Shown piece by piece: positions 1-64,000 of a stretch of DNA of 64,000 nucleotides; position 1 is the first letter of the stretch; each line of letters starts with the position of its first letter. Where the stretch lies: NCBI RefSeq assembly GCF_024758725.1, contig NZ_CP096972.1, positions 1,718,001-1,782,000 of the forward strand, written 5' to 3'. The position numbers and the translations under genes are program-made. This stretch comes from Sphingomonas sp. SUN039 (lineage in GTDB: Bacteria; Pseudomonadota; Alphaproteobacteria; Sphingomonadales; Sphingomonadaceae). The notes beneath the pieces were generated by a model. That model was not told where the DNA came from, searched no databases, and saw nothing but the letters and a program-made list of their open reading frames with translations.

Positions 1-496
1 GGTCGAGCAATTGCGGGCGCAATTCGCCTTCCTCGGGGTTGCCGCTGCCGATCAGGACGAAGCGCGCCGAATGCCGCACGCTCAACCCCTCGCGCTCGAC
101 GACATTCTCGCCCGATGCCGCCACATCGAGCAGCAAATCGACAATATGATCCTCAAGCAAGTTGATTTCATCGATGTAGAGAAAGCCTTGATCGGCCTTC
201 GCCAGCAGCCCCGGTTCGAACGCCTTTTCCCCCTTGCCCAGCGCGCGTTCGATATCGAGCGCCCCGACCACACGGTCCTCGGTGGCGCCGAGCGGGAGGT
301 CCACAAAGGGTACTGGCTTGCCCTTACCCAACGGCGGCAACAGTGCCGCGAGCGCGCGAGCGGCGGTCGATTTTCCCGTCCCCCGGTCGCCGAACACCAT
401 CACGCCGCCGATCTTCGGATCGACCGCCGCAATCAGCAGCGCGCGCTTCATCTCGTCCTGACCGACGATTGCCGAAAAGGGGAAAGCCGCCCGCAT
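1..496 (-). CDS. bchI: Magnesium chelatase ATPase subunit I, N-terminal part (cut by left window edge)
   Basis: This is the AAA+ ATPase subunit that, with BchD and BchH, inserts Mg2+ into protoporphyrin IX, the first committed step of bacteriochlorophyll synthesis. Only about 165 residues are inside the window. The N-terminus reads [20 protein letters not shown], followed by Walker [10 protein letters not shown] (residues 36-44), the [17 protein letters not shown] segment and Walker [10 protein letters not shown]. These are typical of BchI/ChlI rather than generic AAA+ proteins. The ATG at 496 (MRAAFPF) matches the usual family start. An in-frame ATG at 514 would add MLHVNA but falls inside a PpsR-type palindrome. 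The presence of bchI implies a photosynthesis gene cluster continuing to the left. Confidence 0.93.
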
Positions 497-506
497 TGCG
501 TTCACG

Positions 507-524
507 TGTAACATGCGCTGGACA
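507..524. promoter_or_regulatory. PpsR/CrtJ-type binding site (TGT-N12-ACA)
   Basis: TGTAACATGCGCTGGACA fits the TGT-N12-ACA consensus bound by the redox/light repressor PpsR (CrtJ) at photosynthesis promoters. It sits 11-28 bp upstream of the preferred bchI start, where it could block transcription. Motif and position are seen; binding is inferred. Confidence 0.5.
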
Positions 525-609
525 GTCGGCAAGTCGCTGCATCGCGACAGTCTTGCAAAATGTAACCATCGGCGTAGCCTCGCTCGTACGTCCTGCGAGG
601 AGTGCGACC

Positions 610-1395
610 ATGTCCGCGACCGTTTCGACACCGAAGGAAAGTGGCGCGCTGCCCGTCCGTAAAATTACCACTGCCGATCTCGACTGGGCGCTGCGCGAGG
701 GTTGGAGCGATTTTCAGGCCAAGCGCGGCGACCTGATTTTCGTGGCGCTGCTGTATCCCGCCATCGGCTTGATCGCGGCGGCGTTTGCGCTGAACGATGC
801 GGCGCTGCCGCTGGTCTTCCCCTTTGCGGCAGGCCTGTCGATCTTCGGCCCTGCTGCGGCCTCGGGCTTTTACGAGCTGGCGCGACGACGCGAGGCGGGC
901 CTCGAATCGAGCTGGCGGCACTTTTTCGATCCGATGCGGGGCAAGCAGGGATCGACGATCCTGATGCTGACGACCGGCCTCGGCGTCCTGTTCCTGTTCT
1001 GGCTCGGCGCGGCCTATGCAATCTATGCCGCCACGATGGGGCCGGATTTCCCGACCGGCGTCGCGAGTTTCCTGCGCCGCGTCTTCACCACGCCGCAGGG
1101 GTGGACGCTGATCGTCCTCGGCAATCTGGCGGGCGCGGTGTTTGCGGTCGTGACCCTGATGACGACGCTCGTCTCGTTCCCGATGGCGGTCGACCTCGAT
1201 GTCGATCCGGGGCATGCGGTCGAAACCTCGCTGCGCGCGGTGTCGGCAAATCCGGGGCCGGTCGCCGGATGGGGCCTGCGGGTCGGCATCCTGCTCGTGC
1301 TCGGTGCGCTGCCGGCGTTTATCGGGCTGGCTGTGGTGCTGCCGACGCTCGGCTATGCGACGTGGCACCTCTACACACGGATGGTCGAGCGCTAG
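610..1395 (+). CDS. DUF2189 family integral membrane protein
   Basis: This is a 261-residue inner-membrane protein of the DUF2189 family, function unknown. The start ATG at 610 has GAGG nine bases upstream; the same frame is open much further upstream, but that extension is arginine-rich shadow sequence. The N-terminus has the family-like [21 protein letters not shown] stretch, followed by about six hydrophobic segments (near residues 48-65, 75-90, 118-140, 165-190, 215-240). It is transcribed divergently from bchI, across the PpsR-like site. A link to photosynthesis is possible but only inferred from position. Its last four bases overlap the end of the converging esterase gene. Confidence 0.75.
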
Positions 1396-2378
1396 ATCAG
1401 CGCAACACTCTTCGCCCAGCCGAGAAACAGTTCCGGCCATATCCCGACCGGCTTGCCGATGGCTTTGCGCAACCCGAACCCGTGGCCGCCATTGGCAAAC
1501 AAATGCGTCTCCACCTTTATGCCCTTTGCCTTGAGCGCATCGCGAAACATCAGGGTGTTGGCGACCGGCACGACATCGTCGTCTTCGGCATGAACCAGAA
1601 AGCATGGCGGGCTGTTTGCGGCGATGTTGAGGTGCGGGGAATGTGCCGCCTCGAGCGCATCGTTATCGTCGATCAGCAGCTTGCGCGACCCCGGATGCGC
1701 GTTCTTGCGGTCCATCGACACCACCGGATAAATCGGCGCAGCGCAGAACGGGCGCGGAGACAGCGCGTCGGCGGCATCGACCGGCGCGTAAGTCGGGGCC
1801 GCAAAACGCGCGACCAGATCGGTGCAGACATGCCCCCCCGCCGAAAATCCCATCGCGCAAACGCGTTCAGGATCGACGCCATAGTGCGTGGCGCGCTGGC
1901 GGATCAGCCGCATCGCCCGCTGCGCGTCAGACAGCGCAACGTCCGGCCCCGCTGCCCAGCCTTCACCCGGCAAACGGTAGAACAGGACGAACACCGTGAA
2001 CCCGCGCGCCGACAGCCAGCGGCCGAGTTCATAACCCTCTTTGTCGATCACCACCCATTTATAGCCGCCCCCCGGCGTAATCAGCACCGCCGCACCATTG
2101 GGGACGTCGGGCCGGAACACGACCAGTCGCGGGCGCGAAATGCCGAACACCGCGCGGTCGGTGAGTTGCGGGTCAGTGCTGCGCTCGTTGACGGTTTCGA
2201 CCAGCGGCACCTTGGGCGCGCCCGGCGCACCTTTAGGCCACAGGTCGATGGTCTCGACCGGTTGAGGCAGCCCTGCGGGCAGCGCGCCGCTCTTGACCGG
2301 CGGCGGCGTCTGCGCCGAGGCCCGCGCCGCGAGGCTCGCCGCGAGCGTTGCCCCCATCAGTGTCCGTCGATCGATCAT
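1392..2378 (-). CDS. Secreted alpha/beta-hydrolase, acetyl(xylan) esterase-like
   Basis: This 328-residue hydrolase of the BD-FAE/esterase-lipase type probably removes acetyl or similar ester groups from plant polysaccharide fragments. The N-terminus has twin arginines (IDRRTL) and a hydrophobic stretch ending ARASAQ, so Tat or Sec export to the periplasm is likely. The nucleophile elbow is GFSAGG (Ser179), the oxyanion region is TPGGGY, the acid lies in HAEDDDVVP and the histidine in NGGHGFG. Its start overlaps the end of the GH43 gene by 4 bp (ATGA), making it the last gene of the receptor-GH43-esterase operon. Substrate is inferred from context. Confidence 0.85.
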   Translation of the reverse strand: MIDRRTLMGATLAASLAARASAQTPPPVKSGALPAGLPQPVETIDLWPKGAPGAPKVPLVETVNERSTDPQLTDRAVFGISRPRLVVFRPDVPNGAAVLITPGGGYKWVVIDKEGYELGRWLSARGFTVFVLFYRLPGEGWAAGPDVALSDAQRAMRLIRQRATHYGVDPERVCAMGFSAGGHVCTDLVARFAAPTYAPVDAADALSPRPFCAAPIYPVVSMDRKNAHPGSRKLLIDDNDALEAAHSPHLNIAANSPPCFLVHAEDDDVVPVANTLMFRDALKAKGIKVETHLFANGGHGFGLRKAIGKPVGIWPELFLGWAKSVALI

Positions 2379-3994
2379 GGCAACGCCTCGTAACGAAAGT
2401 TCGAGAACCGCGCGGCACCCGGTCCCGCCGCATAGAGCGCGGGGCGCAGGCTCAGGAAATCGCCCGCGACATTATGGTGATAGCCGCTGACTTCCATCTG
2501 CACATCGAACTTGTCCCATGCGGCATTACCATCGGACCGCGTGTAGATCGTCACGATGTTGCGGTCGTTGACCAGCCTGATTTCCAGACGCCGCAACGGC
2601 ACGATGCTCTTCGCGCGCGGGCGGCGGACGCCATAGCGCTGCATGACCAGCCCGTCCGCCCCGAAACCCAGCCCCGCATAAAGCCGACGGCTGTAGAAGA
2701 GCAGCAGCCCCGCCTCGCAACTGCCCTCCAGCTCGATCCCGACGCTGATCGCATAGCGCTGGTCGCCCGCGATCGCGCAGACCGGCGAACTGTCGGCAGG
2801 GCTCGTGCCCTTCCCTGCCAGGCGCATTGCGCCCGGCATATAGCTTACCCGCGCGGCCTCGTTCGTGGCGGGGTCGTAGAACGCCCAGAGGGCGCCGAAC
2901 CGGTCGCGGCCGAAATTATCGCTCAGGGGCTGTCCGTGCTGCGCGCCGCCTGCCCGTTGCGGCATCGTCAGCGGCTTCGACAGATCGCCGCCGCCCGGAC
3001 GCGGCCAGCCATCGCGGCTCCATTCGACCGGCGCGAGCAGCATCTGCCGCCCCAGGGTCCAATAGCCGTTCTCATAGCCATGGAGGACCATCCACCACTT
3101 GCCGCCCGGCCCCTCGAACAAGGTGCCATGCCCGCGCGACCACCATTTCTCGCGCGGCGATGTCGTCCGCATCACCGGATTGCCGGGATCGTTCTCCCAC
3201 GGGCCGTCGAGCGAGCGGCTACGTGCGACAATCACCATATGGCCGGTCGGTGGCCCCGCGGTCCCGCCGACAGCGGTAATCATGTAATACCACGCGCCGC
3301 GCCGCACGATCTTCGGCCCTTCGGGCGAGAATCCCTCGACGACCCAGTCGGCGGGGTAACGCCAGGGGTCGTAAACATGTTCGACCTTGCCGACGGTTGC
3401 GAGACCGTCGGGTGTCAGCCGCACCCGGTCGCCACCCGACAGAAACAGCCAGCGGGTGCCGCTTGCGTCGACGGCATGGCCGGGATCGATATGGTCGGGC
3501 AGGTTCAGATCGACCGGTGCGCTCCACGGTCCCTCGATCCGGTCGGCGGTAATGACATAGATCGACCGGCGCGACGGACTGCGCGCTGGAATGTAGCAAT
3601 AATATTTGCCGCCATGCTTGATCAGTTCGGGCGCCCACACCGACCCGATGGGCGTGGTGAGCGCGGCAGTTACCGGCGTCCAGTTCACCAGATCGCGGCT
3701 GTGCCAGATGACGATACCGGGATAAGCGTCGAAGCTCGAGAAAGTCAGGTAATAATCGTCGCCGTCGCGCAGGATCGTCGGGTCGGGGTGATCGCCCGCG
3801 AAGACGGGGTTGAGGAACCGCCCGTTGCCGAGATCGGCCTTGCGCTGTCCCTCATACCCCGTCCCCCAGCGCATCCCCTCATAGGGGTCGAGCGACGCCG
3901 TCGCCCGACTGCCTTGCGCGTGCGACCCGCAGGGCAAAGACAGTGTCAGTCCCGCCGCCCCGGCTCCCACTAATCCGGCGCGGCGGGTAATCAC
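2375..3994 (-). CDS. Glycoside hydrolase family 43 protein (beta-xylosidase/arabinofuranosidase-like)
   Basis: This 539-residue enzyme has a five-bladed-propeller GH43 catalytic domain plus a C-terminal beta-sandwich (about residues 350-539) as in GH43 xylosidases. Candidate catalytic residues are Asp71 in DHPDP (base), Asp170 in IDPG (pKa modulator) and Glu225 in PEGP (acid). An N-terminal ITRRAG motif and hydrophobic region ending SHAQ suggest export. The first in-frame start is GTG at 3994, nine bases after the receptor stop codon. It would trim xylose- or arabinose-containing side chains from pectin or xylan; exact specificity cannot be read. It is the middle gene of the receptor operon. 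Confidence 0.87.
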   Translation of the reverse strand: MITRRAGLVGAGAAGLTLSLPCGSHAQGSRATASLDPYEGMRWGTGYEGQRKADLGNGRFLNPVFAGDHPDPTILRDGDDYYLTFSSFDAYPGIVIWHSRDLVNWTPVTAALTTPIGSVWAPELIKHGGKYYCYIPARSPSRRSIYVITADRIEGPWSAPVDLNLPDHIDPGHAVDASGTRWLFLSGGDRVRLTPDGLATVGKVEHVYDPWRYPADWVVEGFSPEGPKIVRRGAWYYMITAVGGTAGPPTGHMVIVARSRSLDGPWENDPGNPVMRTTSPREKWWSRGHGTLFEGPGGKWWMVLHGYENGYWTLGRQMLLAPVEWSRDGWPRPGGGDLSKPLTMPQRAGGAQHGQPLSDNFGRDRFGALWAFYDPATNEAARVSYMPGAMRLAGKGTSPADSSPVCAIAGDQRYAISVGIELEGSCEAGLLLFYSRRLYAGLGFGADGLVMQRYGVRRPRAKSIVPLRRLEIRLVNDRNIVTIYTRSDGNAAWDKFDVQMEVSGYHHNVAGDFLSLRPALYAAGPGAARFSNFRYEALP

Positions 3995-4003
3995 GCGCGC
4001 AGC

Positions 4004-6883
4004 CTACATCTTGAACCGCGCACCGAACAGGATCGTCCGACCGAAATGGTTGTTCTCGTAGTTCCGGTCGGCGTCGAAATCGGTGTAGCGATAACGATAG
4101 GTGTCGAGCAAATTGGTGCCCTCGACCGATAGTTCCATCCAGTCGGTGAACTTGTAACGGATCGACGCATCCACGTTCCAGGTTGCCCCATAACCCTCGA
4201 ACACGTTGCCCGTGCCCGAATTCGCATCGATGTACCGGTCACGATAGCTTGCCGAGGCGCGCGTGCTGAACTTGCCGTCATCATAATAAAGCGTGGCATT
4301 ATAGGCCTTCTTCGAAACACCGAACAGCGTGGCCGTCCGCACGGCGTTGGTCAGCCCGCCGCCGGGGACCGTGGCCGGACCCTGCACGTTGTAGGTCGCG
4401 GACGAATCGATGAACGTCGCATTGGCGAGAAGGCCGAAGTTCTTGAAGAAGCCCTCCTTGATGAAGGTGCTGAACGGCAATTGCAGCGCAAGCTCGACAC
4501 CCTTCAGCGTCGCGCCCGTCCCGTTGACGTTGGCGGTGATCGTGTAAAGCTGGTTCGGGTCGAAGTTGATATAGGCGGGCGAACTGGTCGGCAGCGCCTC
4601 ACGCGGCAGGCCGGTCGAGGCATAAGTTGCCGTGAATGCCTGGCTGATCGGGAAGCTCTCGACCTTTTTGATGAAGCCCGCGACCGACAGGATCGCGCCC
4701 GGTGCAAAATACCATTCGGCCCCGAGGTCGAAATTGGTCGCCCGGTACGGATTGAGCTGCGGATTGCCGTACGTAATCCGGAAGTTGAACCCGTCGATCG
4801 TCCCGCCCGGCGTCAGATTGCCGAGCGACGGACGCGTCATCACCTTCGCGATAGCACCGCGGATAATGAAGTTGCGCGACGGATAGAACGCCACATTGAA
4901 CGACGGCAGCCAGTCTTCGTAGGACCGCTCGACCGTCACCGTCGCCCCGCTGAGCACGCCGGTCGAACTCTGTTCGGTGCGCGCATAGCGGATGCCGGCA
5001 TTGCCTGCATATTCGAGGCCGAACAGATCGCCCTTCACGTCGACCTGGAGGTAACCGCCCTTGGTCGTTTCGGTGACCGAACGGGTGTTGCCCGCATCGA
5101 CCGTCGGTGTGCGGCTGTACAGACCGGTAAAGGCCGCAGCAGCGGGCAGGTTGGCGATCAGGAAACTGCTGGTCGTCCCCGCAGGCTGGCCGCCATTGCC
5201 GATATTGAACGTCTCCGACAACGCGGCGGTTACCGGGAAGCCATAGATCGCCGTCGCGCCGAACAGGGCGGAGGGCGAACAGGCAATCGTCCCTGACGTG
5301 CTGGTGACGAGGCTGGTCCCGCCGTTGCCGCACACGACGGTATCACGCAGGAAGCCGACCGTGTCGAAATTGAACCGGCGATAGACGGCGCCCGCCTTCA
5401 ACGTGAACCCTTCGACGACGTCCCATTCGGTCCGCAACTGAGCGGTGCGGAACTTGTTGGTCACGTTCGACGGACGGTCGCGAATTTCGGCAAGCTGGAA
5501 CACCGTCGGATCGGTGACGCTGGTGCCGAAGGTCAGCTTCGGCGTCGCCATCGTGCGATAGTCGTACGAATATCCCTGCGCGTCGCGATCGTCGAACAGG
5601 ATCGTCGTTTCGACCGGAATATCGGCGTTGGACTTCGACGCGCCGAGAAGCAGGGTAAAGCGGAACTTGTCGCCCAGCTGCTGGTCCCAGGTGCCGCCGA
5701 TCTGGTAGAAATCGGTCTTCGACTGGCGCAGATAATGTTCGGTGCGGACGTAAACATCGTTGAGCGTTGCCGCGATCATGTTGTTGTTGGCGTCATAGAC
5801 CGGATTGACCACGTCGATTGGCCGCTCGAGCGTCCGCAACAGCACTTCGCCCCACTTCTCCTCGCGGGCTTCCTTGAACCGCGAATAGAGGCCGTCGATC
5901 GAAATCTTGGTGCTCGTGGTCGGCTCGAACTGGATCGATCCGGTCAGGCCCAGCCGTTCGCGGTCATGGCCGATCTCGCCGTAACGCGGGATGCGCGGGT
6001 GAAAGGCGAGCGCAGCCTGGTCGCATGCGGCATTGCGCCCGACAGTATAGACACCGCCTGCGTTGGGCGAGCCGATGCCGCTGGTTGCCGTTGTGGTGAA
6101 GCACGGTGCGCCGTTGACGCTGTCGAAGCGTGCCTGTGCCCAGCGCACGCTGTTGTTGCCGAGCTCAAGCGTCTTCACCTTCGAATAGGCGGCCGAGAAC
6201 GACGCCCCGAAGGTGCCATCCTCGTTACGCCAGCTCAGCAGCCCCGCCACGCGCGGCCCGAGCTTTTTCGACAGGTCGTTGTACGATCCGACGACCGACA
6301 GCGCGCCGCGCAAGCCCGCCTTGCCCGCCAGCGGGTTGCCGGTGTTGAGATCGACGACCGCGCCGAGCGAACCTTCGTCGAGCGACGCTTCGGCAGTCTT
6401 GTGGACGACGATGCTGCTGAACAGTTCGGACGCGAACACGTTGAAATCGAATGCACGGTCGCGGTTCGACGACGCACCGTCGGTCGATGTCGCGACGGTC
6501 TCGAGGCCATTGACGCGGACGCGCGTGAACTGGGCACCCAATCCGCGCACAGTGATTGCACGGCCCTCGCCCGCATCGCGCTGGATCGAAATACCGGGAA
6601 TGCGCTGCAGCGACTCGGCGAGGTTCTGGTCGGGGAATTTGGCGATATCTTCGGCCACAATCGCATCGACCGCGCCGACCGAGGTGCGTTTCAGATTGAG
6701 CGCGGCTTCGAGCGAGGCGCGAAAGCCGGTGACGACGATTTCTGCGGTGTCCGATTCGGGTTCGGCAGCGGGCGCTGCTGCCTTGGGGGCCGGGGTCTGC
6801 GCGAACGCGGCGCTCGTGCCGAACGCGATAAGCGCCGTCGATCCCAGCAACAAGGTGGCGGTACGCCGGACAGTGCTCGTCAT
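4004..6883 (-). CDS. TonB-dependent outer-membrane receptor (oligosaccharide type)
   Basis: This 959-residue receptor imports ligands across the outer membrane using TonB energy. The start at 6883 is chosen because GGGGAGG lies six bases upstream; an upstream ATG (6898) lacks such a site. The signal peptide ends AAFAQ. A TonB box-like segment (TAEIVVTGFRASLEAALNLK) precedes the plug (about residues 60-180, with the SLQRIPGISI signature), and the rest forms the beta-barrel ending in aromatic-terminated strands (FGRTILFGARFKM). This layout is typical of the Xanthomonas/Caulobacter carbohydrate receptor subfamily. First gene of the operon with GH43 and esterase, under an operator at 6906-6920, so it probably takes up pectin- or xylan-derived oligosaccharides. 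Confidence 0.93.
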   Translation of the reverse strand: MTSTVRRTATLLLGSTALIAFGTSAAFAQTPAPKAAAPAAEPESDTAEIVVTGFRASLEAALNLKRTSVGAVDAIVAEDIAKFPDQNLAESLQRIPGISIQRDAGEGRAITVRGLGAQFTRVRVNGLETVATSTDGASSNRDRAFDFNVFASELFSSIVVHKTAEASLDEGSLGAVVDLNTGNPLAGKAGLRGALSVVGSYNDLSKKLGPRVAGLLSWRNEDGTFGASFSAAYSKVKTLELGNNSVRWAQARFDSVNGAPCFTTTATSGIGSPNAGGVYTVGRNAACDQAALAFHPRIPRYGEIGHDRERLGLTGSIQFEPTTSTKISIDGLYSRFKEAREEKWGEVLLRTLERPIDVVNPVYDANNNMIAATLNDVYVRTEHYLRQSKTDFYQIGGTWDQQLGDKFRFTLLLGASKSNADIPVETTILFDDRDAQGYSYDYRTMATPKLTFGTSVTDPTVFQLAEIRDRPSNVTNKFRTAQLRTEWDVVEGFTLKAGAVYRRFNFDTVGFLRDTVVCGNGGTSLVTSTSGTIACSPSALFGATAIYGFPVTAALSETFNIGNGGQPAGTTSSFLIANLPAAAAFTGLYSRTPTVDAGNTRSVTETTKGGYLQVDVKGDLFGLEYAGNAGIRYARTEQSSTGVLSGATVTVERSYEDWLPSFNVAFYPSRNFIIRGAIAKVMTRPSLGNLTPGGTIDGFNFRITYGNPQLNPYRATNFDLGAEWYFAPGAILSVAGFIKKVESFPISQAFTATYASTGLPREALPTSSPAYINFDPNQLYTITANVNGTGATLKGVELALQLPFSTFIKEGFFKNFGLLANATFIDSSATYNVQGPATVPGGGLTNAVRTATLFGVSKKAYNATLYYDDGKFSTRASASYRDRYIDANSGTGNVFEGYGATWNVDASIRYKFTDWMELSVEGTNLLDTYRYRYTDFDADRNYENNHFGRTILFGARFKM

Positions 6884-6905
6884 TAGAAACCTCCCCAATT
6901 ACCGG

Positions 6906-6920
6906 TTATGACACCGGTGT
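6906..6920. promoter_or_regulatory. LacI-type operator, copy A (TonB receptor promoter)
   Basis: TTATGACACCGGTGT matches copy B in 13 of 15 positions (reverse complement), and GACACCGGTGTC at 6910-6921 is a perfect 12-bp palindrome. A second ACCGGT core lies 12 bp away at 6901-6906. It sits 23 bp upstream of the receptor ATG. Confidence 0.7.
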
Positions 6921-7045
6921 CTTTTTCAATCGACCTTACAGGGGCCTCGCTGCTCTTTTCCTGGCGGAAATGAACTTTCAGCCCCTCGAATCCCATGATC
7001 GTTGCCTGTTGCGGCAATCGATTTTCCGGCAGACTTGCGTCTAAG

Positions 7046-7060
7046 TAACCGGTGTCATAA
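7046..7060. promoter_or_regulatory. LacI-type operator, copy B (pectate lyase promoter)
   Basis: TAACCGGTGTCATAA, 55-69 bp upstream of the pectate lyase ATG. It shares its core with sites at 6906, 12687 and 13831. A 214-bp divergent promoter region carries copies A and B near its two ends. Confidence 0.7.
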
Positions 7061-7114
7061 GGTTTAGCGACGAGTGCACGCCGATGTCAAGACGGCGGTT
7101 TCAGGAGAGCGAAG

Positions 7115-8464
7115 ATGCGGCTGGGTGTGACATTTTTGGCGGCGCTTGCGCTTGCATTGCCGAGCTTTGCCGCCGCGCAGCAGGCCAGCTTTCCCGGCGC
7201 GGTCGGCTGGGCCGCTACCACTGTCGGCGGGCGCGGCGGTCGCATTATCCGCGTCACGACGCTTGCCGCCGATGGCCCGGGCTCTTTCAAGGAAGCCGTT
7301 CAGGCCAAGGGGCCGCGAATCGTCGTTTTCGAAGTCGGCGGCGTGATCGACCTGAAGCGGACAACACTCGAAATCCGCGAGCCATATCTGACCATCGCGG
7401 GGCAAACCGCCCCCTCGCCCGGCATCACGATCATCAAGGGCGGCATCGACGTTCACGGCCACGACGTCGTCATCCGCCACATCCGCGTCCGCACCGGTGC
7501 CGACAACCAGCCCAAACGCAGCGGGTGGGAGGCGGACGCCTTCTCCACCGTCGGCGCGTACAATGTCATTATCGACCACAACACATTCAGCTGGGCGATC
7601 GACGAAAACATGTCCGCCAGCGGCCCGCGTTTCAACGGCAAGACGCCCGACGAATGGCGTGCCAACACCAGCCACAACATCACCTTCTCGTACAATCTGG
7701 CGAGCGAGGGTCTCGCCGATGCGAGCCACCCCAAGGGCGAACACAGCAAGGGGTCGTTGATCCACGACAACACCTCGAACATCCTGTTCTACCGCAACAT
7801 CTGGGCGCATAATCAGGAGCGCAATCCGCTGTTCAAGGGCGGCGCACGCGGTGCCGTGATCAACAATCTGATCTACGATCCCGGCGAGCGGGCAGTGCAC
7901 TATAACCTGATGGCGCTCGAATGGGGCAGCTACCCCTATCAGAACGGCCAGCTGAGCGCGGTCGGCAACGTCCTGCGCGGGGGCGTATCGACGGCGGTCG
8001 GCCTGCCCTTCCTCACGCTCGGCGGCGATGGCGATCTCGAATATTACGGCAAGGACAATATCGCGGTCGACAAATGGGGCGCGCCGCTGCCGATGTTCGG
8101 CCGATATGGCGAGACGCGCGCAAAGCTGATTGTCAGCAAGACTCCGGTGTCATGGCCTGCCGGCATTGCCGTCCTGCCGGTGCGCGACGTGGAGACGCAT
8201 GTGCTGGCCCACGCCGGGGCGCGCCCGTGGGACCGCGATGGCGACGACATCCGCGTGCTGTTCTTCGTCGCGGAAGGGCGCGGGACGATCATCAACGACG
8301 AGAAGGACTGGAGCGCCTATCCGGTGCAGGCCGAAACCCGCGCGCCCTTTGTGGACGGCGACTGGGATCTCGCAACGATGGAGCCAAAGTCCGGCCTGTA
8401 TCCGGGGCAGAAAGGCCCGATCCAGGAAAAGCTCAGCCCCCGCGACGCGGCGATGCGGCAATAG
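7115..8464 (+). CDS. Secreted pectate lyase, polysaccharide lyase family 1-like
   Basis: This 449-residue protein has a clear Sec signal peptide (MRLGVTFLAALALALPSFAA, cleavage after AAAQ) and a right-handed parallel beta-helix pattern. Sequence such as DVVIRHIRVRTG, NVIIDHNTFSWAIDEN and NILFYRNIWAHNQERNPLFKGG is typical of the PL1/pectate-lyase superfamily, which cleaves polygalacturonate by beta-elimination and gives 4,5-unsaturated oligouronates. AGGAGA lies just upstream of the ATG. It is divergent from the TonB receptor, and its products would feed the KduI/KduD/KdgK enzymes encoded downstream. Signal peptide and fold are seen; substrate is inferred. Confidence 0.85.
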   Translation: MRLGVTFLAALALALPSFAAAQQASFPGAVGWAATTVGGRGGRIIRVTTLAADGPGSFKEAVQAKGPRIVVFEVGGVIDLKRTTLEIREPYLTIAGQTAPSPGITIIKGGIDVHGHDVVIRHIRVRTGADNQPKRSGWEADAFSTVGAYNVIIDHNTFSWAIDENMSASGPRFNGKTPDEWRANTSHNITFSYNLASEGLADASHPKGEHSKGSLIHDNTSNILFYRNIWAHNQERNPLFKGGARGAVINNLIYDPGERAVHYNLMALEWGSYPYQNGQLSAVGNVLRGGVSTAVGLPFLTLGGDGDLEYYGKDNIAVDKWGAPLPMFGRYGETRAKLIVSKTPVSWPAGIAVLPVRDVETHVLAHAGARPWDRDGDDIRVLFFVAEGRGTIINDEKDWSAYPVQAETRAPFVDGDWDLATMEPKSGLYPGQKGPIQEKLSPRDAAMRQ

Positions 8465-8466
8465 GG

Positions 8467-10056
8467 TCAGGTGCCCGGCTGAATATACGGCACGACCCCG
8501 AACAACGCCCGCTCGCGCCCGCGCGGGTTGCTCTCGACCCGCGAGTCGGTGTCGAAAACCATCGTCTTGCGCGCGGTCAGGTCGTAAGCAGGCCAGCCGG
8601 GATTGCCGGTGCGGGCAAAGCGCACGAACGCGGCCATCATCCGGTCGCTCATCGCCTGTTGCGCGGGGGTCATGTCGGGCTTGGTCCCGAATACGAGGCC
8701 GATGTCGCCGGTGTGCATCGCTTGCTCGAAATCGAGTTGATAGACGAACGCCGGGACGCCCGCCTTCGCGCGTTCCTCCGCCTCGATCACCTGCCCGCGC
8801 CAGCTGCGTCCCGCTGTCGTCGCCTTGATAAAAATATCGGCAGGCGAGAGGTCGGGATACCAGCCGCCATAGGTCCGCACGACCATCTCGGGGTCGATAT
8901 CGACGCGCAGTTCCGGTCCCATGCGCGCTGCAATGTTCGACCAGTCGAGTCCGCGCAGCTTGGGATGATCGGGCGGAAAGAACGCGCGCGTTTCGGCGAT
9001 GCAATTGCCCATCATCATCGGGATGCTGTTGCCTTGCGGCGCGGCATCGGGCCAGAACGGGTGGCGCAGCAGATTGCGCCTGTCGAGCACCGGCCCGAAA
9101 TACAGCCCGCCCCCCATCACCGGATCGACGGTATCGAGCGCCGCGACCAGCGCCTCGACCGGCGCGGTCACCGGATCGAAGCCCAGCCTCGCCAGATACG
9201 CCCGCGCGCGCTTCTCGGCATTGAGCGGCCCCGACGCCGTCACCTGCTGCCCGCTCATCGTGATCGCCTTGTGGAACAGCCCCTTGGCGGCGGGCATCGC
9301 CATCAAGGTCGCGATCTTCGCGCCGCCGCCCGACTGGCCGAACACGGTGACATTATGTGGATCGCCGCCGAACGCCGCGATGTTGCGCTGCACCCATTGC
9401 AGCCCGAGGATCAGATCGAGCTGCCCGACATTGCCACTGTCGGGAAATCGCGGATCGATTCGCCCCAGCGAGAGATAGCCGAACGCGTTGAGCCGGTGAT
9501 TGACGGTGACGACGACGACATCGCCGCGTTCGGCGAGCGCCGCGCCGTCGTTAAGAGGATCGGTGACCGACCCGTTCGAATAGGCACCGCCGTGGATATA
9601 GACCATGACGGGACGGGGTTGGCGGACGTAGTGATTTGGCGTCCACACATTCAAGAACAGGCAGTCCTCGGACTGCGGTACGTAGCGGCTCCCCTGTTGC
9701 GGAGAAACGGGACCAAATGCCGAGCGCTCGACCACTACATCTTCACCGAAAGCCGTCCGGAAACTCGCAAGCGCAGCCTCAGGCTGGTTTTCGTCTATCG
9801 CAAATCGGAGTTGCGGAATTCGATCCCGCGTGGGCGCCGCTGGCTGGAACCGCCGGTCTTTCGTGTCTTGCCCGTAACGGATGCCGAGAAACGCAACGGC
9901 TCCATCATCCGTCGTGGCGTTGGCGCTTCGTGCGGGCAGTTTGATCAGCACACGGTCCGAGCTTTGCACCGGCTCCGCTGCTATCGCTTTTGCTGCTACT
10001 AGCGTTGCAAGGCTGCCGATAACAGCGCGACGGCTGAAATTGCTACCGCCGGACAT
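8467..10056 (-). CDS. Type B carboxylesterase (exported)
   Basis: This is a 529-residue member of the carboxylesterase/acetylcholinesterase-like family. It shows SEDCLFLNVWTP, VMVYIHGGAYSNGS (oxyanion hole) and the nucleophile elbow FGQSGGGAK, one residue off the usual GESAGG form (Gln in place of Glu before Ser). The N-terminus has a Tat-like SRRAVIGS motif and a hydrophobic stretch ending AIAAEP. ATG 10056 is preferred; an ATG at 10080 is also possible. Either way it overlaps kdgK, so it is the last gene of the kduI-kduD-kdgK operon and likely acts on methyl or acetyl esters of pectin-derived material. Confidence 0.87.
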   Translation of the reverse strand: MSGGSNFSRRAVIGSLATLVAAKAIAAEPVQSSDRVLIKLPARSANATTDDGAVAFLGIRYGQDTKDRRFQPAAPTRDRIPQLRFAIDENQPEAALASFRTAFGEDVVVERSAFGPVSPQQGSRYVPQSEDCLFLNVWTPNHYVRQPRPVMVYIHGGAYSNGSVTDPLNDGAALAERGDVVVVTVNHRLNAFGYLSLGRIDPRFPDSGNVGQLDLILGLQWVQRNIAAFGGDPHNVTVFGQSGGGAKIATLMAMPAAKGLFHKAITMSGQQVTASGPLNAEKRARAYLARLGFDPVTAPVEALVAALDTVDPVMGGGLYFGPVLDRRNLLRHPFWPDAAPQGNSIPMMMGNCIAETRAFFPPDHPKLRGLDWSNIAARMGPELRVDIDPEMVVRTYGGWYPDLSPADIFIKATTAGRSWRGQVIEAEERAKAGVPAFVYQLDFEQAMHTGDIGLVFGTKPDMTPAQQAMSDRMMAAFVRFARTGNPGWPAYDLTARKTMVFDTDSRVESNPRGRERALFGVVPYIQPGT

Positions 10057-11065
10057 CCAGCCCGCCTGCGTTGAACGCATCGATATCGGCCTGCCCGAAC
10101 AGACTCGCGTCGCCCGGCAGCGAGTGTTTCAGGCACGTCAGCGCAAGCCCCGTTCGCGCCATCCCCTCTGCATCGCCGCCGCCCAGATGCGCGTGGAGCA
10201 CACCCGCCGCAAAGGCATCGCCTGCGCCGATCCGGTCCACGATCCCGCTGACCGCGATCTCCTCGGTCTGCGCCGCCCTGTCGCGCGTATCGACCCGCGC
10301 GGCGATGCGGTGGCAATCGGCATCGACGACATGGCGCGCGGTCGAGGCGATGATCTTCAAACCGGTGAACGCTGCGAAGGCAGCATCTGCCGCCTCGCGC
10401 CGCCGATCGGGGCCGTCACCGGAAAAATCGCGGCCCAGCACCAGCCCGATATCGCGGTGGTTGCCGAACAAAATGTCGGCCATGCCGATCAATTCGCCCA
10501 GTACCGCCTTGGGGTCGCTGTCCCAGCTTTCCCACAGCATCGCGCGGTAATTGCCGTCGAACGACACTGGCACGCCCAGCCGTTTCGCCGCGCGCGCTGC
10601 CGTCAGCGCCGCCTCCGCAGACTGCGGCCCGAGCGCGGGCGTGATCCCCGACAGGTGCAACAGCCCCACGCCCGCGAGGTGCGTATCCCAGTCGAACTCA
10701 TCGAAAGACGCGTCTGCAAAACTCGACCCCGCACGGTCGTACACGATTTCCGACGCGCGCAGCCCCGCGCCGACGCTGAGGAAATACAGCCCTATCCGCC
10801 CGTCGCGCATTTGTACGCCCGAACAATCCACCCCCTGCCCGCGCACCGCCGCTACCGCGCCGCGTCCGAGCGCATTGTCCGGCACCGCGCTGACCATTGC
10901 GGTTGCATGCCCCAGATTGGCAAGCCCGATCGCGACATTGGCCTCCGCGCCGCCGACGTGCAGCGCAAGGCTCGGCGACTGCATCAGCAACTCGCGCCCC
11001 GGTGCGGTCAGCCGGATCAGCAACTCCCCAAAGGCGACAACCCTGCCCGTCACCGCGCCAGCCAC
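10043..11065 (-). CDS. kdgK: 2-keto-3-deoxygluconate kinase (PfkB family)
   Basis: This 340-residue PfkB-family sugar kinase phosphorylates 2-keto-3-deoxygluconate (KDG) to KDPG in the cytosol. The N-terminal GELLIRLTAPG and VGGAEANVAIGLANLG stretches fit KdgK, and the second PfkB signature RIGAGDAFAAG carries the catalytic base Asp283. It overlaps kduD by 16 bp upstream and the carboxylesterase gene downstream. No KDPG aldolase (eda) is in the window, so the last step is encoded elsewhere. Confidence 0.92.
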   Translation of the reverse strand: MAGAVTGRVVAFGELLIRLTAPGRELLMQSPSLALHVGGAEANVAIGLANLGHATAMVSAVPDNALGRGAVAAVRGQGVDCSGVQMRDGRIGLYFLSVGAGLRASEIVYDRAGSSFADASFDEFDWDTHLAGVGLLHLSGITPALGPQSAEAALTAARAAKRLGVPVSFDGNYRAMLWESWDSDPKAVLGELIGMADILFGNHRDIGLVLGRDFSGDGPDRRREAADAAFAAFTGLKIIASTARHVVDADCHRIAARVDTRDRAAQTEEIAVSGIVDRIGAGDAFAAGVLHAHLGGGDAEGMARTGLALTCLKHSLPGDASLFGQADIDAFNAGGLDVRR

Positions 11066-11805
11066 CCGCCGTCCACCGCGAGGATATGCCCGTTCACATA
11101 GTCCGACGCCGATGACGCGAGGAACACCGCCGCCCCGCCCATGTCATCGGGACTGCCCCAGCGTCCGGCGGGAATGCGGTCCATGATCGATTTGTTGCGC
11201 TGCTCGTCCGACTGGAGCGCCGCCGTATTGTTCGTCGCGATATAGCCCGGCGCAATGGCGTTCACGTTGATGCCCTTGGCCGCCCATTCGTTGGCGAGCA
11301 GCTTGGTCAGCCCGGCCACCCCCGATTTCGACGCGGTATAGCTCGGCACGCGGACGCCGCCCTGAAAGCTCAGCATCGAGGCGATGTTGATGATCTTGCC
11401 GTGCCCGCGCGCGATCATGTGCTTCCCCGCGGCCTGGCACAGGAAGAACACCGATTTGAGGTTGGTGTCCACCACCGCGTCCCAGTCGGCCTCGCTGAAA
11501 TCGACCGCGTCGGTGCGCCGGATGATGCCTGCGTTGTTGACGAGGATGTCGATCGCCCCCAGCTTTTCCACAGCCTCGTCCACAACCCGCTGGACAGGTT
11601 CGATGCTCGACAGATCGGCCGCGATGAACACGCCGCGCCGCCCCAGCGCCTCCACCTTCGCCACCGTCTCGTCGCACGGGGATCGGCCGACGCAGGCCAC
11701 ATCCGCCCCCGCCGCTGCCAGCGCGACCGCAATCCCCTGCCCGATGCCGGTATTGGCCCCGGTGACGACCGCCACCCGCCCCGACAGGTCGAACGGCGCG
11801 CTCAT
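11050..11805 (-). CDS. kduD: 2-dehydro-3-deoxy-D-gluconate 5-dehydrogenase (SDR family)
   Basis: This 251-residue short-chain dehydrogenase reduces 2,5-diketo-3-deoxygluconate to KDG. It has the Rossmann motif [15 protein letters not shown], the catalytic YTASKSG pair (Tyr-x3-Lys), and a C-terminus ending [15 protein letters not shown] that is typical of KduD. The ATG at 11805 overlaps the kduI stop codon by 4 bp; a TTG twelve bases upstream is a weaker option. Second gene of the kduI operon. Confidence 0.94.
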
Positions 11806-12641
11806 GCGAGCTGGCAAATGTCGAGGACGTTCATGTCGGTATAATCCTGGTTCTCGCCCGCCATTGCCCAGATAAATGCATAGGCCTTGGTCCCCGAACC
11901 CATATGCACCGACCAGGGCGGCGAGATCACGGCTTCCTCGTTCGCCATGACGATGTGCCGCATCGCCTCGCCCTCGCCCATGTAATGGAACACGCGGTCG
12001 TTCGGCCCGTCGAGCTCGAAGTAGAAATAGATTTCGCTGCGCCGCTCATGGATGTGCGGCGGCATCGTGTTCCACACCGACCCGGGGTTCAACACGGTCA
12101 GCCCCATGACGAGCTGCGCCGAATCGCAGATCCCGGGAATGACGAGCTGGTAGATGGTCCGCTCGTTCGATTCCTCGAGGCTGCCGCGTGCCAGCGCATT
12201 GGCGTCGGCAATGCCCAGCTTGCGTGTCGTGAACGCTTTGTGCGCCGGGCAGGACGCCAGATAGAAGCGTGCGCCCGCACCCGAAAACACGACGTCCTTC
12301 GCGCCCATCGTGACGTAGAGGCAGTCCTTGTTGCCGAGCGCGAACGCCTCGCCATCGACGGTGACCGTGCCTTCGACGCTGCTCACGTTGACCACAGCCA
12401 GCTCGCGCCGTTCGAGGAACGGATGCCCGACCGCCGAGGGCGGCTCGGTCTGCGTGGGCAGCGCAACCGGCGCATCGCCCACTGCGACGCCGCCGATCAC
12501 GAACCGGTCGGCATGGGTATAGTTCAGCACGCACTCGCCCGTGCGGAACAGCCCTGAAATCAGATAGCGGTCGCGCAGTTCGTCGTTCGACACGCACTCC
12601 ATCATATCGGGATGGGTGGCGTAATAGGTGCGGTCGAACAT
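11802..12641 (-). CDS. kduI: 5-keto-4-deoxyuronate isomerase
   Basis: This 279-residue cupin-type isomerase converts 4-deoxy-5-hexosulose uronate, from unsaturated galacturonate, into 2,5-diketo-3-deoxygluconate. Metal-binding cupin residues lie in [15 protein letters not shown], and the N-terminus [20 protein letters not shown] is family-typical. Length equals the usual 278-280 residues. GGAGAGAG precedes the ATG. It heads the operon kduI-kduD-kdgK-carboxylesterase, with an operator 46-60 bp upstream. Confidence 0.95.
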
Positions 12642-12686
12642 GGCTCTCTCCGTGAAGGTCGATCTTGGTGTTTGTTGCGCTTTAGG

Positions 12687-12701
12687 TAACCGGTGTCATG
12701 A
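12687..12701. promoter_or_regulatory. LacI-type operator, copy C (kduI promoter)
   Basis: TAACCGGTGTCATGA, 46 bp upstream of the kduI ATG and 13 bp after the end of lacI. It shares TAACCGGTGTCAT with copy B. Confidence 0.7.
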
Positions 12702-12714
12702 AGTGAAGCAAGAC

Positions 12715-13779
12715 TCAGCTCTGCGGTGGGGCCACCGAAGCGCGCTGGATCAGCGCCGACGGAAACACCGACGGGGCCGCCGCGACCGGATCGGCATCGG
12801 GCGTATCGCTCAACAATTTATGCGCCGCCGCGCGCGCCATATCGGCAATCGGCCAGCGAACCGTCGTCAGCGGCGGCCAGAGATGCGCGGCAATCGCGGT
12901 ATCGTCGAAGCCGACCACCGACAGGTCGCGCGGCACATCGAGACCGCGGGCACGCGCAGCGTGCACGACCCCCGCCGCCATCTCATCGTTCGACGACAAA
13001 ATCGCGGTCGGGCGCGGGTCGGCGTCGAGCAACCGGTTCCCCGCCGCGACGCCCGAGTCGAATCGATAGCTTCCCTCCGCAACCAGCGCGTCAGGTAGAT
13101 TCAGCCCCGCCGCCGACAGCGCTGCATCGAGCCCCGCGCGCCGCTCGAATGCCGAGCGAAATCCGCGCGGCCCCGCGACAAAACCGATGCGGCGATGCCC
13201 CTGTTCTATCAGGAAGGTGGCGGCCTCGCGCACCAGTTCGCGGTCGTTCGACCCGACCATCCGCTCGGGCACGTCGAGTTGCGCCGACCCCATCCGCACA
13301 TAGCGGCAGTCGAGTTCGTCGCAGAGCGCGGCGAGCGCGTCGTTCTCCGAAATCGGCGGGAGCAAGACGATCCCGTGCGGACGCTGGCGTTCGAGAAAAT
13401 GCCGCAGATCGTCGACCATCGTCGGCGATCCGCGGTTCACCGGTCGAACGATCAGTTCGTATTCGGTCCCCGCCAGCACCTCGAGCAACCCCGTCTGCAT
13501 GCCCAGCACCATCTGGGCATTGGGATTGTCATGGACCAGCGCGATCAGGAAATTGCGGCGCAGCGCCAGCGCGCGCGCCTGCGGATTGGGGACGTAACCC
13601 GCCTTCTGGATGACGGCATCGACCTTGGCCCGCGTCGCCTCGTTCAGCAGCGGCGACCGGTTGATGACGCGACTGACCGTTTTCTTCGAAACCCCCGCCA
13701 GCCGCGCGATATCGTTGATCGTCGCCTTGCCGCGAAAGGCAGCGTCCCCGTTACTGTCGCCGATGCTGTCGTCGCTCAA
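12715..13779 (-). CDS. LacI-family transcriptional regulator of the pectin/uronate locus
   Basis: This 354-residue protein has an N-terminal LacI helix-turn-helix (TINDIARLAGVSKKTVSRV) with hinge helix region (NPQARALALRR), followed by a periplasmic-binding-protein-like sensor domain (RFIG-type FVAGPRGF, VVGFDDTAIAAHLWPPLTTV). No ATG lies close before the HTH. A TTG at 13779 preceded five bases away by AGGAGG is chosen as the start. The upstream operator (13831-13845) suggests autoregulation, and shared sites before the receptor, lyase and kduI operon suggest it controls the whole locus. The inducer is probably a uronate intermediate (inferred). Confidence 0.92.
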   Translation of the reverse strand: MSDDSIGDSNGDAAFRGKATINDIARLAGVSKKTVSRVINRSPLLNEATRAKVDAVIQKAGYVPNPQARALALRRNFLIALVHDNPNAQMVLGMQTGLLEVLAGTEYELIVRPVNRGSPTMVDDLRHFLERQRPHGIVLLPPISENDALAALCDELDCRYVRMGSAQLDVPERMVGSNDRELVREAATFLIEQGHRRIGFVAGPRGFRSAFERRAGLDAALSAAGLNLPDALVAEGSYRFDSGVAAGNRLLDADPRPTAILSSNDEMAAGVVHAARARGLDVPRDLSVVGFDDTAIAAHLWPPLTTVRWPIADMARAAAHKLLSDTPDADPVAAAPSVFPSALIQRASVAPPQS

Positions 13780-13830
13780 ACCTGCCTCCTGCACTCGACC
13801 CGGACATAGCCGGAGCAAGGGGTATCGACA

Positions 13831-13845
13831 ATGACACCGGTTTCC
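13831..13845. promoter_or_regulatory. LacI-type operator, copy D (lacI/hydratase divergent promoter)
   Basis: ATGACACCGGTTTCC lies 52 bp upstream of the lacI TTG and 35 bp before the divergent hydratase-like gene. It could control both directions. Confidence 0.65.
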
Positions 13846-13879
13846 TTTAGCGCAAGAGCCAGGGGAGAAAACGCACGCC

Positions 13880-14692
13880 ATGAGCGACGCCGATGTGATG
13901 TTTGGAGCTGAGGCGACCGCGCGTGCCTTTGTCGGCGCCCGCCGTACGGCGCAGGCGCTGACCGAATATCCCGGCGAGGTGCCGGTGACGCTGGAGGAAG
14001 CTTACCGCATTCAGGATGCCGCGATCCGGCTGCATGGCGGTGCCATCGCGGGCTGGAAAGTCGGTCGCATTCAGCCGCCGCTCGATCTGCATTTCGGCAC
14101 CACCCGGCTGGCCGGTCCCATTTTCGCCGACCTCGTCCACCCGGTCGCACCGGTTCGCGATGCGCCGATATTCACTGGCGGGTTCGGCGCAGTCGAGGCC
14201 GAGTTCCTGTTCAAACTGGGCACGGTCCCCACCGGACGCACCGACTGGTCGATTCCCGACGCGCTCGACTGCGTGACGGCGGTCCATATCGGCTTCGAGA
14301 TCGCCAGTTCGCCGTTCACCGGGATCAACCGGATGGGACCGACGGTCACAGCGTCCGATTTCGGCAACAACAACGGCCTGCTGGTCGGCCCTGCCGTCGA
14401 CGACTGGCAGAACGGCGGAATCGACAGCATGACGGTGACGACACTTATCGACGGCGCTGTCGTCGGCACCGGTCAGGCCGCAAGCTTCCCCGGCGGCTGC
14501 GGCGGCTCGATCGCGTTCCTGCTGGGCAACCTCGCCCGTCGCGGAATCGCCATCGCACCCGGCACCTGGGTGTCGACGGGGGCCGTCACCGGCGTCCATG
14601 AAATCGCGGCGGGCAGCACCGCCGTTGCCGAATTCGGCAGTTCAGATAGCATCGCATGTCGCATCGTTGCGGCAACTCCCGACACGAACTGA
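13880..14692 (+). CDS. 2-keto-4-pentenoate hydratase-like protein (fumarylacetoacetase superfamily)
   Basis: This 270-residue protein resembles MhpD/XylJ-type hydratases. Features are GGAIAGWKVGRIQPP near residue 55, VEAEFLFKLG (metal-binding Glu pair region) and CVTAVHIGFEIASSPF. These enzymes usually act on 2-hydroxypentadienoate from aromatic degradation, but here the gene lies in a uronate locus next to an MFS transporter. It may act on a deoxy-keto-acid intermediate instead. Family assignment is fairly safe; substrate is not. Confidence 0.78.
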   Translation: MSDADVMFGAEATARAFVGARRTAQALTEYPGEVPVTLEEAYRIQDAAIRLHGGAIAGWKVGRIQPPLDLHFGTTRLAGPIFADLVHPVAPVRDAPIFTGGFGAVEAEFLFKLGTVPTGRTDWSIPDALDCVTAVHIGFEIASSPFTGINRMGPTVTASDFGNNNGLLVGPAVDDWQNGGIDSMTVTTLIDGAVVGTGQAASFPGGCGGSIAFLLGNLARRGIAIAPGTWVSTGAVTGVHEIAAGSTAVAEFGSSDSIACRIVAATPDTN

Positions 14693-14703
14693 GGACCAGC
14701 AGG

Positions 14704-15999
14704 ATGGCGACAGTCGAGGCAGGCACGGACGCGGTCGGCAGCGCCGTTCAAAAGGCGGGCTCCTACCGCTGGGTCATTGTCGGGCTGCTGTTTGCGGCCA
14801 CCGCGATCAACTATGTCGACCGCCAGATGATCGGCGTACTGAAGCCGACGTTGCAGGCCGAACTCGGCTGGTCCGAGAGCGATTTCGCGGGAATCGTCTT
14901 CTGGTTTCAGGCGGCCTATGCCGTGGGCTATATCGGCTTCGGCCGCATCGTCGACCGGGTCGGCGCGCGGATCGGCTATTCGGTCGCTTTCATCATCTGG
15001 ACGGCTGCGCACATGATGCACGGTGCCGTCCACACTGTGACCCAGTTCGCGCTGGCCCGGGTCGCGCTGGGACTCGGCGAATCGGGCAATTTTCCCGCCG
15101 GGATCAAGGCCGTGACCGAATGGTTCCCGGCCAAGGAACGCGCCTTTGCCGTCGGGCTTTTCAACGCCGGGGCAAATGTCGGCGCGATCATCACGCCACT
15201 GGTCGTCCCCGCGCTGACGCTGGCCTATGGCTGGCGCACCGCCTTTGTCGTGACCGGGGCGGTCAGCGTGATCTGGCTGGTTGCATGGTTCGCGATCTAC
15301 CGGCGTCCGCGCGAGCAGAAACGCGTGTCCGCCGCCGAACTCGCCTGGATCGAAAGCGATCCCGCCGACCCGTCGGTGCCGCTGCCCTGGTCGCAGCTCG
15401 TCCGGGTCAGGGAAACCTGGGCCTATGCGCTCGGCAAATTCTGCATCGACCCGATCTGGTGGTTCTTCCTGTTCTGGCTGCCGGGCTATCTCGGCACGCG
15501 CTACCACCTCGATCTCAAGACGTTCGGCCCGCCGTTGGTTGCCATTTATGTGCTGTCCGACGTCGGCAGCATCGCGGGCGGCTGGGCCTCGTCGCGGATG
15601 ATGAAGGCAGGCAAGACGGTCAATTACGCGCGCAAGATGACGATGCTGATCTGCGCCTTTGCCGTCACGCCGATTTTCTTCGCGCAATCCTATGACAATC
15701 TGTGGGTCGCGGTGCTCGTCATCGGCATTGCCACGGCGGCGCATCAGGCGTTTTCGGCAAACCTCTACACGCTGCCGTCCGATCTGTTTCCGCGGGCCGC
15801 GGTCGGGTCGGTCGTCGGGATCGGGGGCACGGTGGGTGCCGTGGGCGGGATGATTTTCTCGCTCTATGTCGGGCAGATCCTCGAACGCATCGGCAGCTAC
15901 ACGCCGATCTTCATCGTGGCAGGGAGCGCTTATTTCGTGGCGCTTGCGATCGTCCACATGCTCAGCCCGCGCCTCGCCCCGGTGACCGAGGCCGCCTGA
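14704..15999 (+). CDS. MFS transporter, hexuronate (ExuT-like) family
   Basis: This 431-residue inner-membrane permease has about 12 predicted membrane segments. It contains the anion:cation symporter signature AINYVDRQMIGVLKPTLQAELGW split over TM1, the loop GRIVDRVGARIGYS, and GLGESGNFPAGIKAVTEWFP, all typical of ExuT/GudP hexuronate transporters. ATG 14704 follows a GAGGA site and lies 11 bp after the hydratase stop, so the two form an operon. It likely imports galacturonate, glucuronate or their unsaturated derivatives into the cytosol. Confidence 0.88.
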   Translation: MATVEAGTDAVGSAVQKAGSYRWVIVGLLFAATAINYVDRQMIGVLKPTLQAELGWSESDFAGIVFWFQAAYAVGYIGFGRIVDRVGARIGYSVAFIIWTAAHMMHGAVHTVTQFALARVALGLGESGNFPAGIKAVTEWFPAKERAFAVGLFNAGANVGAIITPLVVPALTLAYGWRTAFVVTGAVSVIWLVAWFAIYRRPREQKRVSAAELAWIESDPADPSVPLPWSQLVRVRETWAYALGKFCIDPIWWFFLFWLPGYLGTRYHLDLKTFGPPLVAIYVLSDVGSIAGGWASSRMMKAGKTVNYARKMTMLICAFAVTPIFFAQSYDNLWVAVLVIGIATAAHQAFSANLYTLPSDLFPRAAVGSVVGIGGTVGAVGGMIFSLYVGQILERIGSYTPIFIVAGSAYFVALAIVHMLSPRLAPVTEAA

Positions 16000-16099
16000 C
16001 CGCATCCCTAGGGCGATAACTGGCGTTCGTTCCGGCGCGCGCCGATAGCCTTGGCGGAGCCGCCCCGCTATGGGCAGCGCACTTCAGGAGTTTCCCGAT

Positions 16100-17599
16100 A
16101 TGCGCCAGATCACCCATTTCATCGGCGGCAGTGCCGTCACATCGGCAACCGCCGCAAAGGCCGACGTCTTCGACCCCTGCATCGGACAGGTGCAGGCGCA
16201 GGTCGAACTCGGCACCGCCGCGACTGTCGACGCCGCCGTCGCCAATGCGCTTGCCGCGCAACCCGCCTGGGCGGCGACCAACCCCCAGCGCCGCGCCCGG
16301 GTCATGTTCCGCTTCAAGGAACTGATCGAGGCGAACATGGACGAGCTGGCGCATCTGCTCTCGTCCGAACACGGCAAGGTCATTGCCGACTCGAAGGGCG
16401 ATATCCAGCGCGGCCTCGAAGTCGTCGAGTTCGCCTGCGGCATTCCGCACCTGCTGAAGGGCGAATACAGCCAGGGCGCGGGGCCGGGCATCGACGTCTA
16501 TTCGATGCGCCAGCCAATCGGGATTGCGGCGGGGATCTCGCCGTTCAACTTCCCCGCGATGATCCCGCTGTGGATGAGCGCGGTCGCCATCGCTTGCGGC
16601 AACGCCTTCCTGCTGAAACCAAGCGAGCGCGATCCTTCGGTCCCTGTCCGCCTCGCCGAACTCGCGCTGGAGGCGGGGCTACCTGCGGGCATCCTCAACG
16701 TCGTCCATGGCGACAAGACCGTCGTCGACGCGATCCTCGATCATAAGGATATCAAGGCGGTCAGCTTCGTCGGCTCGTCCGACATCGCCCAATATGTCTA
16801 TCAACGCGGTGCCGGCGCCGGCAAGCGCATGCAGTGCATGGGCGGCGCGAAGAACCATGGCATCATCATGCCCGATGCCGACATGGACCAGACTGTCGCC
16901 GATATCGTGGGGGCCGCCTATGGGTCGGCCGGCGAGCGTTGCATGGCATTGCCCGTCGTCGTTCCTGTCGGCGAAGCGACGGCGGTGGAATTCCGCAAGC
17001 GCATGCTCGTCGAGATCGGCAAGCTGCGCGTCGGCGTCTCGACCGATCCCGACGCCCATTACGGCCCCGTCGTCGGCGCGGCGCACAAAGCGCGGATCGA
17101 AGGCTATATCCAGATGGCGGTCGATGAAGGCGCCGAACTCGTCGTCGACGGGCGCGGATTCGCGTTGCAGGGCTATGAGGACGGCTATTTCCTCGCCCCC
17201 ACCCTGCTCGACCATGTGACGCCCGACATGCAGAGCTACAGGGAAGAAATCTTCGGGCCCGTCCTGCAAATCATGCGCGCCGAAACGCTCGAGGAAGCAC
17301 TCCAGCACCCGACCAACCACCAGTACGGCAACGGCGTCGCGATCTTCACCCGCAACGGCCCTGCCGCACGCGAATTCGCCGCGCAGGTGGAGGTCGGCAT
17401 GGTCGGCATCAACGTGCCGATCCCCGTCCCCGTCGCCTATCACAGCTTCGGTGGGTGGAAACGCTCGGGCTTCGGCGACCTCGACCAGTACGGCATGGAC
17501 GGCGTGCGCTTCTATACCCGCACCAAGAAAGTCACGCAGCGCTGGCCGACCGGCGGCGCGGTTCAGGACCAGAGCTTCGTCATCCCGACAATGGGGTAG
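16100..17599 (+). CDS. mmsA: CoA-acylating methylmalonate-semialdehyde dehydrogenase
   Basis: This 499-residue aldehyde dehydrogenase oxidizes (methyl)malonate semialdehyde to propionyl- or acetyl-CoA in valine and myo-inositol catabolism. Seen are the MmsA-typical FIGG start, SPFNFPAMIPLWM, GAKNHGIIMPDAD and the catalytic Cys281 in SAGERCMALPV. The start ATG at 16100 has AGGAG nine bases upstream. It follows the transporter by 100 bp and no copy of the operator motif was seen before it, so its membership of the uronate regulon is doubtful. Confidence 0.93.
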   Translation: MRQITHFIGGSAVTSATAAKADVFDPCIGQVQAQVELGTAATVDAAVANALAAQPAWAATNPQRRARVMFRFKELIEANMDELAHLLSSEHGKVIADSKGDIQRGLEVVEFACGIPHLLKGEYSQGAGPGIDVYSMRQPIGIAAGISPFNFPAMIPLWMSAVAIACGNAFLLKPSERDPSVPVRLAELALEAGLPAGILNVVHGDKTVVDAILDHKDIKAVSFVGSSDIAQYVYQRGAGAGKRMQCMGGAKNHGIIMPDADMDQTVADIVGAAYGSAGERCMALPVVVPVGEATAVEFRKRMLVEIGKLRVGVSTDPDAHYGPVVGAAHKARIEGYIQMAVDEGAELVVDGRGFALQGYEDGYFLAPTLLDHVTPDMQSYREEIFGPVLQIMRAETLEEALQHPTNHQYGNGVAIFTRNGPAAREFAAQVEVGMVGINVPIPVPVAYHSFGGWKRSGFGDLDQYGMDGVRFYTRTKKVTQRWPTGGAVQDQSFVIPTMG

Positions 17600-17608
17600 A
17601 TTCGGGCG

Positions 17609-18310
17609 CTACTTCCAGCCCGCCGCCCGCGCGCGCGCTTCGGTAGCCGCGTCGAGCGGATCGCCAGCCATCATCTCCTGTGCGGCAGCCAGCAGCGCCG
17701 CGTCGCCCGAAGCTGCCTGCCGGTAAGCCGCATCCTGCGGCATCGCCGGGGCGCGGGTCTGGCGCAACTGCCAGCTCCCGCCGTTCCGACAGGCGATCCC
17801 GTCGAGCGCAGGTGCGGCGAACACCCGGCAATAACCGCCGCCCTGCGCGCGGAAGCTGGCCAGGATGCGCGTCTCCCCCGCCGCCGAGGCGAGCTGGGTA
17901 TCGAGCGACTTCGCCAGCGTGCCCGACGCAACCAGCGTACTTCCCTGCGCGCTAACCGGACCTTCCGCGCCCGGCCATTGCGTGCCGAGCGCAATCCCCG
18001 CGACGAGCGACGCCGCCACCGCCAGTCCGCCCAGCCAACGGCGCCGCGAGGGCGCGGCAACGGGGCGCGGCGCGAACGGCACGACATTCGTGTCCAGCAT
18101 CGCGGCCAGACGGTCGGGTACGGGTGCCGCGAGGATCGGCGCAAACGCCGTGTCGAGCCGCTGCCGCAAGGCGCGATGCGCCTCGACCGCCGCCGCCAGC
18201 GCCGGATCGTCCGCCATCGCGCGTTCGACACGCTTCGCTTCTAACGGACCCAGTTCGCCATCGGCATAGGCCATCAGCATCTCGTCATCGATCGGTTCGG
18301 AGGACGTCAT
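17609..18310 (-). CDS. Anti-sigma factor (membrane-anchored)
   Basis: This 233-residue protein has an N-terminal anti-sigma domain (about residues 1-50, DDEMLMAYADGELGPLEAKR) without the HxxxCxxC zinc motif. One transmembrane helix follows near residues 90-108 (WLGGLAVAASLVAGIALG), then a periplasmic C-terminal part. Its start overlaps the sigma gene stop by 4 bp. It should hold the ECF sigma factor inactive at the membrane until a periplasmic signal arrives. The signal is unknown. Confidence 0.85.
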   Translation of the reverse strand: MTSSEPIDDEMLMAYADGELGPLEAKRVERAMADDPALAAAVEAHRALRQRLDTAFAPILAAPVPDRLAAMLDTNVVPFAPRPVAAPSRRRWLGGLAVAASLVAGIALGTQWPGAEGPVSAQGSTLVASGTLAKSLDTQLASAAGETRILASFRAQGGGYCRVFAAPALDGIACRNGGSWQLRQTRAPAMPQDAAYRQAASGDAALLAAAQEMMAGDPLDAATEARARAAGWK

Positions 18311-18861
18311 GCCGCTTCTTCCAGTTGCGCCATCAGCGCCTGCCGTCCGCGCACCAGTCGCGAAGTCAGCGTACCCATCGGCACATCCAGCACCGCCGCC
18401 GCTTCCTTGTACGCCAACCCCTCGACCAGCACGAGCGCCACCGCTTCGCGCTGCTCGTCGGGCAGCGCGTTCATGGCGGCGGCGATGTCGCGACCCAGCA
18501 CGCCCGCCTCGACCGTCGCGGCATCGTCGCCCACGACTGTCGCGCCTGCTTCCTCCGCAACGAATGTTTCCGCAGCCCGCCGCCGCGTCCGCGTCGTGTC
18601 GATCCAGCTATTTCGCATGATCCGGTACATCCAGCTGTCCATCCGTGTTCCCGACACCCATTGCACGCGGGCGTTCAAAGCCTTTTCCACCGTCACCTGG
18701 CAGAGATCGTCGGCATCGGCGGCGTTGCGCGACAGCGACTGCGCGAAGCGGCGCAATCGCGGCAACAGGGCCAGCAGCTCGGTCTCGAACGTCGGCAAAG
18801 GCGAAAAATAGTCCTTGTTCGTGGATGAAACGGACGGGAGTGGGCGTTTCATCCCTGTCAT
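18307..18861 (-). CDS. ECF-type RNA polymerase sigma factor
   Basis: This 184-residue protein has region 2 (LLALLPRLRRFAQSLSRNAADADDL and MDSWMYRIMRNSWID) and region 4 (LPDEQREAVALVLVEGLAYKEAA with MGTLTSRLVRGRQAL). It precedes its anti-sigma gene with a 4-bp overlap. An ATG nine bases downstream (18852) is an alternative start. It is divergent from the secreted subtilase gene with only 15 bp between start codons, so promoters must overlap or lie within coding sequence. Confidence 0.92.
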   Translation of the reverse strand: MTGMKRPLPSVSSTNKDYFSPLPTFETELLALLPRLRRFAQSLSRNAADADDLCQVTVEKALNARVQWVSGTRMDSWMYRIMRNSWIDTTRTRRRAAETFVAEEAGATVVGDDAATVEAGVLGRDIAAAMNALPDEQREAVALVLVEGLAYKEAAAVLDVPMGTLTSRLVRGRQALMAQLEEAA

Positions 18862-18876
18862 GGCATATTTTATCCG

Positions 18877-20088
18877 ATGAAAACCACTGGCATCCTGATG
18901 GCGGGGCTTTGCGCGCTGATCTCAGGGGCAGCAGGGGCACAGTTGCTGCCGTCGCTTCCCGGTACCGGCGACGTGCTGCGGCCCGTCGATCGCATGATCG
19001 ACCGCACGGTCGAGACCGGCACGCGGACGGTGCGCGACCTCGCGGACGCACGCCTGTCGCGCATCGCGGCACTGGTCCGCGCCAATCCGGGCCGGATCGC
19101 GCTCGACCCCGACGGCTATCCCGCGCGCAGCGGCGAGCTGGTGATGGGCGATGTCGATGACGCGCTGCTGGCGGCAGCAACGGCCAAAGGGTTCGCCGTC
19201 ATCGAACGCAGTGAGACATTGGGGGTCGGCTATACGCGGCTGGCCGTGCCGAAGGGGCTTACCTTCAAATCTGCAATCCGCCTGTTGAAGGCGCTGGGGG
19301 CAAAGGACGTCTCCGCCGATCAACTCTATGCCGGGAGCGGCGCGGTGGACACCGCACCTCCCCCCGCGTCGGGCAATGGCCCACGCATCGGGATCATCGA
19401 CGGTGGCGTCGTCGGATCGACCGCCACCCAGCGTGGGTTCGCCAGCGGCGCACCGCGCGCGAGCCGACATGGTACCGCTATCGCCTCGCTGATCGCCGGA
19501 TCGGGCCGCGTTCGCGGCGCGGCCCCGGGCGCGCGATTGTTCGTGGCGGATGTCTATGGCAGCGATCCGGCGGGCGGCAATGCGACCGCCATTGTCAAGG
19601 CGCTCGGCTGGCTGGTCGGCGAGCGTATCCCCGTCGTCACGATCAGCCTGGTCGGCCCGCCCAACCCCTTGCTCGGGCGAGTCATTGCCGCCGCCCAGAT
19701 GCGCGGGACGATCGTCGTGGCCGCCGTCGGCAATGACGGCGCAGCCTCGCCGCCGAGCTACCCCGCCTCCTACCCCGGCGTCGTCGCCGTGACCGCGACC
19801 GACGGTCGCAAGCGTATCCTGATCGAGGCCGGCCGCGCGACGCACCTCGACTATGCCGCGCCGGGTGCCGACATGCTCGCCACCGACGAACGCGGCAATG
19901 CGTCAGTCGTGCGCGGCACGTCTTTCGCCGCACCGCTCGTCGCCGCGACGATTGCCCGCAGTTATACGACCCCGGACCCTGCCCGCCGCGCCGCTGCGCT
20001 GGCTGGTGTCGATGCCGCAGCCGAACGCCTCGGCCCGCGGTACGGACGCGGCCTCGTTTGCGGGCCGTGCCGGACGCCGCCAAAATAA
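18877..20088 (+). CDS. Secreted S8 (subtilisin-like) serine protease
   Basis: This 403-residue protein has a signal peptide ending GAAGAQ, an N-terminal prodomain-like part (residues 25-165) and a subtilase domain. The triad can be seen as Asp175 (GIIDGG), His198 (SRHGTAIAS) and Ser349 (RGTSFAAPL), with the oxyanion Asn in VAAVGNDG. There is no Shine-Dalgarno sequence before the ATG. It lies back to back with the ECF sigma/anti-sigma pair. It could be a member of that regulon or act on the anti-sigma factor (inferred). Confidence 0.88.
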   Translation: MKTTGILMAGLCALISGAAGAQLLPSLPGTGDVLRPVDRMIDRTVETGTRTVRDLADARLSRIAALVRANPGRIALDPDGYPARSGELVMGDVDDALLAAATAKGFAVIERSETLGVGYTRLAVPKGLTFKSAIRLLKALGAKDVSADQLYAGSGAVDTAPPPASGNGPRIGIIDGGVVGSTATQRGFASGAPRASRHGTAIASLIAGSGRVRGAAPGARLFVADVYGSDPAGGNATAIVKALGWLVGERIPVVTISLVGPPNPLLGRVIAAAQMRGTIVVAAVGNDGAASPPSYPASYPGVVAVTATDGRKRILIEAGRATHLDYAAPGADMLATDERGNASVVRGTSFAAPLVAATIARSYTTPDPARRAAALAGVDAAAERLGPRYGRGLVCGPCRTPPK

Positions 20089-20164
20089 ATTTCTCCGCGG
20101 CCTGGATTAAACCGCCCGCCGCATCCGTTTGCCCCTTGAACAGGCAATTTCAAGGAGAACGACG

Positions 20165-21178
20165 ATGACCAAATTCCTGATCGGTGCCGCCGTTATCGCG
20201 CTCGCGTCGACAGCACCTGCAGCCGCACAGATCCTCGGCGGTGGCGGCCTCGGCGGCGGACTGGGCGGCGTCGGCGGTTCGGTCGGCGGCACAGTCGGCG
20301 GCATGGTCGATACGACCCGGACCGCGACCACGGCCACCGACCGTGCCCGCGACGCCGCGCGGCAGGCCGAGCAATCCGCCCGCCGCGCCGAGCGTCAGGC
20401 CGAACGCCAGCGCGTCCGCGACCAGAAAGCCGGACTTACCGGATCGGCGGCAGTCGACGGCATGGTGAGCCGCGACAAGGGCGTACTCTCCGCACAAGGC
20501 AGCGCGAACGGCCAAGCGATGCTCGACGCGCCCAATTTGCGGACCCGGGGCATCGCCGCCGCCTCGGCGCGCGGCCTGCGCCGGGTCGCCCAGACCTCGA
20601 CCGGCGTTCCCGTCTTCGTCCGGGCACAGGCCCTGCCCGCCCCCGTGGTGATCGCGGCGCCGGTGGTCACGACCTATCCGGTCTACGATCGCAGCGTCTA
20701 TTACGGCGGCCCCGATGTCGTGTTCCTGTCGTCGGCGCAGGTCGGCCCGTATATGGATCGCCAGTACGGCGACCTGCGCCGCGACATGCAGGGGACCGGG
20801 GCCACCGTGGTGCGGCGCGGGCGCGACCTGGTCGTGCAGCTACCCGCGGACGTGACCTTTGCGTTCGACAAGTCGGATATCCAGCCGCGCTTCTACGGCA
20901 CGCTTAACGCGCTCGCGCGTTCGCTCGACAGCTACCGCGCAACCGATGTCGAGATCGTCGGCCACACCGATGCGATCGGGTCGGAGGACTATAATCTGGC
21001 GCTTTCCGAACGGCGCGGGCGCAGCGTGGCCGATTTCCTCGTCAACCGTTCGGCAGAACCGTCGCGGCTGGTGGTGGAAGCGATGGGCGAATCGGAACCG
21101 GTGGCAACCAATGCCACCATTGCCGGACGCGCCGCCAACCGCCGCGTCGAGATCGTCCTCCACCCGCGCGAGGGTTGA
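20165..21178 (+). CDS. OmpA-family outer-membrane/peptidoglycan-binding protein
   Basis: This 337-residue protein has a signal peptide (MTKFLIGAAVIALASTAPAA), a glycine-rich stretch (about residues 25-50), an Arg/Ala-rich coiled region, and a C-terminal OmpA domain (about 222-335). The OmpA domain shows VTFAFDKSDIQ, VEIVGHTDAIGSEDYN, LSERRGRSVADFL and RAANRRVEI, which bind peptidoglycan. Start 20165 has AAGGAG eight bases upstream. It lacks an obvious N-terminal beta-barrel, so it is more likely a periplasmic or lipid-associated linker protein than a porin. Confidence 0.87.
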   Translation: MTKFLIGAAVIALASTAPAAAQILGGGGLGGGLGGVGGSVGGTVGGMVDTTRTATTATDRARDAARQAEQSARRAERQAERQRVRDQKAGLTGSAAVDGMVSRDKGVLSAQGSANGQAMLDAPNLRTRGIAAASARGLRRVAQTSTGVPVFVRAQALPAPVVIAAPVVTTYPVYDRSVYYGGPDVVFLSSAQVGPYMDRQYGDLRRDMQGTGATVVRRGRDLVVQLPADVTFAFDKSDIQPRFYGTLNALARSLDSYRATDVEIVGHTDAIGSEDYNLALSERRGRSVADFLVNRSAEPSRLVVEAMGESEPVATNATIAGRAANRRVEIVLHPREG

Positions 21179-21195
21179 GCGGCAAGTCCGCTTCT

Positions 21196-21226
21196 ATTCC
21201 TCCCCGGCGCTACGCTGGGGAGGAAT
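21196..21226. terminator. Palindromic hairpin after the OmpA-like gene
   Basis: ATTCCTCCCC (21196-21205) pairs perfectly with GGGGAGGAAT (21217-21226). The intervening bases extend the stem (GCG/CGC around a CTA loop). No T-run follows. It starts 17 bp after the stop codon, so it can act as a terminator or be a dispersed palindromic repeat. Confidence 0.55.
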
Positions 21227-21392
21227 GACACGTCCAGCACCTGAAGATCGATTTCGTCGGGTTGCCTCGTTCTTCGAGCGTTAGCCCCGGTTACATCAAC
21301 CCTGCCGCTTGCTCGCCATTCCGATGCTCGTCTCCTGAAAGCTATTCTGTCCAAATTTGGGTGGATTACCCACAAGCCTTCTCGTTCTGCTA

Positions 21393-21420
21393 GCCGGAAC
21401 CGTAACAATCGGTTTCCGGC
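21393..21420 (+). promoter_or_regulatory. Hairpin in the leader of the collar-RTX gene
   Basis: GCCGGAACCG and CGGTTTCCGGC can pair (about 10 bp, one bulge) around the loop TAACAAT, ending 45 bp before the start codon. The rest of the 286-bp gap from 21179 shows only the hairpin at 21196. Role unknown. Confidence 0.35.
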
Positions 21421-21464
21421 GGGTGCGTCTGCCGGATTTCACAGGGTGCCCGGGGGAAAGCTAT

Positions 21465-24400
21465 ATGCCATTCAACACACGCCAGCCCTCGCTGACCATC
21501 AACACGACGATCACGATCGCCGGCACCTACTCCAATCCATATGATGTTTTCCGTGGCTTTGGCATTGGCTTCCTGCGGTTCTGGGGGTTCGCCGCCAACC
21601 ATAGTGGCACCGTGGATACCAACGGCGCGCTGCAGGGGCTCAATGTTTACGGCGCAAACGACGCGCTATTCAGCCTGATCGGAAGAACTTTTGGCAGCTT
21701 GGGCAACGATTATTTCGCCTTGCCCAATCTCGATGATCGCGCGGCCATTTCCCCCCCATCCAACCCGTTAGGTGTCGGCCAGACCCGCGGTGCGGCATCG
21801 GCATCGCTGGTGCAATCCATGCTGCCGGTGGCGCTTGGCGGCACGGGTACCGCGCTGCCGACGGCCGAACCGGCGCAGACCATCGCCTATGGCATTATTA
21901 CGCGAGGAACGTCGACAGCCCCCATTGTCGGTTTTGCCGGGCAGATCCTGGCCTCTGCCTACGCTTTTGATTTCTTCCACGACGGCGTTCTCCGGTGCGA
22001 CGGGTCTTTGCGGCTCATCTCTGACTTTCCGGAGCTGTTCGCCGCCATCGGCACGACCTATGGTGGCGATGGCGTGACCAATTTCGCTTTGCCCGATCTG
22101 CGCGGGCGGGTGCCGGTCGGCGCGGGCAATGGCATTGCGCTCGGCGGGCAGTTCGGCAGCGACCAGATCGCGCTGACGGCGGCGAACCTGCCTGTCGAAA
22201 TGGGCGGCAGCGCGACCCCGATCAGCAATTACGGCCCGTCGCTTGGCATCAATTTTCTGGTGGCGACCCTCGGACTATTCCCGGACACCGACGGAACCGG
22301 CAGATCGCCGCCCGATGGTTTGATAGATAGTTCGACAGTCGGCGAAATCATCCTGTTCGCGGGCAGCACCGTGCCGCTGGGCTATGCGCTGGCCAATGGG
22401 CAATTGCTGTCCAGAAGCACGTACCCGCAGTTGAATTTCCTGTTTGGCAACACTTACGGCAGTGGCGACGCTGCCAATTTTGCCTTGCCCGATTTGCGCG
22501 GCCGGGCGGCAATCGACGAGACGGCAACATCGCCGGTCGGCACCGTCAGCGGCTCGGCGACCACGGTGCTGACGATGGCCGATATCCCCGCGCTGAACCT
22601 GGTCGGTACCGCGGGCGACGACACCTATTATGGCGGCAACCTTGCCGACACGATCAGCGGCGGGCTCGGCGCGGACCATTTGTTCGGCAACGGCGGCGTC
22701 GACACTATCGACGGCGGCGGCGGTGACGATGTCATCGATGGCGGCACCGGCGCGGACATGTTGACCGGCGGCAAGGGCGACGACGTATATTTCATCGACA
22801 ATGTCGGCGACACGGTCACCGAGCTGACGGGCGAAGGCACGGACGAACTCCGCACCACGCTCGCCAGCACTGTCCTGCCCGCCAATTTCGAAAAGCTGGT
22901 TTATGTGGGCAGCGGTAGCGGTACGCTCGACACCGGCACCGGGGCCACCGGCGCAATCGCGCTGACCGGCGGCAGCGGCGACGACCGGTTCATCGTGCGC
23001 CCCGGTGCCTCTACCGCTACCGTGGCGGGTGGCGCGGGCGCGGACACGCTCGACCTGTCGGCGTTCGCCACGACGCTTACGCTCGACACCGATACCGTAA
23101 CGGTCCAGACCATCGGCAGCGTCCTGCCCTTTACCGGGATTGAGGCGTTCGTGCTGGGCAGCGGCAACGATGTCGCGCGACTGGGCGGCGGCAACTTCAC
23201 AGTCGCCGGGGGCCTGGGCGACGATATTTATTACGACAGGGACGGCAACGATGCGATCGTCGAGCAGTCGGGCGAGGGCAATGATACGATCTATGCCGGC
23301 ACCGACTATCTGCTGCCCGCCAATGTCGAGAACCTGATCTACACCGGCACAGGCAGCGCGGTGCTGACCGGCAATGCCGTCAACAACACCCTCGATACCG
23401 GCACCCTTGCCACAGCCCCCGTCACACTGAGCGGCGGCGACGGCGACGATATGCTGGTGGTCCGCGCGGGCAGTTTCGGCGTAAACATCATCGGCGGCGC
23501 GGGCGTGGACACGCTGATGATCGAACGTGCGCTGGCGATCATCCCCGACGATATCGAGAATATCACTTACATCGGTACGAGTAATGCGACACTGGTCGGC
23601 AACCGCTTCGACAATGTCATTACCGGCGGCGGCGGCGACGACCTGATCCACAGTGGCGGGGGCAGTGACACGCTGATCGGCGGCGGCGGCAACGACAGCT
23701 TTTATTTCGGGGCAAGTTTCGACGGGACCGACAAGGTCGATGGCGGGGCGGGCGCGCTCGATTCCATCGTCCTGCAGGGCAGTTATTCGTTCGGCATGAC
23801 CTTTGGCACGCAAGCGACGGTGGGGATCGAGCTGATCGCGCTGCTGCCGGGCAGCGACACCCGTTTTGCGGATCTGGGTGGAGCGAGCACCAGTTACAAT
23901 CTCACCCTGGTCGATGCCAATATCACCGCGGGGGCCACGCTGACCTTTCAGGCGAGCACGCTGCGCCCGGGGGAGAATTTCTTCCTCGACGCGTCGGCGG
24001 AGAGCGATGGGCGGATATTCACCTATGGCGGCTTCGGTGTGGAGACCATCACTGGCGGGGCCGGCGACGATGCCTTTTACTTCGGTGAAGGGCGTTTTTC
24101 GGCGCAGGACCGGCTCGATGGCCGCGGGGGGATGGACTCGGTCGCGTTGCAGGGCAATTTCGCAGGGGCCAATGCCGTCAGTTTTGGGCCGAACCAGCTG
24201 ACCAGCATCGAAACCATCGCGCTGCTCCCAAGCGCGGATAGCCGCTATGGCAATTATGCCTCTAGCCTCAGCTATGACATCACGACTGACGACGCCAATG
24301 TCGCGGTGGGGCAGACCCTGTCGGTATTCGGCGGCAATCTGGGCGTGGGGGAGAGTTTCACCTTCAACGGGTCGGCGGAAACCGATGGCAGCTTCCGGGT

Positions 24401-25157
24401 CTATGGCGGTCTCGGCACGGACAGCTTTACCGGCGGAGCGGGCAACGACGGGTTTTACTTCGGCCCCGGCAAATGGGGTGCAGGCGATACGGTGACCGGC
24501 GGCGGCGGCACGAACGACCAGCTCGCGCTCGACGGCGATTTTACGATCTCGATCGGAGCGAATGCCGATGTCGAAACATTGTCCCTGCTGCCCGGACCGG
24601 GCGGGACGCCGAACAATTTCAACATCACGCTGACCGATGTGTGGACGGCGGCAGGCGCAACCAAGACGGTCTGGGGCGCACAGGTATCGACCGCGATGAC
24701 GATAGACGGGTCGGCGGAATCGAACGGCCGACTGGTCTTCTTCGGGGGACAGGGAGCCGATACGTTGACCGGTGGTGCGGGTGCCGATGCAATTTCGGGC
24801 GGCGGTGGCGGTGACGCGCTGAAGGGCGGCGCGGGTGCAGACATCTTCCGCTACGACAGCCTGACCGATTCATTCGGCACGACCGACGCGACGCGCGACC
24901 GCATTCTGGACTTTACCGCAGGCGACAGGATCGACCTCTCGCGGATCGACGCGATCACCGGCGGTACCGACGACGCCTTCAGCTTCATCGGCAATGCGGC
25001 CTTCGGCAATATCGCCGGGCAATTGCGCTTCACCGATGTCGGCGGCGGCGTCTTCAACATCGAAGGCGATGTAAACGGCGACGGCATTGCCGACTTCGCG
25101 CTGCTGGTGACGGCGGGACCGGGGTATGTCTTCGCGGGCACCGACTTCGTGCTCTAG
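21465..25157 (+). CDS. Tail-collar / RTX repeat fusion protein, probable type I secretion substrate
   Basis: This 1230-residue protein has no Sec signal peptide. Residues 1-380 hold three phage-tail-collar-like modules, each marked by a tyrosine/glycine loop and FALP-DLRGR (near residues 85, 205 and 337). From about 382, hemolysin-type calcium-binding repeats follow (GGxGxDxxx, for example GGGDDVIDGGTGADMLTGG). Residues about 745-1110 form three 125-residue units starting FYFG and containing ALLPG/S-D and ETITGGAGDDAFYF-like motifs. The C-terminus (DIFRYDSLTDSFGTTDATRD onwards) resembles the serralysin-type secretion domain. Start 21465 follows GGGGGAAAG; the frame is open further upstream, but that part looks non-coding. 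Likely a surface adhesin or biofilm protein. No type I transporter genes are nearby. Confidence 0.82.
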   Translation: MPFNTRQPSLTINTTITIAGTYSNPYDVFRGFGIGFLRFWGFAANHSGTVDTNGALQGLNVYGANDALFSLIGRTFGSLGNDYFALPNLDDRAAISPPSNPLGVGQTRGAASASLVQSMLPVALGGTGTALPTAEPAQTIAYGIITRGTSTAPIVGFAGQILASAYAFDFFHDGVLRCDGSLRLISDFPELFAAIGTTYGGDGVTNFALPDLRGRVPVGAGNGIALGGQFGSDQIALTAANLPVEMGGSATPISNYGPSLGINFLVATLGLFPDTDGTGRSPPDGLIDSSTVGEIILFAGSTVPLGYALANGQLLSRSTYPQLNFLFGNTYGSGDAANFALPDLRGRAAIDETATSPVGTVSGSATTVLTMADIPALNLVGTAGDDTYYGGNLADTISGGLGADHLFGNGGVDTIDGGGGDDVIDGGTGADMLTGGKGDDVYFIDNVGDTVTELTGEGTDELRTTLASTVLPANFEKLVYVGSGSGTLDTGTGATGAIALTGGSGDDRFIVRPGASTATVAGGAGADTLDLSAFATTLTLDTDTVTVQTIGSVLPFTGIEAFVLGSGNDVARLGGGNFTVAGGLGDDIYYDRDGNDAIVEQSGEGNDTIYAGTDYLLPANVENLIYTGTGSAVLTGNAVNNTLDTGTLATAPVTLSGGDGDDMLVVRAGSFGVNIIGGAGVDTLMIERALAIIPDDIENITYIGTSNATLVGNRFDNVITGGGGDDLIHSGGGSDTLIGGGGNDSFYFGASFDGTDKVDGGAGALDSIVLQGSYSFGMTFGTQATVGIELIALLPGSDTRFADLGGASTSYNLTLVDANITAGATLTFQASTLRPGENFFLDASAESDGRIFTYGGFGVETITGGAGDDAFYFGEGRFSAQDRLDGRGGMDSVALQGNFAGANAVSFGPNQLTSIETIALLPSADSRYGNYASSLSYDITTDDANVAVGQTLSVFGGNLGVGESFTFNGSAETDGSFRVYGGLGTDSFTGGAGNDGFYFGPGKWGAGDTVTGGGGTNDQLALDGDFTISIGANADVETLSLLPGPGGTPNNFNITLTDVWTAAGATKTVWGAQVSTAMTIDGSAESNGRLVFFGGQGADTLTGGAGADAISGGGGGDALKGGAGADIFRYDSLTDSFGTTDATRDRILDFTAGDRIDLSRIDAITGGTDDAFSFIGNAAFGNIAGQLRFTDVGGGVFNIEGDVNGDGIADFALLVTAGPGYVFAGTDFVL

Positions 25158-25173
25158 TAAATCTGATTGGAAT

Positions 25174-25249
25174 TGGTGGAGCCTAGCGGGATCGAACCGC
25201 TGACCTCCACACTGCCAGTGTGGCGCTCTCCCAGCTGAGCTAAGGCCCC
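25174..25249 (-). tRNA. tRNA-Ala (anticodon GGC)
   Basis: On the minus strand a 76-nt cloverleaf starts GGGGCCTTAGCTCAGCTGGG, has anticodon loop CTGGCAG (GGC, reading GCC), T-arm AGCGGTTCGATCCCGCT and an encoded CCA. The acceptor stem has 7 pairs with one G-U. It is convergent with the collar-RTX gene, 16 bp away. Confidence 0.95.
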
Positions 25250-25313
25250 AATTCCAGAGGCGCGCGCCTATGCAATAACGCGCGCCCTTGCAAGCAGTTT
25301 ACCAGCGAATCGC

Positions 25314-25634
25314 CTAGACGTCGTCGTCGCCCTGTCCGGTATCGACGCCCAGATCGTCGTCGCCGCCCAGATCGACCTCATCGTCGGGCGACTTCTCGGC
25401 GTCCTCGTCGACCACATCCAGATCGATGTCCGCAACCTCGAGATCGGCATCGTCCTTCTCGGCGTCCTTCTTGGGCGCATCGAACGGCAACGGCTGTTTC
25501 GACTTCAGCACGGGTTCGGGAATCCACTGGTTGCCGCAGCTGATGCAGACGACCGGATCTTCCTTGGTCAGATCGTAAAAGCGCGTGCCGCATTTCGGGC
25601 AAGTGCGCTTCGTGCCCCATTCAGGCTTTACCAT
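25314..25634 (-). CDS. FYDLN-acid (TIGR02300) family zinc-ribbon protein
   Basis: This 106-residue protein has an N-terminal zinc ribbon (CPKCGTRFYDLTKEDPVVCISCG) and a long, very acidic tail rich in Asp/Glu. The motif FYDLTKEDP gives the family its name. It is widespread in alphaproteobacteria with unknown function. The start MVKPEWGTKRTCP at 25634 matches the family; the frame is open further upstream without support. It is divergent from aroA, 110 bp away. Confidence 0.9.
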   Translation of the reverse strand: MVKPEWGTKRTCPKCGTRFYDLTKEDPVVCISCGNQWIPEPVLKSKQPLPFDAPKKDAEKDDADLEVADIDLDVVDEDAEKSPDDEVDLGGDDDLGVDTGQGDDDV

Positions 25635-25744
25635 CGGTTTTCGATGCTCCGGAAAATTTGGTTTCGTGCTGGCGACAGAGAGCCGCACCGACGTAAGGCG
25701 GGCGCCCTTGCCATAGCATAAGGCCACTGTCAAAGCCGCGCGCC

Positions 25745-27061
25745 ATGGCGACACCGGCATCTTTTGCGGCCACGGGCCCGCTTCGTGGCACCATTACCGT
25801 CCCCGGCGACAAGTCGATTTCGCACCGCGCCTTGATGCTGTCGGCGCTGGCAGTCGGCGAGTCGGTGATCGACGGGCTGCTGGAAGGCGAGGACGTACTC
25901 GCGACGGCGGCGGCCATGCGGGCGATGGGCGCAACCATCGAAAAGCGCGGCGATAGCTGGCACGTCCGGGGCGTCGGCGTCGGCGGGCTGCTCCAGCCGC
26001 AGTCCGCGCTCGACATGGGCAATTCGGGGACATCGACCCGGTTGCTGATGGGCCTTGTCACCAGCCATCCGATTACCGCGACCTTCACCGGCGATGCTTC
26101 GCTCAGCGGCCGCCCGATGGGCCGCGTTATCGATCCGCTCTCGACCATGGGAGCCGACATAACTGCGAGTCCGGGAGGACGGCTGCCACTGATGGTGCGC
26201 GGGCTTTGCCCCGCCATTCCCATCGAATACCGCCTGCCGGTCGCCTCGGCACAGGTGAAGTCGGCGGTGCTCCTCGCGGGCCTCAACACGCCCGGCATCA
26301 CCCGGATTATCGAACCTGTCGCGACCCGCGATCATAGCGAGCGGATGCTGGCCGGATTCGGGGCGGAATTGACGGTCGAAACCGACAGCGCGGGCGTGCG
26401 GACGATCTCGATACGCGGCGAGGCGGAACTGCGGCCCCAGAATATCATCGTTCCCGGCGACCCGTCGTCCGCCGCCTTTGCCACTGTTGCGGCGCTGCTC
26501 GTGCCGGGGTCGGCGGTGACCATTGCCAATGTCGGGATGAACCCAACGCGTGCGGGCTTGTATAACGTGCTGCGCGACATGGGGGCCGACATCGCCTTCG
26601 GCCAGCAACGCGTCGTCGGCGGCGAGCCGGTCGCCGACCTGATCGTCACGCATTCGGCGTTGAGCGGCATCGAACCCGACCCGGCGATCGCCGCGACCAT
26701 GATCGACGAATACCCTGTCCTGTTCGTTGCCGCAGCACTCGCCAAGGGGCGCACGGTGATCCGCGGCATCGAGGAAATGCGCGTCAAGGAATCGGACCGG
26801 ATTGCGGTCATGGCCAAGGCACTCACCGACTGCGGCGCGCGGGTCGAGGAACTCCCCGACGGCCTGATCGTCGACGGCACGGGCGGAGATTTTCTGGCGG
26901 GCGGCGCGACTGTCACGACGCACCTCGACCACCGCATTGCAATGAGCATGACCGTGGCAGGGCTGGTGAGCCGCGCGGCGGTGACCATCGACGATATGTC
27001 ACCGGTTGCCACCAGCTATCCCGGTTTCGCGGCCAGCCTGCGCGAACTGGGTGTGTCGTGA
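25745..27061 (+). CDS. aroA: 3-phosphoshikimate 1-carboxyvinyltransferase (EPSP synthase)
   Basis: This 438-residue cytosolic enzyme joins shikimate-3-phosphate and PEP in the shikimate pathway. It shows the N-terminal GTITVPGDKSISHRALML, the second signature region RLLMGL, and KESDRIAVMAKAL near the C-terminus. LDMGNSGTSTRLLMG appears with the TSTR variant of the substrate-binding loop. It starts an operon aroA-CBU_0592 protein-cmk with 4-bp overlaps, a common arrangement in sphingomonads. Confidence 0.96.
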   Translation: MATPASFAATGPLRGTITVPGDKSISHRALMLSALAVGESVIDGLLEGEDVLATAAAMRAMGATIEKRGDSWHVRGVGVGGLLQPQSALDMGNSGTSTRLLMGLVTSHPITATFTGDASLSGRPMGRVIDPLSTMGADITASPGGRLPLMVRGLCPAIPIEYRLPVASAQVKSAVLLAGLNTPGITRIIEPVATRDHSERMLAGFGAELTVETDSAGVRTISIRGEAELRPQNIIVPGDPSSAAFATVAALLVPGSAVTIANVGMNPTRAGLYNVLRDMGADIAFGQQRVVGGEPVADLIVTHSALSGIEPDPAIAATMIDEYPVLFVAAALAKGRTVIRGIEEMRVKESDRIAVMAKALTDCGARVEELPDGLIVDGTGGDFLAGGATVTTHLDHRIAMSMTVAGLVSRAAVTIDDMSPVATSYPGFAASLRELGVS

Positions 27062-27312
27062 GTCCGCTGATCGCCGACATTATCGGCCTGTGCGGCAGCG
27101 CAGTCTTCATCGGCGCGTTCGGCTATGCCAATATCTCTCCGTCGATGGACAAGGTGCTGTTCAACATCCTCAACCTGGTCGGCGCCATCCTGTTGCTCGT
27201 CTCGCTCTCCGTAAATTTCAATCTGGCGGCGGCCGTGCTCGAGGGAGCATGGGCGTGCATCGCGCTGGCGGGGCTGGTTACGGCGCTCAACGCGCGTAGA
27301 AGGCGGACATGA
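27058..27312 (+). CDS. Small membrane protein, CBU_0592-like
   Basis: This 84-residue protein has three hydrophobic segments (IIGLCGSAVFIGAFGYA, LNLVGAILLLVSLSV, AWACIALAGLVTAL). It starts with GTG inside the aroA stop codon (GTGA) and ends overlapping cmk (ATGA), so translation is coupled to both. Function unknown. Confidence 0.8.
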   Translation: MSPLIADIIGLCGSAVFIGAFGYANISPSMDKVLFNILNLVGAILLLVSLSVNFNLAAAVLEGAWACIALAGLVTALNARRRRT

Positions 27313-27929
27313 TCATCGCCGTCGATGGACCCGCCGCATCGGGCAAAGGCACGATTGCCCGCGCGCTCGCCGGGCATTTCGACCTGCCGCATCTCGATAC
27401 CGGCCTGCTCTACCGCGCGGTGGGGCTGTCGGTGCTACGCCATGGCGGCGATCCTGCGCATGAGATCGATGCCCTTCGCGCCTGCGGGTTCAGCGACGCA
27501 ATGCTGCACGATCCCGATATCCGCTGCGAAGCCGCCTCCAAGGCCGCTTCGGTGGTGTCGGCGCATCCGGCGGTGCGAACCAAATTGCTCCAGCGACAGC
27601 TCGATTTCGCGTCTCAGCCCGGCGGGGCCGTGCTCGACGGGCGCGATATCGGGACCGTCATCGCACCGGCTGCGGACGCCAAATTATTCGTGACCGCGAC
27701 GCCCGATATCCGCGCGAAGCGACGCTTCGCCCAGCTCGTCGGCGAAGGCAGCCATGTCGCCTATGACCATGTCCTGACCGACATCCTCGACCGCGACGCG
27801 CGCGATTCCGGGCGCGATGCGGCGCCCTTGCGACAGGCCGACGATGCGGTGTTGGTCGACACCAGTGCCATGGGCATCGCCGAGGCTGTTGCCGAAGCAA
27901 TCCGGCTCGTCGAGACGCGCCGGACCTGA
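27309..27929 (+). CDS. cmk: Cytidylate kinase
   Basis: This 206-residue P-loop kinase phosphorylates CMP/dCMP. It has Walker A GPAASGKGT at residues 7-15, HLDTGLLYRAVG, LDGRDIGTVIAPAAD and a DILDRDARDSGRDAAPLR segment, all typical. It overlaps the preceding gene by 4 bp. rpsA follows downstream, as in many bacteria where cmk-rpsA-ihfB are linked, but here an aspartic-protease gene lies between. Confidence 0.95.
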   Translation: MIIAVDGPAASGKGTIARALAGHFDLPHLDTGLLYRAVGLSVLRHGGDPAHEIDALRACGFSDAMLHDPDIRCEAASKAASVVSAHPAVRTKLLQRQLDFASQPGGAVLDGRDIGTVIAPAADAKLFVTATPDIRAKRRFAQLVGEGSHVAYDHVLTDILDRDARDSGRDAAPLRQADDAVLVDTSAMGIAEAVAEAIRLVETRRT

Positions 27930-27941
27930 TAGTTTCGCCCC

Positions 27942-28976
27942 ATGGCGGGCCATCGCACGACATTCGTCCTCTTTACCGTTGCTGCCTTCGGCATCGGCGC
28001 GGCACCGCCGAAATCCCTGCCGCCCGCTCCCATGCCGCCACTCGTCCCTGCCGAACACGACGCCACCCTCGCCATCGCCGGCAAGGAGGTCGCCGCGCGC
28101 AAGGTCGACACGCGCATGACGGTCGCGGTGAAAGTGAACGACACTGGCCCCTACCGCTTCGTCGTCGACAGCGGCGCCGATACATCGGTGGTCGGGCAAC
28201 GCATTGCGAAAGCACTCGCGCTTCCTGCCGGTCGCTCCGCGATCCTCAACGGCATCACGGCCACCAGCCGCGTCGAGCGCGTCCTCGTCGACAGGCTGAC
28301 GATCGGCGACACGCATGTCCCCAATCTCGAGCTGCCCGTGCTCGCCGAACGCGATCTCGGCGGCGACGGCATGCTCGGCATCGATGCGCTCGCGGAGCAG
28401 CGGTTGATGCTCGATTTCGAAAAGCGCCTGATCAAGATCGAGGATGCCAGCCGCCCTGCCCCGCGCTATGACGGCGAAATCGTCGTCACGGCCCGCCTCC
28501 GCAAAGGACAGCTGATCCTGACTCAGGCGCGCGCCAACGGGAAACTTCTCAGTGCCGTCATCGACACGGGCTCCGAAATCACCATCGGCAATTCGGTGTT
28601 GCGCGACCAGTTGCTGCGGCGCGGCACCAAATTTACCGAGATCGAGGCGATCGGCGTCACCGGTGTCTCGATGAAGCTCAAGATCGCGCGGGTTCGCGAA
28701 TTACGTCTCGGGCCGGTCGTGCTTGGGGATGTCCCGCTCGCCTTTGCCGATGTGCCGCCTTTTGCCGTCTTCGGTCTTTCGGATCAGCCCGCGATGCTGC
28801 TCGGCACCGACATGATGGACGCGTTTCGCCGCGTGTCGCTCGACTTTCGCGCGCGCAAGGTCCGCTTCCAATTGCGCCGCTGCCAGTCCGACGGGATCAG
28901 TATCGGCACTGACCGCTCGTCGAGCCTGTCGCGCATCTCGATGGACGACGGCAGCAGCGCGGCATGCCTCCGGTAA
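27942..28976 (+). CDS. Exported retropepsin-like aspartic protease family protein
   Basis: This 344-residue protein has a hydrophobic N-terminus (TTFVLFTVAAFGIGA) suggesting export. Two pepsin/retropepsin-like lobes each carry a catalytic motif: FVVDSGADTSVVG (about residue 75) and AVIDTGSEITIG (about residue 208). Both motifs on one chain would make a single-chain aspartic protease. It lies 12 bp after cmk and may be cotranscribed with it. Substrate unknown. Confidence 0.8.
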   Translation: MAGHRTTFVLFTVAAFGIGAAPPKSLPPAPMPPLVPAEHDATLAIAGKEVAARKVDTRMTVAVKVNDTGPYRFVVDSGADTSVVGQRIAKALALPAGRSAILNGITATSRVERVLVDRLTIGDTHVPNLELPVLAERDLGGDGMLGIDALAEQRLMLDFEKRLIKIEDASRPAPRYDGEIVVTARLRKGQLILTQARANGKLLSAVIDTGSEITIGNSVLRDQLLRRGTKFTEIEAIGVTGVSMKLKIARVRELRLGPVVLGDVPLAFADVPPFAVFGLSDQPAMLLGTDMMDAFRRVSLDFRARKVRFQLRRCQSDGISIGTDRSSSLSRISMDDGSSAACLR

Positions 28977-29222
28977 GCGCGCTTGTCTTTCGCCCCCTCC
29001 TTCGCTATGGGCGCGGCGTCCAGCGGGCGTCGGGAGCCTCGCGGAGGAAGGCGTGCGGAGCAATCTGCGCGCCGTTTTCGCTTTAGCGTTGTCCTTCGTG
29101 CCAAGTCCCCTGCCGCGTGCCGGACACCGTGCCAGACATGGGGTCTGCGCGGTCGTTCTGGTCAAAAGACCGGCGGAACCAACCGCCTGGCCGGAAAAAT
29201 TCGATACAGGAATCTATCTTTT

Positions 29223-30941
29223 ATGGCGACAGCCGCACTCCCGACCCGCGACGATTTCGCGGCCCTCCTTGAAGAAACCCTCGGTGCCGACGGCACGTTC
29301 GAAGGGAAAGTGGTCAAGGGCATCGTTACCGCCATCGAAAACGACCTCGCCGTCATCGACGTCGGTCTGAAGTCCGAAGGCCGCGTCCGGTTGAGCGAAT
29401 TCGCCGCTCCCGGCCAGAAAGCAGATCTGAAAGTCGGCGACGAAGTCGAAGTGTTCGTCGACCGCGTCGAGAACATGCACGGCGAAGCGATGCTCAGCCG
29501 CGACCGCGCCCGCCGCGAAGCCGCATGGGACAAGCTCGAGCAGGAGTTCACCAAGTCGGCGCGCGTCGATGGCGTGATCTTCGGTCGCGTCAAGGGCGGC
29601 TTCACTGTCGACCTCGACGGTGCCGTGGCCTTCCTGCCCGGCTCGCAGGTCGATATCCGTCCGGTCCGCGACGTGCAGCCGCTGATGGACATTCCGCAGC
29701 CGTTCCAAATCCTGAAAATGGACCGCAAGCGCGGCAACATCGTCGTGTCGCGCCGTGCGATCCTCGAGGAAAGCCGTGCCGAAGCGCGCACCGGCCTTAT
29801 CTCGACGCTCAGCGAAGGCCAGATCATCGACGGCGTCGTCAAGAACATCACCGATTACGGTGCGTTCGTGGACCTCGGCGGCATCGACGGCCTGCTCCAT
29901 GTCACCGACATGAGCTACAAGCGCGTCAACCACCCGAGCGAAGTCATCAACATCGGTGACACGGTGAAGGTGCAGATCGTCCGCATCAACAAGGACACGC
30001 AGCGGATCTCGCTCGGCATGAAGCAGCTCGAGAGCGATCCGTGGGAAGGCGCAGAAGCGAAATACGCGATCGGCACCAAGCTGTCGGGTCGCGTCACCAA
30101 CATCACCGAATATGGTGCGTTCGTCGAACTGGAACCGGGCATCGAAGGCCTGGTCCATGTCAGCGAAATGTCGTGGACCAAGAAGAACGTCCACCCCGGC
30201 AAGATCGTTTCGACCTCGCAGGAAGTCGAAGTCATCGTGCTCGAGGTCGACAGCGAAAAGCGTCGCGTGTCGCTCGGCCTCAAGCAGGCGATCAGCAATC
30301 CGTGGGAGCAGTTCGAAGCCGATCATCCCGTGGGCTCGACGGTCGAGGGCGAAGTCAAGAACTCGACCGAATTCGGCCTGTTCATCGGGCTCGACGGCGA
30401 CGTCGACGGCATGGTCCACATGTCGGACATCGCCTGGGGCATTTCGGGCGAAGACGCGCTCAACCTGCACCGCAAGGGCGAGACGGTTCAGGCCATCGTG
30501 CTGGCCATCGAAGCCGACAAGGAGCGCATCTCGCTCGGCATGAAGCAGCTTGAAAAGGGCGCGCCGGCCATGGCGGGTTCGGCTGCGGCGACCAGCGGCG
30601 CGAGCGTTGCCAAGAACGCAATCGTGACGGTGACGGTCCTCGAAGTTCGCGACGGCGGCCTCGAAGTCCAGATCGGCGACGATGGCGCGACCGGTTTCAT
30701 CAAGCGGAGCGACCTCGGTCGCGACCGTGACGAGCAGCGCGCCGAACGCTTCCAGACCGGACAGAAGTTCGACGCAATGGTCACCGGTTTCGACCGTTCG
30801 AAAAAGCCGACCTTCTCGATCAAGGCCATGCAGATGGCCGAAGAGAAGCAGGCGGTCGCGCAATATGGTTCGTCCGATTCGGGCGCATCGCTGGGCGACA
30901 TCCTCGGCGAAGCGCTGAAGGCTCGCGAACCCAAGGCGTAA
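29223..30941 (+). CDS. rpsA: 30S ribosomal protein S1
   Basis: This 572-residue protein binds mRNA on the 30S subunit. It begins MATAALPTRDDFAALLEETL and contains six S1 RNA-binding domains, recognizable by repeats such as GVVKNITDYGAFVDLGGIDGL, GRVTNITEYGAFVELEPGIE and GEVKNSTEFGLFIGLDGDVD. ATG 29223 is preferred because the 240 residues-worth of open frame upstream shows no S1 similarity. The 246-bp gap before it (28977-29222) holds no gene I can support and is probably its leader. Confidence 0.97.
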   Translation: MATAALPTRDDFAALLEETLGADGTFEGKVVKGIVTAIENDLAVIDVGLKSEGRVRLSEFAAPGQKADLKVGDEVEVFVDRVENMHGEAMLSRDRARREAAWDKLEQEFTKSARVDGVIFGRVKGGFTVDLDGAVAFLPGSQVDIRPVRDVQPLMDIPQPFQILKMDRKRGNIVVSRRAILEESRAEARTGLISTLSEGQIIDGVVKNITDYGAFVDLGGIDGLLHVTDMSYKRVNHPSEVINIGDTVKVQIVRINKDTQRISLGMKQLESDPWEGAEAKYAIGTKLSGRVTNITEYGAFVELEPGIEGLVHVSEMSWTKKNVHPGKIVSTSQEVEVIVLEVDSEKRRVSLGLKQAISNPWEQFEADHPVGSTVEGEVKNSTEFGLFIGLDGDVDGMVHMSDIAWGISGEDALNLHRKGETVQAIVLAIEADKERISLGMKQLEKGAPAMAGSAAATSGASVAKNAIVTVTVLEVRDGGLEVQIGDDGATGFIKRSDLGRDRDEQRAERFQTGQKFDAMVTGFDRSKKPTFSIKAMQMAEEKQAVAQYGSSDSGASLGDILGEALKAREPKA

Positions 30942-30981
30942 CTGCCTGATTAGGTTCGGGAACGTAACAAATACTGTGAAG

Positions 30982-31011
30982 GGCGGCACCCGGCTTGCGC
31001 TTGGTGCCGCC
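30982..31011 (+). terminator. Intrinsic-type terminator after rpsA
   Basis: GGCGGCACC (30982-30990) pairs perfectly with GGTGCCGCC (31003-31011) across a 12-nt loop, followed by TTCGCTAG rather than a clean T-run. It lies 40 bp after the rpsA stop. Confidence 0.7.
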
Positions 31012-31107
31012 TTCGCTAGATTGCCGCGCGCACTGCCCGTTGCGTGATGAGTTTGGGCATCTGCACGCGCCTGTCCCGGTGGTGGGGCGAGCAAGCGGGG
31101 AAATGCC

Positions 31108-31386
31108 TTGATCCGATCCGAACTCGTCACGCAACTCGCGACCGAAAATCCGGGCCTCACCGTCCGCGACGTCGAAGCCATCGTCGAATGTTTCTTCGAC
31201 GACATCATCGCCCAGCTTGCCGATGGCGGTCGTGTCGAGCTGCGCGGCTTCGGCACTTTCTCGACCCGCGCGCGAGACGGCCGCACCGGTCGCAACCCGC
31301 GGACCGGCGATCCGGTCGACATCGCGTCGAAGCGCGTCCCCTATTTCAAGCCCGGCAAGGAAATGCGCGACCGTTTGAACGTGTGA
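31108..31386 (+). CDS. ihfB: Integration host factor, beta subunit
   Basis: This 92-residue DNA-bending protein has [21 protein letters not shown], the beta-arm region [15 protein letters not shown], and [12 protein letters not shown] typical of IHF-beta. It pairs with IHF-alpha (encoded elsewhere). The start is TTG at 31108, supported by GCGGGGA about eight bases upstream; the nearby ATG at 31103 is out of frame. Follows rpsA as usual in proteobacteria. Confidence 0.95.
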
Positions 31387-31408
31387 CGCTATGACGGCGC
31401 AACTTCGC

Positions 31409-31494
31409 GCGGACGTGGCGAAACCGGTAGACGCAGCGGACTTAAAATCCGCTTCCCCCAGGGAGTGTGGGTTCGAGTCCCACCGTCCGCACCA
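31409..31494 (+). tRNA. tRNA-Leu (anticodon TAA)
   Basis: An 86-nt class II tRNA with acceptor GCGGACG/CGTCCGC, anticodon stem GCGGA/TCCGC around CTTAAAA (anticodon TAA), a long variable arm (TTCCCCCAGGGAGT), T-loop GGTTCGAGTCC and encoded CCA. It starts 22 bp after ihfB. Confidence 0.95.
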
Positions 31495-31574
31495 GCGTTA
31501 GACTGGCTCCAGCAAGGTGCTGCTCGAGCGCTAGGTGGTTAGCAGTCGTTGGTTCACCGCCGGCAGCATCGACA

Positions 31575-32624
31575 TCACAGCGCGGTCTCGACCGACGTCG
31601 TTTTCGCCGGAACTTGTGTCATCAGCCGGTCGATGATCCGGCGTACCCGCACACCGCCCTCATCGATATTATAGGCGCGCAACTTGAGGGCGGGATTGGC
31701 ATCGATCGAACGCTGCTGCGCTTCCAATATCTCGACATCTTCGAGGAAGACGCCGCCCTGCCCGTTCTTGAACCGTGCGGTGAAGCCCGGATCGTCGGTC
31801 TGGAAATTGCGCGCCATTCCCCAGAAATAATGGCTCGTGGTTTCGGTCTCGGGCGTCATCACGTCGATGACGAACCCGCGAACGCCCCGGTCGTGGTCGG
31901 CAAGCGTGGCACCGGCCCCCAGTGGCGCGACGCCGACGTCGATGATGACAGCGGACGGCGCAATAAACTCGCAGATTTGCCAGCGATCGACCTTGCCGGT
32001 CTGCTTGAGCGCCATGCTCCAGAACGGTGGGGCATCGACCCCTGCCATCCAGCGCGTCACAAAGACCTTGTCGCCCTCGACGCGGGTCTCGATGGGCGTT
32101 TCCATCAGTTCGGGCTGGCCGATCGACCCCGCGTGCACATAGGTTTCGTGGGTCAGATCCATCAGATTGTCGATGACCAGCCGGTAATCGCATTTGATCG
32201 GGTAATAGCCGCCGTCGAACGCCCAGCCGGGGGTGGAACAGGGCCACAGGTCGGGGATCAGCGCCGGGTCGGCCAGCGCGCGGTCGCCGACCCATATCCA
32301 GACGAAGCGGTGGCGTTCCTCCACAGCAAAGGTCTCGGTACAGACGCGCCGGTTTACCGGATCGGTCTTGATCGGCATTTCCTCGGCAACGCCATCGGCT
32401 CCGATTTTCAGCCCATGATAGCGACACCGGATGGAATCGCCCTCCTTGATCCCCATCGACAGCGGCAACAAGCGGTGCGGACACGCATCGCGCATGGCTA
32501 CAACGCTCCGGTCCAGCTTTCGCCACGCCACCACCGGGACGCCGCAAATCGTGCGGGCGAGCGGTGCCGTATCGACCTCGCTATCCCAGCCCAGAACATA
32601 CCAGGCATTTCGAATATGGGTCAT
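31575..32624 (-). CDS. Rieske [2Fe-2S] aromatic oxygenase, vanillate O-demethylase oxygenase-like
   Basis: This 349-residue oxygenase component has an N-terminal Rieske cluster site Cys48-x-His50 and Cys67-x2-His70 (ACPHR and CRYHG). A mononuclear iron site follows in DNLMDLTHETYVHAG. The start MTHIRNAWYVLGWDSEV is typical of the VanA/TsaM-like group, which demethylates or hydroxylates aromatic acids using a separate reductase. No reductase gene is adjacent. A 55-codon frame overlapping its ATG upstream is not convincing. Confidence 0.88.
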   Translation of the reverse strand: MTHIRNAWYVLGWDSEVDTAPLARTICGVPVVAWRKLDRSVVAMRDACPHRLLPLSMGIKEGDSIRCRYHGLKIGADGVAEEMPIKTDPVNRRVCTETFAVEERHRFVWIWVGDRALADPALIPDLWPCSTPGWAFDGGYYPIKCDYRLVIDNLMDLTHETYVHAGSIGQPELMETPIETRVEGDKVFVTRWMAGVDAPPFWSMALKQTGKVDRWQICEFIAPSAVIIDVGVAPLGAGATLADHDRGVRGFVIDVMTPETETTSHYFWGMARNFQTDDPGFTARFKNGQGGVFLEDVEILEAQQRSIDANPALKLRAYNIDEGGVRVRRIIDRLMTQVPAKTTSVETAL

Positions 32625-32786
32625 GACTGCATTCCCGGTTTGTAGCGGATCCCGACTTCGCGGCGTTCGTGCGCGCTGGCAAGACCCGAATGCAACACGT
32701 CCGTGACGGCAACCGCTTCAGCTGCGGGTGCGGATGCGACGCGATGGGTGGTTGCGGCTGGCACCCTGGCCAGCGCATAAGAGCGC

Positions 32787-34250
32787 ATGTCCGCGCGCCG
32801 CTTGCTCCTGCTCGCACTACCCGCTTTGCTGGCGTCGTGCAGCGATCCGCGCGACGACGGGGAAATCGACGTCAGCGTGATCGGATCCCGGCCGGCAATG
32901 GTCGACCCCGATCGCGCGCCCTTGTCATCCGGCGATACGATGCTCGCGGCTTCGACGGCGATGGGCCTTGTCGCGCTCGACGGCAACGGACAGGTCGAAC
33001 CCGCGCTCGCCGAAAGCTGGATTGTTACCAGCGACGGCCTCAGCACGATTTTTCGCATACGCCAGGTCCAATGGCCCGATGGCACCGTCGTCACCGGCGA
33101 CGATGTCGCACGCAGCCTGAACCGCGCCATCGCCGCCGACAGCCGCAACCCGATGAAACCATTGCTGACCGCCGTCGACAGCTTCGTCGGCATGACCGGG
33201 CGCGTCGTCGAAGTGCGGCTGAAAGTACCGCGGCCCAATTTGCTGCAACTGCTCGCCCAGCCCGAACTCGGCATCCGTCGCGACGGGCGCGGCACCGGGC
33301 CGTTCCGCATCGCCCGCCTGCGCGGCAACAGCGTGCGGCTGGTGCCGATCGTTCATGACGACGATGCCCCCGACCGGATGCCCGATGCCGTGCTGCTCCG
33401 TTACGAACGGGCGGCGCTCGCTATCGCCCGGTTTCAGGCGGAAAAGAGCGACCTCGTCACCGGCGGAACGCTGGCCGACTGGCCGACCGTGCGCGCCGCC
33501 CGGACACGCCCCGGCATCCTGCGCTTCGATGCCGGACAGGGGCTGTTCGGACTGGAAGTCGTCGGCAAATCCACATTCCTGTCGACAAGCAGCGTCCGCA
33601 ACGCGCTGTCGATGGCGATCGACCGCAGCGCCCTGCCCCGCGCGCTCGACATCGACGGCTGGACGGTATCGAACACCGTGCTGCCCATCCAGTTCGATAG
33701 CGCCAAGCCGCCTGCACAGCCCGACTGGGCCGGCGATTCCATCGGCCAGCGCCGCGCCGCCGCGGCCGAACGCATCGCGGACTGGCGCAGCGGCGGGCGG
33801 ACGCCGCCCATATTGAGGATCGCCCTGCCCGCCGGACCCGGAATGCGTATCCTGTTCGCGCATATTGCCGCCGACTGGCGCCGGATCGGGGTCCGCGCCG
33901 TTGCCGTATCGCCCGGTGCCAGCGACATCGATCTTCGCCTGATCGATGCGGTGGCCCCCAATGCCAGCGCGAACTGGTTCCTGACACGTTTGTCGTGCGC
34001 GGCGGGGCTGGTCTGCGATGCCAAGGGCGACGGATCGCTCAATGCCTCGCGCAGCGCCGCGACGCTCGCCGCCCGGTCGGCGCGTATTGCCGATGCCGAC
34101 GCCGATCTGACGACGCGCGCGAGCTTCATTCCGCTCGGTGTGCCGATGCGCTGGTCGCTGGTCGATCCGGCGCTGAGCGGCTGGAAGGAGAATGCGCTCG
34201 GCATGCATCCGCTGAACGAGCTGCGCCCACCGCGCGAGCGGGCAAACTGA
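32787..34250 (+). CDS. ABC-type solute-binding lipoprotein, family 5 (oligopeptide/nickel type)
   Basis: This 487-residue protein has a lipoprotein signal peptide with lipobox LLASC (Cys18). Family-5 features follow: GLVALDGNGQVEPALAESW, IFRIRQVQWPDGTVVTGDDVARSLNRAI and VRNALSMAIDRSALPRAL. These proteins deliver peptides or other solutes to an ABC permease. No permease or ATPase gene lies nearby, so it is an orphan. The 162 bp before it, shared with the divergent oxygenase, show no other supported feature. Confidence 0.8.
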   Translation: MSARRLLLLALPALLASCSDPRDDGEIDVSVIGSRPAMVDPDRAPLSSGDTMLAASTAMGLVALDGNGQVEPALAESWIVTSDGLSTIFRIRQVQWPDGTVVTGDDVARSLNRAIAADSRNPMKPLLTAVDSFVGMTGRVVEVRLKVPRPNLLQLLAQPELGIRRDGRGTGPFRIARLRGNSVRLVPIVHDDDAPDRMPDAVLLRYERAALAIARFQAEKSDLVTGGTLADWPTVRAARTRPGILRFDAGQGLFGLEVVGKSTFLSTSSVRNALSMAIDRSALPRALDIDGWTVSNTVLPIQFDSAKPPAQPDWAGDSIGQRRAAAAERIADWRSGGRTPPILRIALPAGPGMRILFAHIAADWRRIGVRAVAVSPGASDIDLRLIDAVAPNASANWFLTRLSCAAGLVCDAKGDGSLNASRSAATLAARSARIADADADLTTRASFIPLGVPMRWSLVDPALSGWKENALGMHPLNELRPPRERAN

Positions 34251-34345
34251 GCAACGCAGCACTGTAGAAAACTGTGGCTGCCGGGCAGAATGCTGGCATT
34301 CGCGCGCACCCTTCCCATATTCGTCCGGCAAGGAGACCGTCACCG

Positions 34346-34765
34346 ATGGCCGACACGATCGATTTCAACGCGCTGACCGCCAAGGCGGGCTTGGCTGGCA
34401 CACACCCTGCCGCTGTCCGTCGCCGCATCGAGGGGATGGAAAAGCTGCTGGAGGGACTGTTCGTCATTCCCGGCACCAGCACGCGGGTCGGCCTCGACGT
34501 CTTGCTCGACTTCATTCCCGTCGGCGGCAGCGTGATTGCGGCGGTGATGGGCAGCTGGCTGGCCTGGGAAGCGCGCAACCTCGGCATGCCCAAGCACGCC
34601 TATCTGCGGATCGCGGGCAATATCGGCGTCGATGCGCTGCTGGGTGCCATTCCGCTGGTGGGCGCGGTGCCCGACTTCTTCTTCCGGTCGAACACGCGCA
34701 ATCTGAAAATCATCAAGAAGCACCTCGACAAGCACCACCCGGGGACGGCGGTCATCGACGGCTAA
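34346..34765 (+). CDS. DUF4112 family membrane protein
   Basis: This 139-residue protein has two hydrophobic stretches, LDVLLDFIPVGGSVIAAVMG and NIGVDALLGAIPLVGAVPDF, and the F-x-SNTRNLKII motif typical of DUF4112. AAGGAGA lies ten bases before ATG 34346. Function unknown. It converges with the RNase T2 gene, overlapping by 4 bp at the ends. Confidence 0.85.
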   Translation: MADTIDFNALTAKAGLAGTHPAAVRRRIEGMEKLLEGLFVIPGTSTRVGLDVLLDFIPVGGSVIAAVMGSWLAWEARNLGMPKHAYLRIAGNIGVDALLGAIPLVGAVPDFFFRSNTRNLKIIKKHLDKHHPGTAVIDG

Positions 34766-35460
34766 CGTTCGTCGCGCCAGATTTTGAGCCGGGCCGTTGA
34801 GGCCGCGCCGCCGCCCTGTGCGCGGGTGCAGCGGGCGTAGACAAATTTCAGGTCGAGGCACAGCCAGACCTCGTCGAGCCAGCCGCCTTTGGTCGTGGTA
34901 ATACGCACCATGTCCGGCGCAACACCCGGATTGCCCCGCGCCAGTGCCGCCGCCAGCGCCCCCACGGTCAGTTCGCGCTGCCGTGACAGCAAGTCCATAT
35001 CGGGAAAGCGCAGCCGCCCGTACAGGCCGGTCGAGCGGCGGAAATAATCGTCGGCGCTGCCGTTCATGCAGCTGCCGTGCTTGGCCCATTCGTGCTGCTG
35101 CAACTGCGCCGAGGGCGTCGCGCACAGGGTCGCGCGGATCGTCGCCTCGGGCAGCAGTTCGACCGGGCGGCAATATTGCGGCCAGTCGCGCCCTGCCCCA
35201 TCGGGCCACAGACCGTGGAGGACGAAACTGAACCGGCTGTCCGCGCCGCACTGAAAACTTCCGCCGCCCCGCTCGCGGCAATATTGCGGCGCCCAGCTGA
35301 GCGCGAGCGTGTAGCTTGCGGTCGGCAACACCCGACGGGGCGTACGGACGTCAGGCGTATCAGGGCGCGGACGCTCGATCCGGGTCGGCACCGTGCACGA
35401 CAGCGCCTGCGCCGACAGGGGCGATGCCCATGCCAGCGACAGGATGCCAATCCTGATCAG
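34762..35460 (-). CDS. Ribonuclease T2 family protein, exported
   Basis: This roughly 232-residue enzyme cleaves RNA to 2',3'-cyclic phosphates in the periplasm. The two conserved active-site segments are FVLHGLWPDG (CAS I) and EWAKHGSCM (CAS II). Start is unresolved: the signal peptide (LIRIGILSLAWASPLSAQA) begins right after the upstream gene's stop, and the only nearby in-frame candidate is CTG at 35460, overlapping that stop (CTGA). No ATG, GTG or TTG in frame leaves the signal peptide intact. The frame is open upstream to 35709, but there it overlaps the preceding gene. Confidence 0.82.
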   Translation of the reverse strand: MIRIGILSLAWASPLSAQALSCTVPTRIERPRPDTPDVRTPRRVLPTASYTLALSWAPQYCRERGGGSFQCGADSRFSFVLHGLWPDGAGRDWPQYCRPVELLPEATIRATLCATPSAQLQQHEWAKHGSCMNGSADDYFRRSTGLYGRLRFPDMDLLSRQRELTVGALAAALARGNPGVAPDMVRITTTKGGWLDEVWLCLDLKFVYARCTRAQGGGAASTARLKIWRDER

Positions 35461-35900
35461 GAGAAGGTGTCCGTCAGGTCGGTCCTGCCCGCGCCGCCGA
35501 ACCACGGCTTGGCATCGGGACGGAACAGCATGACCACTGCTGCCGCATTCATGGCGAAGGTCACGAGCGAAAACGCCGCCTGAAGCGGCGTGATCAGTCC
35601 GCTCGACACGCCGGTAATCAGCGTCGGCACACCGATCAAGCCGATCACGAACAGCACGGTGACAATCCATTTCGCGACGACCGAGCCGCGGCGCGCGACA
35701 AAAAACCACAACAGCAGCGTGATCAGCAGGCCGACCCCCATCGTCGCGGGCACGAACCAGCTCGGCAGCATCGCGCTATTGGGTGTCGCGGCGATCCGTT
35801 CTTGCATCGCCGACCAGTTAACGACCGAATTCAGGATCCCCACCGCTGCCGCACCGAGATAGAGCCGTTCGAACCAGACGATCGATTGCGGACGTTCCAT
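35457..35900 (-). CDS. Hypothetical four-helix membrane protein
   Basis: This 147-residue protein has about four hydrophobic segments (LGAAAVGILNSVVNWS, FVPATMGVGLLITLLLWFFV, IVTVLFVIGLIGVPTLI, AAFSLVTFAMNAAAVVMLF). I do not recognize the family with confidence. It overlaps the RNase T2 gene start by a few bases and probably shares its promoter. Confidence 0.7.
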   Translation of the reverse strand: MERPQSIVWFERLYLGAAAVGILNSVVNWSAMQERIAATPNSAMLPSWFVPATMGVGLLITLLLWFFVARRGSVVAKWIVTVLFVIGLIGVPTLITGVSSGLITPLQAAFSLVTFAMNAAAVVMLFRPDAKPWFGGAGRTDLTDTFS

Positions 35901-35937
35901 GATCTTGCTCCCCGTTGTTGCTATGCGCCCAGCCTAA

Positions 35938-36786
35938 TCAGGCCAGCGCAAAATCCAAGCCGATATCGACGGCGGGCGCGCTCTGTGTGAGCCGTCCGAC
36001 CGAGATATAGGTCACGCCGGTTTCCGCCTTGGCGCGGATGGTTTCGAGCGTCACCCCGCCCGACGCCTCGGTCGGTACACGCCCCGCAACAATGCCGACG
36101 GCCTCGCGCAGCACATCCGCGTCCATATTGTCGAGCAACAAATGCGTAGCCCCCGCCGCCAGCGCGGGTTCGATCTGGTCGATCCGATCGACCTCGACGA
36201 TGATGCGGGTCACGCCCGCCGCCTTGGCCCGCCGCGTCGCCTCGCCCACCGACCCCGCAACGGCCACATGATTGTCCTTGATCATCGCCGCATCCCACAG
36301 CCCCATGCGGTGGTTCGTCGCGCCGCCCATCCGCGTCGCATATTTCTCCAGAGCGCGCAGCCCGGGAATCGTCTTGCGCGTGTCGAGCAGCGCACAGCCC
36401 GTCCCGGCAATCGCCTCGACATAGGCGCGCGTCAGCGTCGCGATGCCCGACAAATGCTGCACGGTATTCAGCGCCGACCGCTCCGCCGTCAGCAGCGCGC
36501 GGGCATTGCCCGACAGGCGCATCAGGTCGCTGCCCGCCGCGACGGCCTCGCCCTCCCCCGCCAGCACCTCGATTTCCACCGACGGATCGAGCGCGCGGAA
36601 GAAGGCCGCCGCGATCGGCAGTCCTGCGACGGCGATCGCATCGCGGCTGTCCATCACCCCCGAAAAGCGCGCATCGGCGGGAATGACGCTCTCCGACGTC
36701 ACGTCGCGCGGCGGGTTGCCGAGGTCTTCGGCAAGCGTCGCCGCAACGAAGGCATCGAGATCGAATCGGTCGAGGGAAAATTCCAT
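35938..36786 (-). CDS. nadC: Nicotinate-nucleotide pyrophosphorylase (carboxylating)
   Basis: This 282-residue enzyme converts quinolinate and PRPP to nicotinate mononucleotide in de novo NAD synthesis. Seen are [64 protein letters not shown] and [15 protein letters not shown], all conserved in NadC. nadA, making its substrate, is about 4 kb away at 41006; other genes lie between. Confidence 0.96.
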
Positions 36787-36839
36787 GCGCCGCGATTAGC
36801 AGTTCGACGCGCCCCGCCCATAGGGCTAGGGCAGCCCGC

Positions 36840-37637
36840 ATGAACCGCCTGAATAACAAGATCGCGCTCGTCACCGGGGCCGCACGCGGCATCGGTGCCG
36901 CTATCGCCACCGCCTTTGCCCACGAAGGCGCGACGGTGTGGGTGACCGATATCGACACCGAGGCCGGACAGGTGCGGGCCGATGCGCTGGGGCCGATGCA
37001 CCACTTCCACCCTCTCGACGTGGGTGACGAGGCGCAATGGGAATCCGCGCTGGCCGAAGTGCTCGCGGCGCACGGGCGGCTCGACGTGCTGGTCAACAAT
37101 GCGGGGATCACCGGTTTCGGTCCCGACAGCGGCCCGCACGACCCCGAGAACGTCTCGCTTGAAGAATGGCGCGCGGTGCACCGCATCAATCTCGACGGCA
37201 CCATGCTCGGCTGCAAACACGCGATCCGCGCGATGCGACCGGCGAAATCGGGTGCGATCATCAACATCTCGTCGCGGTCCGGGCTGGTCGGCATTCCGGG
37301 CGCGGCGGCCTATGCCTCGTCGAAGGCCGCCATCCGCAACCACAGCAAGACGGTCGCTTTGTGGTGCGCGCAGCAGGGGCTGAACATCCGCTGCAACTCG
37401 GTCCACCCCGCCGCGATCCTCACGCCCATCTGGGAAGTCATGATCGGCGACGGCCCCGACCGTGATGCGAAAATGGCCGCGCTGGTCAGGGACACGCCGC
37501 TGCAGCGTTTCGGCACGGTGGAGGAAGTCGCGGCGCTGTGCGTATTCCTCGCGTCGGACGAAGCGCCCTATATCACGGGGTCCGAACTCGACATCGACGG
37601 CGGACTGCTCGCCGGGTCCGCCGCGTCGCCGGGCTAG
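36840..37637 (+). CDS. Short-chain dehydrogenase/reductase
   Basis: This 265-residue NAD(P)-dependent oxidoreductase has the glycine motif [10 protein letters not shown], Asp37-Ile-Asp (NAD preference likely), NNAGITGFG, catalytic Ser in NISSRSG, and YASSK (Tyr-x3-Lys). The C-terminal [16 protein letters not shown] is typical of classical SDRs such as cyclopentanol or glucose 1-dehydrogenases. Substrate unknown. It is divergent from nadC, 53 bp away, and ends overlapping tspO by 4 bp. Confidence 0.88.
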
Positions 37638-38107
37638 GCAAACGGCCGGTTGAGTTTGACGATCATGAAGTTGAGGCACGCCGCAAAACTTACCCACACC
37701 AGATAGGGCACGATCATCCAGCTCGCCGTCACCGAGTAATCGCGCAAGGCGATGCACAGCGCGAGGACCGATCCCCACAGGAACACGACCTCGATCAGCG
37801 CAATGTCGGGCCGCTTGAACTTGAAGAACAGCGGCGACCACAGGAAGTGCGCGACGAAATTGACCGCATAGAGAACGATAACGGACGTGCGCCCGGTCTC
37901 GTCGGTCGCGCCGTAATAGGCCTTTACGGCGGCCCATGCCGCCAGCCCGAGAATGAGTGTCCACGCGGGGCCGAACAGCCAGTCGGGCGGCTGCCAGCTC
38001 GGCTTTTTCAGATTGCGGTACCACGGCCCGATTTCGGTCACGAGGCCGCCCACGCCGCCCAGAATGACGGCCCAGGCGATGGCGGCGATGACGGGGGCTT
38101 CGAGCAA
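37634..38107 (-). CDS. tspO: TspO/MBR family tryptophan-rich sensory protein
   Basis: This 157-residue membrane protein binds porphyrins and, in phototrophs, can regulate pigment gene expression. It has five membrane segments, tryptophan-rich [22 protein letters not shown], and [18 protein letters not shown]. The start chosen is TTG at 38107 with AGGA six bases upstream; the longer open frame upstream has no membrane-protein character. Its presence with bchI in one window is notable, but they are 37 kb apart. Confidence 0.9.
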
Positions 38108-38237
38108 GGGATATCCTGACGTAGCGGGACGGGCTTTAAGCCTCAACGAGGCTGCCGTAGCATGGTTGCGGTGCAATTGCATTGCGGTGCGGTTGGCGCG
38201 ACACAGTGTAGACAAAGACATTCGAGGGGGTGACGTC

Positions 38238-40517
38238 GTGTACATTCTGAAAGCCGCGCTGATCGTTGCCGCCGTCGCACACGGCACTGCCGCCGAGGCG
38301 CGGCGCGAAACCTACGATGCCGCTATCGTCCGTACCACCTACGGCATCCCGCACATTACCGCGCGCAGCTGGGGAAGTGCCGGATACGGCGTCGGCTATG
38401 CCTATGCGCAGGACAATCTGTGCATGATCGCCGAGGAGTTCGCGACGGTCGCGGGCGAACGCTCGCTGCATTTCGGGCCAAAGGGAACAGCAGTGCTGGG
38501 CTTCGGTCCGGTCGATAACCTGACGTCGGACATCTATTTCCGTGCCGTCGTCGACCTGTCGAAGTTGCATGCGGGGGTTGCGCGGATGGATCCGCGGTCG
38601 CGGGCATTGTTCACGGGCTATGTCGCCGGCTACAACCGCCTGCTGCGCGACCTCGGCCCCGCTGGCGTTCCTGCCGGGTGCCGGGGCAAGTCCTGGGTGC
38701 GGCCGATCGGCATCGACGACATGCTGCGCCTCAACGAGAAACAGATGATCCTCGCCGGGTCGCTGGCCTTTGCACCCTTCGTTGCCGGTGCCGCCCCGCC
38801 CAAGGCCAAGAGCGCGGCGCTGGTACCCGGCAGCGACCCGCTGCCCAAACAGGGCGAGACCGCGCGTTACGGCAGCAATGGCTGGGCCTTCGGCGGCGAT
38901 GTCACGCGCGACGGTCGCGGCCTGCTCGTCGGCAATCCGCATTTCCCCTGGGAAGGGCCGAGCCGTTTCTGGCAGATGCACGTCACGATCCCCGGGCAAT
39001 ATGACGCGATGGGCGCGTCGATTGCGGGCGCGCCGATCGTGACACTCGGCTTCAACCGCGACATCGCCTGGACGCACACCGTCACCGCCGCGCAGCATTT
39101 CACGCTGTTCGAGCTGAAGCTCGATCCGCAAGACCCCATGGCCTATCTCGTCGACGGCAAGCGCGAGCGGATGCGCGCGACGACGGTGTCGGTTCCGATG
39201 CCCGACGGTGCCGCGCCGGTGCAGCGCACCTTGTACACGACGCGCTATGGTCCGGTCGTCGTCAGCCCGTTCATCGGCGCCGTCTGGAACGGCGAAAGGG
39301 CCTTTGCCCTGCGCGATGCCAATGCCGGCAACCAGCGGTCGCTCGCGACCTGGATCGACATCGGGCGCGCCCGCAACGTGGCCGACGTCCGCCGCACGGT
39401 CGAGGCGTCGCTGGCAATCCCCTGGGTCAACACCATCGTCGCCGACCGCAGCGGGAACGCGATGCTGGCCGATATGACCGGCGTCCCCGGGGTCTCCGCC
39501 GCCAAGATCGCGGCCTGTGCGACGCCGACGGGCGCCAAGCTGGCAGGACGGCTGGTCCTGCTCGACGGCAGCCGCGCCGCCTGCGACTGGACACGGACGC
39601 CGGGCACGGCCGTCCCGGGCCTGATGCCCGCGCGCGACCAGGCGGTCCTCGTGCGCCGCGATTATGTCGCCAACTCGAACGACAGCTATTGGCTGACCAA
39701 CCCCAGGGCACCGATTGCCGCGCTGTCGCCGATCCTGGGGCCGCATGGCACCGAACGCTCGCTGCGGACGCGCTCGGGCCTGCTCGAAATCCAGCGGCAG
39801 TTCGACAGTTCGGGCGGCAAGATCGACGCGGCCACCGCGCGGTCGATGATTCTGGCCAGCAAAAGCCTTGCCGCCGAAATGACGGTCGATCCGCTCGTCG
39901 GGATGTGCCGCAGCGCCAGCGATCTCAACGAGGCGTGCGACATCCTGTCGCGCTGGGACCGGCGGTTCGATCTCGACAGCCGGGGGGCCTATTTGTTCGC
40001 GACCTTCTGGGAAACCGCACGCGCCATGCCCGGGCTCTGGGCCGTGCCCTTCGACGCCAATGACGCGGTCAATACGCCGCGCACGCTGGCGACGACGAGC
40101 GACAATGCGGCGAAGCTGCTGGCGGCGCTTCGCGACGCAGTTGCTAAGGTGCGCAAGGACGGCATCGCGCTCGACGCGCGCTGGGGCGACGTGCAGTTCG
40201 CGGTGCGCGGCGCTGACCATATCCCCATCCACGGCGCAAACGGGTCGCTGGGCGTGCTCAACATGCAGCGGTCGAAGGCGGTCCCTGGCGGCCTCGTGCC
40301 CGAACATGGTAGCAGTTATATCCAGGTCGTGAGCTTCGACGCGAACGGCCCGGTCGCCGATGCGATGCTCAGCTATTCGCAATCGACCGACCCGGCCTCG
40401 CCCCACTACGCCGACCAGACGCGGGCCTTCTCGGCGAAACAGTGGCACCGGTTGCCGTTCTCGGCGGCGGAGGTCGAGCGGGAAAAGGTGGGCGCGGTGG
40501 TGCGGATTTCTGAGTGA
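38238..40517 (+). CDS. Penicillin/AHL acylase family N-terminal nucleophile hydrolase
   Basis: This 759-residue protein is a periplasmic acylase precursor. It starts at GTG 38238 with GAGGGGG seven bases upstream and has a signal peptide ending AAEA. Mature enzymes self-cleave before the nucleophile Ser, here Ser213 in RYGSNGWAFGGD. Other family features are IVRTTYGIPHITA, GYGVGYAYAQDNLCM, GNPHFPWEGPSRFWQ and NDSYWLTNP. It resembles acyl-homoserine-lactone acylases (QuiP/PvdQ-like) and related amide acylases. Quorum quenching is possible but not shown. Confidence 0.87.
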   Translation: MYILKAALIVAAVAHGTAAEARRETYDAAIVRTTYGIPHITARSWGSAGYGVGYAYAQDNLCMIAEEFATVAGERSLHFGPKGTAVLGFGPVDNLTSDIYFRAVVDLSKLHAGVARMDPRSRALFTGYVAGYNRLLRDLGPAGVPAGCRGKSWVRPIGIDDMLRLNEKQMILAGSLAFAPFVAGAAPPKAKSAALVPGSDPLPKQGETARYGSNGWAFGGDVTRDGRGLLVGNPHFPWEGPSRFWQMHVTIPGQYDAMGASIAGAPIVTLGFNRDIAWTHTVTAAQHFTLFELKLDPQDPMAYLVDGKRERMRATTVSVPMPDGAAPVQRTLYTTRYGPVVVSPFIGAVWNGERAFALRDANAGNQRSLATWIDIGRARNVADVRRTVEASLAIPWVNTIVADRSGNAMLADMTGVPGVSAAKIAACATPTGAKLAGRLVLLDGSRAACDWTRTPGTAVPGLMPARDQAVLVRRDYVANSNDSYWLTNPRAPIAALSPILGPHGTERSLRTRSGLLEIQRQFDSSGGKIDAATARSMILASKSLAAEMTVDPLVGMCRSASDLNEACDILSRWDRRFDLDSRGAYLFATFWETARAMPGLWAVPFDANDAVNTPRTLATTSDNAAKLLAALRDAVAKVRKDGIALDARWGDVQFAVRGADHIPIHGANGSLGVLNMQRSKAVPGGLVPEHGSSYIQVVSFDANGPVADAMLSYSQSTDPASPHYADQTRAFSAKQWHRLPFSAAEVEREKVGAVVRISE

Positions 40518-40528
40518 CCCCTCAATCA

Positions 40529-40619
40529 CCGTCATGCTGAACTTGTTTCAGCATCCACCCCTCATCGCTTGGCCTGTTCGGGTGGAGGGGTGGACCCTGA
40601 AACAAGTTTAGGGTGACGG
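40529..40619. repeat. Interrupted inverted repeat (sphingomonad palindromic element)
   Basis: Arms at 40529-40563 and 40585-40619 are reverse complements with a few mismatches. Each arm also folds alone: ATGCTGAA/TTCAGCAT around CTTGT, and CCCTGAA/TTTAGGG around ACAAG. It begins 11 bp after the acylase stop and supplies the stop codon of the facing small gene. I recall CTGAAACAAGTT palindromes as abundant in sphingomonad genomes, from memory only. Confidence 0.75.
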
Positions 40620-41009
40620 CAGCGACGGTCGCAAGGCAATGCCGGGACATGATTTCAGCCGGACACGAAGCTCGTCATAGAGCCTGCGTCGCTCGCTTCT
40701 TGACCAAAACAGCCACCAACCAAGCTGCACAGAAACGGCCTTGATCAGATGCGAAACGCTGTTCGACGATATGCCTTCATGCGACAATATTTGCCGCTCG
40801 AGAGTGATATCGACGATACGATCTGGAGTAGTGTTGGCCTGTTCGAAACGAAGATGTTTTCGATCCAAACAGAGCGCCGGTCGCTCAGCGAGAGCTCCCT
40901 CATTCAGCGCCTTGGAAACTGTTAGCCCGCACCACAGCAGGTAAAAACCGACAATCAGGACGCCACCGACAAGGGTTCGAACCAAAAGTTTTGCCGTGTA
41001 ACGACTCAC
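40608..41009 (-). CDS. Hypothetical membrane-anchored protein
   Basis: This 133-residue protein starts with GTG inside the nadA stop (GTGA overlap). It has one N-terminal hydrophobic helix ([19 protein letters not shown]) followed by a charged soluble part with Arg-rich C-terminus. Its last residues (PSLPSP) and TAA stop come from the palindromic repeat 40529-40619. The gene is less GC-rich than its neighbours. Family not recognized. Confidence 0.6.
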
Positions 41010-41992
41010 CGCGCCCCCAAATCCCCCTGCCCGACGGTGCTCCCCGCCATCTCCAGCATCCGGTCGAGACTCCGCTTCGCGCGCAGCCGCAGCCCTTCCT
41101 CGATCTCGATGCGCGGCTGCAAATCGCGCAGCGCGACGTAGAGCTTCTCCATCGTATTCAGCGCCATATACGGGCAGATGTTGCAGTTGCAGTTCCCGTC
41201 CGCGCCCGGCGCGCCGATGAAGTGCTTTTCGGGCAGCGCCTTTTCCATCTGGTGCATGATATGCGGTTCGGTCGCGACGATCAGCGTGTCGCCGGGGAAG
41301 TCCTTCGCGAACGCCAAAATCCCGCTGGTCGATCCGACATAGTCCGCATGGTCGAGGATGTGCGCGGGGCATTCGGGGTGCGCGGCGACCGGCGCGCCGG
41401 GGTGCTGCGCCTTCAGCTTCACCAGCTCGGTTTCGCTGAACGCCTCGTGCACGATGCACACGCCCGGCCACAACAGCATGTCGCGCCCCGTCTTGCGCGC
41501 GAGATAGCCGCCGAGGTGCTTGTCGGGGCCGAAGATGATCTTCTGGTCGAGCGGGATCTGCGACAGGATTTTGTCCGCCGACGACGACGTCACGATGATG
41601 TCGCTGAGCGCTTTCACTTCGGTCGAACAGTTGATGTAGGTGAGTGCGATGTGATCGGGGTGCGCCGCGCGAAATGCCGCGAACTTTTCGGGCGGGCATG
41701 AATCTTCCAAGCTGCATCCTGCGTCCATATCGGGCAGCACGACGATCTTGTCGGGCGACAGGATTTTGGCCGTGTCGGCCATGAACTTGACGCCGCAAAA
41801 CGCGATGACATCCGCGTCGGTCGCGGCTGCTTTCCGCGACAGGTCGAGGCTGTCGCCGACGAAATCGGCCAGATCCTGAATCTCGGGCTTTTGATAATAA
41901 TGCGCGAGGATGACCGCGTTACGTTCCTTCCGCAGCCGGTCGATTTCCTCGCGGATGTTTACGCCCTGCAACTTGCCCGATTGAAAACTCAT
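41006..41992 (-). CDS. nadA: Quinolinate synthase
   Basis: This 328-residue [4Fe-4S] enzyme condenses iminoaspartate with dihydroxyacetone phosphate to quinolinate. Seen are [56 protein letters not shown] and [16 protein letters not shown]. Cysteines near residues 93-94 and 198 together with the C-terminal CPYM region supply the cluster ligands. It is followed by the small membrane protein in the same operon. Confidence 0.96.
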
Positions 41993-42073
41993 GTCCGCTC
42001 CGTACGCCCCGAAACGGGGCTGAACACGATGTAGCGACCGCCAGCCCGAATTACAGCCCGTCGGCGACGATAG

Positions 42074-42862
42074 CTACCGCCCGGTCCGCAAGGCCGTCAG
42101 GGGCGGCGGCGCAAAGGCGAGGCCCGGCACCTTTTCGCCGGGCGACCCCGCGACCGTCGCCGCGTAAATGCGGTCGCCGACCGGCGAATAGGCAATCGCG
42201 TCGGTCAACAGCAGCACGGCAGCCAGCGTCGCCAGTCCGACGCCCCAGGCCGGGTGCACCGACCCGCCCCGCCGGATGTCGCGGACGATCCCGGCCAACG
42301 GAAACACCGCGCCGGCCAGACAGGCGATCTCGAACGAATAGGGTGTCATGAACGGCATCGGCAGGAGCCGCCCGAACGCCGGCCCCATCAGCATGGTCGT
42401 CGCGCAAATCTGGAGCCGCGAATGCCAGTCAGTGCGCTTTCGCATGGCAACAGCCGCAACCGTCAATCCGACAAAGCCGACCAAGGTCATCGGATCGCCG
42501 ATCAGGAACTGCTGCGGTGTGAAGAAGAACGGCACCGTGCCATTCCGCGCCATCGTTACGATCACATTGAGCGCCGCGATCACCATCAACACCATCCAGC
42601 CCATCGCGAGCCAGCCCAGCCGCCGGTGCAGCGCGATCGGCCCGCGCGTCGCCAGCCACGTCTGCGTCACGAAGATCGCGACCCAGCCCATGAAGACCAC
42701 TGCGTGAAGGTGGACCCGCAGCGGCGATGCAAAGGTCGAACGTCCCATCGCCACCTGCGTGGAAAACCCCGCAACAACGGTCAGCGCCATCGCTACTGCC
42801 AACAGACCAAAGAAACGCCCGCTTCGCGCCGATGCGCCGAATGATGGTGCCAGTGTCGCCAT
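42074..42862 (-). CDS. Hypothetical polytopic membrane protein
   Basis: This 262-residue protein has seven to eight hydrophobic segments (for example LLAVAMALTVVAGFSTQVA, LHAVVFMGWVAIFVTQTWLA, LGWLAMGWMVLMVIAALNVIV). Two close ATGs are possible; 42862 has GGGGG about seven bases upstream. The arrangement RVHLHAVVFMGWVAIF with conserved His residues resembles small heme-binding or DUF membrane proteins, but I cannot name the family. Confidence 0.7.
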   Translation of the reverse strand: MATLAPSFGASARSGRFFGLLAVAMALTVVAGFSTQVAMGRSTFASPLRVHLHAVVFMGWVAIFVTQTWLATRGPIALHRRLGWLAMGWMVLMVIAALNVIVTMARNGTVPFFFTPQQFLIGDPMTLVGFVGLTVAAVAMRKRTDWHSRLQICATTMLMGPAFGRLLPMPFMTPYSFEIACLAGAVFPLAGIVRDIRRGGSVHPAWGVGLATLAAVLLLTDAIAYSPVGDRIYAATVAGSPGEKVPGLAFAPPPLTALRTGR

Positions 42863-42927
42863 GTTCATGCCCCCTGCGGCAATCGATCCGGCAAATGTAA
42901 ACTGGTGTCGCGCCCGAGTCCAATGCC

Positions 42928-43611
42928 CTAGCGGTGCGTCACCTGATCGAGGGTGCGGCTTTCGTCCCAGCGCACCGCAGCCCCGCTGCCGTCGGCTTCC
43001 CACGGATAGCGAACGACGACTTTGACCTCGCCCAGCCCCGCCGCACGCAAGGGCGTCCCGACCAGCGTCGCCATCGCCTCGCGCGCACTCGCCCGCGCAC
43101 GGTCGAGATGTTCGCGCTTCTTCGCCGCTTCGCCCGCGCGCAACGCCGCACGCACGGCAACCTGTCCGTTCAGCCGCTGCGCCGCGTCGCGCGACATGAA
43201 CACACCGGTGGTGCCGATCCGCTCGCCCCCGCCAGCGTCAACATTGGGCCGCGCGGGCACGACATCGGGCAGGCGGACGGTCATCGTGCGCGCGGCGGAA
43301 TCCCAGCGGTAGGCGCTCCTGTCCACCCGGCGCAGATCGACGAAGTAATCGACGCTATATGGGTAGCGCACCGTCATGCTGGTCGGCAGCAGCCCCGCAA
43401 AACCCGGGTCGCTGCCGCGCGCGATGACTTCGCCGCTCAAAGTCGCCACGCGCAGATCGCGCGCCTTGGCAAAGGTTTCGGACAAGGTCCGCGCGGCGTC
43501 GAGACCCAGCTGCCGCTCGGCCCGGTCGGCGCGGTCGTTCGCCCACCAGATCGCGGCGGCCACGAACAGCAGCTGGATCGCCGCAACGGCAATCTTCAGG
43601 CGGGGTGCCAT
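42928..43611 (-). CDS. DUF4230 family membrane-anchored protein
   Basis: This 227-residue protein has one N-terminal transmembrane helix (IAVAAIQLLFVAAAIWWA) and a soluble domain with YFVDLRRVDRSAYRWDSAARTM and MTVRLPDV, typical of DUF4230. Function unknown. ATG 43611 overlaps the end of the MBL-fold gene by 16 bp; both are probably cotranscribed. Confidence 0.78.
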   Translation of the reverse strand: MAPRLKIAVAAIQLLFVAAAIWWANDRADRAERQLGLDAARTLSETFAKARDLRVATLSGEVIARGSDPGFAGLLPTSMTVRYPYSVDYFVDLRRVDRSAYRWDSAARTMTVRLPDVVPARPNVDAGGGERIGTTGVFMSRDAAQRLNGQVAVRAALRAGEAAKKREHLDRARASAREAMATLVGTPLRAAGLGEVKVVVRYPWEADGSGAAVRWDESRTLDQVTHR

Positions 43612-44471
43612 TGCCCCCCGCCTTCGCGCACTGCGCCCCGGTCGCGCAGGTCGATCAGGTGCGCGAGCACCGATCGCCCCGCCGCCGGATAGAGCCGCTC
43701 GTCGACACCCTTGTACATGCGCGGGACCATCGCCGCGATCTCGCCGACACCCTCGCCGACCAGCTTCAGGATTTGCCGCTCGCGCTGCTTGCGGTGGCCG
43801 CCGAGGCCGCGCACGAATTGCTGCGGATTGGTCACCGGTTCGCCGTGTGCGGGGTAATAAACCGCGTCGGTCCGTGCGGCGAGCTTGTCGAGGCTCCGCA
43901 TATAATCCGCCATATCGCCATCGGGCGGCGACACGACTGTGGTCGACCAGCCCATGACATGGTCGCCGGTGAACAGCGCATTGTCCTCGATCAAGTGATA
44001 GCAGAGATGGTTCGACGTATGCCCCGGCGTCGCGACCGCTTCCAGCGTCCAGTCGGGGCCGGTCAGCCGCTCGCCATCCGCCAGCACGCGGTCGGGCGCA
44101 TAGCTGGTGTCGAACGCCGCGTCGGCGCGCGGGCCGTCGTCGTCGAGCACCAGCGGCGCACAACCCACGATCTCCGCTCCTGTCGCGACCTTCAGCGGCG
44201 CAGCGGCAGGCGAATGGTCACGGTGGGTATGGGTGCAGACAATGGCGACGATCCGCTCGCCCGCCGTCGCGCGCAATATACCCTCGATATGCGCGGGATC
44301 GGCAGGACCGGGGTCTATCACCGCAACCTCGTCCATCCCCACGATATAGGTCTGAGTGCCGGTATAGGTGAACGCCGACGGGTTCGCCGCGAGCACCCGC
44401 CGCACGCTCGGGGTCAGTGTCTGCGCGATGTCGGAAATCTGGTCGGTGACGGGCGCTTCCATGCTTCCCAT
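43596..44471 (-). CDS. MBL-fold metallo-hydrolase (LACTB2-like)
   Basis: This 291-residue enzyme has the zinc motif THTHRDH (His81, His83, Asp85, His86), a further ligand region ATPGHTSNHLCYH, and TGDHVMGW. A C-terminal winged-helix-like part (RQILKLVGEGVGEIAAMVPRMY) is as in LACTB2-type RNases and glyoxalase-II-like hydrolases. An ATG three codons later (44462) is an alternative start. Upstream of it lies the hairpin-rich non-coding region. Substrate not determined. Confidence 0.87.
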   Translation of the reverse strand: MGSMEAPVTDQISDIAQTLTPSVRRVLAANPSAFTYTGTQTYIVGMDEVAVIDPGPADPAHIEGILRATAGERIVAIVCTHTHRDHSPAAAPLKVATGAEIVGCAPLVLDDDGPRADAAFDTSYAPDRVLADGERLTGPDWTLEAVATPGHTSNHLCYHLIEDNALFTGDHVMGWSTTVVSPPDGDMADYMRSLDKLAARTDAVYYPAHGEPVTNPQQFVRGLGGHRKQRERQILKLVGEGVGEIAAMVPRMYKGVDERLYPAAGRSVLAHLIDLRDRGAVREGGGQWHPA

Positions 44472-44584
44472 GTGGCGATACTGTCGCTTGCGCGCAATGC
44501 GATGTCGGAAATCCTTACACCCGGAGGGACCGGTAGGGTTTCGCTAACCATCGTAAACCCCGGAAAAGCGGCAAAGTCGCGAGT

Positions 44585-44600
44585 TGGCACGCGCTCTGCA
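44585..44600 (+). promoter_or_regulatory. Sigma-54-like promoter element
   Basis: TGGCACGCGCTCTGCA has the GG-N10-GC spacing of sigma-54 (-24/-12) promoters and differs from TGGCACG-N4-TTGCA at one position. It points away from the MBL gene toward the hairpin region, where no protein gene lies on the plus strand. Predicted start of transcription is near 44611. Confidence 0.4.
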
Positions 44601-44610
44601 TTACTGTCCG

Positions 44611-44706
44611 TGTCCCAACGGCGGTGTCCCCCGCCTGAGCGGCGGGTCGGTGCAGCTTCCCTGGTCTCGCGCACCGACCCGCCCTCGCCCGCCGCGCAGC
44701 GCGGGC
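44611..44706 (+). ncRNA. Candidate structured small RNA downstream of the sigma-54-like element
   Basis: GGCGGGTCGGTGC (44641-44653) pairs perfectly with GCACCGACCCGCC (44671-44683), leaving a 17-nt loop containing CUUCCCU, an anti-Shine-Dalgarno-like sequence. A competing small stem CCCGCC/GGCGGG (44630-44646) overlaps it. GCCCGC/GCGGGC (44687-44706) could close the transcript. No coding potential is seen. Boundaries and expression are inferred. Confidence 0.4.
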
Positions 44707-44791
44707 ACAATTTAACTCCGCTAAATTGCACACGCGCCAGCGTGGACGACATTACGCAGTAATGATCGACGACACGGCTTTGCCGGGTCGA
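44694..44791 (+). repeat. 98-bp hairpin repeat, unit 1
   Basis: Begins GCGCAGCGCGGG. Holds four stem-loops: CAATTTA/TAAATTG (44708-44728), CACGC/GCGTG (44731-44744), CATTAC/GTAATG with loop GCA (44750-44764), and CGGC/GCCG with loop TTT inside CGAC/GTCG (44770-44790). Flanking words GCGCCAGCG and ATCGACGAC recur exactly in unit 2. Confidence 0.85.
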
Positions 44792-44889
44792 GCGCAGCGC
44801 GGGAAGAAATCACGAAGTAATTTCTACCTCGCGCCAGCGCGGCCGACCTTGCTCTTGCAAGGATCGACGACGTGGCTTTGCCACGGCGC
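44792..44889 (+). repeat. 98-bp hairpin repeat, unit 2
   Basis: Directly follows unit 1 with the same order: GCGCAGCGCGGG, AGAAAT/ATTTCT extended by AC/GT (44805-44825), the GCGCCAGCGCGG stem (44828-44841), CCTTGC/GCAAGG with loop TCTT (44847-44862), ATCGACGAC, and CGTGGC/GCCACG with loop TTT (44871-44885). Stems differ from unit 1 in both arms together. Confidence 0.85.
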
Positions 44890-44909
44890 AACGCAGTCAT
44901 TCGAAGGCC

Positions 44910-45007
44910 CGTCGCGGCAAAGCCGCGCCGTCGGTCGTTGGCTTCGCAACGCCGGCCGTGCTTGCGCGTGGAAGAAATAAGTCCCTTATTTCTTCCCGCG
45001 CTAGCGC
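44910..45007 (-). repeat. 98-bp hairpin repeat, unit 3 (inverted)
   Basis: Read on the minus strand it follows the unit-2 plan: GCGCTAGCGCGGG, an 11-bp perfect stem GAAGAAATAAG/CTTATTTCTTC (44971-44995, loop TCC on the plus strand), ACGCGCAAGCACGG, CGTTG/CAACG (44936-44951), and CGCGGC/GCCGCG with loop TTT (44913-44927). Its outer end carries the stop codon of the S46 peptidase gene and its first stem would work as that gene's terminator. Bases 44890-44909 between units 2 and 3 show nothing clear. Confidence 0.8.
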
Positions 45008-47127
45008 ACCCCCATCTCCGTTAACAGCCGCCCCGCCCCATCGACCTTGTCCATCGTCCACAGCATAAACCGCGAATCCGCGTGGATCGTCGTCAACAGC
45101 GCCGGATCGACCGCCCAGTCGGCAATCACCCCGTCCAGTGTCCCGTCGAACGCGAGGCCCACGAACTCGCCCTTTGCGTTCAAGGTCGACGACCCCGAAT
45201 TGCCGTTGGTGATATCGACATTCGACAGATAATTGATCGGCAGCGTCTTCAGCGTCGGATGGGCGTACGGCCCCCAGTCCTTGCGCTTCAGCGCGGCAAT
45301 GAACGGCGCGGGCGCGTTGAAATCGCCTTTCCCCGTCTGCTTGGCGATAATACCCTCGGCCGTCGTGAACGGCGTCCAGGTCTGCCCGTCCTTCGTGCGC
45401 CCGCCTACATTGCCATAGGTGAAGCGCAGCGAGCCATTGGCATCGGGGTACAGCGGCTTGCCCGTCGCATCGCCCCAGGCGCGCATGCCGCCGAGATAGA
45501 CCGAGCGCGCCGCCTGCATCCGCCCTGAACGATCCTTCGCCTTCGCCTCCGCCGCGATGTCGCCCGCGTACATGGCAACCGCGAGGCGGATGAACGGGTC
45601 GGTCGAAGCTTCGAACTCGGCCGGCGTCTTGTCGAGCCAGCCCACCCGCGTCGCGGTGTCGCCCAGTTTCGTATCCGCATAGAGCCGGTCGAGGCCGATC
45701 TCCTTGATCGCCGCCTCGAACGCCGCATTGCGTGCGCCCGCGCCCGCCTTGGCATATTCGCCCAATGCCTGGGCAAGGATCGCCCGGTCGACCCGCGCGA
45801 CATAGCGCCGCTCGATGCCCGTCAGTCGTGCGACCGTTCCCGCGCGATCGCGGTCCTGATAGCCGTTTTCGCGGGCGGCATCGGGCTTGGTATGCTCCTT
45901 CGCCCAGCGATAGGCATTGCGTGCCGCCGACAACAACTGCGCGCGCCCGACCGCCGCCGTCCGCAACGCGTCGAGCCGCGCGGCCTGGTCCTCGGCGACG
46001 ACCGCGTCGAGCGCCGCTACCGATGCACCATAGAGCTTCGTCCTTGCCGCATCGCCCGCGATCCAGCCGCGATACGCCGCTTCCGCGCTTGCCTTGCGCG
46101 CGTTCAGGTCGATGGCATCGGCCCCTGCGATTTCGCCGAGGATCTTCTTCTTGTAATTCTCCACCCCGCGCACGATCGACGCGTAGCGGATGTCGGCCTC
46201 GCGATCCCCGGCCGTCTCGCGAAGGATCAGGTCGGCATAGTCCGACCGCATTTTCTGGTCCGTAGGCGCGAAGGTCGCATAGTTGAACTTCGCCTCCGCC
46301 GCCGTCGCGAGGCGATTGGTGACGCCCGGGAAGCCCGCGACCATCACGAAATCGCCGTCCTTGACGCCCTCGCGCGCGACCGTCAGCTTGGCGGGGTTGC
46401 GATAGGGAACATTATCCTTGCTGTACGTCGCCGACGACCCGTCGGGCGCGACATAGGCGCGGTAGAAGCCCCAGTCGCCGGTGTGGCGCGGCCACATCCA
46501 GTTGTCGGTCTCGCCGCCGAAATTGCCGACGCCCGACGGCGGGGCATAGACGAGGCGGACGTCCTTGATCTCGAGCTGCTGCTGCAACAGGTACAGCGCG
46601 CCGCCATAGTACGGCCGCACGTCGCAGCGTCGGCTCGGCTGCTTCTCGCATGCGGCGATCAAGCCCTTGCGGTTCGCATCGAGCCGGTCGTAGCGCGCGC
46701 GGCCGGACATCGATGCGGTCAGCCCCGCGTTCATCGCCTTGGTCACATCGCGCAGGTCTTCGATGGCATAGATGCGCGCGCCGGGATCGGCGGGCAGTTC
46801 GTCGGCGAGCGTTTTCGCCGTGAAGCCGTCGGTCAGGTAATCCTGCCCCGCTTTCGAATTATACTGGACCGATCCATAGACGCAGTGATGGTTGGTCGCG
46901 ACCAGCCCCTGATTGCTGAGAAACGCCGCCGAACAGCCGCCGAGCGAGACGATGGCGTTCAAGGGCGCGGCCTTGAAATCGCCGAGCTTGGCGGGGTCCA
47001 TCTGCAACCCGCGCTCCTTCATCTTCGCCCCGATCTGGCCGGTCTGCGACGGGAGCCACATGCCTTCATCGGCGATAGCAGCGGCTGGAATCAGCGGAAG
47101 CGTGAGCATGGCAAGCGTACGGAACAT
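45001..47127 (-). CDS. S46 family dipeptidyl-peptidase (DPP7/DPP11-like), exported
   Basis: This 708-residue periplasmic serine peptidase removes dipeptides from N-termini. The signal peptide is MFRTLAMLTLPLIPAAAIA. The catalytic His is in ATNHHCVYG (residues 80-81), Ser644 lies in TNGNSGSSTLN, and EGMWLPSQ starts the mature protein as in the family. ATG 47127 has GAGG upstream; longer open frame to 47292 runs into the operator region of the next cassette. The TAG stop lies within repeat unit 3. Confidence 0.93.
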   Translation of the reverse strand: MFRTLAMLTLPLIPAAAIADEGMWLPSQTGQIGAKMKERGLQMDPAKLGDFKAAPLNAIVSLGGCSAAFLSNQGLVATNHHCVYGSVQYNSKAGQDYLTDGFTAKTLADELPADPGARIYAIEDLRDVTKAMNAGLTASMSGRARYDRLDANRKGLIAACEKQPSRRCDVRPYYGGALYLLQQQLEIKDVRLVYAPPSGVGNFGGETDNWMWPRHTGDWGFYRAYVAPDGSSATYSKDNVPYRNPAKLTVAREGVKDGDFVMVAGFPGVTNRLATAAEAKFNYATFAPTDQKMRSDYADLILRETAGDREADIRYASIVRGVENYKKKILGEIAGADAIDLNARKASAEAAYRGWIAGDAARTKLYGASVAALDAVVAEDQAARLDALRTAAVGRAQLLSAARNAYRWAKEHTKPDAARENGYQDRDRAGTVARLTGIERRYVARVDRAILAQALGEYAKAGAGARNAAFEAAIKEIGLDRLYADTKLGDTATRVGWLDKTPAEFEASTDPFIRLAVAMYAGDIAAEAKAKDRSGRMQAARSVYLGGMRAWGDATGKPLYPDANGSLRFTYGNVGGRTKDGQTWTPFTTAEGIIAKQTGKGDFNAPAPFIAALKRKDWGPYAHPTLKTLPINYLSNVDITNGNSGSSTLNAKGEFVGLAFDGTLDGVIADWAVDPALLTTIHADSRFMLWTMDKVDGAGRLLTEMGVR

Positions 47128-47261
47128 GGGGCGGGCATCCTCGAAATTTGTATGATGCACGGCGGCGTATCGGGAGGAGCGAGCGGGGGCAAGGGGACGA
47201 AAAGTACCTTGCACCGGTATCCGAACGGTTAATTTTGACTTGAATTCCAATTGCTTACACG

Positions 47262-47329
47262 TTCCCCGCAAATCTTTTTCTTTTCCCCGCACATTTATAT
47301 GCGGGGAACTGTTGCAATCTTGCGGGGAA
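47262..47329. promoter_or_regulatory. Four-box dyad operator (TTCCCCGCA boxes)
   Basis: TTCCCCGCA occurs at 47262-47270 and 47283-47291, and its exact reverse complement TGCGGGGAA at 47300-47308 and 47321-47329. Starts within each pair are 21 bp apart, two helical turns, and the two pairs mirror each other about 47295-47296. The array lies 73 bp upstream of the DndB-like gene and 135 bp upstream of the S46 peptidase gene. Likely bound by the small HTH protein of the cassette (inferred). Confidence 0.7.
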
Positions 47330-47343
47330 TAAACAAAAAAGAA

Positions 47344-47373
47344 GCGCCGGTCGGGATTGGACCCCGCCGGCGC
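47344..47373 (+). promoter_or_regulatory. Leader hairpin of the DndB-like gene
   Basis: GCGCCGG (47344-47350) pairs with CCGGCGC (47367-47373); the inner GGG/CCC can extend the stem. It lies between the operator and the ATG, 29 bp before the start, so it may be an attenuator or the end of an upstream transcript. Confidence 0.35.
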
Positions 47374-47402
47374 AGTCCCACGTCACCATAGGATGATTTC
47401 AC

Positions 47403-48635
47403 ATGACACTCGGAACACTTGAATACAAGCTCCCCATCTCCGCGATCCAAGGGTTTTTCGGTGATCGCTTGGTCACGTATGCCACCCAGGCCAAGCCTCG
47501 AAGCATCGTCTCTCTTTTGGGTCATGATCCACGCAGCAAGAACTGGAAACAGCTCCATCCAGACGTCCGCGAAATATACGAATTCCTACAGCGAAAAACG
47601 GCGAAAAGTCGCCGCGATAGCATTGCTGGCTACATGGAAGAACGCTTCGCCCCCGACGCGCTGACGATTGGCGCCTTTCCCGCTATTTCTGTTGGCTTCA
47701 TCGACAATCTTGAGTTCACCCAGAGTTCCGAAGTGGCTGGAATAGGCACGCTCCAGGTAGATCTATCGCCGTCAAACATGCGTGTCATGCTTGACGGCTT
47801 GGGCCGGGTCACGGGTGCACTCGATCTGTTTGACGAGGGCCGCCAAGACGTCCTTGAGAATGTTGTGTTTCCTGTTACGATTTTTGCCCCACGGCCGGGA
47901 CAAAAGCCGCTCAGCTACAAGGAGCTAGGGCAGCTCTTCCACGACATGAATTTCAAGGTTCAGCCGGTTTCCCGGAGTCATGCTATCGCGCTCGATACAA
48001 GCGACTTGTATATCACTTTTGCGTCCCGCCTTAAGGACTTACCGGCGATCGCCGACAATGGCGGGGTCGCAGAAAGAGCGGCGAGCCTCGGCAAGAAGAG
48101 TACCGAGTTGGTCGTCCAGACTGTTCTGGCGCGCTTCACCCGCGGAGCGCTTGAAGGACGAGCATTTCAGGAGTCAAACCTTGCCACTACTGATGAGCCA
48201 AACCTCACACGGTCGAACTTCAACGCGACGGTGGTGTCCGTCGATCAGTTTTTGAGCGCCTTTGCCGAGGCAATGGGCGACAGGTGGAAAGACCGTGACA
48301 GTTTGCATCTCACGTCACCCGGTTGGCAAGCGCTCGGCGTTTTCCACCACGATTTGAAGTACCGTCTGAAATTGGGTGAGGTCGATCTCCAGAACGTGGC
48401 GCGCGAAGCCGCAAAAATTGATTGGAGTCGCTATAACCCTGACTGGATTCCGATGCTCGGACAGCCCGAGATCGATAAAGTAACAGGTGAAGAAGTGACC
48501 GATGGCTCCGGACGAAGGAGATTGTCGATTGCGGGAGCGGGAAGGTCGAATGTTCAGAACATTCTTGATTACGTTCGGGCCAAGACAGGAGTTGCCGAAC
48601 GACTTGTTTCAGCAGAACCGGAGGCGGTTCAATGA
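47403..48635 (+). CDS. DndB-like protein with degenerate DGQHR motif
   Basis: This 410-residue protein resembles DndB, the repressor/associated protein of DNA phosphorothioation systems. Family-like parts are IGTLQVDLSPSNMRVMLDGL, then GRVTGALDLF, PVTIFAPRPGQKPLSYKELGQ and FHDMNFKVQPVSRSHAIALD. The usual DGQHR motif is replaced by DGLGR (residues 131-135). No dndACDE genes are in the window. Base composition is more AT-rich than its neighbours, suggesting transfer. It overlaps the next small gene by 4 bp (ATGA). It could be a regulator or part of an unknown defence or maintenance cassette. Confidence 0.68.
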   Translation: MTLGTLEYKLPISAIQGFFGDRLVTYATQAKPRSIVSLLGHDPRSKNWKQLHPDVREIYEFLQRKTAKSRRDSIAGYMEERFAPDALTIGAFPAISVGFIDNLEFTQSSEVAGIGTLQVDLSPSNMRVMLDGLGRVTGALDLFDEGRQDVLENVVFPVTIFAPRPGQKPLSYKELGQLFHDMNFKVQPVSRSHAIALDTSDLYITFASRLKDLPAIADNGGVAERAASLGKKSTELVVQTVLARFTRGALEGRAFQESNLATTDEPNLTRSNFNATVVSVDQFLSAFAEAMGDRWKDRDSLHLTSPGWQALGVFHHDLKYRLKLGEVDLQNVAREAAKIDWSRYNPDWIPMLGQPEIDKVTGEEVTDGSGRRRLSIAGAGRSNVQNILDYVRAKTGVAERLVSAEPEAVQ

Positions 48636-48796
48636 ACCGGCGGGCGCGAAAGGTGCTGACGCCTGAACTAGCGGCGAAAATCTGGCAGTTGCACCAGAAC
48701 ACAGACCTCTATCAGCACCAAATTGCGGCTGCACTCGACATCAATCAGGGTCGGGTATCAGAAGTCCTAAACGGCAAGCGCTTCAACGGTAGCTGA
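48632..48796 (+). CDS. Small helix-turn-helix protein (54 residues)
   Basis: A short gene translated as MNRRARKVLTPELAAKIWQL, then a helix-turn-helix-like segment YQHQIAAALDINQGRVSEVL and NGKRFNGS. GGAGGCGG lies seven bases before ATG 48632, which overlaps the DndB-like stop (ATGA). Size and fold resemble small homeodomain-like or resolvase-type HTH proteins. It is the natural candidate for binding the four-box operator upstream of the cassette. Confidence 0.7.
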   Translation: MNRRARKVLTPELAAKIWQLHQNTDLYQHQIAAALDINQGRVSEVLNGKRFNGS

Positions 48797-48838
48797 TGCG
48801 CTGTGGGGCGGGAACACTCTCGCCCCACAACCAAAGTT

Positions 48839-49171
48839 CTAGCTCGCCGCCACGACTCCCTTGTCGAGCATCAACTGGGCCAGCTCGCCTTCCTCGTACA
48901 TCTCCATCATGATGTCCGATCCGCCGACGAATTCGCCCTTCACGTAGAGCTGCGGGATCGTCGGCCAGTCGCTGAATTCCTTGATGCCCTGGCGGATGCC
49001 CATGTCCTGCAGCACGTCGACGCTGCCGAATTCGACGCCGAGATGTTCGAGGATCGCCACTGCCTTCGACGAAAAGCCGCACTGCGGGAACAGCGGGGTT
49101 CCCTTCATGAACAGCAGGACGTCGTTCTTGGCGACGAGGTCGGCGATACGGGTCTGGCTGTCGTCCATCAT
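48839..49171 (-). CDS. grxD: Monothiol glutaredoxin (Grx4 family)
   Basis: This 110-residue protein carries the CGFS active site (Cys31), WPTIPQLYVKGEFVGGSDIM and a two-methionine start. It delivers or holds [2Fe-2S] clusters, often together with BolA, whose gene is just upstream in the same operon (6 bp gap). Confidence 0.95.
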   Translation of the reverse strand: MMDDSQTRIADLVAKNDVLLFMKGTPLFPQCGFSSKAVAILEHLGVEFGSVDVLQDMGIRQGIKEFSDWPTIPQLYVKGEFVGGSDIMMEMYEEGELAQLMLDKGVVAAS

Positions 49172-49177
49172 CAGTTC

Positions 49178-49411
49178 CTATTCAGGGGTCGCGCAGCTGA
49201 GCTGCAATGCGTGTAGTTCGCCGCCCATTCGCCCGCCGAGCGCGGCATAAACCGCCTTGGTGCGAGCGATACGCGACTGGCCGGTAAAGCTCGCGGCAGT
49301 CACCTTGGCAGCATAATGATTGCCGTCGCCGGCCAGGTCGGTGATTTCGACAGCAGCATCGGGGATGCCCGCCACGATCAGCGCCTCGATCTCGGCAGCG
49401 GCCATCGCCAT
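49178..49411 (-). CDS. bolA: BolA family protein
   Basis: This 77-residue protein has IEALIVAGIPDAAVEITDLAG near the start, then GDGNHYAAKVTAASFTGQS and RMGGELHALQL with the conserved His. BolA proteins form [2Fe-2S]-bridged dimers with Grx4-type glutaredoxins, matching the neighbouring grxD. Start at 49411 (or 49405) touches the DUF1476 stop codon. The longer open frame upstream is a shadow. Confidence 0.9.
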   Translation of the reverse strand: MAMAAAEIEALIVAGIPDAAVEITDLAGDGNHYAAKVTAASFTGQSRIARTKAVYAALGGRMGGELHALQLSCATPE

Positions 49412-49734
49412 TATTGCGATTCCATCAGTTGGCGGCGCGCTTCGACGGTCTTGTCGGCAAGTGCCTGACGGATCGCGGCTTCGTCGGTTTCGACGGCAGC
49501 AGCAGTCAGGTCGCCCAGCACCTTGCGGACCACATCGTCGTCGCCCGCTTCCTCGAAATCGGCCTGCACGACCGAGGTCGCATAGGCAGCGGTTTCCTCG
49601 GGAGTCAGGCCCATCAGCCCCGCTGCCCATTGCCCGAGCAGCTTGTTCCGGCGCGCGGTGACGCGGAACGCCATGTCCTCGTCGCGGGCGAATTTGGTTT
49701 CGAAGGCGCGCTCGCGTTCGTCGAATTGGGTCAA
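49411..49734 (-). CDS. DUF1476 protein (F1-ATPase zeta-inhibitor family)
   Basis: This 107-residue helical protein begins MTQFDERERAFETKFARDED and has FRVTARRNKLLGQWAA, the hallmarks of the alphaproteobacterial F1-ATPase inhibitor zeta subunit (Paracoccus type). In this order (DUF1476-bolA-grxD) it is typical for alphaproteobacteria. ATPase inhibition here is inferred from the family. Confidence 0.92.
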   Translation of the reverse strand: MTQFDERERAFETKFARDEDMAFRVTARRNKLLGQWAAGLMGLTPEETAAYATSVVQADFEEAGDDDVVRKVLGDLTAAAVETDEAAIRQALADKTVEARRQLMESQ

Positions 49735-49767
49735 GATGGCCTCCAGATGCTTGGATAAGAAATAGGG

Positions 49768-50766
49768 TCAGCCGAGCGTCACGACAACCTTGCCGATTGC
49801 CTTTCGGCTGGCGAGGTGCGCGATGGCGTCGCCGCCGCGCTCGAACGGGAAAGTTTCGGTGACCTTCGGCGCGATCTTTCCCTCGGCCCACAGCCGGAAC
49901 AGGCGCGCAATGTGATCGGCGTTCTTGGCGGGCGAACGCGCCGCAAAAGCGCCCCAGAACACGCCGCAGACGTCGCAGCTTTTCAGCAGGGTCAGGTTGA
50001 GCGGCAATTTCGGGATGCCCGCCGGGAAGCCGACGACCAGATAGCGCCCCTCCCACGCAATCGAGCGCAGCGCCGGTTCGCAATAATCGCCGCCAACGGC
50101 GTCATAGATCACATCCGCGCCGCCCGAGCCGAGGACGCCCTTGAAGCTGTCGGCCAGTGCCTTCGACTGGTCGCGGTCGAACGGGGCCGAGCCATAGAGC
50201 ACCACATCGGACGCGCCCGCCGCGCGCACCGCCACCGCTTTCTCCTCGGTCGACACCGCGCCGATCACCCGCGCGCCGAATGCCACGCCGAGCTCGACCG
50301 CCGCCAGCCCGACGCCGCCTGCGGCCCCCAGCACCAGCAACGTCTCACCCTCTTGCAAGCGCCCGCGGTCGACCAGCGCGTGGATCGATGTTGCATAGGT
50401 GAGCAACAGTGCCGCGCCATCCGCAAAGCTGCGCCCTTCGGGCAAATGATAGGCCGAAGCTGCCGGAATCGCGACCTTTTCAACGAGTCCGCCATGCCCC
50501 GTAACCGCAATCACGCGGTCGCCGGGCTTGAAACCGGTCACACCGTCGCCCACCGCTTCGACCACGCCCGCAATCTCGCCGCCCGGCGCGAACGGGCGCG
50601 GCGGCTTGATCTGGTATTTGTCCTCGATGATCAGGACATCGGGAAAGTTGATGGCGCAGGCCTTGACCGCGACGAGCAACTGGCCCGCACCCGCGACGGG
50701 TTCGGCGATGTCCTGCATCACGAGCGTTTCGGGGCCGCCGACAGTGGTCGATAAAAGTGCCTTCAC
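49768..50766 (-). CDS. Zinc-independent NADPH:quinone oxidoreductase (MDR superfamily)
   Basis: This 332-residue protein belongs to the quinone oxidoreductase group: [15 protein letters not shown] start, [35 protein letters not shown] and the nucleotide motif [16 protein letters not shown] 50766 overlaps the leuD stop (GTGA) and matches the usual start; an ATG at 50790 would overlap leuD more. It is the last gene of a vapB-vapC-leuD chain of overlapping genes. Confidence 0.9.
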
Positions 50767-51362
50767 GCTGCGATCTCCGGTTTCAGCCACGGCCGCGCCC
50801 CGGCCTTACGGCCTTCGTAGTTTCCGATTGCGGCGTCGCTGGCAAGCGTCAATCCGATCTCGTCGGTGCCGTTCATCAAACATGACTTTCGGAACGGATC
50901 GATGTCGAAGCCGAACCGGTCCTGAAACTGCGTGGTAACGCTCTGGTGCTCGAGGTCGATATGGATAGGGTCGCCTGCGGCGGCGACCTCCATCAACCGG
51001 TCGATGGCGGCCTGCGGCAGCACCACGGTCAATATGCCATTCTTGTAGGCATTTCCCGAGAAGATATCGGAGAACGACGGCGCGATCACCGCCTTCACCC
51101 CCATGTCGTCGAGCGCCCAGGCGGCATGTTCCCTGCTCGACCCGCAGCCGAAATTGTCGCCCGCGATAATCACCGGCGCGCCCGCATAGGCGGGATCGTC
51201 AAACACGTTCCCGTCCTCAGCCCGCACCGTCTCGAACGCGCCCTTGGCAAGGCCCGCGCGGGTGATGGTTTTGAGCCACTTCGCCGGAATGATGACATCA
51301 GTATCGACGTTCTTGCGCCCGAAGGGATAAGCGCGGCCTTCGATAGTGGTGACGGGGGTCAT
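50763..51362 (-). CDS. leuD: 3-isopropylmalate dehydratase small subunit
   Basis: This 199-residue aconitase-swivel subunit of leucine biosynthesis has [31 protein letters not shown] and [17 protein letters not shown]. Its ATG overlaps the vapC stop by 4 bp, so its translation is coupled to a toxin gene instead of to leuC, which lies 1.5 kb upstream on the same strand. Confidence 0.96.
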
Positions 51363-51772
51363 TCGGTTTCCTCGGCTAACCAGTCTTCGCAGCGCAGGCC
51401 ATCGACACGGCGGAACTCGCCAAGATTGCCCGTAATTAATTGTAGACCGAGGCTGCGCGCGTGCCCTGCAATCAAAAGGTCGTTGGGGCCGATCATCTGC
51501 CCCTTCTTCCCCAATACGAACTTGATGTTGGCCGCATCCGCTGCCGCAGCCTGATCGAAATTGAGTATTGTCAGGCGCGTCGCAAAATCTTCAGCCTTCT
51601 CGCGATGGTACGCAGGACGGTCCGATTTCTCTGCGCCATGAAGCAGTTCGTGCCAGACAATCGTGGAAATCGCTAGATCGTCGACCTCAGATTGAAATCG
51701 CGCGGCGACCGCCGCAGGGCGATTGCGGATCACGCGGATGCAGACATTCGTGTCGAGCATAAAGCGGGGCAC
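51359..51772 (-). CDS. vapC: VapC-type PIN-domain toxin RNase
   Basis: This 137-residue PIN nuclease shows FMLDTNV (Asp7), [11 protein letters not shown] (Glu42) and [15 protein letters not shown] (Asp98), the metal-binding acidic residues of VapC. Such toxins cut initiator tRNA or rRNA. Start is GTG 51772, one base into the vapB stop; an ATG at 51760 is also in frame. It forms a TA pair with vapB. Confidence 0.92.
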
Positions 51773-52020
51773 TAGAACGACTCGCGCTCTTCATATTCCC
51801 CCTGTGGGTCGCGATCCGGAAAGTCGGCGACACCCGGTTCGGCGAAATACTCGAGCCAAATCTGGTCCTTCGGCGTCAAAATGCGCGAATTGCCGACTTT
51901 GCGGATGACCACAGATTTGATGTCCGCAGGGAACTCCATGTCTTTGGGAATGCGGACCGCCTGATTGCGGTTCGATTTGAACAGCGAGGCCATCCGGCCG
52001 ACTTTTGCGGGTGCGTTCAT
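51772..52020 (-). CDS. vapB: VapB-type antitoxin
   Basis: This 82-residue protein has an N-terminal AbrB-like DNA-binding part (MASLFKSNRNQAVRIPKDME, from an internal ATG at 51993) and a C-terminal VapC-binding tail rich in acidic and aromatic residues. It precedes vapC directly. It probably autoregulates the pair. Confidence 0.88.
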   Translation of the reverse strand: MNAPAKVGRMASLFKSNRNQAVRIPKDMEFPADIKSVVIRKVGNSRILTPKDQIWLEYFAEPGVADFPDRDPQGEYEERESF

Positions 52021-52043
52021 CGCATTATCTTGATGTGAGCATG

Positions 52044-52064
52044 GGGATATGTCAATGGGATATG
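52044..52064. promoter_or_regulatory. Direct repeat GGGATATG (possible VapB operator)
   Basis: GGGATATG occurs at 52044-52051 and 52057-52064, 13 bp apart, in the short gap between vapB (minus) and the divergent XRE-like gene. Position fits an antitoxin operator; not proven. Confidence 0.35.
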
Positions 52065-52082
52065 CAAGCGAAGGTGGTGAAT

Positions 52083-52367
52083 ATGGCTGACAACAAACAT
52101 CGCGGCTCGACGCTCGACAGCTTCCTCGACAGCGATGGCGTGCTCGGCGAATTTCAGGCCAAGGCGATCAAGGAAGTGATCGCGTGGCAACTTGCCGAGG
52201 CGATGCGCGACCGCAAGATGACCAAGACCGGCCTCGCCGCCGCAATGGGCACGAGCCGGACGCAGATCGATCGCGTACTCGATCCGGAGAACGGCAATGT
52301 GACGATCGAGACGTTGCAGCGCGCGGCGGCGCTGGTGGGGCGACGGGTGCAGCTGGGGTTGGTTTGA
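52083..52367 (+). CDS. XRE-type helix-turn-helix protein (HigA-like antitoxin)
   Basis: This 94-residue protein has an HTH region QLAEAMRDRKMTKTGLAAAM followed by GTSRTQIDRVLDPENGNVTI, and the C-terminal pattern of HigA/XRE antitoxins. No toxin gene lies beside it on the same strand, so it may be an orphan antitoxin or a stand-alone regulator. The ATG at 52083 is preferred; an open frame begins at 52005. Confidence 0.75.
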   Translation: MADNKHRGSTLDSFLDSDGVLGEFQAKAIKEVIAWQLAEAMRDRKMTKTGLAAAMGTSRTQIDRVLDPENGNVTIETLQRAAALVGRRVQLGLV

Positions 52368-52422
52368 AACGGATTGACGACGATTCTCTTTTCTACTATT
52401 TGTAGATTTAAGGAGATTCGAG

Positions 52423-52830
52423 ATGCTTAGATCAATCGACGTTTCAACCTCAGTGTATGCAGCGATTTGGGCTGCTCGGGGCGACGGAGAGGAAACCGAG
52501 TCACAAATCCTTGAGCGCATCCTCACCGCCAAACCAATCTCCAGCGATAGAAAGCCGGAGACGAAGGTGGCGAACTTTGGCTTCTTTGATCGTCGGAATA
52601 TGGTCGACTTTCCGGCAGGCTTCAGAATTGAACGGGAGTACAAAGGCAAGTTATATGCCGCCGAGGCACGGGACGGAAAGTGGGTCCGCTTGGACAGCGG
52701 CAAAGGCTACCGCTCGCTCAATCAATTGAATGCGTCGATAGCCGCCGGCGCTGAAAATGTTTGGAACGGCAGTTGGACCTACACGGACGCACATGGTCGT
52801 GTAAGGTCAATAAATCACCTTCGAAAGTAG
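52423..52830 (+). CDS. Small protein with RAMA/DUF2924-like C-terminal domain
   Basis: This 135-residue protein has a SeqA/ribbon-helix-like start (IDVSTSVYAAIWAARGDGEE, LERIL) and a C-terminal part EYKGKLYAAEARDGKWVRLD followed by GKGYRSLNQLNASIAAGAEN. The latter resembles RAMA/DUF2924 domains found with restriction-modification proteins. AGGAGA precedes the ATG. AT content is higher than in the leu genes around it. Function unknown. Confidence 0.6.
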   Translation: MLRSIDVSTSVYAAIWAARGDGEETESQILERILTAKPISSDRKPETKVANFGFFDRRNMVDFPAGFRIEREYKGKLYAAEARDGKWVRLDSGKGYRSLNQLNASIAAGAENVWNGSWTYTDAHGRVRSINHLRK

Positions 52831-52834
52831 CGGC

Positions 52835-54268
52835 TTACCCCACCAACTCCCGCACATCGGTCAGCCGCCCCGTCACCGCCGCCGCCGCCGCCATGGCGGG
52901 GCTGAGCAGGTGCGTCCGCGCGCCCGGGCCTTGGCGGCCGACGAAATTGCGGTTGCTGGTCGAGGCACAGCGCTCGCCCGATGGCACCTTGTCGGGGTTC
53001 ATGCCCAGACATGCCGAGCAGCCGGGTTCGCGCCATTCCAATCCCGCGTCGGTGAAGATGCGGTCGAGGCCTTCGGCTTCGGCCTGCGCCTTCACCAGGC
53101 CCGAGCCGGGGACGACGATGGCCCATTTCACGCCTGCTGCCTTGTGCCGGCCCTTCAGCACTGCCGCCGCCGCGCGCAAATCCTCGATGCGGCTGTTGGT
53201 GCAACTGCCGATGAAGATGTTCTCGACCGCGACGTCCTGCATCCGCATGCCCGGCGTCAGGCCCATGTACGCGAGCGACTTCGCCGCAGCCTCCTGCTTG
53301 CCCGGATCGGCAAAGCTCATCGGGTCGGGCACCACGCCGCCGATGGCGACCACGTCCTCGGGACTGGTCCCCCACGTGACGTTCGGCCCGATGTCGGCAG
53401 CGTCGAGCACCACCGTCTTGTCGTACGCCGCGCCCGCGTCGGTCGGCAGCGTCCGCCAGTACGCGACTGCGGCGTCCCAATCCGCGCCCTGCGGGGCCAT
53501 CGGGCGACCTTTCAGATAGGCGAAGGTCGTCTCGTCGGGCGCGATCAGGCCGCTCCGTGCGCCGCCCTCGATCGCCATGTTGCTGATCGTCAGCCGTCCC
53601 TCGATGCTGAGATCGCGAATGACCGACCCAGTGAATTCGATGACATAGCCGGTCCCGCCCGCCGCGCCGATCTTGCCGATGATCGCCAGCACGACATCCT
53701 TGGCACTGACCCCGAAGCCAAGCGTACCATCGACGCGCACTTCCATCGTTTTGGACGGTGCGAGCTGCAACGTCTGTGTGGCCAGCACATGTTCGACTTC
53801 GCTCGTCCCGATGCCGAACGCCAGTGCCCCCAGCGCCCCGTGCGCGGCGGTGTGACTATCGCCGCAGACCAACGTCGTGCCCGGCAGGGTGAAGCCCTGC
53901 TCCGGCCCCACGACGTGGACAATCCCCTGCCGCGCCGCCGTCGCGTCGATATAGGGCACGCCGAACGCCGCGACATTGGCCTCCAGCGCCGCCAGCTGCT
54001 GCGCGCTTTCGGGATCGGCAATGGGCAGCCGCTTGCCGTCCGCCCCCACACGCGGCGTCGTCGGCAAATTATGATCGGGCACTGCAAGAGTCAGGTCGGG
54101 CCGCCGCACGTCCCGTCCTGCCAGTCGCAACCCCTCGAACGCCTGTGGGCTGGTCACTTCATGGACGAGGTGCCGGTCGATATAGATCAGGCAGGTGCCA
54201 TCATCGCGGCGTTCGACGACATGGTCGTCCCAGATTTTCTCGTAGAGGGTGCGCGGTCGGCTGGCCAT
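52835..54268 (-). CDS. leuC: 3-isopropylmalate dehydratase large subunit
   Basis: This 477-residue [4Fe-4S] aconitase-family subunit has [48 protein letters not shown] and the cluster cysteines in [13 protein letters not shown]. It isomerizes 2- to 3-isopropylmalate with LeuD. Its partner gene is separated by vapBC, an XRE gene and a RAMA-like gene. Confidence 0.96.
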
Positions 54269-54276
54269 GGCCGAGC

Positions 54277-55176
54277 CTATTGCGCGGGGCGGGCGCGCTT
54301 CGCAAGATGCGCGTTCAGGAACGCCGCGCTGTCGTCGAGAACGGACGACTTCCCCCGAAACGGCAGCGACAGCGCCATCGCAATGTCCTCATGTCCCTGC
54401 CCGGCATATTCCTTTTCCTCGACCGCCGCGCCGAGTGCCTTCAGCTTCGCCGCCAGATTGCGCGCATTTTTGGGGCGCACGGTCGTGTCCTTGGTCCCGG
54501 TCACCAGCATCATCGGCGGCGCGTCCTTGCGCGCGTAGTTCAGCGGCTGCGTCTCCTGCGGGTGCGGCCAGTCGCCCATCGCGGCCACGGCACGTCCGGT
54601 GAAAGGATAGAAGTCATAGGGCCCCGACAGGCCGACCGCTGCCTTGATCGCCCCCGGCGCACCCGCCCTCGCCAGCCATTGCGGGTCGAGCGTCAGAATC
54701 GCGACAGTATGCCCGCCTGCAGAATGCCCCGCGACCGCGATCCGCCCGGGATCGCCGCCGTACTTCGCGATATTGTCCTTTGTCCAGCGCACCGCGTCCG
54801 CCCCGTCCTCGACAAAAGCGGGGAAGCGGACCTGCGGCACTTTGCGATAATCGGGGACGACGACCACGAACCCCTTCGACGCATAGGCGCGCGCCGCCCA
54901 GCCATAGGACTGACGGTCGCCTTTCACCCAGCCGCCGCCGTGGAAGAACACCAGCACCGGCGCGCCGCCGGGCTGGGCGTCACCGCTGCGCCAGACGTCG
55001 AGCCGCTGTCCGTGCGCGCCGAAGGCGACATCCGCCGCGACCCTTGTCCCGCCCGCACCGGGGGTAAAGCGGTCGATGACGTCCAGCGTCCCTGGCCCTG
55101 CCGTATAGGCGACCCCGGCAACGCCGATTCCCAGAATGGCGACGACGATAGCTGAAATGCGGAAGGTGCGGTTCAT
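54277..55176 (-). CDS. Alpha/beta-hydrolase (acetyl-esterase-like), membrane-anchored or exported
   Basis: This 299-residue hydrolase has a hydrophobic N-terminus ([21 protein letters not shown]). Catalytic-site motifs are [24 protein letters not shown] (Ser nucleophile) and [10 protein letters not shown] (His). It belongs to the BD-FAE/hormone-sensitive-lipase-like group. It follows leuC 8 bp downstream on the same strand, so cotranscription is possible. Confidence 0.83.
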
Positions 55177-55219
55177 GCCGCCGCCGTAACAGGCCGCACG
55201 GCAAAGCCAAGATCGATGC

Positions 55220-56506
55220 TCAATCCTCGAGCGGCGTCGTCACCGTTTGCGCCAACGGCGAAACCGTCTGCGCCTTGTCGAGTCCCAGCCAGTCGCGGCG
55301 CGGCAGGCCGTACAACCGGTCGAGCAGTTCGAGCTGCAACGCCACCGGCTTGCCGCTCTGCGAATTCCACAGCATCGCAATGCCCGACCGCTTGACCGGA
55401 TCGAACAGCACCGTCGCGCGGTATCCCATCACCGCGCCCTGATGCCCGATCAGCCGGTGGCCGAGATAATTATAGTCGCGCCAGCCCAGCGCATATTGCG
55501 ACGCGCCCATTGCCTGGTTGAACATGCCGCGATGGCGGTCGGTATAGATGCGCGGCGCGTGGATCACGTCGAGCACGCGGTTCGGCACGACTTCGGGGGC
55601 TGCCCCCATCTGGGCCTGCATCCAGCGCGCGAGATCGAGGATCGACGAATTGACCCCGCCGGCGGCGGGTACGCGGTAATAATTGTCGTTGACTGTGACC
55701 GTGCGGCGCAGGCCGACATGCGGCTTTGCCCAGCTTCGCGACGCCACCAGCCCGGCGCGGCTGACGCTCGCATCGACCATGCCGAGCGGCTGGAACAGGC
55801 GCTGCTGCACGGCCGACTGGTACGTCTTGCCGGTCAGGTTCTGGACGATCTCGCTAGCCGCGTCGAAGGCAACATTCTGATAGGTGTGGCACGCGCCCGG
55901 CGCACACTGGAATTTGGCCCCGACCAGTTGCGGGCGCAGGACACGCGGGTCCATCCCCGCCTCCAGCTTGTTGTCGAACGCGTTGCGGACGATGCCCAGC
56001 CGGTGCGACAGCAGATCGTCGACGGTCGCGCGCGTTTCGCCGCCCATCGGCAGGCGCAAGGTCGTGGCATAGGCCGATACCGGCGCGTCGAGCGACACCT
56101 TGCCCTCTGCCGCCAGCTCGCCGACCATCGTTGCGGCAACGCCCTTCGACAGCGAGGCCCAGCGGAACACGGTGTGGCTATCGACCGGCGTGCCGCCGAC
56201 CGCCTGCGTCGTGCCGTACCCCTTGGCGAAGCTGATCCGTCCGTCCTCGATCACCGCCACCGACAGCCCGACCATCGAAGGATCGGCCATGACGCCGGCA
56301 ACGCGGCCGTCGAAGTCGCGGTAATCGACACGCCCGCGAAACCGGGTGTCGATGCTGGCGGGGATATAGGCGGTCGCCGACTGGCCCCAGGTCCGCCAGG
56401 CTTCAGCGGCGCCCGGCACCGAGGCATGACCGAATGCGGCAAAAGTGATGCCCATTCCGGCAATCGCGGCGAGCGCTGCCCCGCGAACATAACGGTTACT
56501 CGACAT
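55220..56506 (-). CDS. Beta-lactamase-fold serine hydrolase, exported
   Basis: This 428-residue protein of the class C beta-lactamase/esterase group has an N-terminal hydrophobic stretch and the SxxK motif as Ser118-Leu-Ser-Lys121 (RWASLSKG). A Tyr motif follows near YQNVAFDAAS and a C-terminal HQGAVMGY replaces the KTG box. It likely cleaves esters or peptidoglycan-like peptides; no antibiotic resistance can be claimed. Confidence 0.83.
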   Translation of the reverse strand: MSSNRYVRGAALAAIAGMGITFAAFGHASVPGAAEAWRTWGQSATAYIPASIDTRFRGRVDYRDFDGRVAGVMADPSMVGLSVAVIEDGRISFAKGYGTTQAVGGTPVDSHTVFRWASLSKGVAATMVGELAAEGKVSLDAPVSAYATTLRLPMGGETRATVDDLLSHRLGIVRNAFDNKLEAGMDPRVLRPQLVGAKFQCAPGACHTYQNVAFDAASEIVQNLTGKTYQSAVQQRLFQPLGMVDASVSRAGLVASRSWAKPHVGLRRTVTVNDNYYRVPAAGGVNSSILDLARWMQAQMGAAPEVVPNRVLDVIHAPRIYTDRHRGMFNQAMGASQYALGWRDYNYLGHRLIGHQGAVMGYRATVLFDPVKRSGIAMLWNSQSGKPVALQLELLDRLYGLPRRDWLGLDKAQTVSPLAQTVTTPLED

Positions 56507-56632
56507 TCAGCGACCCTAGCCCAAACCCGTTAAGCAATTGAATCAGGTGCTTGGCTCCGGGGCAAGCGGGAATGCAAATAAGCATGTCACGTTTTCGGTG
56601 AGTCGTTGGCTGGACGCTGTCAACCGAGTCGA

Positions 56633-57313
56633 TCAGGCGGAACGATAATCCGCGATGACGTCGCCGCAGTCGCGCAACTCGTCCTCATGCGCCTGTTCGC
56701 GCCAGCTTTCGGTCAGCGCTTCGGCCTCCCACTGCCGCATGGCAGGGTGCGCCAGACAATGATCGACCCAACTCTGCCCAACACCGACATCGAGTCCGTA
56801 GGTGCGGATGCGATAGGCGACCGGTGCGAAAAACGCGTCGGCGGCAGTGAACGCTCTGCCCGCCAACCATGGCCCACCGAAGCAGTCGAGCCCTTCCGCA
56901 AACAGCGCCGCGATCCGCGCGACATCGGCCTTCAGTGCGTCCGACATCGGCTTGGGCCGGACGCGGACCCCGACATTCATAGTGCAGTCGTTGCGGAGCG
57001 CTCCGAATCCGCTGTGCATCTCGGCGACCGCGCTCATCGCCCAGGCCCGCGCATCGTCATCGGTGGGCCAGACACCATCGTGCCGCTCGGCAAGATAGAG
57101 CGCGATGGCGAGCGAATCATGAACCGTCCGGTTTCCGTTGATCAGAACGGGCACTTTGGCCGTCGGCGAGAACGACAGAAACTGCGGATTTCCCGGCGCG
57201 AGAAACGGCTCGACACGATCCTCGAACGCGATCCCCAGCGCCTTCATCAGCACCCACGGGCGCAACGACCAGCTCGAATAGTTCCGGTTCGCGGTGACAA
57301 GCGTGTAGGTCAT
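56633..57313 (-). CDS. Glutathione S-transferase family protein
   Basis: This 226-residue protein has the thioredoxin-fold N-domain (NRNYSSWSLRPWVLMKALGI, PTAKVPVLI, VHDSLAIALYLAE) and an all-helical C-domain with FTAADAFFAPVAYRI. It matches YfcF/YghU-like or maleylacetoacetate-isomerase-like soluble GSTs. It ends the HEPN-MNT gene string with a 4-bp overlap. Substrate unknown. Confidence 0.88.
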   Translation of the reverse strand: MTYTLVTANRNYSSWSLRPWVLMKALGIAFEDRVEPFLAPGNPQFLSFSPTAKVPVLINGNRTVHDSLAIALYLAERHDGVWPTDDDARAWAMSAVAEMHSGFGALRNDCTMNVGVRVRPKPMSDALKADVARIAALFAEGLDCFGGPWLAGRAFTAADAFFAPVAYRIRTYGLDVGVGQSWVDHCLAHPAMRQWEAEALTESWREQAHEDELRDCGDVIADYRSA

Positions 57314-57636
57314 GCCGCGCGGCGAAGCTCCTCACGCGCGAACAACGGCGTTGCCCATCGGTCGATCTCGGCTTTGAGCGGTGGATGCTCGATCGTTTCG
57401 TAACGGTGCACGTCGGCAAAGATGCTCAGGTCGCTCTCTTCAAGCGCTTCACGCAACCGTGAAATGATAGCCTCGTCGGACACGCCATAGAAAACCAGGT
57501 CGATATCCGATCCGGGTCGCGAGCTGCCGGTGACCCGCGATCCGAACACACCGACAGAATCGAACGTATCAGCGAACGGCGCTATTGCTGTCAAAAGCGC
57601 CTGACGCTGCGGTCCGGTCAGCTCAATTTCCGGCAT
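57310..57636 (-). CDS. mntA: MntA-type nucleotidyltransferase antitoxin
   Basis: This 108-residue minimal nucleotidyltransferase has the active-site motif GSRVTGSSRPGSDIDL (Gly32-Ser33 with Asp44 and Asp46). In HEPN-MNT pairs it modifies (AMPylates) and silences the HEPN toxin. It overlaps the HEPN gene by 14 bp. Confidence 0.88.
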   Translation of the reverse strand: MPEIELTGPQRQALLTAIAPFADTFDSVGVFGSRVTGSSRPGSDIDLVFYGVSDEAIISRLREALEESDLSIFADVHRYETIEHPPLKAEIDRWATPLFAREELRRAA

Positions 57637-58042
57637 CGCGCTCCCCGATCAGTTTAGCGCGCAGCGCGACCAGAAGCGGCACGAAGTCGGCGCCTATCCG
57701 GATGACGGTTTCGCCGAACGCGCTGCAGTCATAATCGTGCGACATGACATTGCGCGCCTTCATCGCCTCCACCCACATGTCACCGTCGGAAATGACATTG
57801 GCGTCGAACGCTGCCCGGATGACGTTGCGCGGCACAGGCACATCGACGGGACTGCCTGCCGCGCAGAGATAATCGCGCATCACCTTCCAGCCTGCTTCCC
57901 AGCAGACTTCGAACTGTTGCACGAACCCGGCCTTTTCCAGTTCGCTGAGCTCGCGTTCCGATGCCAGTCGTGCCGATGCTTCAAGCGAGGCCAGCGCCGC
58001 CAGGAAGTTATCGAGCCTGAGATGCCAGCGTGGCGTGTCCAT
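57623..58042 (-). CDS. hepT: HepT-type HEPN toxin RNase (HI0074 family)
   Basis: This 139-residue all-helical protein has the HEPN catalytic motif Arg97-Asn98 to His102 followed by Asp-Tyr (ARNVMSHDYD), which is where MntA adds AMP. Together with mntA it forms a toxin-antitoxin pair directly after the scoAB operon. Confidence 0.88.
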   Translation of the reverse strand: MDTPRWHLRLDNFLAALASLEASARLASERELSELEKAGFVQQFEVCWEAGWKVMRDYLCAAGSPVDVPVPRNVIRAAFDANVISDGDMWVEAMKARNVMSHDYDCSAFGETVIRIGADFVPLLVALRAKLIGERDAGN

Positions 58043-58678
58043 TCAGACCGTATAACGTGCCGTCGTCTTCGCCGCTACCTCGTCCGCCGTCACACCGGGA
58101 GCCATTTCGATCAGCCTGAACGGACTGGCGTGATCGTCACGCTTGAACACGCACAAATCGGTGATCACCATATCGACCACATTCTTGCCGGTCAGCGGCA
58201 GGGTGCACGCCGGGATGAACTTCGGGTCGCCGTTCTTCGATGTATGCTCCATGACCACGATGATGCGCTTGACGCCCGCGACCAGGTCCATCGCACCGCC
58301 CATGCCCTTGATCATCTTGCCCGGGATCATCCAGTTGGCGATGTCGCCGTTCTCCGCAATCTCCATCGCGCCGAGCACGGTCAGGTCGATATGCCCGCCG
58401 CGGATCATCGCGAACGACTGTTCGGACCCGAAATAGCTCGACGACGGCAGCTCGCTGATCGTCTGCTTGCCCGCGTTGATCAGGTCGGGATCAACCTCGT
58501 CGTCATAGGGAAACGGCCCGATGCCGAGCATCCCGTTTTCGGATTGCAGCGTGACGGTAATCCCGGCAGGCACATGGTTCGCCACCAGCGTCGGGATGCC
58601 GATACCCAGATTCACATAGAACCCGTCCTGCAGTTCTTGCGCGGCGCGCGCCGCCATTTCGTCGCGGGTCCAGGGCAT
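58043..58678 (-). CDS. scoB: 3-oxoacid CoA-transferase subunit B
   Basis: This 211-residue subunit carries the catalytic glutamate in [12 protein letters not shown], with [12 protein letters not shown] and [20 protein letters not shown]. With ScoA it moves CoA from succinyl-CoA to acetoacetate or similar acids. It starts one base after the scoA stop region. Confidence 0.95.
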
Positions 58679-59385
58679 TATGCGACCTCCCGCATGCGCA
58701 CCGTCCGAAACTCGATCTGCTTGTCATACGGCGCGCCGCAGATCAGGCGTTTGATGTAGATGCCCGGCACATGGATCGCGTCCGGATCGAGCGACCCGAC
58801 CGGCACGATCTCCTCGACCTCGGCGACGGTCATCGAACTCGCGGTCGCGGCAGGCTGGTTGAAATTGCGCGCGGTCTTGCGGAAGATGAGGTTGCCGCTC
58901 TCGTCGGCCTTCCACCCCTTGATGATCGACAAATCGGCGCGGATGCCGCGTTCGAGGATATAGTCCTCGCCGTCGAACGCCTTCACTTCCTTGCCCTCGG
59001 CCACCAGCGTGCCGACGCCAGTCTTGGTGTAAAACCCCGGAATGCCCGCCCCGCCCGCGCGCATCCGTTCGGCCAGCGTCCCCTGCGGACAGAATTCGAC
59101 CTCGAGCTCGCCCGCCAGATATTGCCGTTCGAACTCCTTGTTCTCGCCGACATAGGAAGAGATCATCTTTTTCACCTGGCGCGAACGGAGCAACTTGCCG
59201 AGGCCCACACCGTCGATGCCCGCATTGTTGCTGGCGATGGTCAGGTTCTTTACCCCCGACGCCTCGATGGCGTCGATCAGCCGCTCGGGCATCCCCGACA
59301 GCCCGAACCCCCCGCAACAGATTGTCATGCCGTCGCAAAGCAATCCGTCGAGCGCGGCGGTGGCATCGGGATAGAGTTTCTGCAT
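58678..59385 (-). CDS. scoA: 3-oxoacid CoA-transferase subunit A
   Basis: This 235-residue subunit shows [56 protein letters not shown] and FYTKTGVGT, all typical. It is the first gene of scoAB. Confidence 0.95.
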
Positions 59386-59453
59386 CGAATCCTCGAAGCG
59401 ATGGAAGTTCGCCGCGCCTTAGGAGCCACGGCTTTGAGGGGCAACCTCCACAG

Positions 59454-60145
59454 CTAGACACTTGCCCCGAACAGCCGCCCGATCCCGGCGGTCAGCGCAA
59501 AGGCGAGCGCGCCCCAGAAAGTGACGCGGAGCGTCGCGCGCCAGACGTTCGCGCCGCCTGCGCGTGCGCCGACAATCCCGAGGATCGCGAGGAACAGCAG
59601 CGAGGCAACCGCCACGGCCGGGACAAGCATTTTGCCCGGCGTCAGGAACACCATCAGCAGCGGCATCGCCGCGCCAATCGCGAAACTACCCGCCGAGGAC
59701 AGCGCCGCCTGTATCGGCCGCGCTGTCGTTGTTTCCGAAAGCCCCAGTTCGTCGCGCAAATGCGTGCCCAGCGCATCGCGCGCCATCAGCTGGTCGCGAC
59801 CTGTTCGGCCAGCGCCCGGTCGAGGCCGCGCCCCTCATAAATGCGGACCAGCTCCTCGCGTTCAGCCTCGGGCACCGTTGCCAATTCGGTCGCCTCGCGC
59901 GCGCGGTCGGCTTTCTCGGTGTCCGACTGCGAGCTGACCGAGACATATTCGCCCGCCGCCATCGACATTGCCCCCGCAACCAGTCCCGCGACGCCGGTCA
60001 CCAAGATCGACTGCTGAGTCGCATTGGCTGCGGCAACGCCGACGATCAGGCTCGCGGTCGAGACGATTCCGTCGTTCGCGCCCAGCACCGCCGCGCGCAG
60101 CCAGCCGATGCGTTCGATGAGGTGCGCTTCCTTGTGACGCAGCAT
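59454..60145 (-). pseudogene. VIT1/CCC1 family iron/manganese transporter, frameshifted
   Basis: The 5' frame (119 codons, 60145-59786) reads LRAAVLGANDGIVSTASLIV, then the membrane pair VTGVAGLVAGAMSMAAGEYV and SVSSQSDTEK, ending YEGRGLDRALAEQVATS-stop. The 3' frame (59786-59454) continues MARDALGTHLRDELGLSE with three membrane segments. A one-base deletion near 59790-59795 (expected ATQLMARD) breaks the gene. The two frames meet in TGATG, so termination-reinitiation could still give two halves. The full protein would be about 230 residues with five membrane helices. Confidence 0.8.
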
Positions 60146-60146
60146 C

Positions 60147-61064
60147 TCAGTACGCCAGCTTGAGGCCAGGCCGCGCCCATTGCCGCTTCACCAGCCGCCC
60201 CGTGCCCGACAGCGTGACATAGGCCGTCATCATGTCCTCGCCGCCCCAGCAGATATTGGTCGTAAACGGGTCGTCGGTCGCGACGAACTCGACCAGTTCG
60301 CCCGCCGGGGAAACCACGCTAATCCCGCTCTCGCCTATCGTTGCCACGCAGATGTTACCGGATGCCTCGACACCCAGCGAGTCGAAGAACTTGTACCCCG
60401 CAGGCCGGTAAAGCGGGATGCCCGCACCGCCTAGACCTGCGGTCAGGTCGACCTTGCCCGGACCGGTGACGGCGAACGCCATGAGGCGGCAGGTGTAGGT
60501 CTCCGCCGCATAAAGCATCTTGCCATCGGGGGAGAGGCCCACGCCGTTCGGATTCTCGCTCGGCCAGACGACTTCTTCCAAATGGCTGCCATCGGCCTTG
60601 GCGTAAAAAATCCCGGTGATGTCTCGCGTCCGCGCTTTTTGGTCGTTCTTGCCATGATCGGTGAACCAGAAACCGCCCGCATCATCGAACACGATATCGT
60701 TCGGCCCGCGCAGTGTGCAGCCGAAGTCGCCCGACTTGTAGAGCACTTCGACCTTGCCGGTCGCGACGTCGATCCGCTCGATCCGCCCGCCCGAATAATC
60801 GCTGGCGATGCAATGCGGGATCAGCAGCCCGCCTGCCTCGACATAATCGAACCCGCCGTTGTTGCAGCAGTACAGCATGCCGTCGGGCCCGAAGGCGAGG
60901 CCGTTCGGCCCGCCGCCCGTCTCTGCAATTACCTGAGTCGTTCCGTCGGGCAAACACCGCGTCACCCGCCCTGCCGCGATTTCGGTGACGATGACACTGC
61001 CATCGGCGCAGGCCACCGGCCCTTCGGAAAAGCGCAGGCCCGACGTCATCGTTTCCCAACTCAT
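60147..61064 (-). CDS. SMP-30/gluconolactonase family protein
   Basis: This 305-residue beta-propeller protein has RFSEGPVACADGSVIVTEIA, GGPNGLAFGPDGMLYCCNNG, CTLRGPNDIVFDDAGGFWFT and PNGVGLSPDGKMLYAAETY with the metal-binding Glu, Asn and Asp residues. It likely hydrolyzes a sugar-acid or other lactone. It starts one base from the frameshifted VIT gene end and is divergent from the aldehyde dehydrogenase gene. Confidence 0.88.
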   Translation of the reverse strand: MSWETMTSGLRFSEGPVACADGSVIVTEIAAGRVTRCLPDGTTQVIAETGGGPNGLAFGPDGMLYCCNNGGFDYVEAGGLLIPHCIASDYSGGRIERIDVATGKVEVLYKSGDFGCTLRGPNDIVFDDAGGFWFTDHGKNDQKARTRDITGIFYAKADGSHLEEVVWPSENPNGVGLSPDGKMLYAAETYTCRLMAFAVTGPGKVDLTAGLGGAGIPLYRPAGYKFFDSLGVEASGNICVATIGESGISVVSPAGELVEFVATDDPFTTNICWGGEDMMTAYVTLSGTGRLVKRQWARPGLKLAY

Positions 61065-61134
61065 CTCGCTCTCCCCTGCTTTGATTGCAGGCTAGCACGT
61101 CCTACATGCGCGTCACCCCATCAAAGGATGCCGC

Positions 61135-62565
61135 ATGACCGACTACAACGCCGACCTCGCCCTGTTCGTCGACGGTAGCTGGCGGATCGGCGAGGGGCGC
61201 GACGCGCACGCCGTGGTCAACCCGGCAACCGGCGGTACGATTGCCGAACTGCCGCTGGCAAGTCCGGCAGACCTCGACGAGGCACTGGCGGCGGCCGAGC
61301 GCGGCTTCGCCGTCTGGCGCGCGACCGACGTTGAGACGCGCGGCGGCATCCTGCGCAAGGCGGCGTCGCTGATGCGCGAACGTGCCGACACGATCGCGCA
61401 GACGATGACGCTCGAACAGGGCAAGCCGCTAGCCGAAGCGCGTGGCGAAGTGTTGAGCAGCGCGGCGATGTTCGACTGGTATGCCGAGGAGGCCAAGCGC
61501 AACTACGGCCGCGTCCTCGTCCGCCCCGCCGGACAGCGCAGCATCGTCGTCAAACAGCCGGTCGGGCCGGTCGCCGCGTTCAGCCCGTGGAATTTCCCGG
61601 TATATCTGATGGCGAAGAAGCTCGCGCCCGCGCTCGCCGCCGGATGCTCTGTGATCTGCAAGCCGCCCGAGGAAACGCCGGGCTGCACCACCGCCGTCAT
61701 GCACTGCCTCGCCGATGCGGGATTGCCCGCCGGTGTCGCACAACTCGTCTTCGGTGTACCGGATACGGTCAGCCGCCACCTGATCGGTTCGCGGACGATC
61801 AGGAAGATCAGCTTCACCGGTTCGGTGCCGGTCGGACGCCACCTGATGCACCTCGCCGCCGACGGCATCAAACGCATGACGATGGAGTTGGGCGGCCATG
61901 CGCCGGTGCTGGTGTTCGACGACTGCGATCTGGAAAAGACGCTCGACATGGTCGTGCCGCAGAAGTTCAGGAATGCCGGGCAGGTCTGCGTGTCGCCGAC
62001 GCGATTCTATGTGCAGTCAGGGATTTACGATGCGTTCCTCGATGGGTTCGCCAAACGCACGGCAAACGTAAAGATCGGCAACGGTCTCGATGCGGCAACG
62101 AAGATGGGCCCCCTCGCCAACGTTCGCCGCCCCTCGGCCATCGGCGCGCTGGTCGACGATGCGCGGTCAAAGGGCGCGCGCATCCTGGCAGGTGGCGAAA
62201 GGGGAGACGGCGGCTTCTTCTTCCAGCCGACCCTCCTCGCCGACGTACCCGACAGCGCGGACATCATGTCGAACGAACCCTTCGGCCCTGTCGCCGTCAC
62301 CGCGCGGTTCGATATCTTCGACGAGGCCATCGAAAAGGCCAACCGCCTGCCCTATGGCCTTGCCGCGTTTGCCTTCACCGAAAACGGCCGCCGCGCGAAC
62401 CTCCTCGGCGATGCGATCGAAAGCGGTATGGTCGGCATCAACACTTTCGCGATCTCGGGCCACGACGCCCCTTTCGGCGGGGTCAAGGATTCAGGCTTCG
62501 GCAGCGAAGGCGGGCCGGAAGGGCTGGACAGCTATATGGTGGTGAAGGCAATCCACCAGGCATGA
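61135..62565 (+). CDS. NAD(P)-dependent aldehyde dehydrogenase (succinate-semialdehyde type)
   Basis: This 476-residue aldehyde dehydrogenase has the SSADH-like LVRPAGQRSIVVKQPVGPVA, SPWNFPVYLM, FTGSVPVGRHLM, TMELGGHAPVLV (general base Glu) and catalytic Cys285 in NAGQVCVSP. The substrate is most likely a semialdehyde. It overlaps the next gene by 4 bp, so it forms an operon with the ThDP enzyme. Confidence 0.88.
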   Translation: MTDYNADLALFVDGSWRIGEGRDAHAVVNPATGGTIAELPLASPADLDEALAAAERGFAVWRATDVETRGGILRKAASLMRERADTIAQTMTLEQGKPLAEARGEVLSSAAMFDWYAEEAKRNYGRVLVRPAGQRSIVVKQPVGPVAAFSPWNFPVYLMAKKLAPALAAGCSVICKPPEETPGCTTAVMHCLADAGLPAGVAQLVFGVPDTVSRHLIGSRTIRKISFTGSVPVGRHLMHLAADGIKRMTMELGGHAPVLVFDDCDLEKTLDMVVPQKFRNAGQVCVSPTRFYVQSGIYDAFLDGFAKRTANVKIGNGLDAATKMGPLANVRRPSAIGALVDDARSKGARILAGGERGDGGFFFQPTLLADVPDSADIMSNEPFGPVAVTARFDIFDEAIEKANRLPYGLAAFAFTENGRRANLLGDAIESGMVGINTFAISGHDAPFGGVKDSGFGSEGGPEGLDSYMVVKAIHQA

Positions 62566-64000
62566 CCAACACTCCCCGCACCGGCGGCCGCATTCTCGTC
62601 GATCAGCTCATCCTTCAGGGCTGCGACCGCATCTTCCACGTTCCCGGCGAGAGCTTTCTCGCCGTGCTCGATGCGTTGCATGACACGCCGTCGATCCAGA
62701 CCGTGACGTGCCGACAGGAAGGCGGCGTCGCCTTCATGGCGTGCGCCGATGGCGCGATGACGGGGCGTCCGGGGGTGGCGTTTGTCACGCGCGGGCCGGG
62801 GGCGACCAATGCCAGCATCGGCGTGCATGTCGCCATGCAGGACTCGCAGCCGATGATCCTGTTCATCGGCGATGTCGACCGCGGCATGCGCGACCGCGAG
62901 GGGTTTCAGGAAGTCGATTTCGCCGCGATGTTCGCGCCTCTGTGCAAATGGGCGGCGCGGATCGACGATGCCGCGCGCATCCCCGAATATGTCGCGCGCG
63001 CCTATGCCACCGCCATGGCCGGACGCCCCGGCCCGGTCGTGCTCGCCCTCCCCGAAGACATGCTGTGCGACGTCGTCGAGGCGCGCGACCGCCCGCGCAT
63101 CACCCCGCCCGAGCAGGACCCCGATGGCGCCGCGATGGAACAGGTAATGGCGCTGTTGAAAGATGCCGTCGCGCCTGTCGCCATCGTCGGCGGCGGCGGA
63201 TGGGACGCGGGATGCGGGCATTATTTCGCCGAATTCGCGACGCGGATCGGCTTGCCAGTGGCGGCAGCGTTCCGGCGGCAGGATGCCATCGACAATGCCT
63301 GCCCGGTCTATGCCGGGAATCTGGGCTATGGTCCGAACCCGAAGCTCGTCGAGCGGATCAAAAATGCCGACCTCATCCTCGTGCTCGGCGCGCGGCTGGG
63401 GGAGGCGACGACCGACGGCTACACGCTGATCACCCCCGACCATCCCGACCAGATCCTCATCCACGTCCACCCCGACCCGACCGAACTCAACCGCGTTTAC
63501 CGCACCGACCTGCCCATCTGCGCCTATCCGCATGAATTCGCCGAGATGGCGGCGCTGTGGGATGACGATATCATCCGGTTCAAGGACGGCGACGAGGCGA
63601 ACGAGGAGTGGAAGGCGTGGAGCACGCCCGCCCCGTTCGACACCAAGCTCGACCTCGGCATGTGCGTCGCGGCGATGCGCGAGCGGCTGCCGATGGACAC
63701 CTTCATCTGCAACGGCGCGGGCAATTTCAGCGGCTGGTGGCACCGCTACTGGCACTACGCGGGCCAGTCGTGCCAGCTCGCCCCCACGGCAGGGGCAATG
63801 GGTTACGGCGTCCCCGCCGCCGTCGCCGCATCGCTGCGCCACCCGCAACGCAAGGTCGTGGCGCTCGCAGGCGACGGCGATTTCCTGATGAACGGGCAGG
63901 AACTGGCAACCGCCGTACAGCACGGCGCGGACATGCTGGTGCTCGTCATCGACAACAGCGGCTACGGCACGATCCGCATGCACCAGGAACGCGAATACCC
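62562..64000 (+). CDS. Thiamine-diphosphate enzyme, acetolactate synthase-like (cut by right window edge)
   Basis: Only the first 479 codons are present. The fold is that of the ThDP family: N-terminal pyrimidine-binding domain with catalytic Glu53 (CRQEGGVAF), GRPGPVVLALPEDM, a middle domain (AIVGGGGWDAG), and the pyrophosphate-binding GDGDFLMNGQELATAV near residue 437. The ATG overlaps the dehydrogenase stop by 4 bp. It may be a decarboxylase or carboligase producing or using the aldehyde for the dehydrogenase; exact substrate unknown. Confidence 0.85.
   Translation, partial: MTNTPRTGGRILVDQLILQGCDRIFHVPGESFLAVLDALHDTPSIQTVTCRQEGGVAFMACADGAMTGRPGVAFVTRGPGATNASIGVHVAMQDSQPMILFIGDVDRGMRDREGFQEVDFAAMFAPLCKWAARIDDAARIPEYVARAYATAMAGRPGPVVLALPEDMLCDVVEARDRPRITPPEQDPDGAAMEQVMALLKDAVAPVAIVGGGGWDAGCGHYFAEFATRIGLPVAAAFRRQDAIDNACPVYAGNLGYGPNPKLVERIKNADLILVLGARLGEATTDGYTLITPDHPDQILIHVHPDPTELNRVYRTDLPICAYPHEFAEMAALWDDDIIRFKDGDEANEEWKAWSTPAPFDTKLDLGMCVAAMRERLPMDTFICNGAGNFSGWWHRYWHYAGQSCQLAPTAGAMGYGVPAAVAASLRHPQRKVVALAGDGDFLMNGQELATAVQHGADMLVLVIDNSGYGTIRMHQEREY

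Follow-up and report, generated by a model that had tools for sequence, protein, structure and literature searches.

The DNA analysed here, referred to as the window, is a stretch of 64,000 nucleotides on contig NZ_CP096972.1 of Sphingomonas sp. SUN039. At 44.6-45.0 kb it carries three related units, two in direct and one in inverted orientation. The direct copies share word families with spacings of 98 (D2, D5) and 97 (D3, D4), and the inverted copy is joined to them by the inverted repeat I1, which is 93 nt long and 76% complementary. Each unit is composed of three hairpins, A, B and C, which refines the earlier description. The units span about 44692-44789, 44790-44887 and 45009-44911; the B-C parts were delimited by the covariance model R1 described below and hairpin A by eye. 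On the plus strand, hairpin A of unit 1 (44692..44745, borders by eye from sequence and folds) overlaps with its right foot the B-C module at 44739..44789 (R1 in the genome search, E 4.3e-10). Unit 2, also on the plus strand, has hairpin A at 44790..44842 (borders by eye from sequence and repeat words) and the B-C module at 44836..44887 (E 5.6e-11). Unit 3 is the inverted copy on the minus strand, with the B-C module at 44911..44962 (E 1.3e-12) and hairpin A at 44958..45009 (borders by eye). The foot of this hairpin, GTGC, can pair with GCAC beside B and lies in the last codons of a protein gene that runs into unit 3, an open reading frame at 45001..47292 on the minus strand with the stop codon TAG at 45001-45003. 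We take its product to be an S46-type peptidase. The earlier note on this DNA had stated that no protein gene covers the region. That is nearly right but not exact, because the arm of unit 3 enters the last codons of this gene.

The stem exchanges that the earlier note had described are present. Units 1 and 2 have CATTAC/GTAATG against CCTTGC/GCAAGG, altered at two pairs on both arms, and CGGC/GCCG is likewise exchanged for TGGC/GCCA between units. When the 421-base region was folded, z was -11.6 both as DNA and as RNA, and none of 100 shuffles was equally stable. The repeats and hairpins at this locus are thus far from chance; a spurious repeat and chance hairpins were ruled out by the repeat search, the fold z and the covariation measured against shuffles. 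A scan of the window with Rfam 15 found only two tRNAs and no family above its gathering threshold at the units. With permissive settings, 44480-45020 yielded five matches, all under their gathering scores, so no known RNA family of Rfam 15 was matched by the units.

On its 5' side, unit 1 begins where a conserved stretch that probably codes for an RNA ends. This candidate gene, for a small RNA containing two hairpins, lies at 44604..44691 on the plus strand and is conserved up to CTCGCCCG at 44684-44691, with unit 1 directly behind it. The stretch is found in six of the seven genus genomes, this genome counted, and ends with CTCGCCCG in five of them and with CTCACCCG in one. Ahead of it, at 44584..44601 on the plus strand, is a candidate promoter, TTGGCACGCGCTCTGCAT (GG-N10-GC), presumably of the sigma-54 type, which is preserved as TGGCAC-N6-TGCA in the six aligned genus genomes. 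The RNA-gene model R2 found matches in 5 of 59 family genomes (E<=0.01) and the model R3 in 14 of 149 genomes (E<=0.001). In 11 of 11 copies checked, the promoter pattern TGGCA[CT]-N5/6-[TC]GC starts 19-21 nt ahead of the modelled RNA; it is outside the models, and two of the 11 copies are in the training set of R3 (itself or the same locus). Neither the window scan nor the permissive scan of 44480-45020 assigned an Rfam family to this RNA, and we regard 44584-44691 (plus strand) as a candidate new small RNA family of Sphingomonadaceae. Its features include an early GTTCC/GTCC word, a long hairpin, the loop word GGTCT (8 of the 11 copies) and, by eye, an ACCAT/GTTAAC-like word upstream. It occurs twice in G056 (0.5 kb apart) and twice in G031 (on different contigs). 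In G000 and G002 the candidate RNA gene is followed by the repeated element, which is absent from this place in the remaining four of the six genus genomes. Since the conserved stretch ends at unit 1, this unit has a gene end like other copies.

BLAST of 44640-45020 of the window against the whole genome returned 64 matching pieces, self-matches counted, and therefore the units are members of a dispersed family. Thirty hand-picked copies were aligned over B-C. They share the constant frame AGCnCGG-M-CGGC-[stem B]-G-A-CCG-ACG-[stem C], in which hairpin B corresponds to CGGMCGG-stem-ACCGACG and hairpin C to CGCGGC TTT GCCGCG. Hairpin B has a foot of CG..CGGC/GACCGACG, a fixed internal loop, a fixed one-base bulge and a variable stem. 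Hairpin C was modelled as 6 bp with a TTT loop, and its tip GGCTTTGCC is retained in most copies. B-C is flanked by AGCnCGG on one side and mostly by GAC/GGC on the other. Hairpin A lies upstream of B; its tip in this genome is often TAGC-nnn-GCTA, and its outer stem varies among copies.

From the 30-copy alignment, RNAalifold recovered the pairs of B unaided, with G-C, C-G and A-T exchanges. Covariation was measured with the structure written out on 20 clean copies, 10 of the 30 being omitted as length variants. Paired cells amounted to 96.9%, double-changed cells to 42 (11.6 in shuffles) and covariation to 0.384 (0.129 in shuffles; 0 of 500 shuffles). The covariance model R1, built from these 20 copies, found 52 places in this genome at E<=1 and 48 at E<=0.01. 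For a second set, 126 copies at 100 other loci, the alignment was fitted to the model and is hence biased towards it; here pairing was 98.4% and double-changed cells numbered 196 against 47.7 in shuffles (0 of 500). In alignment A3, both arms were changed in 196 cells and one arm in 19, or about ten to one, and 32 cells were unpaired. The earlier proposals of a dispersed repeat, with 48 copies in this genome, and of a process that preserves pairing but not sequence were therefore right, and the latter also holds in other genomes. The covariation exceeds chance in both copy sets, and the model search of this and related genomes that had been suggested yielded many further copies with covarying stems. 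What had been noticed at 44.6-45.0 kb is real and in fact larger, the three units being copies of a dispersed three-hairpin element.

The majority of copies immediately follow the 3' end of a same-strand gene and share its orientation. Gene ends were taken from a simple codon-usage gene caller and from ARAGORN, and a copy was counted when a same-strand gene end lay at most 75 nt upstream of the start of B. This was the case for 31 of the 48 copies in this genome (19 of them behind protein genes and 12 behind tRNAs; P 4e-12), for 63 of 99 copies in named records (P 1e-22) and for 21 of 36 in the independent one-contig genome G105 (P 1.5e-7); the background rate is 18.7% of gene-free slots in the window and the 80 named loci. 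The named records, at least 80 loci, were fetched by the exact pattern for linker plus C, which is why linker and C are constant in them; gene context is unaffected. The 80 listed loci hold 104 matches, of which one was cut by the locus end and four near edges were omitted, leaving 99. G105 was chosen without the linker/C pattern, and 36 of its 38 copies were listed.

The three counts are lower bounds, because several other copies follow, by eye, SRP RNA, tRNA fragments or missed stop codons. Of the 17 copies of this genome that failed the distance limit, 9 are at no recognisable gene end and 8 could be placed by eye: one behind the SRP RNA (confirmed by Rfam), two arranged in tandem with the 3' fragment of a tRNA-Gly, one after a degenerate tRNA-Leu fragment and two behind stop codons overlooked by the gene caller, the remaining two being unit 1 behind the candidate RNA gene and unit 2 behind unit 1. 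Several leftover copies of the named records also stand behind SRP RNA-like sequence by eye. The room between gene end and B is occupied by hairpin A, so that in about two thirds of the copies or more a stop codon, a tRNA CCA end or the end of SRP RNA is placed at the foot of this hairpin. The rule uniting most copies, absent from the earlier note, is that the A side adjoins a gene end. Among the options raised there, a structured RNA is favoured, as a predicted RNA, by the orientation behind gene 3' ends.

The host genes include tRNAs, SRP RNA, glnA, rpoA, rpoZ, aceA and hemA, the five protein names each resting on an NCBIfam match above the cut-off for one protein; pntB-like and kup-like host genes scored under the cut-off with truncated proteins. 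The same gene carries the element in several genomes: rpoZ in 8, rpoA in 6, glnA in 5 and a gene that we take to be rpmG in 4. A preference for TAG stop codons among host genes was not significant (P 0.17 and 0.056).

The outer right arm of hairpin A tends to complement the last codons and the stop codon of the host gene and shifts with them across species. For the 76 copies behind protein genes (19 in this genome and 57 in named records), the longest match between arm and gene end averaged 6.03 with the own arm and 4.32 with swapped arms (sd 0.10; 0 of 200 swaps); a contiguous match of at least 6 was present in 32 copies and a shorter one in 44. In ten ortholog groups, the own arm fitted better than that of the ortholog in 115 of 158 ordered pairs, equally in 11 and worse in 32. 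These pairs are non-independent, 5 of 81 copies were added by hand, one group (L137, L169, L171, L210) is a doubtful cluster, and in two or more rows (L171, L215) the right-arm anchor was misplaced, an error that counts against the finding. Pairing with the gene end came to -16.8 kcal/mol for the own arm and -13.4 kcal/mol for the ortholog's arm. At rpoZ, a TAG stop codon is accompanied by CGCTACC in this genome, and a TAA stop codon by CGTTACC in the congener G002. The glnA ends AGCTATTGA, AGCGCGTAA, AGCGCCTGA, AGCGGCTGA and AGCGGGTAA each have their own complement, the last codons TAT, GCG, GCC, GGC and GGG all being matched by their arms, and a glnA-like end in G105 adds the matched variant AGCGGTTGA. 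At the presumed rpmG, GTAG faces CTAC and GTAA faces TTAC. Judged from these sequences, the matches suggest that hairpin A is often partly built from the last bases of the gene, resulting in a custom-fitted RNA end structure.

R1 matched all seven genus genomes, with 48, 1, 15, 10, 1, 2 and 4 copies. It also matched 20 of 59 family genomes (each genus represented once, E<=0.01), of which the match in G012 (E 0.0093) looks like chance, and 17 of 147 order genomes (E<=0.001), all 17 in the same family; the share of the 147 outside this family is not given. Among the matches listed, carriers belong to Sphingomonas, Hephaestia, Sphingosinicella, Glacieibacterium and Polymorphobacter or stand under other or no genus names, such as 'Microvirga sp. 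SRT01'. Turnover was sampled at 16 joined gene ends in four congeners, with 30 of 49 matches fetched. By pattern the element was found at 2 of these 30 orthologous ends; among the 28 negative ends, glnA of G002 retains a remnant by eye and one in G001 is doubtful. Since by pattern the element is missing from 28 of 30 ends, copies come and go. Pairing at orthologous loci, to which the earlier note had tied its claim, is therefore seen in part: arms fit their own gene end in the 115 of 158 comparisons above, but at most orthologous ends the element itself is missing by pattern.

Such a distribution could be that of a non-autonomous mobile palindromic repeat (REP/MITE-like) without host function, with the orientation reflecting target choice and the bulge in B enzyme recognition. 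Hairpins that Y1 transposases recognise typically have a constant bulge. The copy numbers in congeners are very unequal, the element is present or absent at the same gene ends and behind the same RNA gene, three tandem copies stand behind a tRNA-Gly, and head-to-head pairs resemble REP dimers (PMC3733652). However, a search for Y1 transposase (PF01797) was blank in four sampled family genomes with 48, 25, 24 and 20 copies (G000, G009, G016 and G044), with one in a further genome, G026, insertion alone leaves the host-matched arms unexplained, the same genes carry the element in many species, and no target-site duplication is definable. We consider this explanation possible but doubtful. Mobility of the element by a Y1 transposase is unlikely, and a RAYT-borne REP was rejected for the copy-rich genomes tested, in which Y1 is absent. 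Thus, the earlier suggestion of a MITE/REP-like repeat agrees with the patchy spread but not, as far as the Y1 search goes, with an accompanying transposase.

Position and GC-rich hairpins are also what ordinary intrinsic terminators resembling each other would display, and one relative (L062) has a true terminator within the loop of B. However, no U-tract was found behind C: the T fraction at +6 to +10 is 0.30 in the copies of this genome and 0.19 in the named copies, and therefore a canonical terminator is excluded. Only 4 of the 48 copies of this genome and 15 of the 99 named ones have a T-run terminator ending at most 75 nt away; such terminators fall within the element itself in 3 of 48 and 0 of 99 copies, respectively, and the words between the stems are constant. 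These T-run counts rule out identity with the canonical U-tract type, and intrinsic terminators as a whole are an extremely improbable explanation. In the window at 44300-45300, one U-tract terminator site was found where 0.8 are expected. U-tract terminators follow the stop codon within 140 nt in 4 of 51 element-bearing genes and 29 of 236 genes without the element, and within 250 nt in 11 of the 51, so they are not clearly missing from element-bearing genes. They were present at 10 of 28 orthologous ends lacking the module against 1 of 10 in this genome, which for a replacement of such terminators by the element is no more than a trend (P 0.23). Element-free genes also have hairpins behind the stop codon, which are weaker (mean gain over shuffles -4.3 vs -8.5 kcal/mol). 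Hairpins behind genes without a U-run are known as U-tract-less or tandem-hairpin ('U-shaped') terminators; the element differs from them in its constant words and bulge and in being dispersed as one family.

The best reading of these sequences is, in our view, an RNA 3'-end structure with a REP-like distribution, whose arms are perhaps rewritten via template switching. The RNA 3'-end role is favoured by the orientation, by the flush fit at stable RNA ends, by the repeated presence behind housekeeping genes and by the excess of GU in hairpins B and C. GU outnumbers AC among mismatches in B and C by 32:14, in model alignments biased towards the model. A first wobble count in B gave GU:AC of 5:18, which probably reflects the inclusion of the fixed M.A internal loop. 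In hairpin A the ratios were 26:20, 16:10 and 19:12 (P 0.28), a non-significant excess that does not surpass the one in other 3'-flank hairpins (66:35). This lack of a significant wobble bias in A would agree with an element acting as DNA, that is, cruciforms between or behind genes that influence supercoiling. Gyrase/IHF-type sites are reportedly proposed for the BIMEs of E. coli, and the very long palindromes formed by head-to-head pairs and the position behind genes would also suit such a role. A cruciform, however, gives no reason for an exact start at a stop codon or tRNA end or for an orientation matched to the gene, and it is opposed by the GU excess over AC in B and C. We regard it as improbable.

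As to how the arms arise, a copying process is favoured by the arm matching and by the 196:19 excess of double over single changes. Template switching is the known candidate and yields perfect hairpins by a published mechanism (PMC8794818). The pair asymmetry predicted from this mechanism is half seen, with GC over CG as predicted but AT over TA. Known template-switch RNA hairpins share with the element near-perfect arms and multi-base compensatory changes; there they are described for rRNA and microRNA genes, whereas the element is a dispersed bacterial gene-end repeat (PMC8794818). The whole repeat might then be a mutational by-product, in which template switching perfects gene-end palindromes without function or mobility of their own; the ten-to-one ratio, the arms that track the gene end and the mechanism already known (PMC8794818) all speak for it. 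Such a process, however, would wipe out the unvarying internal loop and bulge of hairpin B, both of which most aligned copies of this genome retain, and it does not explain 48 similar B-C modules. We find it very improbable.

Returning to the RNA 3'-end reading, we give about an even chance to the proposal that the element is a three-hairpin structure at transcript 3' ends, a terminator or stabiliser, with arms rewritten by template switching. In the RNA, hairpin A would seal the gene end, and B-C would form a compact knob that might bind a protein at its constant internal loop and bulge. Hairpin A together with the knob would either halt RNA polymerase or secure ends produced by Rho, and would keep 3'-to-5' exonucleases out; in this way the element would act as a U-tract-free terminator or 3'-end stabiliser. 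For each new gene the arms would be re-made by template switching during replication, one hairpin arm being copied from the other, and selection would help to fit the rewritten arms. Copies would often be gained and lost, as in REP elements. A stronger version is put forward only tentatively and is rather unlikely: a portable B-C knob with a hairpin newly made from the host's last codons, stop codon or RNA end would be a new class of gene-end element, custom-fitted by RNA-end-directed or template-switch copying, and would serve as a U-tract-free transcript end across a bacterial family.

Among known repeats, GTAG REPs, BIMEs and REPINs with RAYT are likewise dispersed, patchy, clustered and inverted palindromes behind genes, and no terminal GTAG was seen by eye at the ends of B-C in the 30-copy alignment. 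For the comparison with REPs we also refer to RepRanger (PMC12306157). The CGTC REPs of alphaproteobacteria, as described by Di Nocera et al. 2013 (PMC3733652), share the host group, sphingomonads included, and are likewise short palindromes near ORF 3' ends, often in inverted pairs and without a dedicated transposase; the element differs in its three hairpins per unit, its preferred gene orientation and its host-matched arm. The same text gives CGTC REPs an unpaired end CGTC (or TGTC, CCTC), a stem of 8-9 bp with A-T at pairs one and two, a loop of 4-5 and a short unpaired tail, mostly CCA (PMC3733652). The element lies near ORF 3' ends without a dedicated transposase, as far as the Y1_Tnp search extends. 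It has no terminal unpaired CGTC, the CGTC on the minus strand being located between C and B with two of its bases paired in the consensus. The foot of B and the model of C have no A-T first and second pairs, no 8-9 bp stem and no loop of 4-5, and the B-C flanks AGCnCGG and mostly GAC/GGC hold no CCA tail. Therefore we do not file the element as a CGTC REP, a separation made on the text description. It is REP/BIME-like in distribution and different in its build and fitted arm. Integron attC sites and remnants of group IIC introns were considered, given the bulge in the hairpin and the position next to a gene-end hairpin, and were provisionally set aside on their consensus words. No prior description of the element was found in a literature search whose scope leaves out most subscription journals; the string of hairpin C appears in papers, some on Xanthomonas genomes.

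If the proposed role is right, RNA ends would be marked by a structured module instead of a U-tract, and a repeat family would fit itself to genes by copying the gene's end. The ortholog series of rpoZ, rpoA, glnA and the presumed rpmG would then be a natural test of whether compensatory change proceeds stepwise via G-U or in a single template switch. With the model, annotators could locate candidate 3' ends of RNAs by the tens in each copy-rich genome of Sphingomonadaceae.

Several copies elsewhere are unusual. At L082:1498-1896, a tRNA-Gly 3' fragment together with the element forms three tandem copies 173 bp apart. The copy at L095:1517-1568 (minus strand) is preceded by a degenerate tRNA-Leu-like 3' end by eye and was possibly carried with a duplicated tRNA end. 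A terminator-like hairpin with a T-run occupies the loop of B at L062:1501-1577 (G026), behind a tRNA-like 3' end by eye. At L018 (about 1551-1585) and L056 (about 1401-1435) there is a different palindrome, CCCCGGACTTGATCCGGGG, with CGTC/GACG alongside, which by eye resembles classical CGTC REPs; in the window it was not found at <=3 mismatches. The tip of hairpin C at L015:1453-1541 (minus strand) holds an inserted repeat-like word, CCTTCGACTGCCTGC...GCAGGCACTCAGGACA, and a word similar to this insert adjoins the copy in L026. L085, L087 and L088 have a long hairpin A (e.g. AACAGAAAGGGCGCGTTACC...GGTAACGCGCCCTTTCTGTT) at related places near 2.13 Mb, probably a duplicated stretch.
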